A stretch of 64,000 nucleotides of DNA. Source: Allochromatium vinosum DSM 180. Its GTDB lineage: Bacteria; Pseudomonadota; Gammaproteobacteria; Chromatiales; Chromatiaceae. The position numbers and the translations under genes are program-made. Below, piece after piece: positions 1 to 64,000 of the stretch (position 1 is its first letter; every line of letters starts with the position of its first letter). A model generated the notes under the pieces. That model saw only the letters and a list, made by a program, of their open reading frames with translations. It was not told where the DNA came from and ran no database searches. The stretch covers positions 549,001 through 613,000 of the forward strand of contig NC_013851.1 of the NCBI RefSeq assembly GCF_000025485.1, in the 5' to 3' direction.

Positions 1-854
1 AGGAAGGCGCCGGCGAACATATCCCCCGCGCCGACCGTATCCACCGCCTCGACTTCGACCGGATCGATCTCGATCAGCGCCCGACCGTCCCAGACCAGCG
101 CGCCCTTGGGACCGCGGGTGATGGAGAAGTGGCGCGCGATGGTCTTGAGATAGTCGACCGCCTGATGCAGATCGTCCGAGCCGGCCATGCCCATGGCCTC
201 GAACTCGTTGGCAAACAGCAGATCCACGCCCGAGCCGATCATCTCCAGCAGTCCGGGCTTGAAGAACTTGACCATGTTGGGGTCCGACAGCGAGATGGCG
301 GTCCTGACGCCCGCCGCCTCGGCGATCCGCTTGGCCTCGATCGATGCCGCGCGCGCCGAGTCGGACGTGACCAGATAGCCTTCGGTATAGAACCAGTCCG
401 AATCGCACAGTGCCTCCTCGACCAGCTCCTTGGTCGAGAGGTTGCCGCTCACGCCCAGGAAAGTGCACATGGTGCGGTCGCTGTCCGGCGTCACCAACAC
501 CACGCAGCGTCCGGTGTGACCCTGATCCTTCTCGGTGTGGTGATTGGTGTCCACGCCGCCCTCGATCAGATCCTTCATGTAGAAGTGGCCCAGCTCGTCG
601 TCGGCGACCTTGCAGGAATAGAAGCCCTTACCGCCGAACTGGCTGAAGGCGATGATGGAGTTGGCCGCCGAGCCGCCCGAGCCGCGCTGAGGATGGTGCG
701 CCTTGAGATGCTCCATGATGCTGAGCTGCTGGTGTTCGTCGACCAGGGTCATGACGCCCTTGTCGATGCCGAGGATGCCCAGATCCTCGGGCGTGACTTC
801 GTATTCCATGTCGACCAGGGCATTGCCGATGCCGTAGATGTGATATTTCGCCAT
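1..854 (-). CDS. Adenosine kinase / PfkB-family sugar kinase (partial, C-terminus outside window)
   Basis: The first 284 residues are present and the gene runs off the left edge. The protein starts MAKYHIYGIGNALVDMEYEV and carries the N-terminal PfkB glycine signature (GSGGSAANSI, about residues 58-67). The last visible codons encode DTVGAGDMFAGAF, the second PfkB signature with the anion hole and catalytic Asp. This is the ribokinase/adenosine kinase fold, which phosphorylates a nucleoside or sugar with ATP. Adenosine kinase is the usual annotation for this subgroup, but substrate cannot be read from sequence. The ATG at 854 is the only start that fits the conserved N-terminus. It is transcribed away from the divergent hypothetical gene at 967. 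Confidence 0.85.
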   Translation of the reverse strand, partial: MAKYHIYGIGNALVDMEYEVTPEDLGILGIDKGVMTLVDEHQQLSIMEHLKAHHPQRGSGGSAANSIIAFSQFGGKGFYSCKVADDELGHFYMKDLIEGGVDTNHHTEKDQGHTGRCVVLVTPDSDRTMCTFLGVSGNLSTKELVEEALCDSDWFYTEGYLVTSDSARAASIEAKRIAEAAGVRTAISLSDPNMVKFFKPGLLEMIGSGVDLLFANEFEAMGMAGSDDLHQAVDYLKTIARHFSITRGPKGALVWDGRALIEIDPVEVEAVDTVGAGDMFAGAF

Positions 855-966
855 GATGGTTCCATGAGTGCACAAAAAAGTGGACCATTGTACCGAGCCA
901 TCGAGCCGCTGGCGCGTTCCGGCGGCGATTTACCATCTGAACGGAGCGGTTTTTCGCGCAAGACTG

Positions 967-1449
967 ATGAAACGTAAGATGAATCTGTTGATGATCATCG
1001 GGTTGGTGGGCACCCCGATCGCCGGGACTCAGTTCGGCCTGGACTATGGCCGTGCCATCTGGGGCGCGCCCCAGGTCGAATGGACGCCCATCGAAATGGC
1101 CCTGCCGCTGGAGCAGACCAGCGGGAACTTTCAACTCTTGCTCGACAATGAGCCGCTTGCCGACCATTTGGCGCGTAACTCGCTCACGGCGCTGGGATCG
1201 GAGGGACTGGCCTATTTCGTCACTCCCCAGATGGTCCGGGTGCGTCTCAACAACTGGCCTCAGATCCAGGCGTGGAAGGCCCATTTGCTGCACATGGGGG
1301 TGTACTCCGCGCTCGGGCTCGGCGTGTCGCTGACCTGTCTGATCGTGGGGCTGGTCGAGTTCTTCCGCCAGACGCCCGTGCCGCGACGACGACCGCCCGA
1401 GGCACAGGTGGCGCGTCCCGTCCGTCGTCGTGATCCGGGTGTGTTCTAG
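967..1449 (+). CDS. Hypothetical membrane protein, 160 aa
   Basis: I do not recognise a family. The protein starts MKRKMNLLMIIGLVGTPIAG, an N-terminal hydrophobic segment that could be a signal anchor, and has a second clear transmembrane segment at about residues 115-138 (YSALGLGVSLTCLIVGLVEF). Between them is a roughly 90-residue polar region, probably periplasmic, and the tail is Arg/Pro-rich (RRRPPEAQ...RRRD), consistent with a cytoplasmic end. The frame is open from 868, but the hydrophobic start at 967 is the more natural beginning. It ends in TAG at 1447-1449, so amber is used as an ordinary stop here. It converges on cydC, nine bases away. Confidence 0.6.
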   Translation: MKRKMNLLMIIGLVGTPIAGTQFGLDYGRAIWGAPQVEWTPIEMALPLEQTSGNFQLLLDNEPLADHLARNSLTALGSEGLAYFVTPQMVRVRLNNWPQIQAWKAHLLHMGVYSALGLGVSLTCLIVGLVEFFRQTPVPRRRPPEAQVARPVRRRDPGVF

Positions 1450-1458
1450 CCTCGAAAC

Positions 1459-3195
1459 TCAGCGCGTCTCGGCCTCGGCGCGCAGCGGCAGCAGGGCCGC
1501 CTGCATCGCCTGCGGAATGACCGAGACATCACCGCGCGCCAGCTCGCGTCCCTGATCGAGCACCAGCACCTGATCGACCCAGTCCAGACCGGCCGGACGA
1601 TGGGTGATGAGCAGCACGGTGCGTCCGACCATGAGGGTATCGAGCGCCTGCATCAGATCGCGCTCGGTGGCAGCGTCCAAACCCTCGGTCGGCTCGTCGA
1701 GCAGCAGGATGGGCGCGTCCTTGAGCAGGGCGCGCGCCACGGCGATCCGCCGCCCCTGACCGCCCGAGAGTCGCACGCCGGTCTCGCCGACCCAGGTGTC
1801 ATAGCCCTCGGGCAGCTCGGCGATGAAGTCGTGGATCTGGGCCACGCGGCAGGCCGCTTCGATCGCCGCCTGCGGAGCGTCCGGGTTGGCGATCAGCAGA
1901 TTCTCGCGGATGGTGGCGTCGAACAGATGGGTGTGCTGACTGACCACGGCGATGTGGCGGCGCAGATCGTCGCCATGGAAGTCCAGGATGTCATGACCGC
2001 CGACGCGGATGCTGCCCGAATCCGGTGCCCAGAAGCGCAGCAGCAGATTGAACAGCGTGCTCTTGCCCGAGCCGGTCGCGCCGATCACCGCCGCGCGTGT
2101 GCCTTGGGGCACCTGGAGCCGGATGCCTGAGACGGCCGGGCGTGGCGCGTCCGGGTAGCTGAAGCGCACATCAGCGAACTCGATATCGAAGCGTTCGGGC
2201 CGGGGCGAGGGGGGGCTCGGTTCGGCGACGGCCGGCTCGGTATCGACGATGGCAAACAGCCGGTGCGCGGCGGCCAGGGTGCGCCCGAGCATCTGGAACG
2301 CCTGGGGCAGGGGGGCGACGGCCTCGAAGCTGGCGAGCGTAAAGAGTGCCAGCATCGCCAGTTGCGGCGGCATCAGCCGCCCGTCGTCGACCAGCGGGAT
2401 GGCGATCCACAGCAGCACCCACAGGCTCAGGCTGGCGCAGAGTCCGACGGCGGCCTGAGTCAGGCCATGATCGCTGGAGAGACGGGTCTGATCGGCGATC
2501 AGACGCCGGCTCAGGCTGTCGATATGCCGGGCCTGGCGCTCGGCGGCGCCATAGAGCGTGAGTTCGGCCAGGCCCTGGACACCATCGATGACCGCCGTGC
2601 GCAAGGCCGCCTCGTCCTCGGCGATGCGCCGTCCAGGGGCCAGACCGCGTGCCTGCGACCAGATCGGCAGTCCCACCCCGGCCAGTACCAGAAAGGTCAG
2701 GCCGGAGAGCGCCAGCAGTGGATGGTAGAAGAGCAGAAAGATCGTGAACAGCACGATACTGACATTGGCCACCGCGACCGGCACCAGCACCCGCACATAG
2801 AGATTGTCGAGCGCGTCGATGTCGGCGCGGATGCGGCTCAGCAGATCGCCGCTGTGATACTGCTGGAGCCGCGCCGGGGCGAGCGGTTCGAGATGCTGAT
2901 AGAACCAGACGCGCAGACTGGCGATCAGCCGGAAGGTCGCCTCATGGTTGACGAGCCGTTCGCCATAGCGCCCGGCGGTGCGGATCATGGCACTGCCCCG
3001 GATCAGCGCCGCCGGGGTGAAATAGTTCATGGCCACGCCCGCTGCGCCGGCAGCGGCCATCGCGGTCAGGAACCAGCCGGCGGCGGCCATGAGCGTGACA
3101 TTGGCCAGCAGGGTCAGGATCGCGGCCAGGGTGCCGACCAGCATCCAGGTTCGGTAGGGCTGAAAGAGTTGCCACAGACGGCGCAGTTCGTTCAT
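1459..3195 (-). CDS. cydC: Thiol reductant ABC exporter subunit CydC
   Basis: This 578-aa protein is a half-transporter with an N-terminal six-helix ABC exporter membrane domain (about 1-310) and a C-terminal ATPase domain. It has Walker A (GATGSGKST), the signature LSGGQ, and Walker B (ILLLDEPTEGLD). CydC pairs with CydD in the inner membrane to export glutathione/cysteine to the periplasm, which is needed for maturation of cytochrome bd and periplasmic c-type cytochromes. The upstream cydD overlaps by four bases (ATGA at 3192-3195), so the two are translationally coupled. Assignment as C rather than D rests on its second position in the pair and on the sequence. No cydAB genes are adjacent. 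Confidence 0.9.
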   Translation of the reverse strand: MNELRRLWQLFQPYRTWMLVGTLAAILTLLANVTLMAAAGWFLTAMAAAGAAGVAMNYFTPAALIRGSAMIRTAGRYGERLVNHEATFRLIASLRVWFYQHLEPLAPARLQQYHSGDLLSRIRADIDALDNLYVRVLVPVAVANVSIVLFTIFLLFYHPLLALSGLTFLVLAGVGLPIWSQARGLAPGRRIAEDEAALRTAVIDGVQGLAELTLYGAAERQARHIDSLSRRLIADQTRLSSDHGLTQAAVGLCASLSLWVLLWIAIPLVDDGRLMPPQLAMLALFTLASFEAVAPLPQAFQMLGRTLAAAHRLFAIVDTEPAVAEPSPPSPRPERFDIEFADVRFSYPDAPRPAVSGIRLQVPQGTRAAVIGATGSGKSTLFNLLLRFWAPDSGSIRVGGHDILDFHGDDLRRHIAVVSQHTHLFDATIRENLLIANPDAPQAAIEAACRVAQIHDFIAELPEGYDTWVGETGVRLSGGQGRRIAVARALLKDAPILLLDEPTEGLDAATERDLMQALDTLMVGRTVLLITHRPAGLDWVDQVLVLDQGRELARGDVSVIPQAMQAALLPLRAEAETR

Positions 3196-4970
3196 GCCGG
3201 CTCACTCCCAGGCCGGCTCGGACTGTGGGCGGCGATCATCCGCGCATAGAGTCCGGCGGCATCGGCCAGTTCATCATGTGTCCCCTGTTCGACGATCCGC
3301 CCCCGATCGAGCACCAGGATGCGATCGGCGCGGCGCACTGTATTGAGCCGATGCGCGATCACCAGCAGGGTGCGATCGAGCGCCAGTTCGTCGATGCCTT
3401 CCTGGACCAGACGCTCGCTCTCGGGGTCGAGGTTGGCCGTGGCCTCGTCGAGGATCACCAGGGGGGCATCGCGCAGAAAGGCGCGGGCCAGGGCGATGCG
3501 CTGGATCTGCCCGCCCGAGAGTCCCGCGCCGCGCTCGCCGACCGGGCTGTCATAGCCCAGCGGCAGGGCGTCGATGAATTCAGCCGCCCGTGCGCGTCGC
3601 GCCGCCTCACGCACGGCGTCGAGCTCGGCCTCGGGCTGCCCGAGCCGGATGTTGTCGGCGATCGTGCCCTGGAACAGGCGCGGTTGCTGCGGCACCCAGG
3701 CCAGATGACGGCGCCAGTCTTCCAGGTCGATCTCGGCGAGCGCCTGTTCGCCGATCAGGATGCGCCCGCCGGTCGGAACCAGGAACCCGAGCAGCAGATT
3801 GACCACTGTGGTCTTGCCTGCGCCGCTGGTGCCGACCAGGGCGATGCGCTGCCCCGGCGGGATGGCGAAGCTCAGACCATCGAGTGCCTCGCGCCCCGGC
3901 TCATAGCTGAATCGCACGTCTTCGAAGCGCACCCCAAGCGGCCGGGCGGCCGCCAGCGGCTCGGTGCCCGGATCGATACGGGTCGGTTCGGTGTCCAGCA
4001 CCTGGATCAACTGTTCGGCGGCCGCCACCGCGCCCATGCGCGCATGGTACTGAGTGCCGAGATTGCGCAGCGGCGCATAGAACTCGGGCGCGAGCATGAG
4101 CACGAAGAATCCTTGCAGATAGGTCACGTCCGGGATCGGAATCCAGGCCGGCACCGGCACTGCCAGGCCATAGAGCCGGAAGCCGATCAGGACCGCGACG
4201 ATGGCGACCCCGACGCTGGCGAAGAACTCCAGCACCGCCGAGGACAGGAAGGCCACGCGCAGCACCTGCATGGTGCTGTGACGATAGTCGTCGGAGACGC
4301 GCGCGATGATGGCGACCTCGCGCCGGCTGGCGCCGAAGAGTTTGAGCGTGGTCAGGCCCTGGATGACGTCGAGGAAGTGCGCGCTCATGCGCGCGAGCTG
4401 TTTCCACTGGCGCTGATTGCGCACCTCGGCGCCCGAACCGATCAGGATCATGAACAGCGGGATCAGCGGCGCCGTGAACAGCAGCACCAGCCCGGCGAGC
4501 CAGTCCATCGGCATCACGGCGGTGAGGATGGCCAGCGGCAGGATCATCACCAGCGTCATGGCCGGGACGAAACGGGCGTAATAGCCCTCCAGGTCGTCGA
4601 TACCCTTGGTCAGAGTCTCGACCAACGCGCCGCTGCGCTGGCCGGAGAGATAGGCCGGCCCGAGCCGTTGCAGATGCCGATGGATCCGATCGCGCAGCGT
4701 GGCACGCACCTGAGCGGCCGCTTGAAAGGCCGATCGCTCGGCGAGCCAGACGATGAGCGCGCGCGCGCCAAACAGCGCCAGCAGCCCCCACAGCCAGGGC
4801 TGGACTTCGCTCAGTCCAGCGTCGTTGAAGATCACGGCATCGAGGGTCACGGCCAGCGCCCAAGCCTGGGCGACGGCCAGCAGACCGTTGGCCGTGTTGA
4901 GCCAGATGGCCCGCATGAGCGCGGCGCCAGCGAGCGGCCGTTGTGATTTGAGCCAGGCGTTGACTGACAT
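3192..4970 (-). CDS. cydD: Thiol reductant ABC exporter subunit CydD
   Basis: This 592-aa ABC half-transporter is the partner of CydC. Its membrane domain (about 1-330) has several hydrophobic helices, and the ATPase domain follows, with Walker A GTSGAGKTT near residues 380-388, signature LSGGQ near 484-488 and Walker B LVILDEATANLD near 503-514. The CydDC heterodimer exports cysteine and glutathione from cytoplasm to periplasm and supports cytochrome assembly. It is the first gene of the pair and lies divergent to katG across a 313-base gap. The shared direction away from katG may reflect common redox responsiveness, but no specific operator was identified. Confidence 0.92.
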   Translation of the reverse strand: MSVNAWLKSQRPLAGAALMRAIWLNTANGLLAVAQAWALAVTLDAVIFNDAGLSEVQPWLWGLLALFGARALIVWLAERSAFQAAAQVRATLRDRIHRHLQRLGPAYLSGQRSGALVETLTKGIDDLEGYYARFVPAMTLVMILPLAILTAVMPMDWLAGLVLLFTAPLIPLFMILIGSGAEVRNQRQWKQLARMSAHFLDVIQGLTTLKLFGASRREVAIIARVSDDYRHSTMQVLRVAFLSSAVLEFFASVGVAIVAVLIGFRLYGLAVPVPAWIPIPDVTYLQGFFVLMLAPEFYAPLRNLGTQYHARMGAVAAAEQLIQVLDTEPTRIDPGTEPLAAARPLGVRFEDVRFSYEPGREALDGLSFAIPPGQRIALVGTSGAGKTTVVNLLLGFLVPTGGRILIGEQALAEIDLEDWRRHLAWVPQQPRLFQGTIADNIRLGQPEAELDAVREAARRARAAEFIDALPLGYDSPVGERGAGLSGGQIQRIALARAFLRDAPLVILDEATANLDPESERLVQEGIDELALDRTLLVIAHRLNTVRRADRILVLDRGRIVEQGTHDELADAAGLYARMIAAHSPSRPGSEPA

Positions 4971-7467
<2,497 letters not shown>

Positions 7468-7476
7468 GTGTGAGTG

Positions 7477-7506
7477 CCGGAAGCTCTGAGGGAACAGGGC
7501 TTCCGG
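7477..7506 (+). terminator. Stem-loop downstream of katG
   Basis: Eight-base perfect arms CCGGAAGC and GCTTCCGG enclose a 14-base loop, nine bases after the katG stop. No T-run follows, so it may be a 3' stabilising structure or a weak/Rho-assisted terminator rather than a classical intrinsic terminator. Confidence 0.45.
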
Positions 7507-7752
7507 TGAGAGTGGTTGCAAAGTGTCTATCCAGCTTTTGAGCTATGCCGGCTCACAGTATTCTTGCTTCAGAGGTCGGATCGTGATCCCGCCTGACAGA
7601 GATTTAAAAGGATTTGATGTCTTTATCGCTATATCCTCTTAAAGGCATCGCATTGCATACATTTCCGTAAGCTGTTGAATTTTATGAAGCTCAAGCTGAA
7701 GTATGCTCTATAAAAAATCAGTAACTTACAGGTTTATGTGTAATGCGATGTC

Positions 7753-8118
7753 TTAAAGGTTAGGGTCTTCGATATTGTCTGGCTTTTTTGTTGTTAAAAA
7801 AGAAGATATCAAGTTGACTCCAATGCCCATAGCAGTAGCCGGAAAAATAAAAAGCCAAACCGTGCTGCTGTTCTTTATGGCTACCCATGCTGAATCAAGT
7901 TTTGGTTTTTCTGCTTGGATTATTTCAATGTGGCTTATGATTTCAATAAATAGTTCTGCCATCCATGTGCCGAGCCCCACAAGCAGGAAGCCGCAAATTA
8001 AAACGGACCATCTCCAGCTTTCCCCACGATTTAACCATGTCCAATATATCACGCCCAGTGCAGGAAAGATGCCGAATAACCATCCGGCAATATTTAGAGT
8101 TTCTTGAGTTTCGAGCAT
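7753..8118 (-). CDS. Small hypothetical membrane protein, 121 aa
   Basis: I do not recognise a family. The sequence suggests three transmembrane segments: residues 8-28 (IAGWLFGIFPALGVIYWTWL), about 36-60 (WSVLICGFLLVGLGTWMAEL) and about 84-107 (TVWLFIFPATAMGIGVNLIS), with a short Lys/Asp-rich tail. An AGAGAGA ribosome-binding sequence precedes the ATG. Base composition is clearly AT-richer than the surrounding chromosome, matching the neighbouring OLD-type gene 64 bases upstream on the same strand, which suggests they arrived together. A membrane effector or accessory partner for that ATPase is possible but is only inference. The 285-base gap between katG and this gene is AT-rich and contains no other gene I can support. 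Confidence 0.6.
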   Translation of the reverse strand: MLETQETLNIAGWLFGIFPALGVIYWTWLNRGESWRWSVLICGFLLVGLGTWMAELFIEIISHIEIIQAEKPKLDSAWVAIKNSSTVWLFIFPATAMGIGVNLISSFLTTKKPDNIEDPNL

Positions 8119-8182
8119 TAATTTCTCTCTTGCTTGCTTTGGCCAGTGCTTGCGTAATAAACGCAGCTTACGAGCATACTAA

Positions 8183-9598
8183 TTAAATCGCTTGCTGTAT
8201 TTTGGCTGGTATGCCTTTTCTGCTAACTGAAGAAGTCCATTCTTTAATGCTGCCTATGAAATCCCAAACATCACCGTCTTCTGGTTTTGTGTAGTTTTCT
8301 AGTTCTGGATTTTCTCCCATTTTTTCAAAAATTTCAATAAGCCATTTTGGTCCGTGCCCAGATGCTTTCAGGTTTTTTAACCAACACTCAAGCTCTCCAT
8401 TTGGAACCACAAATAACCCATATTCTCTGAGTTGCCTTAGAAGACTTTCCGCAGCTTCTTTCTCATCGTTTGGAAGTGAAGATATTCCGCCATCTCTTTT
8501 CATGTCTATATTCAGTTCGATAAATTTTTTGCTTATTTCTTGGCGAATTGAGATTAGCGATTTCTGTGAAATATGAGGCACAAATCCACTACCTAAGAAA
8601 TTACTCCATGGCTGGCCGCCTTCCTTTAAAACATCAATATCAACAATAGCTGCAGCTGGAATGCCTAATTCTCGTAAAGGTCGAATTATTTGGTGTACGG
8701 TCTGCTTGTTTTGTGCATTTATGAACAGGCAGTTTGTTATCCCTCTTTCTGGGGAGTGTTTTAATAGCCTCTCATTTATTTCTTGATAGAATGCCCTGTC
8801 TGCATCCGACTCAGTTACGATAACTGCCTCATAGAACAGGCCGTCTATTACGCCTGTGGAACGTAACAGCGGATTTCGCATTAATTGCAGTAGCTTTTCG
8901 CTAGGTAGTAATCTCGCTGTTGCTACGCTTTGCGAGTATGTAAGGCGAACGATGTTTATTGGTGTGCCAGATTGAATGCAGCCCATAATAAAATTGGAGC
9001 TGTGTGTAGAGACGAATATTTTTTTGCTTTGCGCAGAAGCCGTAACGGAGATCTCTTTGCCTAACTTGTATGAGAGTGATGGATGCAAAAAAGCCTCTGG
9101 CTCATCAATCATTAGAACCATTGGGTCGCCAGCTACAAGCTCAAGAACAATACCTGTAAATGCTTTTGCGCCATCGCTAAGGTCATCTATTTTCTTGGCT
9201 TTGCTATGGAATATTACTGCATCAGCATGAACCCCTCTTTCTTGTATGTCGTTTGATGGGGGGGTTTCAGATAATCTTACTTTTAATTTGCCCAAATCTG
9301 TCGGATCAATAACAAAATAAAGACCAAAAGCGTCATGTACAATTCTTCTAACTTCAGCTCTTTTTTTGTCATCTCTAAATAGAGCGCTCAAGCTATTACT
9401 AGGGGGTAACTGAAGATTACCCCCTTGCTGCTCTTGTGTGAGCTGCATTCTTCCATGCCCGTCAAGCAATAATGTATTAAACTTTAGGAACCACCTGCAG
9501 AAATATTGGCGATAATGCTTGTCGTTGAGTTTTTCAACTAACTGCGTAAATATTTCCTTTTCTATCTGTGCGCGTTCTTGATAGTTTCCAACTATCAT
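8183..9598 (-). CDS. OLD-family-like ATPase/TOPRIM protein, main fragment lacking the P-loop
   Basis: This 471-aa reading frame is the larger part of an OLD-type (overcoming lysogenisation defect) ATPase. It has an ABC-like signature region (DDLSDGAKAFTGIVLEL), a Walker B (PMVLMIDEPEAFLHP), a switch His (VSTHSSNF) and then a TOPRIM-like nuclease region with the conserved Glu (AVIVTESDADRAFYQE) and DxD (AAIVDIDVL). The Walker A half sits in a separate 86-aa frame at 9617-9877, in the same reading frame and separated only by one TAG and six codons. Read together they give one ordinary-length protein of about 563 residues. Alone, this fragment could not bind ATP normally. The gene is AT-rich and probably horizontally acquired. 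OLD-type nucleases often act in phage defence. Confidence 0.75.
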   Translation of the reverse strand: MIVGNYQERAQIEKEIFTQLVEKLNDKHYRQYFCRWFLKFNTLLLDGHGRMQLTQEQQGGNLQLPPSNSLSALFRDDKKRAEVRRIVHDAFGLYFVIDPTDLGKLKVRLSETPPSNDIQERGVHADAVIFHSKAKKIDDLSDGAKAFTGIVLELVAGDPMVLMIDEPEAFLHPSLSYKLGKEISVTASAQSKKIFVSTHSSNFIMGCIQSGTPINIVRLTYSQSVATARLLPSEKLLQLMRNPLLRSTGVIDGLFYEAVIVTESDADRAFYQEINERLLKHSPERGITNCLFINAQNKQTVHQIIRPLRELGIPAAAIVDIDVLKEGGQPWSNFLGSGFVPHISQKSLISIRQEISKKFIELNIDMKRDGGISSLPNDEKEAAESLLRQLREYGLFVVPNGELECWLKNLKASGHGPKWLIEIFEKMGENPELENYTKPEDGDVWDFIGSIKEWTSSVSRKGIPAKIQQAI

Positions 9599-9616
9599 GC
9601 AGCCTTTTGGTAGGGG

Positions 9617-9877
9617 CTAATTTTCATTGGGTTCTTTTTCTAGGTGAGCTAATTTTTCGATAAGCTCTTGCTTTTCTATATTTTCAAAATAGGCGTCTTC
9701 GATAATAACCCCGCGCGCATCAAAGTTACCTTCTCTGCAAAAATGAAGGATTTCTTTGAGGATCTTTGATTTTCCGGAATTGTTTGGCCCAACAAATACC
9801 GTAATTGGAGTTACTGATAAATTCAAAGGATTCTCAGTTGCCGCACTGCCAAATTTTAATTTTATTCTTTTAAGCAT
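9617..9877 (-). CDS. N-terminal Walker A fragment of the OLD-family-like ATPase
   Basis: This 86-residue frame begins MLKRIKLKFGSA and contains a textbook P-loop (VFVGPNNSGKSKILKEIL, about residues 28-45). It ends at TAG (9617-9619). The next six sense codons and the ATG at 9598 continue in the same frame into the Walker B/TOPRIM fragment, so this is the 5' part of one broken gene rather than an independent small protein. Causes could be a nonsense mutation, readthrough, reinitiation at 9598 or a base-calling error. About 276 bases upstream, to the histidine-kinase gene end, contain nothing I can assign apart from the promoter this gene would need. Confidence 0.7.
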   Translation of the reverse strand: MLKRIKLKFGSAATENPLNLSVTPITVFVGPNNSGKSKILKEILHFCREGNFDARGVIIEDAYFENIEKQELIEKLAHLEKEPNEN

Positions 9878-10153
9878 CTCAAGTTTCCGTGGAAATATAG
9901 CCAGTGATTATATTGGTTTCCAGTTTGGCCGCCTTTTATGCAGTGTGAGATTGACGGTATTGCCGTAAACACTGAAGACCCTGTGAGATTTTATCTGCAA
10001 AGCACATATTATCCCGCAGAATCCTGTCCATGCGCGGGACTCTCTAGTGACGTGTGGACTTACGACCCGGATCTATCTCTTGCCAATCCCTCGTTTCGCC
10101 TCGATTGCGCCAAACCGCTGTGTATCGAAATCCCCGAATCAGCGTCCCACTGC

Positions 10154-13342
<3,189 letters not shown>

Positions 13343-13370
13343 GATGATTGCGCGCGGCTGGCGTCCGATG

Positions 13371-14477
13371 TCAGTGGATGTGATCGTCAGCGAGTGGATA
13401 ACGCCCCCAGCGCGCGACGGCCTGGGAGATGGTCGTCAGGACCGCGTCCGGCACCTGCCAGGGAATTTCGCCGTGGTTGTCGGCGAGGATGAAACCGCCA
13501 CCGTGCCCGGCGGCCCGGATGGCGTCCCTGACGGCGGATTCGGCCTGCTCCGGCGTCCAGTGACGCATGGCGATGCCGTTGAGGTTGCCCAGCAGCGACA
13601 GTCGCCCCTGGGCGGCGTGTTTCAGCGCGCCGAGATCCTCGTGCGAACTCACGCCGATCACGGCCGCGCCCGTGTCGAGCAGATCCGGCACGCGCGGCAG
13701 GATGCGCCCCGAGGCGAAGTGCATGGCGGCCGGCGCCTTGATCTGGGCGAGGGTGCGACGGGCGATCTCGCGTCCGGTGGCCAGAAAGAACTCGCGCGTG
13801 GTGATGGTCGTCGACGAGACCGGATCGAAATAACAGATGGCGTTCGCGCCGGCCTCGACCTGGGCATTGGCCCAGTCGACGCAGAAACGTTCGTTGAGCT
13901 GCATCAGGCGCTCGAACAGATCGGGCCGCTCGTGCATCAGGATCAGATAGCGCTCGAATCCGAGCTGCATTACCGGCAGCGAGAAGGGCGACATCACCAC
14001 GCCGATGATGGGCACTTCGCCGCGCGCCTGCTCGGCCATCAGGCGCGTGGCCGTGAGCACGCGCTGTAGGCTGGGTGAATCCTCGATGCGCGGTACGCTC
14101 AGGCGCCGGATGTCCTCGGGATCGCGCACGATCGGGGCGCCGGCGTTGGGCGGGCCATCGGCGCGAAACAGCGTGCTGCCGCCCCAGGCTTCGATCTCGA
14201 TGGCGGCATAGTGGAAGTTGTAGAGACAGTCGTGGCCGAGCTTGGCGCGCAGACGCCATTGCCCCTCGGCCACCTGCTCGGGACGGGCGAAATACTCCTC
14301 GATCGATAGACCGAGCTCGCGCGCGCCCTGCATGACCGGGAACAGGAAGAGCGGCACCCGGTCCGGCTCACGCTGACCGAGCGCGGTCAGGACGCGCTGC
14401 ATGGAGGTCATGGGGGCGACGGGCTGGTCCGGCGTCGGCGCGGACGGAGGCGGCCCTTCTTGGTTCGGGACCGTCAC
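13371..14477 (-). CDS. Uroporphyrinogen decarboxylase-family protein (MtaA/CmuA-like methyltransferase homologue)
   Basis: This 368-aa TIM-barrel protein belongs to the UroD superfamily, in the branch of methylcobamide:acceptor methyltransferases (MtaA, MtbA, CmuA) rather than haem-pathway HemE. Evidence is the [20 protein letters not shown] start, the internal [11 protein letters not shown]-type motif region and its position next to a corrinoid protein. MtaA-type enzymes bind zinc through HxC and a distant Cys. Here the first motif reads MHFASG (His253 kept, Cys replaced by Ala255) and the second reads ILADNHGE, placing His335 where Cys is expected by my hand alignment. A canonical thiol methyltransferase role is therefore doubtful. 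The GTG start overlaps the corrinoid gene stop by four bases. Confidence 0.82.
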
Positions 14478-15115
14478 GGTTTCACCTCCAGTCGCTCCAG
14501 GATCGCCAGGATGTCGCCTGCGCTCAGCCCCACGGCGTCGGCGCCGACCTCACGCCAGAGCTGGTCGTCGAAACGATAGGGCGCACCGCCCACCACGACC
14601 CGTACATTGGGGGCGACCGCGCGCAGTCGCTCGACCAGTGCCCGCACCCGTAACGCCGCCGGCAGCATCAGCGTCGAGATCAGCAGCACCTCGATGCCGT
14701 CGGAACGCACCAGCTCGACCAGCGTCTCCACGTCCTGGCGCCCGTAGTCGTGCACCTGGTAGCCGGCGGCGCGCAGCACGGTTCGCACGATCTGCTTGCC
14801 GAGCAGGTGATAGTCCTCCAGCACCGCGATGGCCAGTCGCGGCGGGGCGTTCTCGGGGGCCGGCGGATCGTCGGCGAGTACCTCGCCAAGCAGATCCTCC
14901 AGCAGCTCCTCGCAGATCCGCCCGCTCATATAGATCTGGGAGAGCGCGCAGTCGCCGCCTTCCCAGAGCTGGCCGATTTCCTCCAGGGCCGGACGGATCA
15001 GGCGTTCGATGACCTCCAGGGGTGCATGCTCGGCGCGGGCCGCTGCCAGCAGTTCCTGGGCCTGGAGCCGATTGAGCGTCAGCAGGGCTTGTAACAGCGC
15101 GTCCGATGATGACAT
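14474..15115 (-). CDS. Corrinoid (B12)-binding protein, MtaC/MtbC type
   Basis: This 214-aa protein has the two-domain layout of methyltransferase corrinoid proteins. An N-terminal helical cap (LIRPALEEIGQLWEGGDCAL) is followed by a Rossmann-like cobalamin domain with the base-off/His-on motif intact: DYHLLG (His103 is the lower cobalt ligand), STLML for the SxL, and VVGGAPYRF for the GG. Such proteins carry a methyl group between a substrate methyltransferase and an acceptor enzyme. The frame is open further upstream to 15190, but the ATG at 15115 gives the family-like N-terminus. It is the first gene of the operon and is coupled to the UroD-type gene (GTGA overlap). No substrate-specific MtaB/MttB-like partner is present in the window. 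Confidence 0.87.
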   Translation of the reverse strand: MSSSDALLQALLTLNRLQAQELLAAARAEHAPLEVIERLIRPALEEIGQLWEGGDCALSQIYMSGRICEELLEDLLGEVLADDPPAPENAPPRLAIAVLEDYHLLGKQIVRTVLRAAGYQVHDYGRQDVETLVELVRSDGIEVLLISTLMLPAALRVRALVERLRAVAPNVRVVVGGAPYRFDDQLWREVGADAVGLSAGDILAILERLEVKP

Positions 15116-15271
15116 GAGTGATCGACCGCAGTGAGTTGAGCACGGGGGCATCCGATGCCGGATGACCGAGGCTGTTACCACGGACATCATGGGGGGATCG
15201 GGTCGAGGGACGGGTGACTCTACCCAAGCCCAGCGCCGATCAGTATACTGCCTCGACTCACTTCACGCCCT

Positions 15272-15356
15272 GCCCGGGTGGCGAAATTGGTAGACGCAAG
15301 GGACTTAAAATCCCTCGACTTCGGTCATGCCGGTTCGAGCCCGGCCCCGGGCACCA
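15272..15356 (+). tRNA. tRNA-Leu (UAA)
   Basis: An 85-base cloverleaf with seven-base acceptor stem GCCCGGG/CCCGGGC, anticodon stem AGGGA/TCCCT around loop CTTAAAA (anticodon TAA at 15306-15308), a long class II variable arm, a TTCGAGC T-loop and an encoded CCA end. The short D-arm GGTAGACGC and long variable arm are typical of leucine tRNA. It lies between the corrinoid operon, transcribed away, and ubiA. Confidence 0.97.
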
Positions 15357-15449
15357 TTGATCCTCGAAGGCTCGGGTCGTCGTCGACCGACGTGCTGTGG
15401 TTCTGACGCGGCCGAGCGCCGCCGAAGACAGGTAGCCGCAGAACCCGAC

Positions 15450-16352
15450 ATGAGCGTCCCCGAGCTGAAAGTCCAGATCCCATCTCCGACGCGCTGGCGC
15501 GATCGTCTCTACAACTACTATCTGCTGGTGCGTCTGCATCGGCCGATCGGCATCTTTCTGCTGATGTGGCCGGCGCTCTGGGCGCTGTGGCTGGCCGGCG
15601 CGGGACAGCCGCACTGGTCGGTGGTGCTGATCTTCGTGCTGGGTGTGGTGCTGATGCGCTCGGCCGGTTGCGCCATCAACGATTACGCCGATCGCCACTT
15701 CGATGGCCATGTGGCGCGCACCAATCAGCGTCCGCTGGCCACGGGCCAGGTGACGCCGCGCGAGGCGATCGGGGTGTTCATGGTCCTGAGCCTGATCGCC
15801 TTCGCCCTGGTGCTGCAACTGAACTGGCAGACCATCGCCCTGTCGTTCGTGGCCCTGGCGCTGACCTTCGTCTACCCTTTCATGAAGCGCTTCACCCATG
15901 TGCCGCAGCTCTTTCTCGGCGCGGCCTTCGGCTGGGCGATCCCGATGGCCTTCGCCGCCATCACAGGCACCATTCCGTTCTATGCCTGGGTGCTGTTCGT
16001 CGCTACCCTGATCTGGGCGCTCATCTACGACACCCAGTACGCCATGGTCGATCGCGAGGACGATCTCAAGATCGGCATCAAGTCGACCGCAATCCTCTTC
16101 GGACGCTGGGATCGGCTGACGATCGGGCTGTTGCAGATCCTCATGCTCGGGCTGCTGGTCTGGATCGGCGAGGAGACGGGGCGGGGTGTCTTCTATCAGA
16201 TCGGATTGCTGGCGGCGGCCGCGCTGGCGGTCTATCAGCAATATCTGATCCGCCAGCGTGATCCGTCGCTCTGTTTCCAGGCCTTCCTCAACAACAACTA
16301 CTTCGGCATGGCGGTCTTCATCGGTCTGGTGCTCGATTATGCCGTCGCTTGA
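15450..16352 (+). CDS. ubiA: 4-hydroxybenzoate octaprenyltransferase UbiA
   Basis: This 300-aa integral membrane prenyltransferase attaches the polyprenyl tail to 4-hydroxybenzoate, the committed membrane step of ubiquinone synthesis. Both Asp-rich motifs are present: NDYADRHFDGHVART (NDxxDxxxD) for Mg-diphosphate and YDTQYAMVDREDD on the second side. About eight hydrophobic helices follow, as in the family. The ATG at 15450 gives the usual length; the frame is open back into the tRNA but those codons are not conserved. The gene converges on hpt, with its stop adjacent to the hpt stop. Confidence 0.95.
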   Translation: MSVPELKVQIPSPTRWRDRLYNYYLLVRLHRPIGIFLLMWPALWALWLAGAGQPHWSVVLIFVLGVVLMRSAGCAINDYADRHFDGHVARTNQRPLATGQVTPREAIGVFMVLSLIAFALVLQLNWQTIALSFVALALTFVYPFMKRFTHVPQLFLGAAFGWAIPMAFAAITGTIPFYAWVLFVATLIWALIYDTQYAMVDREDDLKIGIKSTAILFGRWDRLTIGLLQILMLGLLVWIGEETGRGVFYQIGLLAAAALAVYQQYLIRQRDPSLCFQAFLNNNYFGMAVFIGLVLDYAVA

Positions 16353-16904
16353 TCAGAAATCCACATCGGCTACGGCATAGATCCCGGGCGCGTTGCGGAA
16401 GTAATTCTTGTAGTCGAGTCCATAGCCATAGAGATAGCGGTCAGGCACCCGAATGCCGACCACATCGGCCTCGCAGGCGTGTTCGCGCTCCTTCTCGACC
16501 AGCACCGCCGTGGTCACGCTTGCCGCGCCGTCCTCCTGGCAGGCCCGCACGATCTGCTCCAGCGTGATGCCCTCGTCGAGGATGTCGTCGAGCACCAGCA
16601 CATGCTCGCCGCGAATGGCTTCCGATGGACGATGACGCCAGCCGAGTTCACCGCCGCGCGTGGCCCCCTGATAACGACTGGCGTGGATGTAGTCGAGCCT
16701 GAGCTGGAAATCGAGCCGGGGCAGCAGCAGCCCGGCGACGACGGTCGCGCCGGTCATGACGCAGAGCACCAGCGGATCCTTGTCGGCCAGGCGCGCGGTC
16801 AGATCGGCCGCCATGCGATCGAGTGCGGCGTCCATGTCATCCGCCGTGGCCAGGCATTCGGCGCGGCCGGCAACGGCGGCGTAAGTCTGTGGGTCGAGCT
16901 TCAT
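16353..16904 (-). CDS. hpt: Hypoxanthine-guanine phosphoribosyltransferase
   Basis: This 183-aa enzyme salvages hypoxanthine or guanine with PRPP to give IMP or GMP. The PRPP-binding motif is VLVLDDILDEGITL, the flexible-loop region contains DYIHASRYQG, and VVGIRVPDRYLYGYGLDY is the C-terminal base-binding hood of HPRT. Length matches bacterial hypoxanthine PRTases. The ATG overlaps the nagZ stop by four bases (16901-16904), so it is second in a nagZ-hpt pair. The substrate preference between hypoxanthine and guanine is not determined. Confidence 0.92.
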   Translation of the reverse strand: MKLDPQTYAAVAGRAECLATADDMDAALDRMAADLTARLADKDPLVLCVMTGATVVAGLLLPRLDFQLRLDYIHASRYQGATRGGELGWRHRPSEAIRGEHVLVLDDILDEGITLEQIVRACQEDGAASVTTAVLVEKEREHACEADVVGIRVPDRYLYGYGLDYKNYFRNAPGIYAVADVDF

Positions 16905-17983
16905 GGTTTCGTTCTTGGCTCCGGAGTCGTGGGATCCTCGAGCGGCAGCTCGAGCGAGTCATGGGATTCGAGTTCGGCGATATGGCCCAGGGCGCGGTGC
17001 CATTCGGGGCTTTCGTGCAGGCGGACGCGATCGAGCGGCTTGCGCCCGCGCATCCGCAGCAGTCGCAGACTGGTCGCCGGGTCGCGATGGTCCCTGAAGG
17101 CCGCCAGGGTGGCCACAGCCGCCGGGCGATTGTTGCAGATCAGGAGCATATCGCAACCGGCCGCCACCGCCGCCTGCGCGCGCTCGACATGATCGCCGCC
17201 CGCACCGGCCGCCTCCATATTGAGGTCATCGCTGAAGATGACGCCCTGGAATCCGAGCTGCTGGCGCAGGATCTGGCGCAACCAGACCGGCGAGAACCCC
17301 GCCGGGCGCGGATCGATGCACGGATAGATCACATGCGCCGGCATCATCGCCTCCAGTCCCTGGTCGATGAGACGGCGGAAGGGTGCCAGATCCTCCAGTT
17401 CCAGATCGACGAAGGGACGCTCGTCGCGCGGCAGCTCGGTGTGCGAATCGGCCTCGACCCCGCCATGCCCCGGAAAATGCTTGCCGACGCTGGCCATGCC
17501 CGCCTGACGCGCACCGCGCATCCAGCTCGATGCCAGCTCACCGACCGCCTGCGCATCAGGACTGAAACCGCGATCGCCGATCACCCGGCTGATCCCGCGA
17601 TCCAGATCCAGCACGGGCGCAAAGCTGAAGTCCACTCCGACTGCGCGCAACTCGGCGGCCATCAGCCAGGCGATGGACTCGCAGACGGCGCGCGCCTGGG
17701 CCGGGCGCTCGCGATGGAGCCGGCCCAGACGCCCGGCCGGCGGCAGGCGCGTGAAGCCGTCGCGGAAACGCTGCACCCGTCCGCCTTCCTGATCGACGCC
17801 GATCAACAGCGCCGGTTCGCGCACGGCATGGATGGCGGCCGTCAGCGCCGCGAGCTGCTCGGGCGATTCGTAGTTGCGTGCAAAGAGGATGACGCCACCG
17901 ACGGCCGGGTGGCGCAGCAGTTCGCGGTCCTCGGCGTCGAGCGCCGTTCCCGCGAGATCGAGCATGATGGGGCCAAGTGGCAT
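16901..17983 (-). CDS. nagZ: Beta-N-acetylhexosaminidase NagZ
   Basis: This 360-aa cytoplasmic glycoside hydrolase family 3 enzyme removes N-acetylglucosamine from anhydromuropeptides during cell-wall recycling. The signature KHFPGHGGVEADSH is present, with the His/Asp catalytic dyad loop, and QGVIFSDDLNMEAA contains the nucleophile Asp. The N-terminal VGGVILFARNYESPEQL is typical. The start at 17983 gives MPLGPIMLDLAG, matching the family. It is coupled to hpt downstream. The 260 bases between this gene and ftsH are a divergent promoter region with no recognisable element. Confidence 0.95.
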   Translation of the reverse strand: MPLGPIMLDLAGTALDAEDRELLRHPAVGGVILFARNYESPEQLAALTAAIHAVREPALLIGVDQEGGRVQRFRDGFTRLPPAGRLGRLHRERPAQARAVCESIAWLMAAELRAVGVDFSFAPVLDLDRGISRVIGDRGFSPDAQAVGELASSWMRGARQAGMASVGKHFPGHGGVEADSHTELPRDERPFVDLELEDLAPFRRLIDQGLEAMMPAHVIYPCIDPRPAGFSPVWLRQILRQQLGFQGVIFSDDLNMEAAGAGGDHVERAQAAVAAGCDMLLICNNRPAAVATLAAFRDHRDPATSLRLLRMRGRKPLDRVRLHESPEWHRALGHIAELESHDSLELPLEDPTTPEPRTKP

Positions 17984-18243
17984 GGGGACAGACCCGTCGC
18001 TGAAGCATTCAGCGCCAGCTTAGCGAGCCGATAGACGGGCGGCAACCCGGAATGCGGAACCCATCACAGTTTCCGAACTCCAATCCAGGCTCGAACCCTG
18101 ATAAGCTCCGGTCGACAGGGAGTCATCGCGAACCACCCCCATTGGATTTACAGCCCCAGACCCGATCTAAACCGTCAAGACAGGCGAGGGTCCAGACACC
18201 GCGCCCCGACTCCAGATCCGGTCAACGAGGACAGCTCCGAACC

Positions 18244-20163
<1,920 letters not shown>

Positions 20164-20180
20164 GCGCCCCGTGCCTCATC

Positions 20181-20234
20181 GGGCGGCGTCGAGGCCGCCC
20201 AAACACGAAAGCCCCGCTTCGGCGGGGCTTTTTG
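20181..20234 (+). terminator. Double hairpin terminator after ftsH
   Basis: A first hairpin (GGGCGGC / GCCGCCC, loop GTCGAG, 20181-20200) is followed by a strong intrinsic terminator: AAGCCCCGC / GCGGGGCTT around TTCG, then a run of five T (20209-20234). It ends the ftsH transcript, and the reverse strand (AAAGCCCCGC hairpin with A-run) may also serve the opposing gene at 20275. Confidence 0.9.
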
Positions 20235-20274
20235 GTTCTCTCTTTCAGGGCAGCGGGCGAACCGTCAGCGACGG

Positions 20275-20505
20275 CTAACGATAAGCATGATGGGCCGATT
20301 CGTCGCGATAGTGCACGTCGGTCCAGCAGCGTGGCAGGGCTTCATCTGAAGTGAAGGCCAGATCGGCTTTCTCGAACCGCTCCGGATCCTGTAACTCCTC
20401 GCCCGCGTGATAGCGGCCGATGACGACCGCGTGCATGGGATTGAGTAGATCCCGCTGACTCAGAACCTCGACCAGCTTGCCGGTCGCGCGATGTTTGAGA
20501 AACAT
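20275..20505 (-). CDS. Conserved short protein of unknown function, 76 aa
   Basis: A short soluble protein starting MFLKHRATGKLVEVL and ending with a charged CWTDVHYRDESAHHAY tail. The GRYHAGEELQDPERF and LPRCWTD segments look conserved-protein-like rather than random, and I recall similar short proteins in other sulfur-oxidising gammaproteobacteria, sometimes loosely labelled acetyltransferase, which this length cannot support. No catalytic motif is visible. It stands alone, transcribed toward the ftsH terminator. Confidence 0.6.
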   Translation of the reverse strand: MFLKHRATGKLVEVLSQRDLLNPMHAVVIGRYHAGEELQDPERFEKADLAFTSDEALPRCWTDVHYRDESAHHAYR

Positions 20506-20597
20506 GGCACTCCCTCCTGCAATGGCTTGGATGGGACGGACGCCGCCCGGCTCCGTCTGCCTTCAGTATGGCACCTGAGCGGGGTCCGACAAGCGGT

Positions 20598-20852
20598 TCA
20601 GCCTTGAGCCGCCTGCTGAGCCGGCGTGCGGGCCTTGATGGAGAGCGCGTGCAGCTCGCCGCTGGCGACCTGCTCCCGGACCGTCTCCATGACGAGACGC
20701 TCACGCTTGATGAGCGACAGTCCTTCGAAGGCGTCACTGACGACGACGGCCTCGAAATGCTCGCCATCCCCCGTGACCTGGACCTCGGCTCCAGGCAAAC
20801 CCGCGCGAATACGTTGTGCGACGGCTTCGGTTTCCAAGTTCTGACTCCTCAT
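20598..20852 (-). CDS. BolA-family protein
   Basis: This 84-aa protein has the BolA/IbaG fold: AVAQRIRAGLPGAEVQVTGD, the helix-turn region HFEAVVVSDAFEGLSLIKRERLV, and HALSIKARTP at the C-terminus containing the conserved His used with monothiol glutaredoxin to hold a 2Fe-2S cluster. The short length and ALSIK C-terminus resemble IbaG/YrbA more than BolA itself. It follows prfC by 16 bases on the same strand and is probably cotranscribed with it. Confidence 0.85.
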   Translation of the reverse strand: MRSQNLETEAVAQRIRAGLPGAEVQVTGDGEHFEAVVVSDAFEGLSLIKRERLVMETVREQVASGELHALSIKARTPAQQAAQG

Positions 20853-20868
20853 GGTTTGAATGTTCGCT

Positions 20869-22449
<1,581 letters not shown>

Positions 22450-22511
22450 GATGTCGGGATCGGTTCGGATGGATGGCGCGCTGAAAGGCGATCGATTATA
22501 GCGGTTTGCGC

Positions 22512-23918
22512 TCAGGACTCACCGGCGCCGTTCAGCCGCCGGCGTCCGCGCGCGATGGCCGCGCGTACCTGGGCCGGTGCGGTGCCGCCGATATGATCGC
22601 GCGCCGCGACCGAGCCTTCGAGCGTCAGCACAGCGAAGACGTCCTCGCCGATGGCATCCGAGAACTGGCGCAGTTCAGCGAGCGTCAGCTCGGCCAGATC
22701 GCGCCCCTCACGCACGCCGAGCGCGACCGCCTTGCCGACGATCTCATGGGCGTCGCGGAAGGGGATGCCCCGGCGCACCAGATAGTCGGCCAGATCGGTG
22801 GCGGTGCTGAAGCCCTGTTTGGCCGCCGCGCGCATCCGGTCGCGGTTGCAGGTGACATGCGCCATCATGTCGGCATAGACCTTGAGAGAGCCCTTGAGGT
22901 TGTCGACGGTGTCGAACAGCGGCTCCTTGTCTTCCTGGTTGTCCTTGTTGTAGGCCAGCGGCTGGGACTTCATCAGTGTCAGCAGCCCCATCAGATGACC
23001 GAAGATGCGTCCGCTCTTGCCGCGCACCAGCTCGGGCACGTCGGGGTTCTTCTTCTGCGGCATGATCGAGGAGCCGGTGCAGAAGCTGTCCGAGAGTTCG
23101 ACGAAGCCGAACTGGGCCGATGACCACAGGATCAACTCTTCCGAGAAGCGCGACAGATGCATCATGAGGATGGCGGCGTCCGCCGTGAATTCGATGGCGA
23201 AGTCGCGATCCGAGACGGCGTCGAGCGAGTTTTCGGCCGGACGGTCGAAGCCGAGCAGCTCGGCCGTGTAGTGGCGGTCGATGGGGTAGGTGGTCCCGGC
23301 CAGCGCCGCTGCACCGAGCGGCAGGACGTTCATCCGGCGCCGACAGTCGGCCAGACGTTCGCGATCGCGCTCCAGCATCTCGAACCAGGCCAGCATGTGA
23401 TGACCGAAGGTGATCGGCTGGGCGACCTGGAGATGGGTGAAGCCGGGCAGAATGGTGTCGGCCTCGCGCTCGGCCAGATCCAGGAGCGCGGTTTGCAGAC
23501 GGACGATCTCGGTGCGGATGGTGTCGATCTCGTCGCGCAGCCACAGACGCACGTCGGTGGCGACCTGATCGTTGCGCGAGCGTCCGGTGTGGAGCTTCTT
23601 GCCCGCGTCGCCGATGTCGGCGGTCAGCGCCGACTCGACGTTCATGTGCACGTCTTCGAGCGGGATCGACCAGGCGAACTCGCCGGCGTCGATGCGCGCG
23701 CGCACCCGCTCCAGCCCAGTGACGATGGCGTCGCGCTCGGCTTCGGTCAGGATGCCCTGACGCGCGAGCATGGTAGCGTGAGCGATCGAGCCCTGGATGT
23801 CGTAGCGATAGAGCCGACGGTCGAAGTCGACCGAAGCGGTAAAGGCTTCGACGAAGGCGTCGGTCGGAGCATTGAAGCGTCCGGCCCAGGGTTTGGCGGA
23901 GGAGTTCGAGTCTGACAT
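22512..23918 (-). CDS. argH: Argininosuccinate lyase
   Basis: This 468-aa fumarase/aspartase-family enzyme splits argininosuccinate to arginine and fumarate, the last step of arginine synthesis. The family signature [12 protein letters not shown] (signature Ser loop) is intact, with [13 protein letters not shown] and [15 protein letters not shown] as the other conserved blocks. The ATG at 23918 ([15 protein letters not shown]) is preferred over an in-frame TTG at 23930. It is divergent from moeB across about 90 bases. Confidence 0.96.
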
Positions 23919-24010
23919 GAGGGGGTCCAACGGCTTAAAAGGGAATGATTTTACACTGAGGCCGGCTGCGTCCTAACATGCGTGCCATGTTTCGCACCGA
24001 GCCTATGCCC

Positions 24011-24781
24011 ATGACCGACGACGACCTGCTGCGCTACAGCCGCCAGATCCTGCTGCCCCAGTTCGGCATCGAAGGCCAGGAGCGTCTGCGCGAGTCCAGC
24101 GTGCTCGTGGTCGGACTCGGCGGACTCGGCTCGCCGGTGGCGCTCTATCTGGCGGCGGCCGGAGTCGGGCGGCTACTCCTGGCCGATTTCGACCGCGTCG
24201 ATCTGTCCAATCTGCAACGCCAGATCCTGCATACCACGGATCGTATCGGTCTGGCCAAGACCGAATCGGCGCGGCGCGCGCTCCAGGCCATCGCGCCGAA
24301 CGTCGAGCTGATTCCCGTTGAAGTGCCGCTCACGTCCGAGACCCTGCCCGAACTGGTCGGCGACGTGGATCTGGTCGTCGAGTGCAGCGACAACTTCGCC
24401 ACCCGCTTCGCCGTCAACGCTGCCTGCCGGGCGGCGTGCGTCCCGCTGGTCTCGGGCGCAGCCATCCGGCTGGAAGGGCAGGTGACGGCCTTCAGCGGTC
24501 AGCCGGGCGGTCCCTGTTATCGCTGTCTCTATCCGGACGAAGGCACCATCGACGAAACCTGTACCGCCAATGGCGTGCTGGCGCCGCTGGTCGGGATCAT
24601 CGGCAGCGTCCAGGCCGCCGAGGCGATCAAGATCCTGACCGGACTCGGTGTCCCGCTGTTCGGGCGCCTGCTCCTGCTCGACGCGTCGCGGATGGAGTGG
24701 CGCGAGGTCCGGTTGCGTCCCGACCCTGCCTGTCCGGTCTGTGCCGAATCCGCCGGCATCAGCGCCCCCACCGCCCCCTGA
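24011..24781 (+). CDS. moeB: Molybdopterin-synthase adenylyltransferase MoeB (ThiF/HesA family)
   Basis: This 256-aa E1-like enzyme adenylates the C-terminal Gly of a small sulfur carrier such as MoaD. The nucleotide loop VLVVGLGGLGSPVALYLA, the Arg finger region LSNLQRQILH and zinc Cys pairs (CYRCLYP and CPVCAES) are present. The start is uncertain: the ATG at 24011 gives MTDDDLLRYSRQILLPQ, the usual MoeB beginning, while in-frame ATGs at 23978 and 24005 are possible. ThiF-type thiamine activity cannot be excluded without the carrier gene. The next gene starts 10 bases downstream. Confidence 0.9.
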   Translation: MTDDDLLRYSRQILLPQFGIEGQERLRESSVLVVGLGGLGSPVALYLAAAGVGRLLLADFDRVDLSNLQRQILHTTDRIGLAKTESARRALQAIAPNVELIPVEVPLTSETLPELVGDVDLVVECSDNFATRFAVNAACRAACVPLVSGAAIRLEGQVTAFSGQPGGPCYRCLYPDEGTIDETCTANGVLAPLVGIIGSVQAAEAIKILTGLGVPLFGRLLLLDASRMEWREVRLRPDPACPVCAESAGISAPTAP

Positions 24782-24791
24782 GGAGCCGACC

Positions 24792-25301
24792 GTGTCCATC
24801 CACTGTGACGTCAGCCCGAACGAGATCAAGCAAGCCAACATCCCGCACGAATTGTTCCTCAGCAATCTGGTCGGCAACCATATCCTGATGGCGGTGGCGC
24901 TCGGCGGGATCTTCGGCAGTGCTCCCTGGGCCATGATGATCGTGCCGCTCGTCTCCTTCGGTATCCTCGGTTATACGCTCTGGCGCGCGCGCCAGTCGCG
25001 CCGACGCGATTCCTGGTATGTGATGTGTCACTGGCAGGTGTGCGCGCGCCGTAGCCGGATCTTCATGGCGATGCTCGGACTGCTGCTGGTCGTGGCGGGT
25101 CTGGGCTGGCTGGGTTACGCCAATGGCTTGATGATCAAGGAAGCCGCCATCGCACTGGTGATCGGCATCGGTATCCTGCCGATGATGGTCACGCTGCTGG
25201 TGCTGGTCATGATCGAGTCCGACGCACTCTACCATGCCAATCAGGCCAAGCTTCCGGCCTGGGTCATGGCGCGGTTTCCACGTCCGGACGCGTGCCCTTG
25301 A
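24792..25301 (+). CDS. Hypothetical membrane protein, 169 aa
   Basis: I do not recognise a family. The GTG at 24792 follows a GAGGAG ribosome-binding sequence and starts VSIHCDVSPNEIKQANIP. Four transmembrane segments are likely: two at about 29-65 (HILMAVALGGIFG and VPLVSFGILGYTL) and two at about 92-150 (IFMAMLGLLLVVAGLGWL and AIALVIGIGILPMMVTLLVLVM). A basic loop (RARQSRRRD) lies between them. It is ten bases downstream of moeB and probably in the same transcript. Confidence 0.7.
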   Translation: MSIHCDVSPNEIKQANIPHELFLSNLVGNHILMAVALGGIFGSAPWAMMIVPLVSFGILGYTLWRARQSRRRDSWYVMCHWQVCARRSRIFMAMLGLLLVVAGLGWLGYANGLMIKEAAIALVIGIGILPMMVTLLVLVMIESDALYHANQAKLPAWVMARFPRPDACP

Positions 25302-25333
25302 TGCGGTTTGGTTTCGAGCGCGCTCTCCGGTAA

Positions 25334-26101
<768 letters not shown>

Positions 26102-26191
26102 TGGGTGTCCGCGACCGGGACTCGACGGGTGGGGAACCAGGCACTGATCGAACGATATACAACATTCGCGTCTCCGCGGGAGTAATACAGA

Positions 26192-27025
26192 ATGGCTAGC
26201 TCGGAAGAAAAATCCTCGTCTCGCTCGGGTCTCGGCTGGTTCCCGAAGCTCATCCTGTGGGCGGCGGTCATCGGCTTCGGTTACGTCTATCTCAGCTCGG
26301 TCGATCGCGAGGGCGGCGGCACCACGGCCTCGTCCATGCTCGACTCGATCGCCAAGCTGAGTCCGGTCTCGCTGTCGTCGCTGCCGGGCTTCTCCGACAA
26401 GGAGGAATCCGCTGCCGATCCGGTCGAGGTGGCCCAGGGGGATGAAGCCCTCAAGACCGAGGCGGCCAAGCCGGTCGCCCAAACCGAATCGGCTGCCTTC
26501 GCGCGTTCGCTTGCGAACGACAAGCCTGAGCCGTCGGCCGAGGCGCCCAAGTCCGTGCCTCAGCCGCCGGTCTCCTATGCCACGGCGGCCCTGAAGGTGC
26601 CCGCTGAGTCCGCGTCCGTTCCGGCCGAGGCGCCGGCACCGGCACCTGCTCCTGTCGCGCCCACGGTTTCAGCGACCGCCGAGCCACCGGCTTCGGCCCC
26701 GGTTGCCGCCGCCCCCTCGATGCCTGCGCCGTCTGCGGCCCAGCCTGCACCGATGTCGCCGTCCGTCATGCCGGCTCCGGGTGAGCGTGCACCCATGACG
26801 CGGATGCCGGCAAGCGAATGGATGGCTCAGCGCGAGCAGCAGCGTGCCGAGATGATGGCTCAATACGAGGCCATGCGTCGCGAGGCCGACGAGCGGATGC
26901 GTCAATATTGGGGTCAGATGCGTGAAGCCATGCCCATGCACGGCGTTCCCTACGCCCATCCGGGCTATGCGCCAGGCTACATGCCGGGCTATGCACCCGG
27001 TGTCTATGGTCCTCCAGTGCGCTGA
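26192..27025 (+). CDS. Anchored Pro/Ala-rich protein with Gly-Tyr-Pro tail, 277 aa
   Basis: I do not recognise a family. A short cytoplasmic start is followed by one transmembrane segment (about 16-36, WFPKLILWAAVIGFGYVYLS), then a long low-complexity Ala/Pro/Glu stretch (about 60-205) that is probably extended and periplasmic. Next is a Met/Glu/Arg-rich helical segment with repeated MAQ/REQQRAEM and a YWGQMREAM motif, and the C-terminus repeats GYAPGYMPGYAPG. The Gly/Tyr/Met/Pro tail is reminiscent of sulfur-globule envelope proteins of purple sulfur bacteria, but the architecture differs and this is only a resemblance. A ribosome-binding sequence GGGAG precedes the ATG. Confidence 0.7.
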   Translation: MASSEEKSSSRSGLGWFPKLILWAAVIGFGYVYLSSVDREGGGTTASSMLDSIAKLSPVSLSSLPGFSDKEESAADPVEVAQGDEALKTEAAKPVAQTESAAFARSLANDKPEPSAEAPKSVPQPPVSYATAALKVPAESASVPAEAPAPAPAPVAPTVSATAEPPASAPVAAAPSMPAPSAAQPAPMSPSVMPAPGERAPMTRMPASEWMAQREQQRAEMMAQYEAMRREADERMRQYWGQMREAMPMHGVPYAHPGYAPGYMPGYAPGVYGPPVR

Positions 27026-27148
27026 GCCGACCGTTTCGCCGTGGCGCTCGTCCCGAGCGCCCGGTGCGCAATCAGGCCAGGATGGCCTGTCGAAGCAGGG
27101 CGCGTTTCCAGGTCATACTGGCTAGCGCGCCTTTTCTTGTCGTGTGCC

Positions 27149-27177
27149 TTGAAATCGCCAGGGTTCAGGCGTATAGT
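27149..27177 (+). promoter_or_regulatory. Sigma-70-like promoter of the rimP-nusA operon
   Basis: A -35 TTGAAA (27149-27154) and -10 TATAGT (27172-27177) are separated by an optimal 17 bases. The predicted start is near 27184, about 165 bases before rimP, giving a leader that passes through two terminator-like hairpins. Confidence 0.65.
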
Positions 27178-27229
27178 CCCACTTCTTAAGGAACAGGCGG
27201 ATCCAGAACACATCCTGAATCGTCGTCAT

Positions 27230-27252
27230 AGACCCCGTTATGGGGTTTTTTT
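27230..27252 (+). terminator. Intrinsic terminator in the rimP leader
   Basis: Arms ACCCC and GGGGT around loop GTTAT are followed directly by a run of seven T. It lies about 50 bases after the predicted transcription start, so it would release a short leader RNA unless antitermination occurs. Confidence 0.75.
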
Positions 27253-27309
27253 ATCGCTCGCGAAACGGCGCCGATCGGCTGTCTGGACGCTTGGGCAAGG
27301 GTTAAGAAG

Positions 27310-27330
27310 TTGGGCCTATGGCCCAATTTT
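27310..27330 (+). terminator. Second terminator-like hairpin before rimP (rimP-leader type)
   Basis: Perfect seven-base arms TTGGGCC and GGCCCAA around loop TAT, followed by TTTT. It ends 21 bases before the rimP ATG. Position and form match the rimP leader attenuators predicted in gammaproteobacteria. Confidence 0.65.
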
Positions 27331-27351
27331 CGTTTCTACGGGGCGCACAGT

Positions 27352-27807
27352 ATGCAACCGGCTGACAGCCAACTCACACTCCTGGCACGACGTGTCGTCG
27401 AGCCCCTGGGCTACGAGCTGGTTGGCGTCGAGTACTTCCAGAAGGGCGGTGGGGCGACGCTGCGGGTCTACATCGATCACGAGCGCGGCATCACCCTGGA
27501 CGACTGCACGGCGGTCAGCCATCAGCTGAGCGGCGTGCTGGATGTCGAGGATCCGATCTCGGATCAGTACGATCTGGAGGTCTCCTCGCCCGGCCTGGAT
27601 CGGCCGCTCGTGTTCCCCGAGCATTTCGAGCGCTTCGCCGGAAGCCGGGTTCGGATTCGTCTGAGCGAGAAGATCGAAGGACGGCGCAAGCTGGAAGGCG
27701 TCCTCCTGGGGGTGGTGCCGGGCGGCGTCGCGCTGCGCGCCGATGAGCGTGACTGGGAGATCCCCTTGACGAGCATCGACTCGGCCCGTCTGATCCCCGA
27801 ATTCTGA
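27352..27807 (+). CDS. rimP: Ribosome maturation factor RimP
   Basis: This 151-aa cytoplasmic protein assists 30S subunit maturation. The N-terminal domain contains [27 protein letters not shown] and the central [13 protein letters not shown] motif is diagnostic of RimP. The C-terminal SH3-like domain follows. The ATG at 27352 is preferred over the upstream in-frame ATG at 27313-27321 region, which would begin inside the leader hairpin. It is the first gene of the nusA-infB operon. Confidence 0.96.
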
Positions 27808-27884
27808 GCGCTCCCGACCTCCGGGTCGGTGCTGACGCCTGTCGTTTTTCACTCTGGCCGCGTTTCAAGCTGGATATTGGTGGA

Positions 27885-29384
27885 ATGAGCAAAGAGATCC
27901 TGAATGTCGTTGAAGCCGTCTCCAACGAGAAGGACGTCCCCGAGGGCGTGATCTTCGAGGCGATCGAGGCGGCACTCGCCTCGGCGACCCGCAAGAAGCA
28001 TGGCGGCGAGATCGACGTGCGCGTGACCATCGACCGCAAGACCGGCAGCTATCGCACCTTCCGGCGCTGGGAGATCGTATCCGATCCTGAGAGCGGCATG
28101 CTGGAAGCTCCGGCGCGTCAGATCACCGCCTCGGCGGCCGCCATCCTGGAGCCGGAGCTGAGCATCGGCGACTTCATGGAAGAGGAGATCGAGTCCGAAC
28201 TCTTCGGCCGCATCGCCGCTCAGACCGCCAAGCAGGTCATCGTACAGAAAGTGCGCGACGCCGAGCGCGCCAAGATCGTCGATGCCTTCGCCTCGCGTCA
28301 GGGGCAGCTCGTCACCGGAATCGTCAAGAAGGCCGAACGCGGCACCATCCTGCTCGACCTGGGCAACAACGCCGAGGCGCTCGTGCCGCGCGATCACGTC
28401 ATCCCGCGCGAGTCGGTGCGCCCGGGCGATCGTCTGCGCGGCTATCTCTACGACGTGCGCTCCGAGCAGAAGGGGCCGCAGCTCTTCGTCAGCCGCACCG
28501 CGCCCGAGCTCCTGATCGAACTCTTCAAGCTCGAGGTGCCCGAGGTCGGCGAGGGTCTGATCGAGATCCTGGGCGCCGCGCGCGATCCGGGCGTGCGGGC
28601 CAAGATCGCGGTACGCACACGCGACCCGCGCATCGATCCGGTCGGCGCCTGTGTCGGCATGCGCGGCTCGCGCGTGCAGGCCGTCTCCAACGAACTCAAC
28701 GGCGAACGGGTCGACATCATCCTCTGGGACGAGAACCCGGCTCAGTTCGTCATCAACGCCATGTCACCGGCGGACGTCGTCTCCATCGTCATCGACGAGG
28801 AGGCGCGCAGCATGGATGTCGCCGTCAAGGAAGAGAATCTGGCCCAGGCCATCGGCCGTTTCGGTCAGAACGTGCGGCTCGCCACCCAGTTGAGCGGCTG
28901 GGAACTGAACGTCATGAACGAGAAGGATGCCGCGGCCAAGAGCGAGCAGGAAGCGCGGCGCTCGGCGCAGGTGTTCATGGATCAGTTGGGCATCGACGAG
29001 GGGCTGGCCACGCTCCTGGTCGAGGAAGGTTTTTCGAGCGTCGACGAGGTGGCCTATGTGCCGCTGGATGAGATGCGCGCCATCGATGAACTCGATGACG
29101 AGACCATCGAATTGTTGCGCGAGCGCGCCAATGACGTCCTGGTCACGCGCGCCATCGCTACCGAAGAAGTCGACGAGGTGGGTGGCATGAGTCTGTCGGC
29201 GCTGGAGGGCATGGACGAGGCGCTCGTCGAAGTGCTCGCCGAGCGCGGTATCGCGACCCTGGACGATCTCGCCGACCTGGCGGTCGATGACCTCATGGAA
29301 ATTGAGGGGATGGACGAAGAGCGGGCCGCCCGTTTGATCATGAAGGCGCGCGAGCCAATGTTCGCGAATGCCCCAGAGGAATAG
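27885..29384 (+). CDS. nusA: Transcription termination/antitermination factor NusA
   Basis: This 499-aa RNA polymerase-binding protein modulates pausing, termination and antitermination. An N-terminal polymerase-binding domain (to about 130) is followed by an S1 domain ([16 protein letters not shown]), two KH domains ([14 protein letters not shown] and [12 protein letters not shown]), and two acidic C-terminal repeats (about 365-495, each with an [15 protein letters not shown]- or [15 protein letters not shown]-like unit). The long form with both repeats is typical of gammaproteobacteria. It ends in TAG, which shows amber is a functional stop in this organism. Confidence 0.97.
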
Positions 29385-29402
29385 AGGTACAAAGGTCAGT
29401 CC

Positions 29403-32174
29403 ATGAGTGAAGTCACGGTCAAGCAACTCGCCTCAACGGTCGGCATTCCGGTCGAGCGACTCCTAACCCAGTTGAAGGACGCCGGTATCAGCGCCGGCGA
29501 TGCGGATTCCAAGCTGACGGAGCAGGAGAAGGTGCAACTGCTCGCCTATCTGCGCCGCAGTCACGGCAAGGACGAAGGTGAAGCCGACGGCGGTCCGGGT
29601 CAGGTCACGATCAAGCGCAAGTCGGTCAGTGAACTGCGTGTTCCTCAGGCCGCTGCGCCCCGCAGCAACACACCGAATTCACGCCCGGCACCGGCCGCGC
29701 GCGGTGGCGGCAAAACGGTGAGCGTCGAGGTGCGGCGCAAGCGCACCTATGTCAAGCGCGCCGACGAGCCGGCCACCGGCACCACGCCCGCGCCGCGTCG
29801 CCAATCCAACGATCGCAGCCGCGCCGGACGCGAGCGTGCGGCCGCCACCAGTGCCGTGATCGACGAGTCGCGGCGGCGCGCGGCGCTCGAAGCGATGCGT
29901 GCCGAGCAGGAAGCGCGTCGTCTCGCCGAGCAGGAAGAACAGGAGCGCCGCGCCCGCGAGGAAGAAGCGCGCCTGGAGGAAGAGCGCCGTCAGGCCGCCG
30001 AGGCGCGCCGTCGCGCCGAGGAAGAAGCGCGCCAGCAGGCTGAGCGTGAGGCCGCCGAGCGTCAGGCGCGTGGAGTGACCGAGGAACCCAGCGCCGAGGC
30101 GACGGCCGAAGCCGGCGAAGCCGAGACCGAGACGCCCGCGCGTCGCGCCGAAGCCGCCAAGCCGAAGAAGGCGGCCAAGAAAGCCGCTGAGCCGGTCGAA
30201 AAGGAAAAGGAGAAGGAAAAAGACCGCCCGGCCAAAAAGGTCGTCCGCAAAGAGACCGCACCGGTGCGTGTCCGCGATATCGCGGTCGCCGGACGCGGCG
30301 AGTACGAAGACATCGATGGTCCTGGCGGTGGTCGCGGTCCGCGTCGGCGCAAGAAGTCCTCCAAGCCGCAGCTCCAGGACAAGCATGCCTTCCAGAAGCC
30401 CACGGCTCCGGTCGTGCGCGAGGTCGAGATCCCCGAGGCCATCACGGTCGCCGAGCTGGCCAATCGCATGTCGGTCAAGGCGTCCGTGGTCGTCAAGGAG
30501 CTGTTCAAGCAGGGCATGATGGTCACGATCAACCAGAATCTCGATCGCGACACCGCGATCCTGGTGGTCGAAGAGATGGGCCACAAGGCCGTCGTCGCCG
30601 ACGAGCGCGATGCCGAGGGCACCCTGCTCGACGAGATGCAGGAGCAGGAGGGCCAGTTCGAGGCGTTGCCGCGCCCGCCCGTCGTCACCATCATGGGCCA
30701 TGTCGACCACGGCAAGACCTCGCTGCTCGACTACATCCGCCGCACCCGTGTCGCCTCCGGCGAGGCCGGCGGCATCACCCAGCACATCGGCGCCTATCAC
30801 GTCGAGACCGACAAGGGCACGGTGTCCTTCCTCGACACCCCCGGTCACGCGGCCTTCTCGGCCATGCGTGCGCGTGGTGCCAAGGTGACGGACATCGTCA
30901 TCCTGGTCGTCGCGGCTGACGACGGCGTCATGCCACAGACGGTCGAGGCCATCCACCATGCCCGCGCTGCCGGTGTGCCGCTGATCGTCGCCATCAACAA
31001 GATGGACAAGCCCGAGGCCAACCCCGACAAGGTGATGCAGGAGCTGACCCAGTACGAGGTGCTGACCGAGGAATGGGGCGGCGACACCATGATGGTCAAG
31101 GTTTCGGCCAAGGCCGGTCTCGGTATCGACGAGCTGCTCGACGCTATCCTGCTCCAGGCCGAAGTGCTCGAACTCAAGGCTCCGGTCGAGGGTCCGGCGC
31201 GCGGCGCCATCGTCGAGTCGAGTCTCGACAAGGGACGCGGTCCGGTGGCGACGGTGCTGGTTCAGTCCGGTACGCTCAAGCGCGGTGACATCATCGTTTC
31301 CGGTGGCGAATACGGCCGCGTGCGCGCCATGTTCGACGAGTCCGGTTCGCCGGTCGAATCGGCCGGTCCCTCGATCCCGGTCCAGGTGCTGGGTCTGTCG
31401 GGCACGCCGAACGCGGGAGACGATGTCATCACGGTCAGCGACGAGCGCCGTGCCCGCGAGGTGGCTGAGTTCCGCGCCGCCCGCTCGCGTCAGAACCGCT
31501 TCGACGAGCAGCGCGGCGTGAGTCTCGATCAGCTCTTCACCCAGCTCAAGGACGGCGAGCAGAAGGCGGTCAACCTCATCCTCAAGGCCGACGTGCAGGG
31601 CAGCCTGGAAGCGCTGCGCGAGAGTCTGCTCAAGCTCACCAACGACGAGGTCAAGGTCGCGATCGTTGCCTCGGGCGTGGGCGGGATCACCGAGTCCGAC
31701 GCCAACCTGGCCGTCACCTCGAACGCCATCCTGCTCGGCTTCAACGTCCGTGCCGATGCCGCCGCGCGTCGCGTGGTCGAAGAGAAGGGCCTGGATCTGC
31801 GCTACTACAGCATCATCTACGAGCTGATCGACGAGGTGAAGCAGGCGATCTCGGGTCTGCTCAGTCCGATCGTCACCGAAGAGATCATCGGTCTGGCGGA
31901 AGTGCGCGACGTGTTCCGGTCCTCCAAGTTCGGTGCTGTGGCCGGCTGTATGGTGGTCGAGGGCGTCATCAAGCGTAACAACCCGATCCGCGTGCTGCGC
32001 AACAACGTCGTGGTCTACGAGGGCGCGCTCGAATCGCTGCGTCGCTTCAAGGACGACGTGGCCGAGGTCAAGCACGGCATGGAGTGCGGTATCGGCGTCA
32101 AGAACTACAACGACGTGCAGCCCGGCGACCAGATCGAAGTCTTCGAGCGCACCGAGAAGGCCCGCGTCCTGTGA
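29403..32174 (+). CDS. infB: Translation initiation factor IF-2
   Basis: This 923-aa GTPase recruits initiator tRNA to the 30S subunit. It has an N-terminal IF2N domain ([21 protein letters not shown]), a long charged linker of Arg/Glu/Ala repeats (about 155-310), a second IF2N-like domain ([22 protein letters not shown]), the G domain from GHVDHGKT at residue 432, with DTPGH and NKMDKP, and domains II-IV to the C-terminus. The size is normal for gammaproteobacteria. It starts 18 bases after nusA, and its stop overlaps the rbfA GTG. Confidence 0.97.
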
Positions 32175-32554
32175 ACGAACGTGAATTCGACCGCACCGAG
32201 CGTATCGGTGCTGAGATGAAACGCGCGCTGGCGGTGCTGGTGCGCGATCAGGTCAAGGATCCGCGTCTGGCCAACATCACGGTGCACGAGGTGCGGGTGA
32301 CGCGCGACCTGGCCCATGCCAAGGTCTATTTCACCTGCTTCCCCAGCGACGAGGACACGCCGGCGCAGGAGCGGCTGCTCAACAAGCAGCTCGCCGGTTT
32401 CCTGCGTCATGCACTGGCGCAGGAAGTGCGGCTGCGGGCCATGCCGCAACTGCACTTCGTCTACGACGAATCCATCGCTCAGGGCCAGCATCTGTCGGAC
32501 CTGATCGAGCAGGCCGTCGCCAAGGACCGGCCCGCGACCGAAGAGGAGCACTGA
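32171..32554 (+). CDS. rbfA: Ribosome-binding factor A
   Basis: This 127-aa KH-fold protein binds the 30S subunit and is needed for 16S rRNA 5' end maturation and cold adaptation. The [26 protein letters not shown] start and the [17 protein letters not shown] beta-strand region are characteristic, with [18 protein letters not shown] near the end. The start is a GTG whose last bases form the infB stop (GTGA), so translation is coupled to infB. Confidence 0.95.
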
Positions 32555-32558
32555 GATC

Positions 32559-33476
32559 ATGGGACGCCGCCGTAATTCGGGACGCCCCGTGACCGGGATC
32601 CTGCTGTTGGACAAGCCGCTGGGTCTGTCCTCGAACGAGGCCCTGCAACGGGTCAAGCGTTATTATCGCGCCGCCAAGGCGGGGCATACCGGGAGTCTGG
32701 ACCCCTTGGCGACCGGGCTGCTGCCCTGTTGTCTGGGCGACTCGACCAAGTTCTCGGCCTTTCTGCTGGATGCCGACAAACGCTATCGCGTGCGTGTGCG
32801 TCTGGGCGAGACCACGGCCACGGGCGATGCGGAAGGTGAAGTGCTGGAGCGCGCGCCGATCGATGGCGTGACCGAAGCCCGTCTGCGTGAAGTGCTAGCC
32901 GATTTTCTTGGTCCCATCGATCAGTTGCCGCCCATGTATTCGGCGGTCAAGCATCAGGGCCAGCGGCTCTATGAGCTGGCGCGTCAGGGTCTGGAAGTCG
33001 AGCGCCAGCCGCGCCGCATCGAGATCCATGCACTCGAACTGCTGTCGATGGAGCTGCCCGAGATCGAACTCGACGTGCACTGTTCCAAGGGCACCTATGT
33101 CCGCACCCTGGCCGAGGACATCGGCCGCGAACTCGGTTGCGGCGCCCATGTGAGCGCCCTGCGCCGGACCGGCGTCGGCCCCTATGCCGAGCCGGACGTG
33201 AGCTTCGTCACCGGCGAGCAGATCGCCGCGCTGGCCGAGGCCGAGGATTTCGCCGCGCTCGACGCCCTGCTGCTGCCGCTCGACAGCGCGCTCGGACACT
33301 GCCCGGCCCTGAAACTCTCGGCCGACACCGCCTTCTATCTCGGGCAGGGACAGGCGGTGCAGGTGCCCCAGGCGCCGACCGAAGGTCTGGTCCGGCTCTA
33401 TGATCCCTCGTCGCACTTCCTGGGTGTCGGCGAGATCCGCGACGACGGAAAAGTCCAACCCAAACGATTGATTTGA
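32559..33476 (+). CDS. truB: tRNA pseudouridine(55) synthase TruB
   Basis: This 305-aa enzyme makes pseudouridine 55 in the T-loop of tRNAs. The catalytic Asp lies in [14 protein letters not shown], the family signature, and the C-terminal PUA-like part includes [15 protein letters not shown]. The ATG at 32559 follows rbfA by four bases. Confidence 0.96.
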
Positions 33477-33592
33477 TTCATTCGTCTCCATGTCCGACCT
33501 GAATGGAACCATCCCTGAAGTCATTGTTGGGGATGATCCATCCGATACAGGTCTTTTGTTTTCGTGCTTCAACCATTTCGAGGAGATTTCCA

Positions 33593-33862
33593 ATGACAAT
33601 GACTGCGGCTGACAAGAAGAAGGTCGTCGACGAATACGCCCGCGGCGAGCGCGACACGGGTTCGCCCGAGGTTCAGGTCGCGCTACTGACAGCGCGCATC
33701 CTGGAACTGACCGACCACTTCAAAGAGCACAAGCAGGATCATCACTCACGTCGCGGTCTGGTGCGCATGGTCAATTCCCGGCGTAAACTGCTCGACTATC
33801 TCAAGCGCAAGGATCTCGACCGCTATCGCGATCTGATCGCGCGCCTGGGTCTGCGTCGCTAA
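33593..33862 (+). CDS. rpsO: 30S ribosomal protein S15
   Basis: This 89-aa primary 16S rRNA-binding protein has the conserved [14 protein letters not shown] and [24 protein letters not shown]-type core (here [12 protein letters not shown]). The ATG follows a GAGGAG ribosome-binding sequence. The frame is open upstream to 33503, but only the 89-aa form matches the family. The 116 bases upstream include the truB-rpsO gap, where S15 autoregulation would be expected to act. Confidence 0.96.
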
Positions 33863-34057
33863 CATCCGCCTCACGCCCCAGCGAACGGGTGGTCGGCTGC
33901 CGGTCGCTCGTTCGTCCGCTCTCGGTGCGTCCAACACGACGTGCCGCGAGCCGACAGCCCCCGCGCTGCCATTCCCGTTCGCGCCAGCCCGAGCCGCAGG
34001 TTTGGAGTGCACCCGGATCCGTCGCACCGGCGGCCCAAACACCCCGAGGATTTATCT

Positions 34058-36157
34058 GTGATTCCCACCCCTATCGTTAAAGAGTTCCAATTCGGCAATC
34101 AGACCGTCAGGCTGGAAACCGGCGAGATCGCGCGCCAGGCCGATGGTGCTGTCCTGGTCAATATGGACGACACCGTGGTCCTCGTGACGGTCGTGGTCGA
34201 CAAGCGGCCGGGCGCAGAGCGCGACTTCCTGCCCTTGACGGTCGAGTATCAGGAAAAGACCTACGCCGCCGGACGCATCCCCGGCGGCTTTTTTCGGCGC
34301 GAGGGCCGTCCGAGCGAGGGCGAGATCCTCACCGCGCGTCTGATCGACCGTCCGATCCGCCCGCTGTTCGTCGAGGGCTTCTGCAACGAGGTGCAGATCA
34401 TCGCGACCGTCAAGTCGCTGAACCCGGCGGTCAATCCCGAGGTTCCGGCGCTGATCGGTGCCTCGGCCGCGCTCGCGCTCTCCGGCGCGCCCTTCAACGG
34501 CCCGATCGCCGCCGCGCGCGTCGGCTACAAGAACGGTGAATACATCCTCAATCCGGCGCTGACCGGTCTGAATCCGGATTCGGATCTGGATCTGGTGGTG
34601 GCCGGCACCGACAAGGCCGTGCTCATGGTCGAGTCGGAGGCACGCGGGCTGTCGGAAGAGATCATGCTCGGCGCGGTGCTGTTCGGGCACGAGCAGATGC
34701 AGGTCGTGATCCAGGCTATCCGCGAGCTGGCCGCCGAAGCGGGCAAGCCGGCGATGGACTGGACGCCGCATGCGGTCAACCCGGTTCTGACCGAGGCCGT
34801 GCGTCTGGCCGGCGGCGACGCGATTGCCGCGGCCTACCGCATCAAGGAAAAGCAGGCGCGTTATACCGCGCTCGGTGCTGCGCGCACCGCCATCGTCGAA
34901 CAACTGTGCGCCGGCGAGACGCCCGCCTGGACCGAGTCCCAGGTCAAGGCCGCCATCGAGGCGCTGGAGTCGACCACAGTGCGCGAGTCGATCCTGGCCG
35001 GCGAGCCGCGCATCGACGGGCGCGACACCAAGACCGTGCGTCCGATCACCATCCGCACCGGCGTGCTGCCGCGCACCCACGGCTCGGCGCTGTTCACGCG
35101 CGGCGAGACCCAGGCGATGGTCATCACCACGCTCGGTACCGAGCGCGACTCGCAGATCATCGATGCGCTGGAAGGCGAGCGGCGTGAGCACTTCATGCTG
35201 CATTACAACTTCCCGCCCTTCTGCGTCGGCGAGATCGGCCGTGTCGGCAGCCCCAAGCGGCGCGAGATCGGTCACGGACGTCTGGCCAAGCGCGGCGTGC
35301 TGGCGGTGATGCCGAGCATCGAGGAGTTCCCCTATTCGGTGCGCGTGGTCTCCGAGATCACCGAATCCAACGGCTCCAGCTCTATGGCCAGCGTCTGCGG
35401 CACCAGTCTGGCGCTGATGGACGCGGGCGTGCCGATCAAGGCGCCGGTCGCCGGTGTCGCCATGGGTCTGATCAAGGAAGGCGAGCGCTTCGCCGTCCTC
35501 ACCGACATCATGGGTGACGAAGACCACCTGGGCGACATGGACTTCAAGGTCGCGGGTACCGCCGACGGCATCAACGCGCTCCAGATGGACATCAAGATCG
35601 AGGGCATCACGCGCGAGATCATGGAGATCGCCCTGGCGCAGGCCAAAGAAGGCCGTCTGCACATCCTCGGCGAGATGAACAAGGTCATCGACTCGCATCG
35701 CGTCGAGATGTCCGAACATGCCCCGCGCATCATCGAGATCAAGATCCATCCCGAGAAGATCCGCGACGTCATCGGCAAGGGCGGCTCGGTCATCCGCGCC
35801 ATCACCGAGGAGACGGGCGCGACCATCGACATCAACGACGATGGCGTGGTCAAGATCTTCTCCGTGGTCAAGGCCGCCGGCGAGGAAGCCAAGCGCCGCA
35901 TCCGTCTGATCACCGCCGATGTCGAGGTGGGCAAGGTCTACGAAGGCAAGGTCGCGCGCCTGATGGACTTCGGCGCCTTCGTCACCATCCTGCCCGGACG
36001 CGATGGCCTGGTGCACATCTCGCAGATCTGCGAGGAGCGCGTGCAGTCGGTCAGCGACAAGCTCAAGGAAGGCGACGTGGTGCGTGTGAAGGTGCTGGAA
36101 GTCGACAAGCAGGGCCGTATCCGTCTGAGCATGAAGGCGGTCGAACCGGGCGAATAA
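34058..36157 (+). CDS. pnp: Polyribonucleotide nucleotidyltransferase (PNPase)
   Basis: This 699-aa trimeric phosphorolytic 3'-5' exoribonuclease works in mRNA decay and the degradosome. It has two RNase PH domains (first opening [20 protein letters not shown], second around [13 protein letters not shown]), a KH domain ([19 protein letters not shown]) and a C-terminal S1 domain ([20 protein letters not shown]). The start is a GTG (34058-34060) eight bases after a GAGGA sequence; the frame continues upstream to 33941 but that part is not conserved. The 195-base rpsO-pnp gap could fold into a long stem, as expected for RNase III autocontrol. Confidence 0.96.
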
Positions 36158-36212
36158 GACCCTCCGCACCAGCGCCGAGCGTCGGCCCCTTGGGTCGGCG
36201 CCGAACGATCCG

Positions 36213-36249
36213 AACCGCGTATCGAGGTCTTGATGCGCGGTTTGTTTTT
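36213..36249 (+). terminator. Intrinsic terminator between pnp and rnk (rnk-leader type)
   Basis: Eleven-base arms AACCGCGTATC and GATGCGCGGTT pair with one G-T wobble around an eight-base loop, followed by TGTTTTTG. It ends the pnp transcript and lies about 85 bases before rnk, where attenuator-type rnk leaders are predicted in gammaproteobacteria. Confidence 0.75.
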
Positions 36250-36334
36250 GTGTGGGGTATCCTTGTTCCGATCCGTTGTGATGGGAACCGGGCGCGATCC
36301 CGCACGCTTCCGAATACTCTGTCGAACAGCGAAC

Positions 36335-36748
36335 ATGAGCAGCCAACCCAAGATCATCCTCTCGTCGCTCGATGCCGAGCGGTTGGAAAACCTGATCGAG
36401 TCCCTGCCCCGCAACGCCTTTCCGGGCATGGATGAGCTGGAAGCCGAGCTGGCGCGCGCCGAGGTCGTGGACCCGCGCGAGATGCCGCCGAATGTCGTGA
36501 GCATGAACTCGACCGTGCGCTTCCGGGTGATGTCCACGAACGAAGCCTTCACCCTGACCCTGGTCTATCCCAAGGACATGGACGCGAGCGGCGGCAAGAT
36601 CTCGATCCTGGCCCCGGTCGGCAGTGCCCTGCTCGGTCTGTCGTCGGGCGACGAGATCGAATGGCCCAAGCCGGGCGGCGGCGTGCTGCGCGTTCGGATC
36701 GAGGAAGTCACCTACCAGCCCGAGCGCGCCGGCGAATATTTCCGTTGA
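36335..36748 (+). CDS. rnk: Nucleoside diphosphate kinase regulator Rnk
   Basis: This 137-aa protein has an N-terminal helical hairpin (about 1-45, ILSSLDAERLENLIESLP) and a GreA-type C-terminal domain (MNSTVRFRV, TLTLVYPKDMD, ILAPVGSALLGLSSGDEIEWP). Rnk binds RNA polymerase secondary channel and influences nucleoside diphosphate kinase and alginate-type regulation in other bacteria. The ATG at 36335 gives the usual length; an open frame reaching back into the terminator is not conserved. Confidence 0.92.
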   Translation: MSSQPKIILSSLDAERLENLIESLPRNAFPGMDELEAELARAEVVDPREMPPNVVSMNSTVRFRVMSTNEAFTLTLVYPKDMDASGGKISILAPVGSALLGLSSGDEIEWPKPGGGVLRVRIEEVTYQPERAGEYFR

Positions 36749-36829
36749 CCGGATCGTCCGCTATGCAGCGGTTCGCTTCTTGCTTGGTGACTTGATGCAA
36801 CAGGCCATGTCCGTGGGAGCCGGGACACC

Positions 36830-38305
36830 ATGCTGAAATCATTCCAAGCCGGTGGCACCCGCTGGTCGGACGCTCAGGCGGAGCGTCCGGCCGCGGCCTA
36901 TCACGAGTTCTATCGCGACGATTTCCAGCCGCGCGAGCACTATCTCCCGCTGTGGAAGCACATCCAGCGTGCCGGTCAGCGCGGACTGGCGCTCAAGGCG
37001 CGCGAGGCCCATCTGGCGCTCCATAACGAAGGCGTCACGTTCACCCTGTATTCCGACCAGGAGTCGGGGATCGAACGGGTCTGGCCCTTCGATATCCTGC
37101 CGCGTCTGGTGACGGCCGGGGAGTGGACGCCGATCGAGGCCGGTCTCAAGCAGCGTATCCGCGCGCTCGACCGCTTCATCCACGACGTCTATCACGAGCA
37201 GTGCATCCTCAAGGATGGCGTGGTGCCGCCCGAGCTCATCTATCGCGGCCGTGATCTCTGTCGCGACATCCTCGATGTCGATCCGCCGGGCGGTGTCTAC
37301 ATCCATATCAGCGGGGTCGATCTGATCCGCGACGAGAGCGGGCGCTATCTGGTACTGGAGGACAATCTGCGCACCCCGTCCGGCGTCTCCTACATGATCG
37401 AGAATCGGCTGATCGAGCGCCGTATCCTGCCCGAGTTCTTCCAGCGCTATCGGGTGCGGCCGGTCGAGCACTATCCCGAGCGGCTGCTTCAGCGCCTCCG
37501 TCAGCTCTCGCCGCGCGGCGCGGCGGATGCCGTGGTGGTGGTCCTGACCCCAGGGATCTTCAACTCGGCCTATTTCGAGCACAGCTTCCTCGCCCGCGAG
37601 ATGGGCGTGGAGCTGGCCGAGGGGCGGGATCTGGTCTGTCGCAACGATCGGGTCTATCTCAAGACCACGCTCGGGCTGCGTCAGGTCGACGTCATCTACC
37701 GGCGTATCGACGACGATTATCTGGACCCGCTGGTCTTCCGGCCCGACTCGCTGCTCGGGGTGCCGGGGATCATCCGCGCCTGGCGGGCCGGCCACGTCGC
37801 CCTAGTCAACGCCCCCGGCACCGGGATCGCCGACGACAAGGCGGTCTATGCCTATGTGCCCGACATCATCCGCTACTATCTGGGCGAGGAGCCGATCCTG
37901 CCGAGCGTGCCGACCTATCAGATGACCGATCCGCAGGACCGCGACTATGTGCTCGACAACCTGGAGCGCATGGTGATCAAGGCCGTCTCCGAATCGGGCG
38001 GGCGCGAGATGCTGATGGGGCCGACCTCGACGGCCGGCCAGCGCGACGACTTCACGCGCCGTATCCAGGCCGATCCGCGCCGCTATATCGCCCAGCCCGT
38101 GATCCAGCTCTCGCGCCACATCTGCTATCTGGACGGCGAGCTGGAATCGCGCCACCTGGATCTGCGCCCCTTCGTGCTCCACGGCGGCGACGAGATCGAG
38201 GTCATCCCCGGCGGTCTGACCCGCGTGGCCCTGACCAAGGGGTCACTGGTGGTCAATTCCTCGCAGGGCGGTGGCAGCAAGGACACCTGGGTACTGGCCG
38301 ACTGA
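36830..38305 (+). CDS. Circularly permuted type 2 ATP-grasp protein
   Basis: This 491-aa protein belongs to the circularly permuted ATP-grasp group (DUF404/DUF407) that forms peptide-like bonds. Conserved blocks include GVTFTLYSDQESGIERVWPFDILPR-type N-terminus, ISGVDLIRDESGRYLVLEDN, RRIDDDYLDPL, NAPGTGIADDKAVYAYVP and ALTKGSLVVNSSQGGG at the end. Metal- and ATP-binding residues of the grasp fold lie in the VLEDNLRTPSG and IADDKAVY motifs. It is followed after eight bases by an alpha-E protein, its almost invariant partner. In many genomes a transglutaminase-like protein completes the set, but none is adjacent here. The substrate is unknown. Confidence 0.9.
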   Translation: MLKSFQAGGTRWSDAQAERPAAAYHEFYRDDFQPREHYLPLWKHIQRAGQRGLALKAREAHLALHNEGVTFTLYSDQESGIERVWPFDILPRLVTAGEWTPIEAGLKQRIRALDRFIHDVYHEQCILKDGVVPPELIYRGRDLCRDILDVDPPGGVYIHISGVDLIRDESGRYLVLEDNLRTPSGVSYMIENRLIERRILPEFFQRYRVRPVEHYPERLLQRLRQLSPRGAADAVVVVLTPGIFNSAYFEHSFLAREMGVELAEGRDLVCRNDRVYLKTTLGLRQVDVIYRRIDDDYLDPLVFRPDSLLGVPGIIRAWRAGHVALVNAPGTGIADDKAVYAYVPDIIRYYLGEEPILPSVPTYQMTDPQDRDYVLDNLERMVIKAVSESGGREMLMGPTSTAGQRDDFTRRIQADPRRYIAQPVIQLSRHICYLDGELESRHLDLRPFVLHGGDEIEVIPGGLTRVALTKGSLVVNSSQGGGSKDTWVLAD

Positions 38306-38313
38306 CGGGAGCC

Positions 38314-39270
38314 ATGCGGATGCTGAGTCGAATCGCCGAATCGCTGTACTGGATGGCCCGCCACCTGGAACGGGCCGACAACACCGCGCGGGTGCTGGAC
38401 ATCAATGTCGTCCACCGGCTGGCGGCCGAGGAGGGGCTGACCGAGGAGGGGCAGTGGCTGCCGTTGCTGACCATCCTGGGCGCCGACGACCGCTATGCCG
38501 AGACCTACCCGGACGGTCGGGTGAGCGTGCAGCGCGTCATCCGGTTGCTGACCCAGGCCGAGACCAATCCCGGCAGCATCCTCAACTGTCTGCGTCTGGC
38601 GCGCGAGAACGCCCGCGCGGCACGCGACCGGATCTCGACGCCGGTGTGGGAGACGATCGACGCCCTCTGTCGCACCGCCGAGGCGCGGCTCAAGGCCACG
38701 CTGCCGCCCTGGCAGGCGGCTGAGTTCCATGCCTTCGTCCATCGCGAGGTGGCCACCGTCTACGGTCTGGCACAGGGCACCATGATGCGCGGCGAAGCCC
38801 ACAGCTTCACCCGCTTCGGTGCCCTGCAGGAGCGCGCCGACATGACCGCGCGCATCCTCGACGTGCGCTATCACCTGCTGCTGCCGGACCCCAGTCTGGT
38901 GGGTTCACCGCTCGATTATTATCAATGGGGCGTGCTGCTCAAATCGCTCTCGGGCTTCGATGCCTACCGGCGCCTCTATCAGGCCGGGGTGCGTCCGGTC
39001 GACGTCATCGACTTCGTGATCCTGAATCCGGACTTTCCGCGTTCGCTGGTCTATTGCGTCAGCCGCCTGGAACGCTCGCTGGAACGCATCGGCCAACGGC
39101 CCGAGGGCGAGGTGGGTGCCTGTCTGGAGCGGCTGCGCGCGCATCTCGCCGGGGTCGGAGCGGCGGACATCATGGCCCAGGGGCTGCACGAGTATCTGGA
39201 TGCCTTCCTGACCGCCTTGCTGGAGTTGAGCGACGCCCTGACGCGGGATTACTTCAATCACGACGTGTGA
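38314..39270 (+). CDS. Alpha-E domain protein (DUF403)
   Basis: This 318-aa all-helical protein is the partner of the ATP-grasp enzyme. It opens MLSRIAESLYWMARHLERADNTARVLDI, the family signature, and continues with helical pairs including LARENARAARDRISTPVWETID and RFGALQERADMTARILDVRYHLL. The biochemical role is unknown; ATP-grasp/alpha-E pairs are proposed to modify or build peptide-like compounds. It is eight bases downstream of the ATP-grasp gene and converges on nikR. Confidence 0.92.
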   Translation: MRMLSRIAESLYWMARHLERADNTARVLDINVVHRLAAEEGLTEEGQWLPLLTILGADDRYAETYPDGRVSVQRVIRLLTQAETNPGSILNCLRLARENARAARDRISTPVWETIDALCRTAEARLKATLPPWQAAEFHAFVHREVATVYGLAQGTMMRGEAHSFTRFGALQERADMTARILDVRYHLLLPDPSLVGSPLDYYQWGVLLKSLSGFDAYRRLYQAGVRPVDVIDFVILNPDFPRSLVYCVSRLERSLERIGQRPEGEVGACLERLRAHLAGVGAADIMAQGLHEYLDAFLTALLELSDALTRDYFNHDV

Positions 39271-39307
39271 TGCACGCTCATGGTGCGCGACGCCGATGGA
39301 GCCGGAG

Positions 39308-39730
39308 TCAATGCTCGACTTTGGACGCGCGCGTCAATTCGGCGAAGCGCACGCCGCGCAAGCCGCCGATCTCCAGGCTGAGCCGTTCGATCTCGGCCGG
39401 CATCCCGCGGATGATGATGGTCTCCAGACAGTTGTGATGATCCAGATGGACATGGGTCGTGGCCACCACATGAACGTACTGACGATGCTGGATGTCCAGG
39501 ATCTGCTGGGTCAGCTCGCGCTGATGGTGGTCGTAGACGATGGTCAGCACCCCGGCGACTTCGGCGTCGCCGCGCTCCCAGGTCTCCTCGACGATCCGCT
39601 CCCGGATCAGGTCGCGCACCAGCTCGGAGCGTGAGGCATAGCCCTTGTTCACCAGACGCCGATCGAGTTCGTCGAGCAGTGTCTTGGGGAGCGAGACGGT
39701 GAAACGGATGGTTGATTCGGTGCTCGACAT
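39308..39730 (-). CDS. nikR: Nickel-responsive transcriptional regulator NikR
   Basis: This 140-aa protein has an N-terminal ribbon-helix-helix domain ([19 protein letters not shown]) and a C-terminal ACT-like nickel domain whose ligands sit in [18 protein letters not shown] (three His and one Cys, as in the E. coli square-planar site). With nickel bound it represses the nickel importer. The likely target is the NikR-like box over the nikK promoter at 45718-45744. It is divergent from the HerA-like gene. A long antisense frame covers the same bases; the NikR frame starting at 39730 is the real one. Confidence 0.95.
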
Positions 39731-39895
39731 CGGCGGGTCCAGGGCGTTGATCCAGCGCCAAGGATACCAATCCGGGCCGCACCCTTGAACCGCCGTGTGT
39801 TCTCCACGCCAGATCGCGTGCGAGACGTATCCGGGCCAAGCGCGCGATAATCGGCCGGGTCGTACAAGCCCAAGCCACATGGAGTCCAGTCGCCA

Positions 39896-41581
39896 ATGTC
39901 CACGCCAGATCCCACGCTCATCGGCCGCGTCATCGACATCCAGGGCGGGCGCCTGATCGCCACGCTCTTTCCAGCCGAAGACGGTTTTCCCGCCGCCAAG
40001 ACGCTGGAGGACGAATCGCTCCCGGTCGGTCAGCTGGGGACCCTGGTGGAGGTCCGGGACCGTGCCGGACACATCCTCGCCGAGATCGCGCGCAGCCATG
40101 AGGAGGCGGTCGGCACGCGCGCCGTCAAGGGTGAGGCCAACGCCGCCCCGCGTCAGGTCACGGTGCGCGAGCGGCGGCTGGAGCTGACCGCGCTCGGCGA
40201 GATCAACGGCGACGGCCGGCTCGAACCCGGCGTGAGTCGCTATCCGGTGGTCGGCGCGAGCGTGCATCTGATTCCCACCTCGCGCCTGGCCGTTCTGCTG
40301 GCACGCCGGACCCAGGTCGCGCTGGAGCTGGGGCGACTGTCGGTGCGCCCCGCACTCAAGGCCACACTGGAGCCGACGGCCCTGTTCGGGCGTCATCTGG
40401 CCATCCTTGGTCAGTCGGGTGCGGGTAAATCCTGGACGCTCTCCAGTCTGATGCAGCGCGTGGTCAAGACCATGCCGCACGCGCACATCATCCTGCTCGA
40501 CCTGCATGGCGAATACGGCTGGAAGCGCCCCGACGGCACGACCGAAGGCATCTTTCCGCCCGGCACGGCGCGCTATCTCGATGCGCGCGAGCTGGAGATC
40601 CCCTATTGGCTGCTGACCTATTCGGAACTGGTCGATCTGTTCGTCGACCGTGCGGACGCCAACGCTTCGCTCCAGATCGCCTTTCTGCGCGAGACCGTCT
40701 ACGCTCTGCGCAAGCAGTCCAATCAGCACGCCGGCATCGACCGGCTCTCGGTCGACTCGCCGGTCTATTTCCCGATCGACGAGCTGTATCAGCGCTTCAA
40801 GAAGGCCAACGAGGAGAAGCTGGAGTTCGGCAAGGTCAAGGGACCGCTGTTCGGCGCCTTCGACGACTTCCTGGTGCGCTTTCTCTCGCTCTACAACGAC
40901 GGGCGCTACGACTTCTTCATGCACCCGCGCAAGAACAAGAGTTCGGCCAGTCTGGAAGGGCTGTTGCGCGACTTCGTCGGGCTGGGCGAGCCGAAGCGTC
41001 AGGTGACGGTGATCGACCTCAGTCCGGTCCCGGTCGATCTGCGGCCGGTGATCTCGGCCCAGATCGGCCGGCTGGCCTATGAGTTCAATTACTGGAATCC
41101 GCGTCGGCACGAATTTCCGCTGCTGCTGGTGTGCGAGGAGGCGCATCAGTACATCCCGCGCGAATCCGACACCCGCTTCGTCGGCACGCGCCGGTCGATG
41201 GAGCGCATCGCCAAGGAAGGGCGCAAGTACGGTGTCACGCTCTGCATCGTCAGCCAGCGTCCGACCGAGCTGTCGGAGACCGTGCTGGCGCAGTGCGGCA
41301 ACTATCTCTGTCTGCGCATCTCCAACGCCGACGACCAGGAGTACGTGCGCCGTCTGCTGCCCGAGGGGGCCAAGAATCTGGCCGACCGGCTCGCTTCGCT
41401 GCGTCGCGGTGAAGTCCTGGCGGTGGGCGATGCCGCGCTGCTGCCCACGCGCATCCAGGTCGACCGGCCCGATCCGCCGCCGTCGAGCAGTGACGCGCCC
41501 TTCTCTCAGAGCTGGATGGAGGGGCCGGAGGATCTGGACGTCAACGACATCATCGATCGCTGGTGGCGGCAGGTGCGGTGA
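39896..41581 (+). CDS. HerA-like hexameric ATPase (DUF87/HAS-barrel)
   Basis: This 561-aa protein has an N-terminal beta-barrel region ([12 protein letters not shown], about 1-75) and a RecA-type motor of the HerA/FtsK superfamily: Walker [13 protein letters not shown], Walker [16 protein letters not shown] and an Arg/sensor motif [16 protein letters not shown]...[11 protein letters not shown]. HerA proteins translocate DNA and usually pair with a nuclease such as NurA or with Sir2/DUF4297 effectors. No nuclease is adjacent; instead a small membrane protein follows with a four-base overlap. The function here is therefore open; the usual bacterial context is DNA processing or defence. Confidence 0.85.
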
Positions 41582-42060
41582 ACGACGAAAACAGCCGTCG
41601 CCGGGTCTGGCTCTGGTTGGGGCTGGGTTCCATCCTCGGACTCGGCGCGATCCTCGTCATCGTCCAGGCTGTCTGGCCGGTGCTGTATCCGTCGGCGTCG
41701 CACGTCGCGCCGCTCGATTTGCGCTGCGATCTGCGGGCCGGACCCTGTGAATCGCGTTTCGGCGGTGGCCGGGTGCGCTTCGGGATCGAGCCGCGGACTC
41801 TTCCGGTCGCCGCGCCACTAAGGCTCGAAGTCGAGCTTTCGGGACTGACGGCCGAAGCGGTCGAGGTCGATTTCGTCGGCGTCGAGATGTACATGGGCTT
41901 CAACCGCGTGGCGCTGGAATCGCTCGGCGAGGGTCGCTATGCCGGGCACGGCATGATCCCGGTGTGCACGAGCGAACGCATGACCTGGGAGGCGCGCGTG
42001 CTGATCCACACCCCGGATGGATTGCTGGCCGCGCCCTTTCGGTTCGAGAGTGCGCCCTGA
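41578..42060 (+). CDS. Single-pass periplasmic protein of unknown function, 160 aa
   Basis: I do not recognise a named family. The GTG at 41578 forms GTGA with the upstream stop, so translation is coupled to the HerA-like gene. A transmembrane segment at about 10-33 ([20 protein letters not shown]) is followed by a beta-rich domain with two Cys ([14 protein letters not shown]) and a third in [10 protein letters not shown]. The block [17 protein letters not shown] looks conserved-protein-like. The extracytoplasmic domain with spaced Cys could bind metal or form a disulfide, which is inference. Confidence 0.65.
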
Positions 42061-42081
42061 GTCGTGCGTCGAGCGCAAGGC

Positions 42082-42840
42082 TCAGTGCGGATGCCGGTGT
42101 TCCAGGCCGGTGTGCGTGCCAGTCAGTTCATCCGCTGCGTGCGGGTGCGGATGGCTGTGTCGATGCGCATGAGCATGGCTGTGCAGGATGGCGTCCACGA
42201 GCCGGCCCTCGACGAGCCGGACCGCCCGTGTCGCCAGCCGCGCCAGGAACGGCCAGTCGTGCGAGACCAGGATCATGGCCTGTTCCAGTCCATCCAGGTG
42301 GGCGATGAGCCGCTCGGCGGTCGCCTCGTCCAGGCCGTTGGTCGGCTCGTCGAGCAGCAGGACTTCGGGGCGCATCGCCAGCACGGTCGCGAGCGCCACC
42401 AGCCGCTTTTCGCCCGCCGACAGACGGTAGGTGATGCGCTCGGCGAAGTCGGCGAGTCCGAGATGTTCGAGCGTCTCCAGGGCATCGGCGCGCGCCTGCT
42501 CGGGCGAGCGCCCCAGGTTCAGGGGACCGAAGGCGACGTCCTCCAGCACCGTCGGGCAGAAGAGCTGATCGTCCGAGTCCTGGAACAGCAGTCCGACTCG
42601 TGCTCGTACTTGGTGGAAGTCGCGCTCGCTGGCGCGTTCGCACCCGAAGGCGAGGATCCGGCCCGCACTGGGGCGCTTGAGTCCGACCAGCAGATGCAGG
42701 AGCGTCGTCTTGCCCGCGCCGTTGGAGCCGATCAGCGCGACCCGATCGCCGGGGGCGAGCCTGAAGTCCAGTTCACGCAGGACGGTTCGGTCGTGATAGT
42801 CGAAACGGACTCGTTGCAGCTCGATCAGAGGCGTCGTCAT
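42082..42840 (-). CDS. nikO: Nickel/cobalt ECF transporter ATPase NikO (CbiO-like), His-rich tail
   Basis: This 252-aa ABC ATPase drives the energy-coupling factor importer. It has Walker A GSNGAGKTTLL, Q-loop LLFQDSDDQLF (typical of CbiO/NikO), signature LSAGEKRLVALA and Walker B VLLLDEPTNGLD. The last 33 residues contain 12 His (HSHAHAHRHSHPHPH and GLEHRHPH), a probable metal-binding or storage tail. The ATG at 42840 is chosen because earlier codons are not conserved. It is the last gene of nikKMLQO. Confidence 0.9.
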   Translation of the reverse strand: MTTPLIELQRVRFDYHDRTVLRELDFRLAPGDRVALIGSNGAGKTTLLHLLVGLKRPSAGRILAFGCERASERDFHQVRARVGLLFQDSDDQLFCPTVLEDVAFGPLNLGRSPEQARADALETLEHLGLADFAERITYRLSAGEKRLVALATVLAMRPEVLLLDEPTNGLDEATAERLIAHLDGLEQAMILVSHDWPFLARLATRAVRLVEGRLVDAILHSHAHAHRHSHPHPHAADELTGTHTGLEHRHPH

Positions 42841-42883
42841 GGAAGGCGGATGTCGGTGATGAGGGCGGTTGCGCAAGCGGTCA

Positions 42884-43657
42884 TCATACGCCCGGCAGGC
42901 CCAAGTCGTGATCCAGCCAAGCCAAAGCGCCCAGCAGTATCATCAGACTGAGTGCAGCGAGCGTGTCGCCCGGCTGCCAGTGCGGTGTGTCGAGCCGATA
43001 CAGCCGCCCCCGAAAGCCACGACAGCGCATGGCGTCCATCAGACGTTCGGCGCGCGCGAGACTGCGCACCAGCAACATTCCCATCAGCCAGCCATAGGCG
43101 CGCCAAGTGTGCCGGTCGGTACGCGGCACGAAGGCGCGTGCGCGCATGGCCTGACGCAGCCGGATGAACTCGGCGTGGATGAGATGGATCTGGCGGATCG
43201 TCATCAGCAGCAGATGCGTCAGCTTGTCCGGCACGCCGAGCCGTCCCAGCGCCTGACCGAGCGCCACGGGTTCGAGCGTGCCGACCAGGGCCATGAGCGC
43301 GAGCACCACGGCATTGGCCTTGAGCAGGATCATCAGGGCCAGATCACGCCCGGCCGTGCTCGCGCGCAGTGAGCCGAGTTCGAACCAGGACGCACCCGGC
43401 GTGGTGAAGGGCAGGGTCAGCACCAGGATGAGCATGAAGCCTTCCAGTGCCAGCAGACGCCGGACCAGATCGCGCGCCTTCAGTCCGGCGGCGAGTGCCA
43501 GACCGAGCGCCAGCCCCAGCGCCGTCGCCGTGCTGCCGGGATGATCGAGTCCGACCGTGATCAGCGCGAAGGCGAGCGCCGCACCGACACGCAGACGCGG
43601 ATCGCGCGCGACGATCCAACCCGAACCGGCGAGATGGGGGATGGGCGCAGCGGTCAC
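42884..43657 (-). CDS. nikQ: Nickel/cobalt ECF transporter transmembrane component NikQ (CbiQ-like)
   Basis: This 257-aa protein is the conserved T-component that couples the ATPase to the substrate-binding membrane protein. It has several hydrophobic helices (about 20-130) and the coupling helix motifs RAMRARAF and RAERLMDAMRCRGFRG, which carry the two Ala-Arg-x signatures of the family. The GTG at 43657 overlaps the nikL stop by four bases (GTGA). It lies 43 bases upstream of nikO. Confidence 0.88.
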   Translation of the reverse strand: MTAAPIPHLAGSGWIVARDPRLRVGAALAFALITVGLDHPGSTATALGLALGLALAAGLKARDLVRRLLALEGFMLILVLTLPFTTPGASWFELGSLRASTAGRDLALMILLKANAVVLALMALVGTLEPVALGQALGRLGVPDKLTHLLLMTIRQIHLIHAEFIRLRQAMRARAFVPRTDRHTWRAYGWLMGMLLVRSLARAERLMDAMRCRGFRGRLYRLDTPHWQPGDTLAALSLMILLGALAWLDHDLGLPGV

Positions 43658-44277
43658 GCGCGCTCGCCCGCGCGGCGACAACGCCACCACAAGGCCAGTC
43701 CGGTCAGGCCCAGGATGTAGCCGATCCCGCCCAGGACATCCTGGAACCGGACACGCTCTTCGAGGGTATTCAATCGCTCGGCCAGCGGATGTGTCTGACG
43801 GGCCAGTGCCTGCTCGATGGCGCCGATCAGTGCCGGGTCGATGGTTTGGGGGGCAACCGGGGCATGGTCGAGCGGAGCCGTTGGCGCCGGGGCGTCTGCC
43901 GGCGGCTGAGTCGGAGGCGGCCCCGAGTCGTCGCGCGGATCGGCTGGCGGCGAAAACGCGCCTTGCCGTGTCTCACCCGCGATCGTCCATTGGGCGCTGT
44001 GCCCATCGCCCGTGCGCGCGACGAGCCGATGCTCGACCGGCGCGAGTGTGCGATAAGCGAAGCTCCCGTCGTCTGCCGGTGTCAATTCGGCGAGCACGCG
44101 GCCCTCGCTGTCCTGGATCTCGACCCTGGCGCCGCCCGCCCCGGCGCCGCCGACGAAATAGGCGCGACCGCGAATCCAGTCGCCCTCGGTCTGGGCGAAG
44201 ACCTTGAGCTTGTGGGCCAGGGCCGGCTGGCTCATCAGCGCCAGGAGCAGCAACCAGACAGACGCCGTTCTAGACAT
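43654..44277 (-). CDS. nikL: NikL-type periplasmic component of the nickel ECF transporter
   Basis: This 207-aa protein has a signal peptide (MSRTASVWLLLLALMSQPALA), a carboxypeptidase-regulatory-like beta domain starting HKLKVFAQTEGDW, a Pro-rich linker and a C-terminal transmembrane anchor (IGYILGLTGLALWW). This layout is that of NikL/CbiL auxiliary components, which assist NikM in the periplasm. It overlaps nikM by eight bases and nikQ by four. The name rests mainly on operon position and domain order. Confidence 0.8.
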   Translation of the reverse strand: MSRTASVWLLLLALMSQPALAHKLKVFAQTEGDWIRGRAYFVGGAGAGGARVEIQDSEGRVLAELTPADDGSFAYRTLAPVEHRLVARTGDGHSAQWTIAGETRQGAFSPPADPRDDSGPPPTQPPADAPAPTAPLDHAPVAPQTIDPALIGAIEQALARQTHPLAERLNTLEERVRFQDVLGGIGYILGLTGLALWWRCRRAGERA

Positions 44278-44890
44278 GCGAGCGCGCTCCAGTCGACAGC
44301 ATCTCGGGCGCGACCCGTTGCAGAAAACCGACGATGGTGGCCGTCACCAGTCCCTCGACCAGGGCCAGCGGCGGATAGGTCAACAGCAGCACCTGTGCCG
44401 CCGGGCGGAAGGGTTCGCCGCTCAGGACCAGAGTCGCGGCCACCAGCCCCCCCGTCAACATGACGCCCAGAAAGCCGGCCGCGAAGCCGATCCAGGCCCG
44501 TCGCGCCGGACGCACGCGCCCCAGCGCTGGAGCCAGCACCAAGGCGCAGACGAGCGCCGGCAGCGCCATGTTCAGGGTATTGACGCCCAGCACCAGTGGT
44601 CCGCCGAAACCGAAGAAGGCCGCCTGGAGCGCGAGCGCGACCAGGATCGCCGGCACCGCCGTCCAGCCGAGCAGCAGTCCCATGAGCCCATTGAGCAGCA
44701 GATGGACGCTGGTCGGCCCGAGCGGGACGCTGATGAGCGAGGAGACGAAGAGCGCCGCCGAGAGCACGGCGGCGCGGGGCAGGTGATCATAGTCGAGCCG
44801 GCGCAGCGCCACGGCCAGCAGACCGACCGACACCAGTCCGCCGGCGATCAGGACGGGGGCTGTGAGGACACCTTCGGGGATATGAGCCAA
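44270..44890 (-). CDS. nikM: Nickel ECF transporter substrate-binding membrane protein NikM
   Basis: This 206-aa protein is the S-component that binds the metal. It has about six hydrophobic helices with the conserved SVPLGPTSVHLLLNGLMGLLLG region and GFGGPLVLGVNTLNMALPA. The N-terminus reads MAHIPEGV. In characterised NikM/CbiM the ligand His is the second residue; here Ala is second, but Met is normally removed before Ala, which would place the His second in the mature chain. It follows nikK by 25 bases. Confidence 0.9.
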   Translation of the reverse strand: MAHIPEGVLTAPVLIAGGLVSVGLLAVALRRLDYDHLPRAAVLSAALFVSSLISVPLGPTSVHLLLNGLMGLLLGWTAVPAILVALALQAAFFGFGGPLVLGVNTLNMALPALVCALVLAPALGRVRPARRAWIGFAAGFLGVMLTGGLVAATLVLSGEPFRPAAQVLLLTYPPLALVEGLVTATIVGFLQRVAPEMLSTGARSHV

Positions 44891-44915
44891 GCGTCGATCC
44901 GCCGTTCCGGTTGGC

Positions 44916-45689
44916 TTATTTCATGTCGCGCGCATGGACCCAGATGAGCGCGCCGGTCTCGACCGGAACCTCCTCGCCCTCCGGATTCTTCATCGGCCGC
45001 TCGCCCTCCAGCAGCGCGGCGAAGCCCCACCAGCCCGCGCGCGGCATGGCATAGGCGAAGACACCCTGCGCATCGGCTTTGACGACCTGGGTGACGAAGG
45101 CATCGGCCGGGGCCGTCACTGAGCCGTCGTTGTGCCACTCGACCTCGACCTCGGCGAAGGGTACGGGCCGGCCGTTGCGCTTGACGACACCGCTGAAGAG
45201 ATTGCCGGTCCAGAGACCATAGGGCCGGGTCAGTGGGGTGATCTCGACCGGGAAACCGACCTCGGCGTCCCAGCCCTCGCCGCCGCCGAAGCCATCGACC
45301 ACGACCTTGGTGTAATGCACGATCATGACGCCCTCGGCCGGCTCCCAATAGGGGGCGGGTTCGACGAAAAAGACGTGGTCGCCGGGCTGCCCGATCCGGT
45401 AGCGGGCGCTGTAGGCCGGTTGGTCGTCCTGAGTGCGCGTCGTCAGGGTCGCGAGCAGATCCTCGCGTCCGGCCGGTGTCAGCACGCCGAACTGGACCGG
45501 CCGCCCCATGGCCATGGCCGGGCCGCGTTCCATCGGATGGGTGAAGGTCAGATCCAGCCGGATCTCGCTCTCGCCGGGCTCGGTCACCAGATCCGTGGAG
45601 GGGATGAGTTCCTGGAAATGGGCCTGGGCACTCAGGGTGCCCAGGAGCGCAAGCCATGCGAAATGACGGAGCGGACGGGGATTGTGCAT
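44916..45689 (-). CDS. nikK: NikK-type periplasmic protein (DUF4198)
   Basis: This 257-aa secreted protein starts with a signal peptide ([17 protein letters not shown]) and continues as a beta-rich DUF4198 domain with [40 protein letters not shown] and a C-terminal [14 protein letters not shown]. It is the first gene of nikKMLQO and probably delivers or buffers nickel for NikM. The mature N-terminus begins near AHF, exposing a His, typical of this family. A NikR-type operator lies 29 bases upstream. Confidence 0.85.
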
Positions 45690-45717
45690 GAGTGATCGCT
45701 CAGAGACTGTCGATGGA

Positions 45718-45744
45718 GTATGAACGGATTCTGATTCTTCATAC
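45718..45744 (-). promoter_or_regulatory. NikR-type operator upstream of nikK
   Basis: Perfect half-sites GTATGA (45718-45723) and TCATAC (45739-45744) are separated by 15 bases. The E. coli NikR site has the same half-sites with 16 bases between. The box overlaps the predicted -10 region of nikK, so nickel-loaded NikR would block transcription. A nikR gene lies about 6 kb away in this window. Confidence 0.72.
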
Positions 45745-45757
45745 TGTCGACTGTCAA
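45728..45757 (-). promoter_or_regulatory. Predicted sigma-70-like promoter of nikKMLQO
   Basis: On the minus strand a perfect -35 TTGACA (45757-45752) and a -10 CAGAAT (45733-45728) lie 18 bases apart, just upstream of nikK and overlapping the NikR-type palindrome. Confidence 0.55.
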
Positions 45758-45767
45758 GCCAGTCGCT

Positions 45768-46130
45768 TCATCCGGCAGCCGAGAGCATCGATGAGTGTCC
45801 CTGGTCTCCTTCGGCCGCGATCCGCTGGTGCAAGTGATCGATCTGATTGCCGAGGTCGCGGAGCAGGCCGATCCGCTCACGCAGATAGTCGATCTCTTCC
45901 TGCATCTGCAGGAGGCGCATACTGCCCTGGGCGCGCTCACGGCGGTTGCGCAGTTCGGCGAGCGCCTCCTTCAGCTCCTTCGAGCCTTGGTCGTTGCGCG
46001 TGAATGAGGGTGGAATGGCCGCTCTGGCCGGATCGAATGTCGAGTCGGACGTCTTTCCATAGACGCGATCGAGGATGGCATCCAGATCACTGTCGAATTG
46101 AACGCTGGTCTTCTGGAACTGTTTGGCCAT
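45768..46130 (-). CDS. Hypothetical coiled-coil protein, 120 aa
   Basis: I do not recognise a family. The start MAKQFQKTSVQFDSDLDAILDRVYGK is followed by a disordered stretch and then a continuous helical heptad region (about 50-108, KELKEALAELRNRRERAQ...MQEEIDYLRERIGLLRDL) typical of a coiled coil. No transmembrane segment or enzymatic motif is seen. Its stop lies next to the nikK promoter region, and it is 123 bases downstream of the SPOR-like gene on the same strand. Confidence 0.6.
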   Translation of the reverse strand: MAKQFQKTSVQFDSDLDAILDRVYGKTSDSTFDPARAAIPPSFTRNDQGSKELKEALAELRNRRERAQGSMRLLQMQEEIDYLRERIGLLRDLGNQIDHLHQRIAAEGDQGHSSMLSAAG

Positions 46131-46253
46131 GGGCGCGAGATCCGTGACGCAGTGAGCCTTGCTCGTTTGCGAGCCAGTATATCCAGAAGTCGGTTCCCAA
46201 AACCGAGAGCGGGTCCACGAAATCGCCGTCGGCCTGAACCGACGCCAATGCGA

Positions 46254-47714
46254 TCAGCTTCCGAGTCGTCTGACCTCGATGAGTTCGGTATCGGACTTGA
46301 GTCGGCGGATCCAGATGTTCAGATTGGCCAGCGCCGGGGGGAGCCGGGCGACGACGGCTTCGGCCGCTTCCTGGGTCTCGTGCAGACTATGGATCAGAAC
46401 GAACCAGGGACGCCCCTGATAGGTCTCCTGACGATAGTAGTAGACGACCGGCAGCACATGATCCGCCGCGAAACCTTCGAGCGCCTCCAGGCTGTGGAAG
46501 CCGATCAGCTGCACCGTGAAGGGGCGGTCGCCGACCTGGACCGGATGGGTTGCGAGCGAGGAAGATCTCAGTCCGTCCACGGCCGTATCGGTCTGGTCGG
46601 TTTGGGCGTCGGGCGCAATCGCGGCCTCTGGCGCCGGTGTCGGTTCAGGAGCTGTGACTGGACGATCCGGGGCGGATTCGCCGGACTCGGTTTCCGGTGC
46701 GGCGGTCGGGACTGGGGATGGCTCGGCGTCGTCTGCCGAGATGTCTGGTGCTTCGAGAGCTGAGCCGGTCTCGTCGAGTGTGAGTGTGTCGGCGGTCTGT
46801 TCCAGCTCGGTCACGGATTCCGGCGCCGGGGCGCTTTCGGTCTCCGGCTCGCTTGGCGGGGTGACCGGTTCCGGTGGCGTCGGCGCGGCTTCGGCTGGCC
46901 GCTCCGATTCCGGTTCTGATGCGGGTGCCGATTCGGATTCGGACTCCGTGGACGGCGGTGTCTCCGGGTCTGAACTCGGGTCCGGGGCCGGTGCGGATTC
47001 AGGGGTCGATTCCGGCTCGGTTGCAGGCTCAGGGGCAGACTCCGGCTGGGGCTTCGGCTCCGGTGCGGGTTCCGGCTCAGATTTTGGTTCGGGCTGGAGG
47101 CGCAAGTCCAGATCCAGACCCGGCGGGGCTTCCTCGTCGAGGCGCTCGATGGACTTGGAGATCTCAGCCAGGGCGGCGGACAGCCGATCGAGCTGGGCGC
47201 GTGTCTGCGGATCGGGTTCCTGGCGCGACGAGACGTCGATCTGTTCCAGGGTCTTCTTCAGATCGGTCATCTGCGTCTCGAAGGCTTCCTGCGTGGCGTT
47301 GAGCTTGAACAGGAAGAAGACCAGTGTGCCGGCGACCAGGAGACTGAACAGCAACAGCAGCATCGCCATGAGCGAGCCATGGCGCTTCAGACGCTCGTCG
47401 AGATCGTCGCGCTGGGTCTGGAGCGTGCGCTGCAGGCGCGTGGCCGCGTGACGCCGGTCGTCGTCGACATCGCCGATACGCGCGATCAGCGAGACCTCGA
47501 GCTTCTGGACGTCCTGACGGTACTGATTGAGACTGGCCACGATCCGGGAGATCTGGGTGGCCTGCGCTTTGAGATAGCGCTGGAGCACCTCGCCGGCATT
47601 CGTGGAACGCTCGGCACCGCCCGAAGCTTGAGCTGGGCTGGTGGCGCCGTCCGTGTCGGTCGTCGCGGCGGTCTGGCTCGATGAATCCGGCTGGGCCGTC
47701 TCTGTCTTGTCCAT
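46254..47714 (-). CDS. Membrane protein with acidic Pro/Ser/Glu linker and SPOR-like C-terminus
   Basis: This 486-aa protein has an N-terminal cytoplasmic coiled-coil region (about 30-105), one transmembrane segment (about 112-136, AMLLLLFSLLVAGTLVFFLF), a periplasmic coil, then about 200 residues of acidic low complexity built from PEP, SEPE and APAPE units. The C-terminus (about 400-475) resembles a SPOR peptidoglycan-binding domain: FTVQLIGFHSLEALEGFA, VVYYYRQETYQGRPWFVLIH. This is the DamX/SPOR-protein layout linked to the division septum, but it may be a different septal or envelope protein. The ATG at 47714 excludes an unconserved upstream extension. Confidence 0.7.
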   Translation of the reverse strand: MDKTETAQPDSSSQTAATTDTDGATSPAQASGGAERSTNAGEVLQRYLKAQATQISRIVASLNQYRQDVQKLEVSLIARIGDVDDDRRHAATRLQRTLQTQRDDLDERLKRHGSLMAMLLLLFSLLVAGTLVFFLFKLNATQEAFETQMTDLKKTLEQIDVSSRQEPDPQTRAQLDRLSAALAEISKSIERLDEEAPPGLDLDLRLQPEPKSEPEPAPEPKPQPESAPEPATEPESTPESAPAPDPSSDPETPPSTESESESAPASEPESERPAEAAPTPPEPVTPPSEPETESAPAPESVTELEQTADTLTLDETGSALEAPDISADDAEPSPVPTAAPETESGESAPDRPVTAPEPTPAPEAAIAPDAQTDQTDTAVDGLRSSSLATHPVQVGDRPFTVQLIGFHSLEALEGFAADHVLPVVYYYRQETYQGRPWFVLIHSLHETQEAAEAVVARLPPALANLNIWIRRLKSDTELIEVRRLGS

Positions 47715-47853
47715 TGGACGCTTCTCGTCGCTATGAATCCTGTCGGTGCAAGATGAACCACGGTAGCCCCGAACTCTAGAGCAGTCCGCCAAGGAGTGCA
47801 AACCAAGCCGCCGGACTGTCTCGTTCCAGGTGTCGACACTGGACCGACGGCTG

Positions 47854-48747
47854 TCAACGCCGGCCGGTCACAGCGCGTAGCGCCGCGCGGGCACGATTGC
47901 TGGGCACCGCGAAGCCGATGCCGACATTGCCGCCGGTCGGTCCGATCAGGGCGGTATTGATGCCGACGACCTCGCCGGCCAGATTGACGAGCGGACCGCC
48001 CGAGTTGCCCGGATTGATCGAGGCATCGGTCTGGATCAGCTTGCCGAGCCGGCTGCCGCCGACACCGCTGCGCCCGACGGCGCTGACGATCCCCAGGGTG
48101 GCGGTCTGGCCCAGTCCGAAGGGGTTGCCGATAGCGAGCACGAAATCCCCGACCTCCAGCCGGTCCGAGTCACCGAGCGGCAGCGGACGCAGGCTGACCG
48201 GCGGGATTTTCAGGATCGCCAGGTCCGAACCGCTGTCGGCGCCGAGCCGGCGGGCCTCGAAGGTGCGTCGGTCCTTGAGCGTGACCTGGATGCGCGTGGC
48301 GTCCTTGAGCAGATGGTCGTTGGTCATGACATAGCCGCGCGCGGCATCGACGATGACGCCTGAACCCTGGCTGCGGCGCCGTTCGGATGGATCGATCTCG
48401 GGGATGGGCAGCCCCATGCGGTCGAGGAAGTGGCGGAAGTCGGGATCGTCGAGAAAGGGGTGTTCCTCGCGCGGGATGCGCGAGTCGACCGTGATGTTGA
48501 CGACGGCCGGTGTCACCCGGCGCAGCAGGGGCGCGAGCGTGGGATAGCCCTGGGAGCCGGGGATCGGGCCGGCCTTGATCAGGCTGGTCGGATCGAATCG
48601 GGCCGAATCCGTGCCCGTCGGCGAGGGACCGGTCACGCAGGCCGTGAGTAGCGAGCCGGCCAGAAGCAGCGTCGCCCAATGGATCTTACGCCCGATCCGG
48701 CCGGCGCTGTCGGTGGTCGGAGGCGCATGGCTTGGCGCGGCTGACAT
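47854..48747 (-). CDS. HtrA/DegP-type serine protease without PDZ domain, lipoprotein
   Basis: This 297-aa protein has a lipobox (LLTAC, about residues 33-37) after a hydrophobic segment, so it is probably anchored in the outer or inner membrane from the periplasm. The trypsin-like domain contains the full triad: TNDHLL (His), GSDLAIL (Asp) and GNSGGPLVNL (Ser). The chain ends just after the protease domain at FAVPSNRARAALRAV, so the PDZ domains usual for DegP/DegS are missing. The start gives MSAAPSHAPP. Twelve bases separate it from the upstream dacB-like gene. Confidence 0.85.
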   Translation of the reverse strand: MSAAPSHAPPTTDSAGRIGRKIHWATLLLAGSLLTACVTGPSPTGTDSARFDPTSLIKAGPIPGSQGYPTLAPLLRRVTPAVVNITVDSRIPREEHPFLDDPDFRHFLDRMGLPIPEIDPSERRRSQGSGVIVDAARGYVMTNDHLLKDATRIQVTLKDRRTFEARRLGADSGSDLAILKIPPVSLRPLPLGDSDRLEVGDFVLAIGNPFGLGQTATLGIVSAVGRSGVGGSRLGKLIQTDASINPGNSGGPLVNLAGEVVGINTALIGPTGGNVGIGFAVPSNRARAALRAVTGRR

Positions 48748-48759
48748 GGGCGACTCCGC

Positions 48760-49950
48760 TCAGCGCGCCAGTTGGCTGGCGACCCGGCGTCTGAGGTCGT
48801 AGGCCACGGGTTGCTCGATGAGTAGCGCGAACGGCTCCCAGGCACCGCCGCGCCGGACATAGCCGGCGTAGCTGCTGATGCCGCGCAGGGTGCCGGTCTT
48901 GGCGCGGACGTTGGGGTCGTCGTCCTGCTGGGGCATCAGATCGCGATAGGGCGCGAAGGCGTCGAGCAGTTCGACGAGCTGGCGCGCGCTCAGCCGGTTG
49001 GCGCGCGACAGGCCGGCACCGTCGTCGATTTTGAACGCCGTCCAGCCGAAACGGCGCTGGGCGAAATCGGTCATGGTGCGCTTGGCCTGGGTCATGCTGA
49101 TCCGGCCCTGTCCGTCCGGCGCGGCCAGACGCAGGAAGAGGGCGTTGGCGACGAAGTTGCTGGAGTACTCGAGCATGGGCGCGACCATCTCGGCCAGCGT
49201 GCGGCTGTTGGCGTGGCGCAGGATTCGCTTGGCGTCGCTCGGTGTGGGCGCGATCCGTTGCGGGTCGCCGACCTCAATGTCGGCGGCCCGGAGTTTGGCG
49301 GCCAGCAGTTCGCCGAAATAGCGCAGGGCGATCTCGCGTTCGCGCAGGTTGATGCGCTGCTTGCCGGCTGCTCCCGAGCGACCGAGACGTTCGCCGGTGG
49401 CGGTCAGGGGCGTCTGCGGCTCGGCGCTGCGGATGCGTTCACCCTCGCGGATCAGGTTGAGAGTGTTGAAGTTCGCCGCCAGCGCCGTGACCGGAGCGTC
49501 GTAGGGATTGCTCGACGACGAGCGTCCGGCGATCTCGACGTCCGGATCGAAGAGGCTGTCGTCGAGGCCGATCCCGGCGACCCGGCGCACGCCCTGCCGT
49601 TTGAGCGCCGCGACCAGACGGTCGAGTTCCTCGGAGACCAGATAGGGATCGGCGGCCCCCTTGACCCAGAGCCAGCCGGAGGCGTCCTGGAAGACGTCGG
49701 TGTGGAAACGATGGTCGCGTCCCCAGGTCTCGAGCGCCGCGTAGGCGGTCAGGAGCTTCATGGTCGAGGCCGGGATGCGCGCGGTTTCGGCTTGATAGGC
49801 GATCCGGTCCTGCCCGCGCTCCTTGACCAGCAGGCTGGCCTGCGGGAGTGCGCGCACCTGGGCGACCGGGTCGTCGGCCAGGGCCGTGTGCGCGAGACCG
49901 AGCCAGAGCGCGGCGATGAGTACGAGCCGGTGGGGGCGGTGGGCAGTCAT
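48760..49950 (-). CDS. dacB: D-alanyl-D-alanine carboxypeptidase/endopeptidase (PBP4, peptidase S13)
   Basis: This 396-aa periplasmic enzyme trims peptidoglycan cross-links. A signal peptide (VLIAALWLGLAHTALA) is followed by the S13 active-site motifs: PASTMKLL (SxxK nucleophile Ser), EYSSNFVAN (SxN) and VRAKTGTLRG (KTG). The ATG at 49950 (MTAHRPHRLVLIAALW) gives the signal peptide at the N-terminus. It is 12 bases upstream of the protease gene. Confidence 0.92.
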   Translation of the reverse strand: MTAHRPHRLVLIAALWLGLAHTALADDPVAQVRALPQASLLVKERGQDRIAYQAETARIPASTMKLLTAYAALETWGRDHRFHTDVFQDASGWLWVKGAADPYLVSEELDRLVAALKRQGVRRVAGIGLDDSLFDPDVEIAGRSSSSNPYDAPVTALAANFNTLNLIREGERIRSAEPQTPLTATGERLGRSGAAGKQRINLREREIALRYFGELLAAKLRAADIEVGDPQRIAPTPSDAKRILRHANSRTLAEMVAPMLEYSSNFVANALFLRLAAPDGQGRISMTQAKRTMTDFAQRRFGWTAFKIDDGAGLSRANRLSARQLVELLDAFAPYRDLMPQQDDDPNVRAKTGTLRGISSYAGYVRRGGAWEPFALLIEQPVAYDLRRRVASQLAR

Positions 49951-50056
49951 CTGAGTCAGGGGCTGTGGTTGACGGGCGCCGGACAGCATACCGCAATCCC
50001 GAACTCGAACCGTATTCAGAATGACTGGCTTCGAACGCCGCGCGTCCTTTCAGTCT

Positions 50057-50725
50057 TCAGCGACCCATGTGGAGACAGGCAGCGATGGTTTCGGCGTCCG
50101 GCTCAGCCATCCAGGGCGCCAGGCCGAGACAGGGGGCCTGGATCAGCGTCTGGAGCGTCTCCAGGTTGGCCTCTGGGGCCAGCATGTCCGGATCGACCTG
50201 ATTGGCGATCCAGCCGGCCAGTTGCAGACCGCTCGACTGGATCGACTCGGCCGTCAGCAGGGCATGGTTGAGGCAGCCGAGCTTGAGTCCGACCACCAGA
50301 ATCACCGGCAGATCCAGTACGCGCGGGATGTCGCCGACGAAGCAGTCGGGACCGAGCGGGACGCGCCAGCCGCCGACGCCCTCGACCAGCACCCAGTCGG
50401 CCTGTCGCGTCAGCTCGGTGTGCGCCGCGCGGATGCGGTCGAGTTCGATCGAGATCCCGACCTCTGCGGCAGCCACATGGGGGGCGATCGGTCGCGCGAA
50501 GGCATAGGGATTGACGAGCGCATAGGGCACTGCGTGCGTGCCCTGGGCCTGGATGCGTTCGGCATCCGCGTTGCGCAGTCCCTCGGGATGCTGATCGCAG
50601 CCGCTCGCGACCGGCTTCATGCCCAGCACCCGCTGTCCGCGTGCCTGCAGGGCGGCCATGAGTCCGAGCGTGATCTCGGTCTTGCCGCAGCCGGTATCCG
50701 TGCCTGTGATGAAGAATCCGCTCAT
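50057..50725 (-). CDS. bioD: Dethiobiotin synthetase
   Basis: This 222-aa ATP-dependent carboxylase forms the ureido ring of dethiobiotin from diaminopelargonate and CO2. The P-loop is TGTDTGCGKTEITLGLM, and conserved MKPVASGC and VEGVGGWRVPL motifs are present. The ATG overlaps the bioC stop by four bases (ATGA), so it is the last, coupled gene of the bio operon. No bioA gene, the step before it, is in the window. Confidence 0.96.
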   Translation of the reverse strand: MSGFFITGTDTGCGKTEITLGLMAALQARGQRVLGMKPVASGCDQHPEGLRNADAERIQAQGTHAVPYALVNPYAFARPIAPHVAAAEVGISIELDRIRAAHTELTRQADWVLVEGVGGWRVPLGPDCFVGDIPRVLDLPVILVVGLKLGCLNHALLTAESIQSSGLQLAGWIANQVDPDMLAPEANLETLQTLIQAPCLGLAPWMAEPDAETIAACLHMGR

Positions 50726-51597
50726 GGTTCGACCGCCCGGCGGCGTCCGCCGATCGCTGAGAGTGGGATGGCGACTTCGCCGCCGGTTTGACGGTGTTCG
50801 GCCGGCTCGGGCGCCCAGGCATGTCCGTACAAGACCTCATAGCTGGCCGGCAGACGGCCGTCGCGCCTGTGGGTCTCGTAGGCGTCGGCGAGTGCGGCCA
50901 GTCGCGCGCGGCCGGTCAGGGCGCGTGGACGGGCGTCTGTGGCATTGCGTGCGCCGAGTGTCTTGAGATCGCGCATCAGACCCTGAACGTCGTCATAGGT
51001 CAGCGTCAGACGATCGGCGTCCATCACCGGATCGGCGAAGCGGGCGCGCACCAGGGCATCGCCGATGTCGTGCATGTCCAGGAAGGGGCTGACGTGGGTG
51101 TGTTCGTCGACCTGGCTCCAGGCGGCGCGCAGTTCCTTGAGCGTATCCGGGCCGAAGGTGGTGAAGAGCAGCAGTCCGCCCGGACGCAGCACCCGTCGGC
51201 ATTCGCTGAAGGTGCGCTCCAGGTCGTTGCACCACTGGAGCGCGGCATTGGAGACGATCAGATCCACCGCGCCGTCGGCCAGCGGCAGCGACTCGGCATC
51301 GGCGCAGACGCACAGCGGCCGACGCCACCAGCTTCCGCGTCGGCGCGCCTGGAGCAGCATCCCGTGGGCGAAGTCCAGCGCCAGTACGCGCGCCTTGGGA
51401 TAGCGACGGGCGAGCGGGTCGATGGCATAGCCGGTACCGGCGCCAAGGTCGAGAATGCGTTGGGGCGCGAGTCGAATGTAGTCGAGCCGCCCGAGCATCC
51501 GGTCGGCGATCTCGCGCTGGAGCACAGCAACGCTGTCATAGTCGGCGGCGGCGCGTTCGAAGCTGAGCCGGGCGCGGGTCTTGTCGATCGGGTGCAT
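50722..51597 (-). CDS. bioC: Malonyl-ACP O-methyltransferase BioC
   Basis: This 291-aa SAM-dependent methyltransferase starts pimeloyl-ACP synthesis by methylating malonyl-ACP. Motif I is ILDLGAGTGYAI, and ALDFAHGMLLQARR and AVDLIVSNAALQW follow as in the family. The ATG at 51597 (MHPIDKTRARLSFERAA) is used, but a TTG at 51633 gives a TTGA overlap with the bioH stop and could be the true coupled start, adding 12 residues. It lies between bioH and bioD. Confidence 0.93.
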   Translation of the reverse strand: MHPIDKTRARLSFERAAADYDSVAVLQREIADRMLGRLDYIRLAPQRILDLGAGTGYAIDPLARRYPKARVLALDFAHGMLLQARRRGSWWRRPLCVCADAESLPLADGAVDLIVSNAALQWCNDLERTFSECRRVLRPGGLLLFTTFGPDTLKELRAAWSQVDEHTHVSPFLDMHDIGDALVRARFADPVMDADRLTLTYDDVQGLMRDLKTLGARNATDARPRALTGRARLAALADAYETHRRDGRLPASYEVLYGHAWAPEPAEHRQTGGEVAIPLSAIGGRRRAVEP

Positions 51598-51629
51598 GAT
51601 GGCGGCCTTGGGGTCTGGCGTCGTGATGT

Positions 51630-52415
51630 TCAAAGGGCGTCCAGAAAGGTGCGGATGGCCCGACCGGTTTCGTGGGGGTGCGAGATGTGGGGCGCATGGG
51701 CCGCGCCCGCGATGGTCTCGACCCGCGCTTCGGGCATCAGCAGTTCGATGCGTTCGGCGACCCGTGCCGGGACCAGGGTGTCGTGTTGGCCGAAGAGCCA
51801 GAGCGTCGGGCAGCGGATGTCGGGGAGCTGGGGGCGCAGGTCTTCCTCGCGCAGCAGATCCAGGCCCAGGGCGAGCGCGGCGGGCTTGGGTTCGGGACGT
51901 GCGGCCAGTTCCTGTTTGAGGGTGCGGAGTGTCTCGCGCGCGGTGTCGCTGCCGCGCGTTTGCAGGGCCAGGAAGCGGTTCAGGGTGCCGCTCGGGTCGG
52001 CGAGCAGGCCGTCGTGGAACTGGGCCAGGGTCGCTTCGGGCATGGCGGGCGTCCAGTCGGTCGCCTGGGTGAAGCGCGGGGTGGCGGTCAGGAGGATCAG
52101 TCCGGCGACGCGCTTGGGCGCGTGCAGGGCGGCGGCCAGGGCGATGAGTCCGCCCAGCGACCAGCCGACCCAGACGGCGCGTTCGGGGGCGGCGTCCAGG
52201 CAGGCTTCGGCCCAGCCCCAGAGGTCGTCGCGGCCGGTGGGGAAGGGGCTGTCGCCATGTCCGGGCAGGTCGATGCGGTGTTGGGTCAGGCCGTTCCAGG
52301 TCGGCTCGGGGACGCCGTTCCAGATGGCCGAGTTCATGCCCCAGCCGTGGAGGAGGACCAGGTCGGCGGTGGTTTCAGGGGTTGGAGTGTGCGGGGGGGC
52401 GGATTGGTTCGACAT
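51630..52415 (-). CDS. bioH: Pimeloyl-ACP methyl ester carboxylesterase BioH
   Basis: This 261-aa alpha/beta hydrolase removes the methyl ester at the end of pimeloyl-ACP synthesis. The nucleophile elbow is VGWSLGG, with the acid Asp in LFGQHDTLVP and the catalytic His in GAAHAPHI. An oxyanion HGWGMN lies near the start. The ATG at 52415 is used because the frame upstream runs into the repeat at 52462-52555. It is in the bio operon. Confidence 0.9.
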   Translation of the reverse strand: MSNQSAPPHTPTPETTADLVLLHGWGMNSAIWNGVPEPTWNGLTQHRIDLPGHGDSPFPTGRDDLWGWAEACLDAAPERAVWVGWSLGGLIALAAALHAPKRVAGLILLTATPRFTQATDWTPAMPEATLAQFHDGLLADPSGTLNRFLALQTRGSDTARETLRTLKQELAARPEPKPAALALGLDLLREEDLRPQLPDIRCPTLWLFGQHDTLVPARVAERIELLMPEARVETIAGAAHAPHISHPHETGRAIRTFLDAL

Positions 52416-52461
52416 CGGTTGTGGTTTCGGTGTGGTTGCTTGACTCGGTAGCTGGGTGGCT

Positions 52462-52555
52462 CGGGGCGCCGTCGTCGGGGGGACGCCGTGAATCCATCCC
52501 TGGAGGCTTGACGACCGCATCCATGCGGTCGACACCCCCCGCCGACGGCGCCCCG
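52462..52555. repeat. Nested palindromic repeat between bioF and bioH
   Basis: An outer inverted repeat of 21 bases (52462-52482 and 52535-52555; 20 of 21 pair, the arms being CGGGGCGCCGTCG...) encloses an inner perfect nine-base repeat CGACCGCAT/ATGCGGTCG with a two-base loop (52512-52531). It does not code. The form and the CATCCATGCGGTCG-like core resemble REP-type elements of gammaproteobacteria, but copy number elsewhere cannot be seen. In RNA it would fold into a strong double hairpin inside the bio transcript. Confidence 0.75.
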
Positions 52556-52599
52556 AACCATCCGTTGGCCGTATCACGGGCGGCTGGGCGTTGGTTCGG

Positions 52600-53778
52600 T
52601 CAGGTCGGTAGTCTGGCCAGGGCCGCGAGCAGTCGGTCGATGTCGTCGGCAGTGTGCGCGGCTGAGAGTGTGATACGCAGCCGCGCCGTGCCTTCGGGAA
52701 CCGTTGGGGGGCGAATGGCTGTGACCAGGAGGCCGGCGGCTTCGAGCGCGGCGCTCCAGGCCAGTGCCTGTTCGGCGCTGCCGGCCAGGATCGGCTGGAT
52801 GGGTGTGGGCGAGTCCATCAGGTTCAGTCCGATTCGGGTCGCTCCGGTACGAAAGCGCTCGATCCACTCGGTGAGCCGTTCGCGCCGCCAGTGTTCGCGT
52901 CGGGTGATGGCGAGGCTGGCGAGCGTGGCTTCGGCCAGTGCCGGTGGGGTGGCCGTGGTGTAGATGTAACTGCGTGCGCTCTGGATCAGGGTCTCGATCA
53001 GTTCCTCGGAGCCGGCGACGAAAGCGCCGAAGGTGCCGAACGCCTTGCCGAGCGTGCCCATCAGGATGGGGACGTCTTCGGGGCCGAGTCCGAAGTGATC
53101 CAGTGAGCCACGTCCTTCGTGTCCCAGCACGCCCAATCCGTGCGCGTCGTCGACCATCAGCCAGGCGCCGGAGTCGCGCGCGATGGTGGCGAGTTCAGGC
53201 AATGGAGCCAGATCGCCGTCCATGCTGAAGACGCCGTCGGTGACGATGAGCCGCGCGGGGTCGCTGTCGATCAGGCGTTTGAGTGCCTGGGCGTCGGCGT
53301 GCGGATAGCGGCGCAGTCGGGCGCGTGACAGCAGGGCGCCGTCGAGCAGTGAGGCGTGATTGAGCCGGTCCTCGAACACCGTGTCGGTCCGTCCGGCCAG
53401 GGCGCTGATGACGCCCAGGTTGGCCATGTAGCCGGTCGAGAACAGCAGGGCGCGCGGGCGGCCGGTGAACGCGGCCAGCGCCTCTTCCAGTGCCTGATGC
53501 GCGCGGCTGTGGCCGTTGACCAGATGCGCCGCGCCGCTGCCCACGCCCCAGCGTTCGGCCCCGTCGCGCAGGGCGGCGATCACCTCGGGGTGATTGGCCA
53601 GACCCAGATAGTCGTTGCCGCAAAAGCTCAGCATCGGTCGGCCGTCGACCCGCGCCTGGGGCTGCTGCGGGCTGTCCTGGAGTCGGCGGCGGCGATAGAG
53701 CGACTGCGCCTTGAGCGCGTCGAGTCGCGGGCGCAGTTCGGTCTCGGGGTTGGTGCGGCTGGACGGCGGTCGCTCCAT
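52600..53778 (-). CDS. bioF: 8-amino-7-oxononanoate synthase
   Basis: This 392-aa pyridoxal-phosphate enzyme condenses pimeloyl-ACP with L-alanine. The PLP Lys is in [16 protein letters not shown], with [10 protein letters not shown] and [13 protein letters not shown] typical of the alpha-oxoamine synthase family. The ATG at 53778 ([19 protein letters not shown]) gives the usual length. It is ten bases downstream of bioB. Confidence 0.95.
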
Positions 53779-53788
53779 GTCTCGCGCC

Positions 53789-54832
53789 TCAGAGCCGGAT
53801 CTTGTGCTCGGTGGTCTTGTGGCAGGCGCCCGGCTCGGTGCGTTCGGCCTCGACCTGCTCGAAAGCCAGTCCGAGACGCTCGAACAGCCGCCGGTCGCGG
53901 TCGGACTCGGCATTGGGCGCGGTCAGCAGCCGCTCGCCGTAGAAGATCGAGTTGGCGCCGGCCAGGAAGCAGAGCGCCTGCAACTCGTCGCTCATCTCAC
54001 TGCGTCCGGCCGAGAGGCGCACATGCGAACGCGGCATGATGATCCGCGCCGCCGCGACCACGCGCACGAACTCGAAGGGATCGAGCGCGTCGACGCCGAA
54101 CAGCGGCGTGCCCTCGACCTGGACCAGCAGATTGATGGGGACGGATTCGGGATGCGCCGGCAGATTGGTGAGCTGGCGCAGCATGGAGGCGCGGTCGCGG
54201 CGCGATTCGCCCATGCCGAGGATGCCGCCGCTACAGGTCTTGAGTCCGACCGCGCGGATGTGTTCCAGGGTGTCGAGCCGATCCTGATAGGTGCGGGTGC
54301 TGATGACCTGACCGTAGAATTCGGGCGAGGTGTCGAGGTTGTGGTTGTAATAGTCGAGTCCGGCGTCCTTGAGCCGGCGTGCCTGTTCGGCGGTCAGCAT
54401 GCCGAGGGTGACGCAGGTTTCCAGCCCGAGCGCGTGGATGCCCTCGACCATGGCGATCACCTGTTCGAGATGGCGGTCGGTCGGGTTGCGCCAGGCCGCG
54501 CCCATGCAGAAGCGGGTCGCGCCCTGGGACTTGGCGGTGCGCGCCGCCTCCAGCACGGTGTCGAGCGGCAGGATGCGCTCGGGTTCGACGTCCGTTGCAT
54601 GGCGCGCGCTCTGGCCGCAATAGCCGCAATCCTCGGGGCAGGCGCCGGTCTTGATGCTCAGCAGCGTGCTGACCTGAATGGTATTGGGATCGAAGTGGGC
54701 GCGGTGGACGCTCTGAGCCGTGAACAGCAGATCGTTGAACGGCTGATCGAGGATCGCTTCGATCTCGTCGAGAGACCAATCGTGACGGAGTGCGGGCGGC
54801 GACTGGAAGGCGGTGGTATGAATCTGTGACAT
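53789..54832 (-). CDS. bioB: Biotin synthase
   Basis: This 347-aa radical SAM enzyme inserts sulfur into dethiobiotin. The cluster motif is [11 protein letters not shown] (CxxxCxxC), with [10 protein letters not shown] and [13 protein letters not shown] conserved blocks. The ATG at 54832 ([19 protein letters not shown]) is chosen. It is the first gene of the operon and is preceded by a promoter with an overlapping BirA-type operator. Confidence 0.97.
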
Positions 54833-54893
54833 GGGCGGAAGGAACCGGATGTGGCTTCGAAATCGGTCGTGACGAAGCGATAAAAGGCCCATT

Positions 54894-54921
54894 ACTCTAA
54901 AGGGCTTGTTTGACTTGTCAA
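54894..54921 (-). promoter_or_regulatory. Predicted bioB promoter
   Basis: On the minus strand a perfect -35 TTGACA (54921-54916) and a -10 TAGAGT (54899-54894) are 16 bases apart, about 60 bases before the bioB ATG. Confidence 0.6.
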
Positions 54922-54947
54922 CTGATTTTGGTTCTCAAGGTTTACAA
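54915..54947 (-). promoter_or_regulatory. BirA (biotin repressor) operator
   Basis: On the plus strand TTGTCAACT and GGTTTACAA are separated by 15 bases. The right half matches the BirA consensus exactly, the left half seven of nine, and the spacing is the BirA spacing. It overlaps the -35 of the bioB promoter, so biotinoyl-AMP-loaded BirA would repress the bio operon. Confidence 0.72.
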
Positions 54948-55012
54948 CTCGATCCGCTGACGTCGGTTCCGCTGGTGTGTGAGGGATGTCATGATCGAAG
55001 GGAGACAGCGCC

Positions 55013-55729
55013 GTGTGGAAACTCGGTTTTGGGGGCGATCGCAGTCTGCTCGACAGCCTGTTCCCGCCGACCTGTCTGCTCTGCGGCGCGCCCGGCGAGC
55101 AGGGCCGCGATCTCTGCGCCGGCTGCGCGCTGGATCTGCCCTACAATCTCCGTGCCTGCGCCCGGTGCGCGCGTCCCTTTCTGGTTCCACTGCCGGACGG
55201 GGCGATCTGCGGCGATTGCGAGCGCCGCCCGCCGCCGTTCGACGCCTGCCTGACGGCCTTTCGCTACGAGGGGGCGGTGCCCTTTCTGATCACGGGCGCC
55301 AAGTTCCGTGGGCGGCTCAACGCCGCGCGGCTGCTGGGTCAGTGTCTGGCCGAGCAGGCGCGCGAGTCGGCGGACGACTGGCCCGAGGCGCTGGTCCCTG
55401 TGCCGCTGCATCCGCGACGCCAGCGCACGCGCGGCTACAACCAGGCGCTGGAGATCGCGCGTGTCACAGGCCGCGCGCTGTCCCTTCCGGTCGAACCGCG
55501 TCTCGTCGCCCGCACCCGCGCCACGCCGCCCCAGACCGAACTGACGGCACGCGCCCGGCGGCGCAACATCCGGGGCGCCTTCAAGGCGGTTGAAGCTCTC
55601 ACGGGGCGGCATCTGGCCATCGTCGATGATGTGATGACGACCGGCGGCACGGTCTCCGAACTGAGTCAGGTGTTGATCGACGCCGGTGCCGTGCGGGTCG
55701 ATGTCTGGGCCGTGGCGCGGACGCTCTAA
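55013..55729 (+). CDS. comF: ComF-family phosphoribosyltransferase-like protein
   Basis: This 238-aa protein has an N-terminal zinc-finger-like region with three Cys pairs (CLLC, CAGC, CARC, then CGDC), followed by a phosphoribosyltransferase fold with LVPVPLHPRRQRTRGYNQALEIA and the PRPP loop LAIVDDVMTTGGTVSEL. ComF/GntX proteins are linked to DNA uptake or related processes; the exact activity is unknown. The start is a GTG (VWKLGFGGD) after a GGGAG sequence. It is divergent from the bio operon. Confidence 0.9.
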   Translation: MWKLGFGGDRSLLDSLFPPTCLLCGAPGEQGRDLCAGCALDLPYNLRACARCARPFLVPLPDGAICGDCERRPPPFDACLTAFRYEGAVPFLITGAKFRGRLNAARLLGQCLAEQARESADDWPEALVPVPLHPRRQRTRGYNQALEIARVTGRALSLPVEPRLVARTRATPPQTELTARARRRNIRGAFKAVEALTGRHLAIVDDVMTTGGTVSELSQVLIDAGAVRVDVWAVARTL

Positions 55730-55743
55730 TCTCAGGCGTGGAT

Positions 55744-56985
55744 TCAGCCCGACGGCTGTCGGTACAGCCCGCGCGACTCGATATGACGGTCGATCTGTTC
55801 GATCAGGCGCTGGTACTCACGCCGCTTGTCCGTGCCGAGACGATCCTCGAAGCGTGCCTGACTCAGTCCCTCCGGCAGACTGTCGATACGCGGCATGACG
55901 TCGTCCTCCCGTAACCCCGCACGCGCGACGGACTGAAGCCACCGGGCGCTCGACGCGCTTTCGGTGGCCAGCCGTGCAAAGCGGATGCCGGCACGGTTGG
56001 CCGTCATGTCGGCGAAGCTGAAGCCGCTGCCGCCATTGGCGTCCGACATCTCCTTGTACCAGCCGACCAGACTGGAGAGCGTATCCGTGCCCTGGACGGC
56101 GAGCGCCGCCGAGGTCATGAAGTGCTGACTCAGGTCGACCCGACCGCGCAGTAGCACCAGACGCGGGCGCGCGCGCGGCTCGGTCGAATCGTCGTCCGGC
56201 GCACGAATGGACTGGCCGTTGACATAGGCCGCCAGCGCCAGGATGAGCGCGCGATGGCCGGCGATCGGGTCCGTGTCGTCGGCCGTCTCCTGGAGCAGAT
56301 GGGTGAGCAGATCCGACAACGGGAGCGGCTTGCGCCCAGGTTGTGCGGCGGCATAGCGGATGATCGCGTCCTGAGCGGCCAGCACCCGAGGCAGTTCATC
56401 GGACGCGATCATGCCGCCGCTGAACCGCTCGACCATGTTCGGGTGCCAGTCGTAATCGAGCGTCAGCCGTTCGGGCGTGAAGCGGACCTCATGCACCATC
56501 TGCGAACGATCGAGTGCCTGGAGCGCCTGCTCGACCAGTGCCTGCGCCAGAGAGCCGGGAATCGGCAGTCCGGCGATCCGCGCCGACTCGACCCGCGGCA
56601 AGGGATCGTCCTCGGTCAGTTCCAGCTCCAGATTGAGATAGCCGTCGAGCTGATCCAGCGGCAGCTTGAGCGAGAGGGCCAGACTGGCCCGGCCTGCGCC
56701 GAGACGCACCTGCGCCTGGCCCTGTCCACTGCGTCCGAGCAAGGCATTGAGCAGCAGATTGGCCTGCGGCTCGGTGAGTTCGAGCCGGTTGCTCGAGGCC
56801 GCGCGCCCGTGATGCCGACGCTGCTTGGCGAGCCAGTCGGCCGCCCAGGTCTGCTCGGCCGGACTCGGCGGCGACGGCTCGGCGACCAGTGGGCGGCGAT
56901 CCAGCGCCAGGGCCAGTCCCAGGACGAGCGCCGCGACCAGCCCAAGACCCGTGATCCACAGCAGACTTTTCAGTAACACACGCAT
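55744..56985 (-). CDS. Anchored protein of unknown function, 413 aa
   Basis: I do not recognise a named family. The N-terminus is a signal anchor (about 5-28, LLKSLLWITGLGLVAALVLGLAL) followed by an extracytoplasmic domain. Conserved-looking stretches include LLLNALLGRSGQGQAQVRLGAGRASLALSLKLP-type beta strands (about 75-110), DLSQHFMTSAALAVQGTD (about 288-306) and DRHIESRGLYRQPSG at the end. The long domain without catalytic motifs suggests a structural or binding role in the periplasm. It converges on comF with 14 bases between the stops. Confidence 0.7.
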   Translation of the reverse strand: MRVLLKSLLWITGLGLVAALVLGLALALDRRPLVAEPSPPSPAEQTWAADWLAKQRRHHGRAASSNRLELTEPQANLLLNALLGRSGQGQAQVRLGAGRASLALSLKLPLDQLDGYLNLELELTEDDPLPRVESARIAGLPIPGSLAQALVEQALQALDRSQMVHEVRFTPERLTLDYDWHPNMVERFSGGMIASDELPRVLAAQDAIIRYAAAQPGRKPLPLSDLLTHLLQETADDTDPIAGHRALILALAAYVNGQSIRAPDDDSTEPRARPRLVLLRGRVDLSQHFMTSAALAVQGTDTLSSLVGWYKEMSDANGGSGFSFADMTANRAGIRFARLATESASSARWLQSVARAGLREDDVMPRIDSLPEGLSQARFEDRLGTDKRREYQRLIEQIDRHIESRGLYRQPSG

Positions 56986-57013
56986 GGTTCAATCTACGCC
57001 CGGCCAAGAGCCG

Positions 57014-57376
57014 CTAACAAAACCTGTCGATAAACCGCAGGCGGATCAATGAAAAAGCCAGCTTGAGCCAGGCGTAATGGGCATTCAGCCGCCGCTCGAA
57101 ACGGATGCGCAACTGGTCGAAGCCGGCCAGCCACGCATTGGTACGTTTGAACACCCAGCGATGTCGGCTCGGCAGACCGGGAAGCGCCGGAATGGCATCG
57201 ACCAGTGCCTCGAATACCATCGAGTCGTGACGATTGGCGCCGGTGATACAAAGCCTAGTTTTGGCGGGAGATCTTCCCGCAGGATACTGGCGCTGAGGAC
57301 GAACAGGATGCCATTCAGGGCCGCCCGATCATCCAGGCCTAGATGACCGCCGCGGCTTGAACGGTGCACAGCCGGC
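57014..57376 (-). pseudogene. Degenerate IS5-family transposase remnant
   Basis: Two transposase pieces in different frames remain. The 5' piece (about 57262-57376) encodes LDDRAALNGILFVL and REDLPPKLGF, the N-terminal DUF4096 region of IS5-family transposases. The 3' piece (57014-57255) encodes ITGANRHDSMVFEALVDA and RIRFERRLNAHYAWLKLAF...IDRFC, the C-terminal end. The central catalytic part is deleted. It cannot be functional. Confidence 0.8.
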
Positions 57377-57696
57377 AACAGCGATTGCAACGACTTCCAG
57401 GGCTTCTGGCTAACAATACTTCGCTTCATGCACGCCAGATGGAGCCTTGCGCCTGGGATGATCTGCCAACGAGAATTTGCGGCCGGCCGAGGCGCCCGCC
57501 AGAGACGCCGAAAAAATACTTTTCGTGCCCGCTTCCCAAACCACAATCCTTGAGAGTATTCTCCGCGCACCGTCGAGCACGGCCTGGTGACTCGCGCCCG
57601 ACCCGGCAGCTTCAGGCCCTGTCTAGACTGCATTGTTGCGGTTGCGCTCGAGCACGCCTCGAGCATTGAGATGGGGCCTTTCCTGGAGTCGCGAAG
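57377..57696. other. Non-coding gap before the YD-repeat gene
   Basis: About 320 bases between the IS5 remnant and the next start. A minus-strand frame crosses it but is an extension of the remnant frame without conserved sequence. I see no RNA gene or promoter I would defend. Confidence 0.4.
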
Positions 57697-58935
57697 ATGC
57701 TGAGTACAACGATTGTACGGGCGATTATGGCACATTGCGCGCCCATTTATCCTGACTCGCGCAGCCCGCGAGTACTCTGCTCGGCGGGCCTACTCTTCGC
57801 GACCCTCACCGTCCCGGCCGAGGCTGGCTCGGTGGCCTACAGCTACGATACCCTCGGACGGCTGACCAAGGCCGGCTACGCCAACGGGGTGGTCATCACC
57901 TATAGCTACGATGCGGCGGGCAATCGTGCCTCCATGGCGGTCACGGGAGGCAGCGCCGCGGCGAGCATGGTCGCGGCGGCCGACGCGCGCGTCCCCGACA
58001 CCCTGCTCGCCACCGCGAGTCCTGTGGCCGCGCCGCCCGTCGCCATCGACCTCGATGCAGGCGGCGAAGACCCCGGCCTCTACGGCTGGAACGACCTCAG
58101 CGACACCCCCGAGCAAACGGTGAGCGCGCTCTTCACGGGCGATGGCCTCGACCGGCTGCTCCATGTCCAGGGCTACGCGATCGACTCGTCGGAGACGGTG
58201 GGTCTGTGGCTCAACGGCACCCTGCTCGGATACCTGAGTTCGGCCGCCGATGGCCTGTGGAGCACGCCGAGCCTCTGGCTGTTGCCGGCCACGCTGCAAC
58301 AGCCTGGGGACAACCTGATCGAGCTACGGGCCAGGACCCCGGACGTCGTCTGGGGCGTCACGCGGCTCGCCCTCGCCGCCTTCGGAAGCGCCTGGGGCAA
58401 CCAGGAAGGACTCCCGGCGGGCGACCTGACCCACCCCGAGGGGATCGAGCTGCATCTCTTCAGCGCGGATCCTCAGGCGGAGGCCGGACGGCTGCTCGAG
58501 CTGGCGGGCTGGGACATCGGCCACGACGACGAAGTCGCCATCACGCTCAACGGTGCGCCGCTGGTCGACCTCCCCGCCGGCGCTGCCGGCGCCTGGGGGG
58601 CCACCTACCACCTCTGGCTCGAGCCCGCCGCACTGAGCGCTGGTGACAACCGGCTGCTGATCAGCGAGCAATACGGCCCGCTCGAGCCCTGGGGCGTGCG
58701 CTTCGAGCGCGTGCTGGCAGGCCAGGCGAGCCTTGGCACGGGGCTCCCCGATCAGACGCCCGCCGATCAGCGCCCCGACGGTATTCGGTTGCTGTTGCCC
58801 GCAGCGGCGACACAGACCTTGCAGGCTCTGCGTTTCTTCGATGTGACGCGCGACCAGGATCTCAGCCTGCGCCTCGATAGCCTCCGGCAGACGCCGATCG
58901 CCGTCACCGGCGCCCAGACCTGGGGGGCGGCGTAG
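57697..58935 (+). CDS. Secreted YD-repeat protein with tandem beta modules, ends at in-frame amber
   Basis: This 412-aa reading frame starts with a signal peptide (VLCSAGLLFATLTVPAEAG) followed by two short YD/RHS repeats (YSYDTLGRLTKAGYANG and YSYDAAGNRASM). Then come about 95-residue modules that each end in a WGV motif (DVVWGVTRLAL, PWGVRFERV). The third module is interrupted by TAG at 58933-58935, exactly where the second has Tyr; the same frame then continues 34 residues to WGVRIDASQ and a TGA at 59038-59040. Without the amber the third module would be complete. I do not recognise the module. The downstream RHS gene is in the same frame. Confidence 0.65.
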   Translation: MLSTTIVRAIMAHCAPIYPDSRSPRVLCSAGLLFATLTVPAEAGSVAYSYDTLGRLTKAGYANGVVITYSYDAAGNRASMAVTGGSAAASMVAAADARVPDTLLATASPVAAPPVAIDLDAGGEDPGLYGWNDLSDTPEQTVSALFTGDGLDRLLHVQGYAIDSSETVGLWLNGTLLGYLSSAADGLWSTPSLWLLPATLQQPGDNLIELRARTPDVVWGVTRLALAAFGSAWGNQEGLPAGDLTHPEGIELHLFSADPQAEAGRLLELAGWDIGHDDEVAITLNGAPLVDLPAGAAGAWGATYHLWLEPAALSAGDNRLLISEQYGPLEPWGVRFERVLAGQASLGTGLPDQTPADQRPDGIRLLLPAAATQTLQALRFFDVTRDQDLSLRLDSLRQTPIAVTGAQTWGAA

Positions 58936-59088
58936 CCGCTCACATTGCCGGTGGGGATGCCCGCAGTGCTCTCCATCGACCACGAAAGCCGTGCCGGCAT
59001 GCCCAACGTCTGGGGCGTGCGCATCGACGCCTCCCAATGAGACGGCCGCGCTAAAGGCCCGCCCGCCCGCATCACCACTCGGACAGCC

Positions 59089-62000
59089 ATGGCCCAGGCG
59101 CGCAGCGGCGCCACGATCACGGCCGATGCCATCCAGGGCGTCAACCGCGCCAACATCCGCAACAACCTGGCGACCTATGCCGCCACCCTCACGAATTATC
59201 TGCGCACCAATCAGCCCGCGAGCCGCCTCGAGGACGTTGTCGGCGGCCTGAGGATCATCCCGCACAGCGGCGGCAATCTGCGCCAGAGCACGCTGCCCTA
59301 TCAGGACACCTCCGTCGCCCTGACCCACTGGAACGACATCCCGGCCAGCTACAAGCCGACCCTGCGCATCCAATACCAGGGGATCAACACCGTCTATACC
59401 TCGGACGCCCTCTACGGCAAGCGCCTCACGCTCACCTACAACGGCACCAATCAGCCGGTGCTCAAGCTCGATGGCGTCAGCCAAGCCACGGGCACGGCGA
59501 TCTCCCCCGGCACCACTGGCCCCCTCACCTTCACGGTGACCCATGGCGCCTATGTCTCGACCTTCGCCAATCAGACCTTCACCCAAACCATCACTGCGGG
59601 CGGAACCATCCTGATCGGCAACGGCTGGGGGCCGAGCGGGCGCGGACTGGTGGCGCTGCACCGCAGCCGTCTCGATCAGGCAAAGGCGGCCGGCGGTGCC
59701 GACACCAGCGAGGCGGTGCTGGGCTCGACCCTCGCCGTGCTTTCAGCGACCTGGATCGCGCAGGTCAATCAGGCGGATGCGATCAACGACCGTCTGGCCG
59801 GCACCAACACCCTGTTCCACCACCAGATCGGGGTCGCCGGCTACACCAATGCGCCCTATGTCGATCTGCCGGGCAACATGCTGAGCGTGGTCAGCCAGAG
59901 TGCGGATACAGCCAAGGAGACGGCGGCTTTCTTCAATGCCGCGACCCATGCGAGCCTCTTCGAGTCGACCGCGGTGCGGCAGATCGCGGGCGTCAGTGCG
60001 GTCTCAACCGTCAAGCTCATCGACCTCGCCGCCGCGAGCAACGACCGCATTTACGACGCTAGGTCCAGCAACTACGCCACCGTTGTCCAGCCCAACCTGG
60101 TGTCCTGCACCGCTTGGTTGAGCCGCTTCCAGGCGGCGGTCAATGCCGGCCACCGGCTGATCCTGCCGACACGCTGCAACCTGAGCGAAAACAACTGGTC
60201 CGGCACCGGCTACTTCGACATCCTCGCCAGCGGCAGCGGCGCCTCCATCGGTGCCATCATCGGCGGTGGGCTGGCGGGCGGCTTCGCCTCGCTCACGCAG
60301 CCGCCCGCCAGCACCGTCTCCAACGGCCTGAGCGCCTCCGCCGGCCCGGATCAGTACACCCAATCCAGCGGCTACAGCTGGAACGACCCCATCGACATGG
60401 TCAAGGGGCACTACCTCTATGCGCGGGATGCCATGACGGTCGGCGTCGGCACCTTCCCCCAAGCCTTGAGACTGACGAGTCTCTACAGCTCTGGACTGCG
60501 CACCCAAAGTGGTCCCCTCGGCAAGGGGTGGACGCACAATCTCGCCGTTACCGCCAGACTGGGTTCGGACGGCTTCCAGGGACTCGGCGAGGATTCGGCG
60601 CTGGATGCGGCGAGCACGATCGTCGAGACGTTGGTGTCGCTCGATCTGCTCGGCGACCCGGCCAAGCCGCTCGACAAGCTGGTCATCGCCGCGGTCGGCC
60701 AGCGCTGGCTCGGCGATCAACTGATCGACAACACGGTGATCGTCAAGCAGGGTCTCAATGGCGAGGTCTTCGTCAAGCTGCCCGGCGGGACGTACAACGC
60801 CCCGCCTGGAAGCTCGGCGCGGCTGATCAAGAACGCCAACGGCACCTACACTTACGAGACCCTGCATCGGGACAGACTCAACTTCAACACGGCCGGCAAG
60901 CTCGCGACCTTTCTCGCCGCGAACGGCATGCAGGTGAGCTTTACCTATAGCGGCAACGACCTCACCCAGGTCAAGAACAGTCTGGGTCGGACCCTGACGC
61001 TGACCAATGCCTCCGGACGGGTCACCCAGGTGAGCGACGGCAGCCGCACCGTGAAGTTCGTCTATGACACGAGCGGCAACCTCACGACTTTCACCGATGC
61101 CACCGGCAAGAACACGACCTTCCAATACGACCTGCCGGGGCGCATCACCAAGGTCTTCTATCCGGCCAACCCGACCGTCGCCTTCGCCACCAACGTCTAT
61201 GACAGCCTGGGGCGAGTAAAGACTCAGACCAACGCCCGAGGAAAGCTCTATACCTACTTCTTCGCCGGGACGCGCTCGCAGGAAGTTGGTCCGCTCAGCC
61301 TCAGCCGCACGACCTACCTCGATGGCAGCGGCAAAGTGCTCAAGTCCATCAATCCTCTGGGCCGGGTGACGACCAACACCTACGACGCCCAGGAGCGACT
61401 GATCAAGACGGTGCTTCCGGGTGGGAATGCGGTCACCTACGCTTATGACGACGCCCCCTGTGCCGGCACCGACAAGCGTTGCACCCACAACGTCAAGACG
61501 GTGACACAGATCGCCAAGAGCGGCTCCGGCCTGGCCAATCTGGTCACGAGCGCCACCTACGAGAGCGCCTTCAACCAGGTCGCAACGCAGACCGATCCGC
61601 GCGGCAAGGTCACGCGCTACACCTACACCGCCCAGGGTAATCCGTCCACGGTCACGCGCCCGGTGGACGCGGCCGGCGTGGCGCCGGTCACCACCTATGC
61701 CTATACGGGCTACACGCCCTCCGGCTTCCCGACCTTCTACCTGCCGACCTCGGTGACACAGAAGACCTCTGCCACCAACAGCGTCGTCACAACCACCGCC
61801 TACAACGCGTCCAACAAATACGTTCCACAGACGGTCACGGCCGATGCAGGGACCGGCAAGCTCAATCTGGCAACCACCTTTACCTACGACGCGGTCGGCA
61901 ACCTCACCAAGGTCGACGGGCCGCGCACGGATGTGGCCGACACACTGAGCTCGACCTATGATGCCGAGCGGCGGATCACACAAACCACCAATGCGCTGAA

Positions 62001-63744
62001 CAAAGTCACGCGGCGCGCCTATGACGCCAACGGCAATCTGGTCCGCACCGCAGCGCAGATCGGCACCCAGTGGCTGGTCACCTGTCAGAGCTACACCCCG
62101 ACCAACAAGGTGCTCAAGACCTGGGGGCCGGTGCAGGGTGCCTCGGATACTGCCTGTCCCACCGCCGCCGCGCCGGTGGCCGTCACCGACTACGCCTACG
62201 ATGACCTCGACCGCGCCATCCGCGTGACCGAGCGCCTGACGGCGGCCGAGGGCGGCGATCGGGTCAGCGACACCGTCTACAACCTCGATGACAGCGTGCA
62301 GATCGTCAAACGCGCCGTCGGCACCGCCCTCGCACAGAACAGCGCCACCTACACCTATACCGCCAATGGCCGCCAAGCCACGGTCAAGGATGCCAAGAGC
62401 AACCTCACGACCTATCAGTACGATGGCCATGACCGACTGGTGAAGGTCTTGTTCCCGAGCAAGACCGCCCCCGGCTCCTCCTCGACGACGGACTATGAGC
62501 AATACGCCTATGACGCCAGCGGCAATGTGACCAGCCTGCGCAAGCGCAGCGGTCAGAGCGTCACGCTCGCCTACGACAACCTCGACCGGCTACTCACGCG
62601 CACCTATCCAACCGCCGCCGACAGTTTGAGCTTCGGCTACGACCTGCTCGGGCGGCGCACCACGGCGAGCTTCGCCAACGGCAGCTACGCCATCAGCAAC
62701 AGCTACGACAACGCCGGGCGCCTCACCAGCACCACGGCTGGCGGTAAGCGCTTGAGCTTCGCCTACGACGCCGCCGGCAACCGCACCCGCCTCACCTGGC
62801 CCGAGGCGACCGCCTTCTACGTCACCACCGCCTACGACGCGCTCAACCGGCCCACCGCCCTCAAGGAGAACGGCGCCGCTGCGCTGGCGAGCTACACCTA
62901 TGACGACCTCTCGCGGCGCACCACCGTCACCCTCGGCAATGGCACCACCACCCGCTACGCCTACAACGCCCAGGCGGGCCTGAGCACCCTCACCCACAAC
63001 CTCGCCGGTACCGCCCAGGACGTGACCTGGACCTATGCCCGCAATCAGGTCGGGGAGATCGCCGGCCACAGCTGGTCGAACGACGCCTACCAGTGGGACG
63101 GCTTGCCGAACGGCACGCGCGCCTACAGCGTCAACGGGCTCAACCAGTACACCCAGGCCGCGGGCGCCACCCTGAGCTACGACGCCAATGCGAATCTGAC
63201 CGGCGACGGCACCTGGACCTACGGCTACGACCTCGACAACCGCCTCAAGAGCGCCGCCAAGACCGGGCTCTCGGCAACCCTCGCCTACGATGCCGAGGGG
63301 CGGCTGCGCCAGAGCGCGATCGGCGGGACCACCACCAACCTCGCCTACGACGGCACCGACCTCATTGCCGAGTACAATAGTGCCGGCAGCCTGCTGCGCC
63401 GCTACGTCCACGGCCCCGGGATCGACGCGCCGCTGGTCGTCTACGAGGGCAGCGCCACCACCAACAAGACCTGGCTCTACGCCGACCATCTGGGCAGCAT
63501 CGTCGCCCAGGCGAGCAGCGCCGGCACCCGCACCGCGCTCTACCGCTACGGTCCCTTCGGCGAGCCCGACGTCACCACCGGCCAGCGCTTCCGCTATACC
63601 CATCCCATTACACAGAACTCTGGGTGTACGATAGAGAACTGTTTTTCTGAGACATGTTGGAGCACACGATGGGCTGGGCGTCGGAAGAATTGGCCTCGAT
63701 TGATCTGGGCGACACGCGCCGCGACCGGCGTGCGATCCACTTGA
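59089..63744 (+). CDS. RHS/YD-repeat protein, truncated at its core motif by an IS4-family element
   Basis: The frame encodes 1551 residues, of which about 1505 are RHS protein and the last 46 are read from the insertion. The first 430 residues (MAQARSGATITADAIQG...) form an N-terminal domain ending in a Gly-rich hydrophobic stretch (IGAIIGGGLAGGFA). From about residue 480 a long series of YD repeats forms the shell (for example YAYDDLDRAIRVTE, YQYDGHDRLVKV, YDAAGNRTRLTW, YDLDNRLKSAAK). It then reaches the core entry YGPFGEPDVTTGQRFRYT at about 63600, where the usual core continuation is replaced by insertion-sequence DNA. The core end and any toxin domain are therefore lost or displaced. The N-terminus probably also lacks sequence, because the frame is open upstream to a TGA at 59040 without a ribosome-binding site. 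Confidence 0.85.
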   Translation: MAQARSGATITADAIQGVNRANIRNNLATYAATLTNYLRTNQPASRLEDVVGGLRIIPHSGGNLRQSTLPYQDTSVALTHWNDIPASYKPTLRIQYQGINTVYTSDALYGKRLTLTYNGTNQPVLKLDGVSQATGTAISPGTTGPLTFTVTHGAYVSTFANQTFTQTITAGGTILIGNGWGPSGRGLVALHRSRLDQAKAAGGADTSEAVLGSTLAVLSATWIAQVNQADAINDRLAGTNTLFHHQIGVAGYTNAPYVDLPGNMLSVVSQSADTAKETAAFFNAATHASLFESTAVRQIAGVSAVSTVKLIDLAAASNDRIYDARSSNYATVVQPNLVSCTAWLSRFQAAVNAGHRLILPTRCNLSENNWSGTGYFDILASGSGASIGAIIGGGLAGGFASLTQPPASTVSNGLSASAGPDQYTQSSGYSWNDPIDMVKGHYLYARDAMTVGVGTFPQALRLTSLYSSGLRTQSGPLGKGWTHNLAVTARLGSDGFQGLGEDSALDAASTIVETLVSLDLLGDPAKPLDKLVIAAVGQRWLGDQLIDNTVIVKQGLNGEVFVKLPGGTYNAPPGSSARLIKNANGTYTYETLHRDRLNFNTAGKLATFLAANGMQVSFTYSGNDLTQVKNSLGRTLTLTNASGRVTQVSDGSRTVKFVYDTSGNLTTFTDATGKNTTFQYDLPGRITKVFYPANPTVAFATNVYDSLGRVKTQTNARGKLYTYFFAGTRSQEVGPLSLSRTTYLDGSGKVLKSINPLGRVTTNTYDAQERLIKTVLPGGNAVTYAYDDAPCAGTDKRCTHNVKTVTQIAKSGSGLANLVTSATYESAFNQVATQTDPRGKVTRYTYTAQGNPSTVTRPVDAAGVAPVTTYAYTGYTPSGFPTFYLPTSVTQKTSATNSVVTTTAYNASNKYVPQTVTADAGTGKLNLATTFTYDAVGNLTKVDGPRTDVADTLSSTYDAERRITQTTNALNKVTRRAYDANGNLVRTAAQIGTQWLVTCQSYTPTNKVLKTWGPVQGASDTACPTAAAPVAVTDYAYDDLDRAIRVTERLTAAEGGDRVSDTVYNLDDSVQIVKRAVGTALAQNSATYTYTANGRQATVKDAKSNLTTYQYDGHDRLVKVLFPSKTAPGSSSTTDYEQYAYDASGNVTSLRKRSGQSVTLAYDNLDRLLTRTYPTAADSLSFGYDLLGRRTTASFANGSYAISNSYDNAGRLTSTTAGGKRLSFAYDAAGNRTRLTWPEATAFYVTTAYDALNRPTALKENGAAALASYTYDDLSRRTTVTLGNGTTTRYAYNAQAGLSTLTHNLAGTAQDVTWTYARNQVGEIAGHSWSNDAYQWDGLPNGTRAYSVNGLNQYTQAAGATLSYDANANLTGDGTWTYGYDLDNRLKSAAKTGLSATLAYDAEGRLRQSAIGGTTTNLAYDGTDLIAEYNSAGSLLRRYVHGPGIDAPLVVYEGSATTNKTWLYADHLGSIVAQASSAGTRTALYRYGPFGEPDVTTGQRFRYTHPITQNSGCTIENCFSETCWSTRWAGRRKNWPRLIWATRAATGVRST

Positions 63745-64000
63745 TCGAGCGCCTGGCCGAGCATCCGACGGCGAGTATTCCGGGGGCCTGCAACGGCTGG
63801 GCGGAGACGCAGGCGGCCTATCGGTTTCTCGGCAGTGAACGCTACGACTGGCTCGACATTCTTGAGCCGCATCGTCAGTGCACGCAGAGGCGCATGGCGG
63901 CCTATCCGGTGGTGCTGTGTCTGCAGGACACCACGGAGCTGGACTTCAACGGCCAGACGATCAAAGGACTTGGTCCCTTGAGCTACGAGGCCCAGCGCGG
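63602..64000 (+). mobile_element. IS4-family insertion sequence, left part (right end outside window)
   Basis: RHS homology stops just after 63600 and an unrelated sequence starts with CATTACACAGAACTCTGGGTG, followed 60 bases later by a transposase start. The exact end and target duplication cannot be set because the right end lies beyond the window. Confidence 0.7.
63669..64000 (+). CDS. IS4-family transposase (partial)
   Basis: The first 110 residues are visible. The start MGWASEELASIDLGDTRRDR and SIPGACNGWAETQAAYRFLGSE match the N-terminal DNA-binding part of IS4/Tn5-type transposases, and LCLQDTTELDF contains the first catalytic Asp of the DDE triad. No frameshift is seen in this part, so the element may be intact beyond the window. 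Confidence 0.85.
   Translation, partial: MGWASEELASIDLGDTRRDRRAIHLIERLAEHPTASIPGACNGWAETQAAYRFLGSERYDWLDILEPHRQCTQRRMAAYPVVLCLQDTTELDFNGQTIKGLGPLSYEAQR

Follow-up and report, generated by a model that had tools for sequence, protein, structure and literature searches.

A UroD-fold protein without zinc-site cysteines, kept together with a corrinoid protein and a DUF1638-like signalling protein, is probably part of a sensory input module

The locus and its three genes

The window, a 64,000-nucleotide stretch of the Allochromatium vinosum DSM 180 genome (NC_013851.1, positions 549,001 to 613,000), contains three adjacent genes on its reverse strand, which encode a corrinoid protein, a UroD-fold protein and a hybrid sensor histidine kinase. 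The cognate corrinoid protein (14474..15190) consists of a B12-binding_2 cap and a B12-binding domain with the motif D126-x-H128-x-x-G131, in which the Asp, His and Gly are each conserved in 100% of 75 sequences. Residue W76 of the cap is followed by Q85, I86 and Y87. The true start of this protein may be Met26 (about 15115). A tRNA-Leu (TAA) gene is located directly upstream of the operon on the opposite strand (15272-15356), ~80 bases from the most upstream candidate start of the corrinoid-protein gene.

The UroD gene (13371..14477, 368 aa) begins with a GTG codon that is preceded at its 5′ side by a ribosome site (GGAGGTGA), and its start and the stop of the preceding corrinoid-protein gene overlap by 4 bases. 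The protein matches the Pfam URO-D domain at 182 bits (cut-off 23.9; E 1.9e-53). Its AlphaFold2 model is a confident UroD (TIM) barrel (pLDDT 89.5), for which the best solved match found by VIA-align is MtaA (4ay7; Z 39.5, rmsd 2.3, 330 residues, 20% identity), followed by HemE (Z 36.3). By domain and fold it is a member of the UroD superfamily, as was claimed when it was originally predicted to be a UroD/MtaA homologue. None of the curated NCBIfam cut-offs was reached, with scores of 94.0 bits against TIGR01463 (mtaA_cmuA; cut-off 235.4), 71.5 against the MtaA model (400), 58.8 against the MtbA model (600) and 55.7 against the HemE model (302.95). A HemE paralogue was rejected on the basis of this last score, the placement of the protein outside the HemE clade (100/100) and the presence of a separate HemE, which is the only other URO-D protein in the genome.

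The downstream gene (10154..13342) encodes a DUF1638-like domain at the N-terminus (12563..13300), a PAS domain, a HisKA and HATPase_c kinase core (aa 534-759; 11066..11743), and REC and Hpt phosphorelay domains (aa 793-896 and 970-1049; 10196..10966). With HisKA, HATPase_c, REC and Hpt all present, it qualifies as a hybrid two-component sensor kinase.

The former zinc sites

In MtaA, MtaA-like proteins and CmuA, the first zinc site reads HxC, and a Cys further downstream completes the set. The corresponding stretch of the A. vinosum protein is H253-F254-A255-S256-G257 (His253-Phe254-Ala255 at 13713..13721), while the second region reads L331-A332-D333-N334-H335-G336-E337-I338-P339-W340 (D333 to W340 at 13458..13481), with His335 in place of the MtaA Cys. 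The phmmer alignment with 4AY7 pairs these regions with HIC and APGCGI, and CmuA has HTC at the first site and GC at the second. A MAFFT alignment with HxC-type UroDs places Ala255 at the first-Cys position, whereas the profile-profile alignment by hhalign places Ser256 there; both have His335 opposite the second Cys. No Cys was found at either zinc position by phmmer against 4AY7, MAFFT or hhalign. The residues named in the original prediction, H-F-A and A-D-N-H with neither Cys present, are therefore correct, and no other Cys takes over either position in these sequence alignments. Across the family, cysteines are frequent elsewhere (C84 95%, C199 77%, C215 83%), none of them at the zinc positions. 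Because both Cys are missing family-wide, methyl transfer by the classical zinc-thiolate route is unlikely, which agrees with what had been proposed from the single sequence.

The loss of the Cys ligands is not in itself new, since UroD methyltransferases without Cys or zinc are known: O-methyltransferases of the UroD superfamily have carboxylate or non-coordinating residues in place of the Cys (PMC10418091), and zinc is not needed by CdmB and MtvB (PMC13222342).

A search of GTDB genomes recovered 184 relatives of the UroD protein, the best 80 of which come from Chromatiaceae, beta- and alphaproteobacteria, sulfate reducers, cable bacteria, Geobacter relatives, Chloroflexota, Nitrospirota, Verrucomicrobiota and one methanogen. 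Column 255 is Ala in 82 and Gly in 2 of 84 relatives, and column 335 is His in 82/84. As DNHGEIPW and KAPAAMHF had been among the words used to retrieve this set, the survey was repeated with profile searches, in which members scored >460 bits and the next best hits, fragments aside, ~213 and below. Members were found in 6/274 gammaproteobacterial genomes and in 19/193 genomes of the class of genome G276, three of which were already known. Wherever the sites could be read, the first was HxA, HxG or HxT and the second D(N/S)HGEIP, and never a Cys. The family forms a single clade (100/100) that excludes HemE and the HxC-type UroDs. Judged by these sequences, the HFA...DNH signature is a fixed feature of a large, discrete UroD family and not a chance occurrence.

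Some loci carry additional copies. Tandem second UroD genes lie beside additional corrinoid-protein genes in L033 (4559-10739), L189-L191, L193 and L197; one duplicate in L048 is without His335 (DN-GEIPW), and a similar duplicate in L079 is interrupted by the contig end.

The invariant polar residues of the UroD concentrate at the mouth of the barrel (Fisher p 0.003), which carries D218, N298, N300, D333, N334, H335 and E337. Such residues could in principle make up a different metal site, built from His253 and His335 with Asp333, Glu337 or Asp218, and still able to activate a thiol or hydroxyl acceptor; the near invariance of His335 and Glu337 and the conservation of His253 (95%) would suit it. 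We regard this as highly improbable, as His253 is replaced by Ser or Leu in 4/84 members and as the metal-independent HemE shares a His at position 335 in the MAFFT alignment.

Conservation of the trio

The exact order of corrinoid protein, UroD and DUF1638 protein on the same strand is found in 70/81 loci, and the exceptions are mostly contig ends or duplications. Neighbour clustering revealed neither a near-universal fourth gene nor a consistent substrate pathway beside the trio. DUF1638 is present in 61/64 third-gene proteins, the outputs of which include HATPase_c (48), HisKA (35), REC (11), Hpt (7) and GGDEF (8). Such swapped outputs behind DUF1638 are as expected for an input domain. Cyclic-di-GMP domains, for example in REC-PAS-GGDEF-EAL and REC-HD proteins, also occur in the downstream same-strand run of 19/75 loci. 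The pairwise distances of the three proteins correlate with r of 0.77-0.81, compared with a permutation maximum of 0.16. A corrinoid protein, a UroD that has no zinc-thiolate site, and a DUF1638-like domain with signalling outputs are thus kept together and co-inherited across phyla. One trio is plasmid-borne (L184, plasmid pAZKH of Azoarcus sp. KH32C) and lies next to genes for formylmethanofuran dehydrogenase and a quinoprotein relay, which may point to a C1 context.

The UroD is the slowest-evolving member of the trio (mean distance 0.37, compared with 0.47 and 0.66 for the other two), and this, together with the enrichment at the barrel mouth, argues that it is not decaying. Since the protein does not reach the curated cut-off of any NCBIfam UroD model that it matches, it might otherwise be taken for a HemE or MtaA paralogue that has decayed and lost its function. 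This explanation is barely credible and was rejected, being contradicted by the slow evolution, by the strict operon conservation and by identities of 56-90% over ~340 residues across phyla among the best 80 of the 184 relatives.

The DUF1638-like domain

The A. vinosum kinase matches DUF1638 (PF07796) only weakly, at 22-26 bits against a Pfam gathering score of 27, while most of its tested relatives score >27. Cys26, Cys55, Cys85 and Cys117 (kinase numbering) are conserved in 73-75 of 76 sequences, and Glu32 is also conserved. Stand-alone DUF1638 proteins keep three of the four Cys and have His at the second position. From this conserved Cys set, the domain likely holds a metal or Fe-S site. 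Its model is Rossmann-like and of high confidence, with no clear solved relative by Foldseek (best E 3e-3) or VIA-align (best Z 7.5). The latter score belongs to heterodisulfide-reductase-associated subunits, tied with unrelated Rossmann-like folds, and the resemblance to Fe-S subunits is for this reason a lead only.

In Phaeobacter, DUF1638 is genetically tied to corrinoid-protein function, and a methionine synthase that depends on a corrinoid requires it along with a RamA-like protein, although no specific role was proposed for DUF1638 (PMC5764234). The split methionine synthase of Phaeobacter inhibens resembles the trio in that DUF1638 adjoins the corrinoid protein and is functionally tied to it. 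It differs in that DUF1638 stands alone and is accompanied by a RamA-like activase (PMC5764234), whereas the DUF1638 of the window is the input domain of a kinase, with no activase.

Sister groups and the RACo activase

The closest UroD clade occurs in operons with the order RACo, corrinoid protein, UroD and stand-alone DUF1638 (L177, L181, L182). These sister trios share with the A. vinosum trio the gene order and a related UroD. They differ in their unfused DUF1638, in the presence of RACo and in their UroD sites, which typically read YYCGM (or YFCAQ) and GTGVMP-like. In two of the three (L177 2674-10719; L181 3763-11966), the operon is followed by a histidine kinase and a REC-PAS-GGDEF-EAL gene; such an operon, which links a corrinoid protein to signalling, is apparently also undescribed. 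A third UroD group linked to DUF1638 (L206-L209; L027 45-1208), most members of which are beside a corrinoid protein, has FHHGG...SGADIP-like sites. The full HxC...C set is therefore missing from all three groups. In genome G284, a TIGR01463-type UroD gene lies ~2 kb from a divergent DUF1638 gene, and we do not claim the missing HxC...C near DUF1638 as a rule.

No RACo-type corrinoid activase (PF14574) was detected in the A. vinosum genome, which therefore does not present the RACo/RamA activase that would mark a RACo-dependent corrinoid methyltransferase. Likewise, none was found in five other near-complete trio-bearing gammaproteobacterial genomes. RACo is absent from 12/26 trio carriers in all (A. 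vinosum and 11/25 others), so that over half have it, and it is present in all three sister-clade genomes tested.

Discussion

The three genes probably encode a sensor of an undescribed kind, and not a metabolic enzyme, because the UroD is without both zinc Cys and is almost always found beside a B12 carrier and a signalling protein. The literature searched contained no description of the trio, nor of DUF1638, UroD and a corrinoid protein so linked to a sensor kinase. Among known systems, the soluble coenzyme M methyltransferases MtaA and MtbA come close, as they include the best structure match and are paired with a corrinoid protein. The A. vinosum UroD differs from them in lacking HxC...C, in its low TIGR01463 score, in belonging to a separate clade and in being linked to a kinase instead of methanogenesis genes.

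A metabolic reading has to be weighed, in which the UroD is an MT1 enzyme that demethylates an O- or halo-methyl compound onto the corrinoid for carbon or methionine metabolism, in the manner of CdmB or an O-demethylase, and the kinase merely regulates this. MT1 enzymes of the superfamily can be without Cys ligands and even without zinc (PMC13222342; PMC10418091), and the adjacent corrinoid protein has its DxHxxG motif intact. The formylmethanofuran dehydrogenase and quinoprotein-associated genes beside the pAZKH copy would also fit. CdmB and MtvB, which share with the trio a zinc-free UroD fold and a corrinoid protein, are set apart by their descriptions: they are accompanied by an MT2, work with an activating enzyme and serve catabolism (PMC13222342), and the window gene has none of these beside it. 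Neither an MT2 nor any other additional gene is conserved beside the trio, the A. vinosum genome is without RACo, and the constant third gene is a kinase or cyclase while substrate-pathway genes are not conserved. We therefore consider the metabolic reading unlikely.

Methyl chemistry on corrinoids is familiar from metabolism, and light sensing by corrinoids is also known. The photoreceptor regulators CarH and AerR resemble the trio in using a corrinoid-binding protein for regulation. It is conceivable that the corrinoid protein reports the oxidation state or photolysis of cobalt, with the UroD as a scaffold or cap and DUF1638, possibly with Fe-S or Zn, as the transducer of a redox, oxygen or light signal. 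The four conserved Cys of the DUF1638-like domain, the many carriers that belong, by their record titles, to anaerobic or microaerophilic groups, and the fact that RACo would not be needed are in keeping with such a sensor. Several observations nevertheless make it quite unlikely. The cap, with W76...Q85, does not have the W-x9-E-H motif of CarH-type photoreceptors, and the extra UroD and DUF1638 partners are a further difference from CarH and AerR. Many carriers come from dark sediments or groundwater, and the light-sensor version is ranked low. The strong conservation at the barrel mouth, which a scaffold would not require, argues against a mere scaffold role for the UroD.

We consider it rather probable that the three genes are a self-contained, corrinoid-linked sensory input module, in which the UroD binds a signal or demethylates it onto the corrinoid and DUF1638 reads the result. 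The ligand of the UroD barrel would be a small signal molecule, probably methylated and not a thiol, which the UroD would present to, or demethylate onto, the corrinoid of the neighbouring protein. The loaded UroD/corrinoid complex, with methylated or redox-changed cobalt, would then dock on the four-Cys DUF1638-like domain and switch the attached kinase, with the signal passing via REC and Hpt to a putative response regulator; in some relatives, the output would be cyclic-di-GMP. On this model the UroD would be a receptor-like or MT1-like partner and not a thiol methyltransferase. A related scheme, which is unlikely, has the methyl transfer itself as the signal: the UroD methylates the corrinoid, and a thiolate or metal centre formed by the four Cys of DUF1638 accepts the methyl group or an electron, thereby switching the kinase or diguanylate cyclase.

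The signalling role of the trio is well supported, whereas the substrate, the chemistry and the direction of methyl transfer are what we infer. The original prediction had suggested a receptor for the methylated corrinoid protein or a methyl transfer to a protein. Both suggestions fit the gene context best, because the UroD gene is fixed between those of the corrinoid protein and the sensor kinase. The three-gene unit, the DUF1638-like domain with four Cys of its own and the lack of an activase are additions to that prediction. Some points speak against the sensory module. Co-inheritance alone yields a distance correlation without physical contact, and the kinase could report on another pathway, with the UroD and corrinoid protein being metabolic. 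In addition, RACo is encoded in more than half of the trio-bearing genomes tested, and the neighbouring genes point to no consistent substrate.

The trio is best called a new combination of known parts, joining those of corrinoid methyltransferases with two-component and c-di-GMP signalling, and there is a chance that it represents a new sensing principle. If it is a sensor, the trio would add a new type of sensory input, in organisms that include methanotrophs, sulfate reducers and cable bacteria. It would also offer a role for DUF1638 and explain why the UroD has lost its zinc-thiolate ligands.
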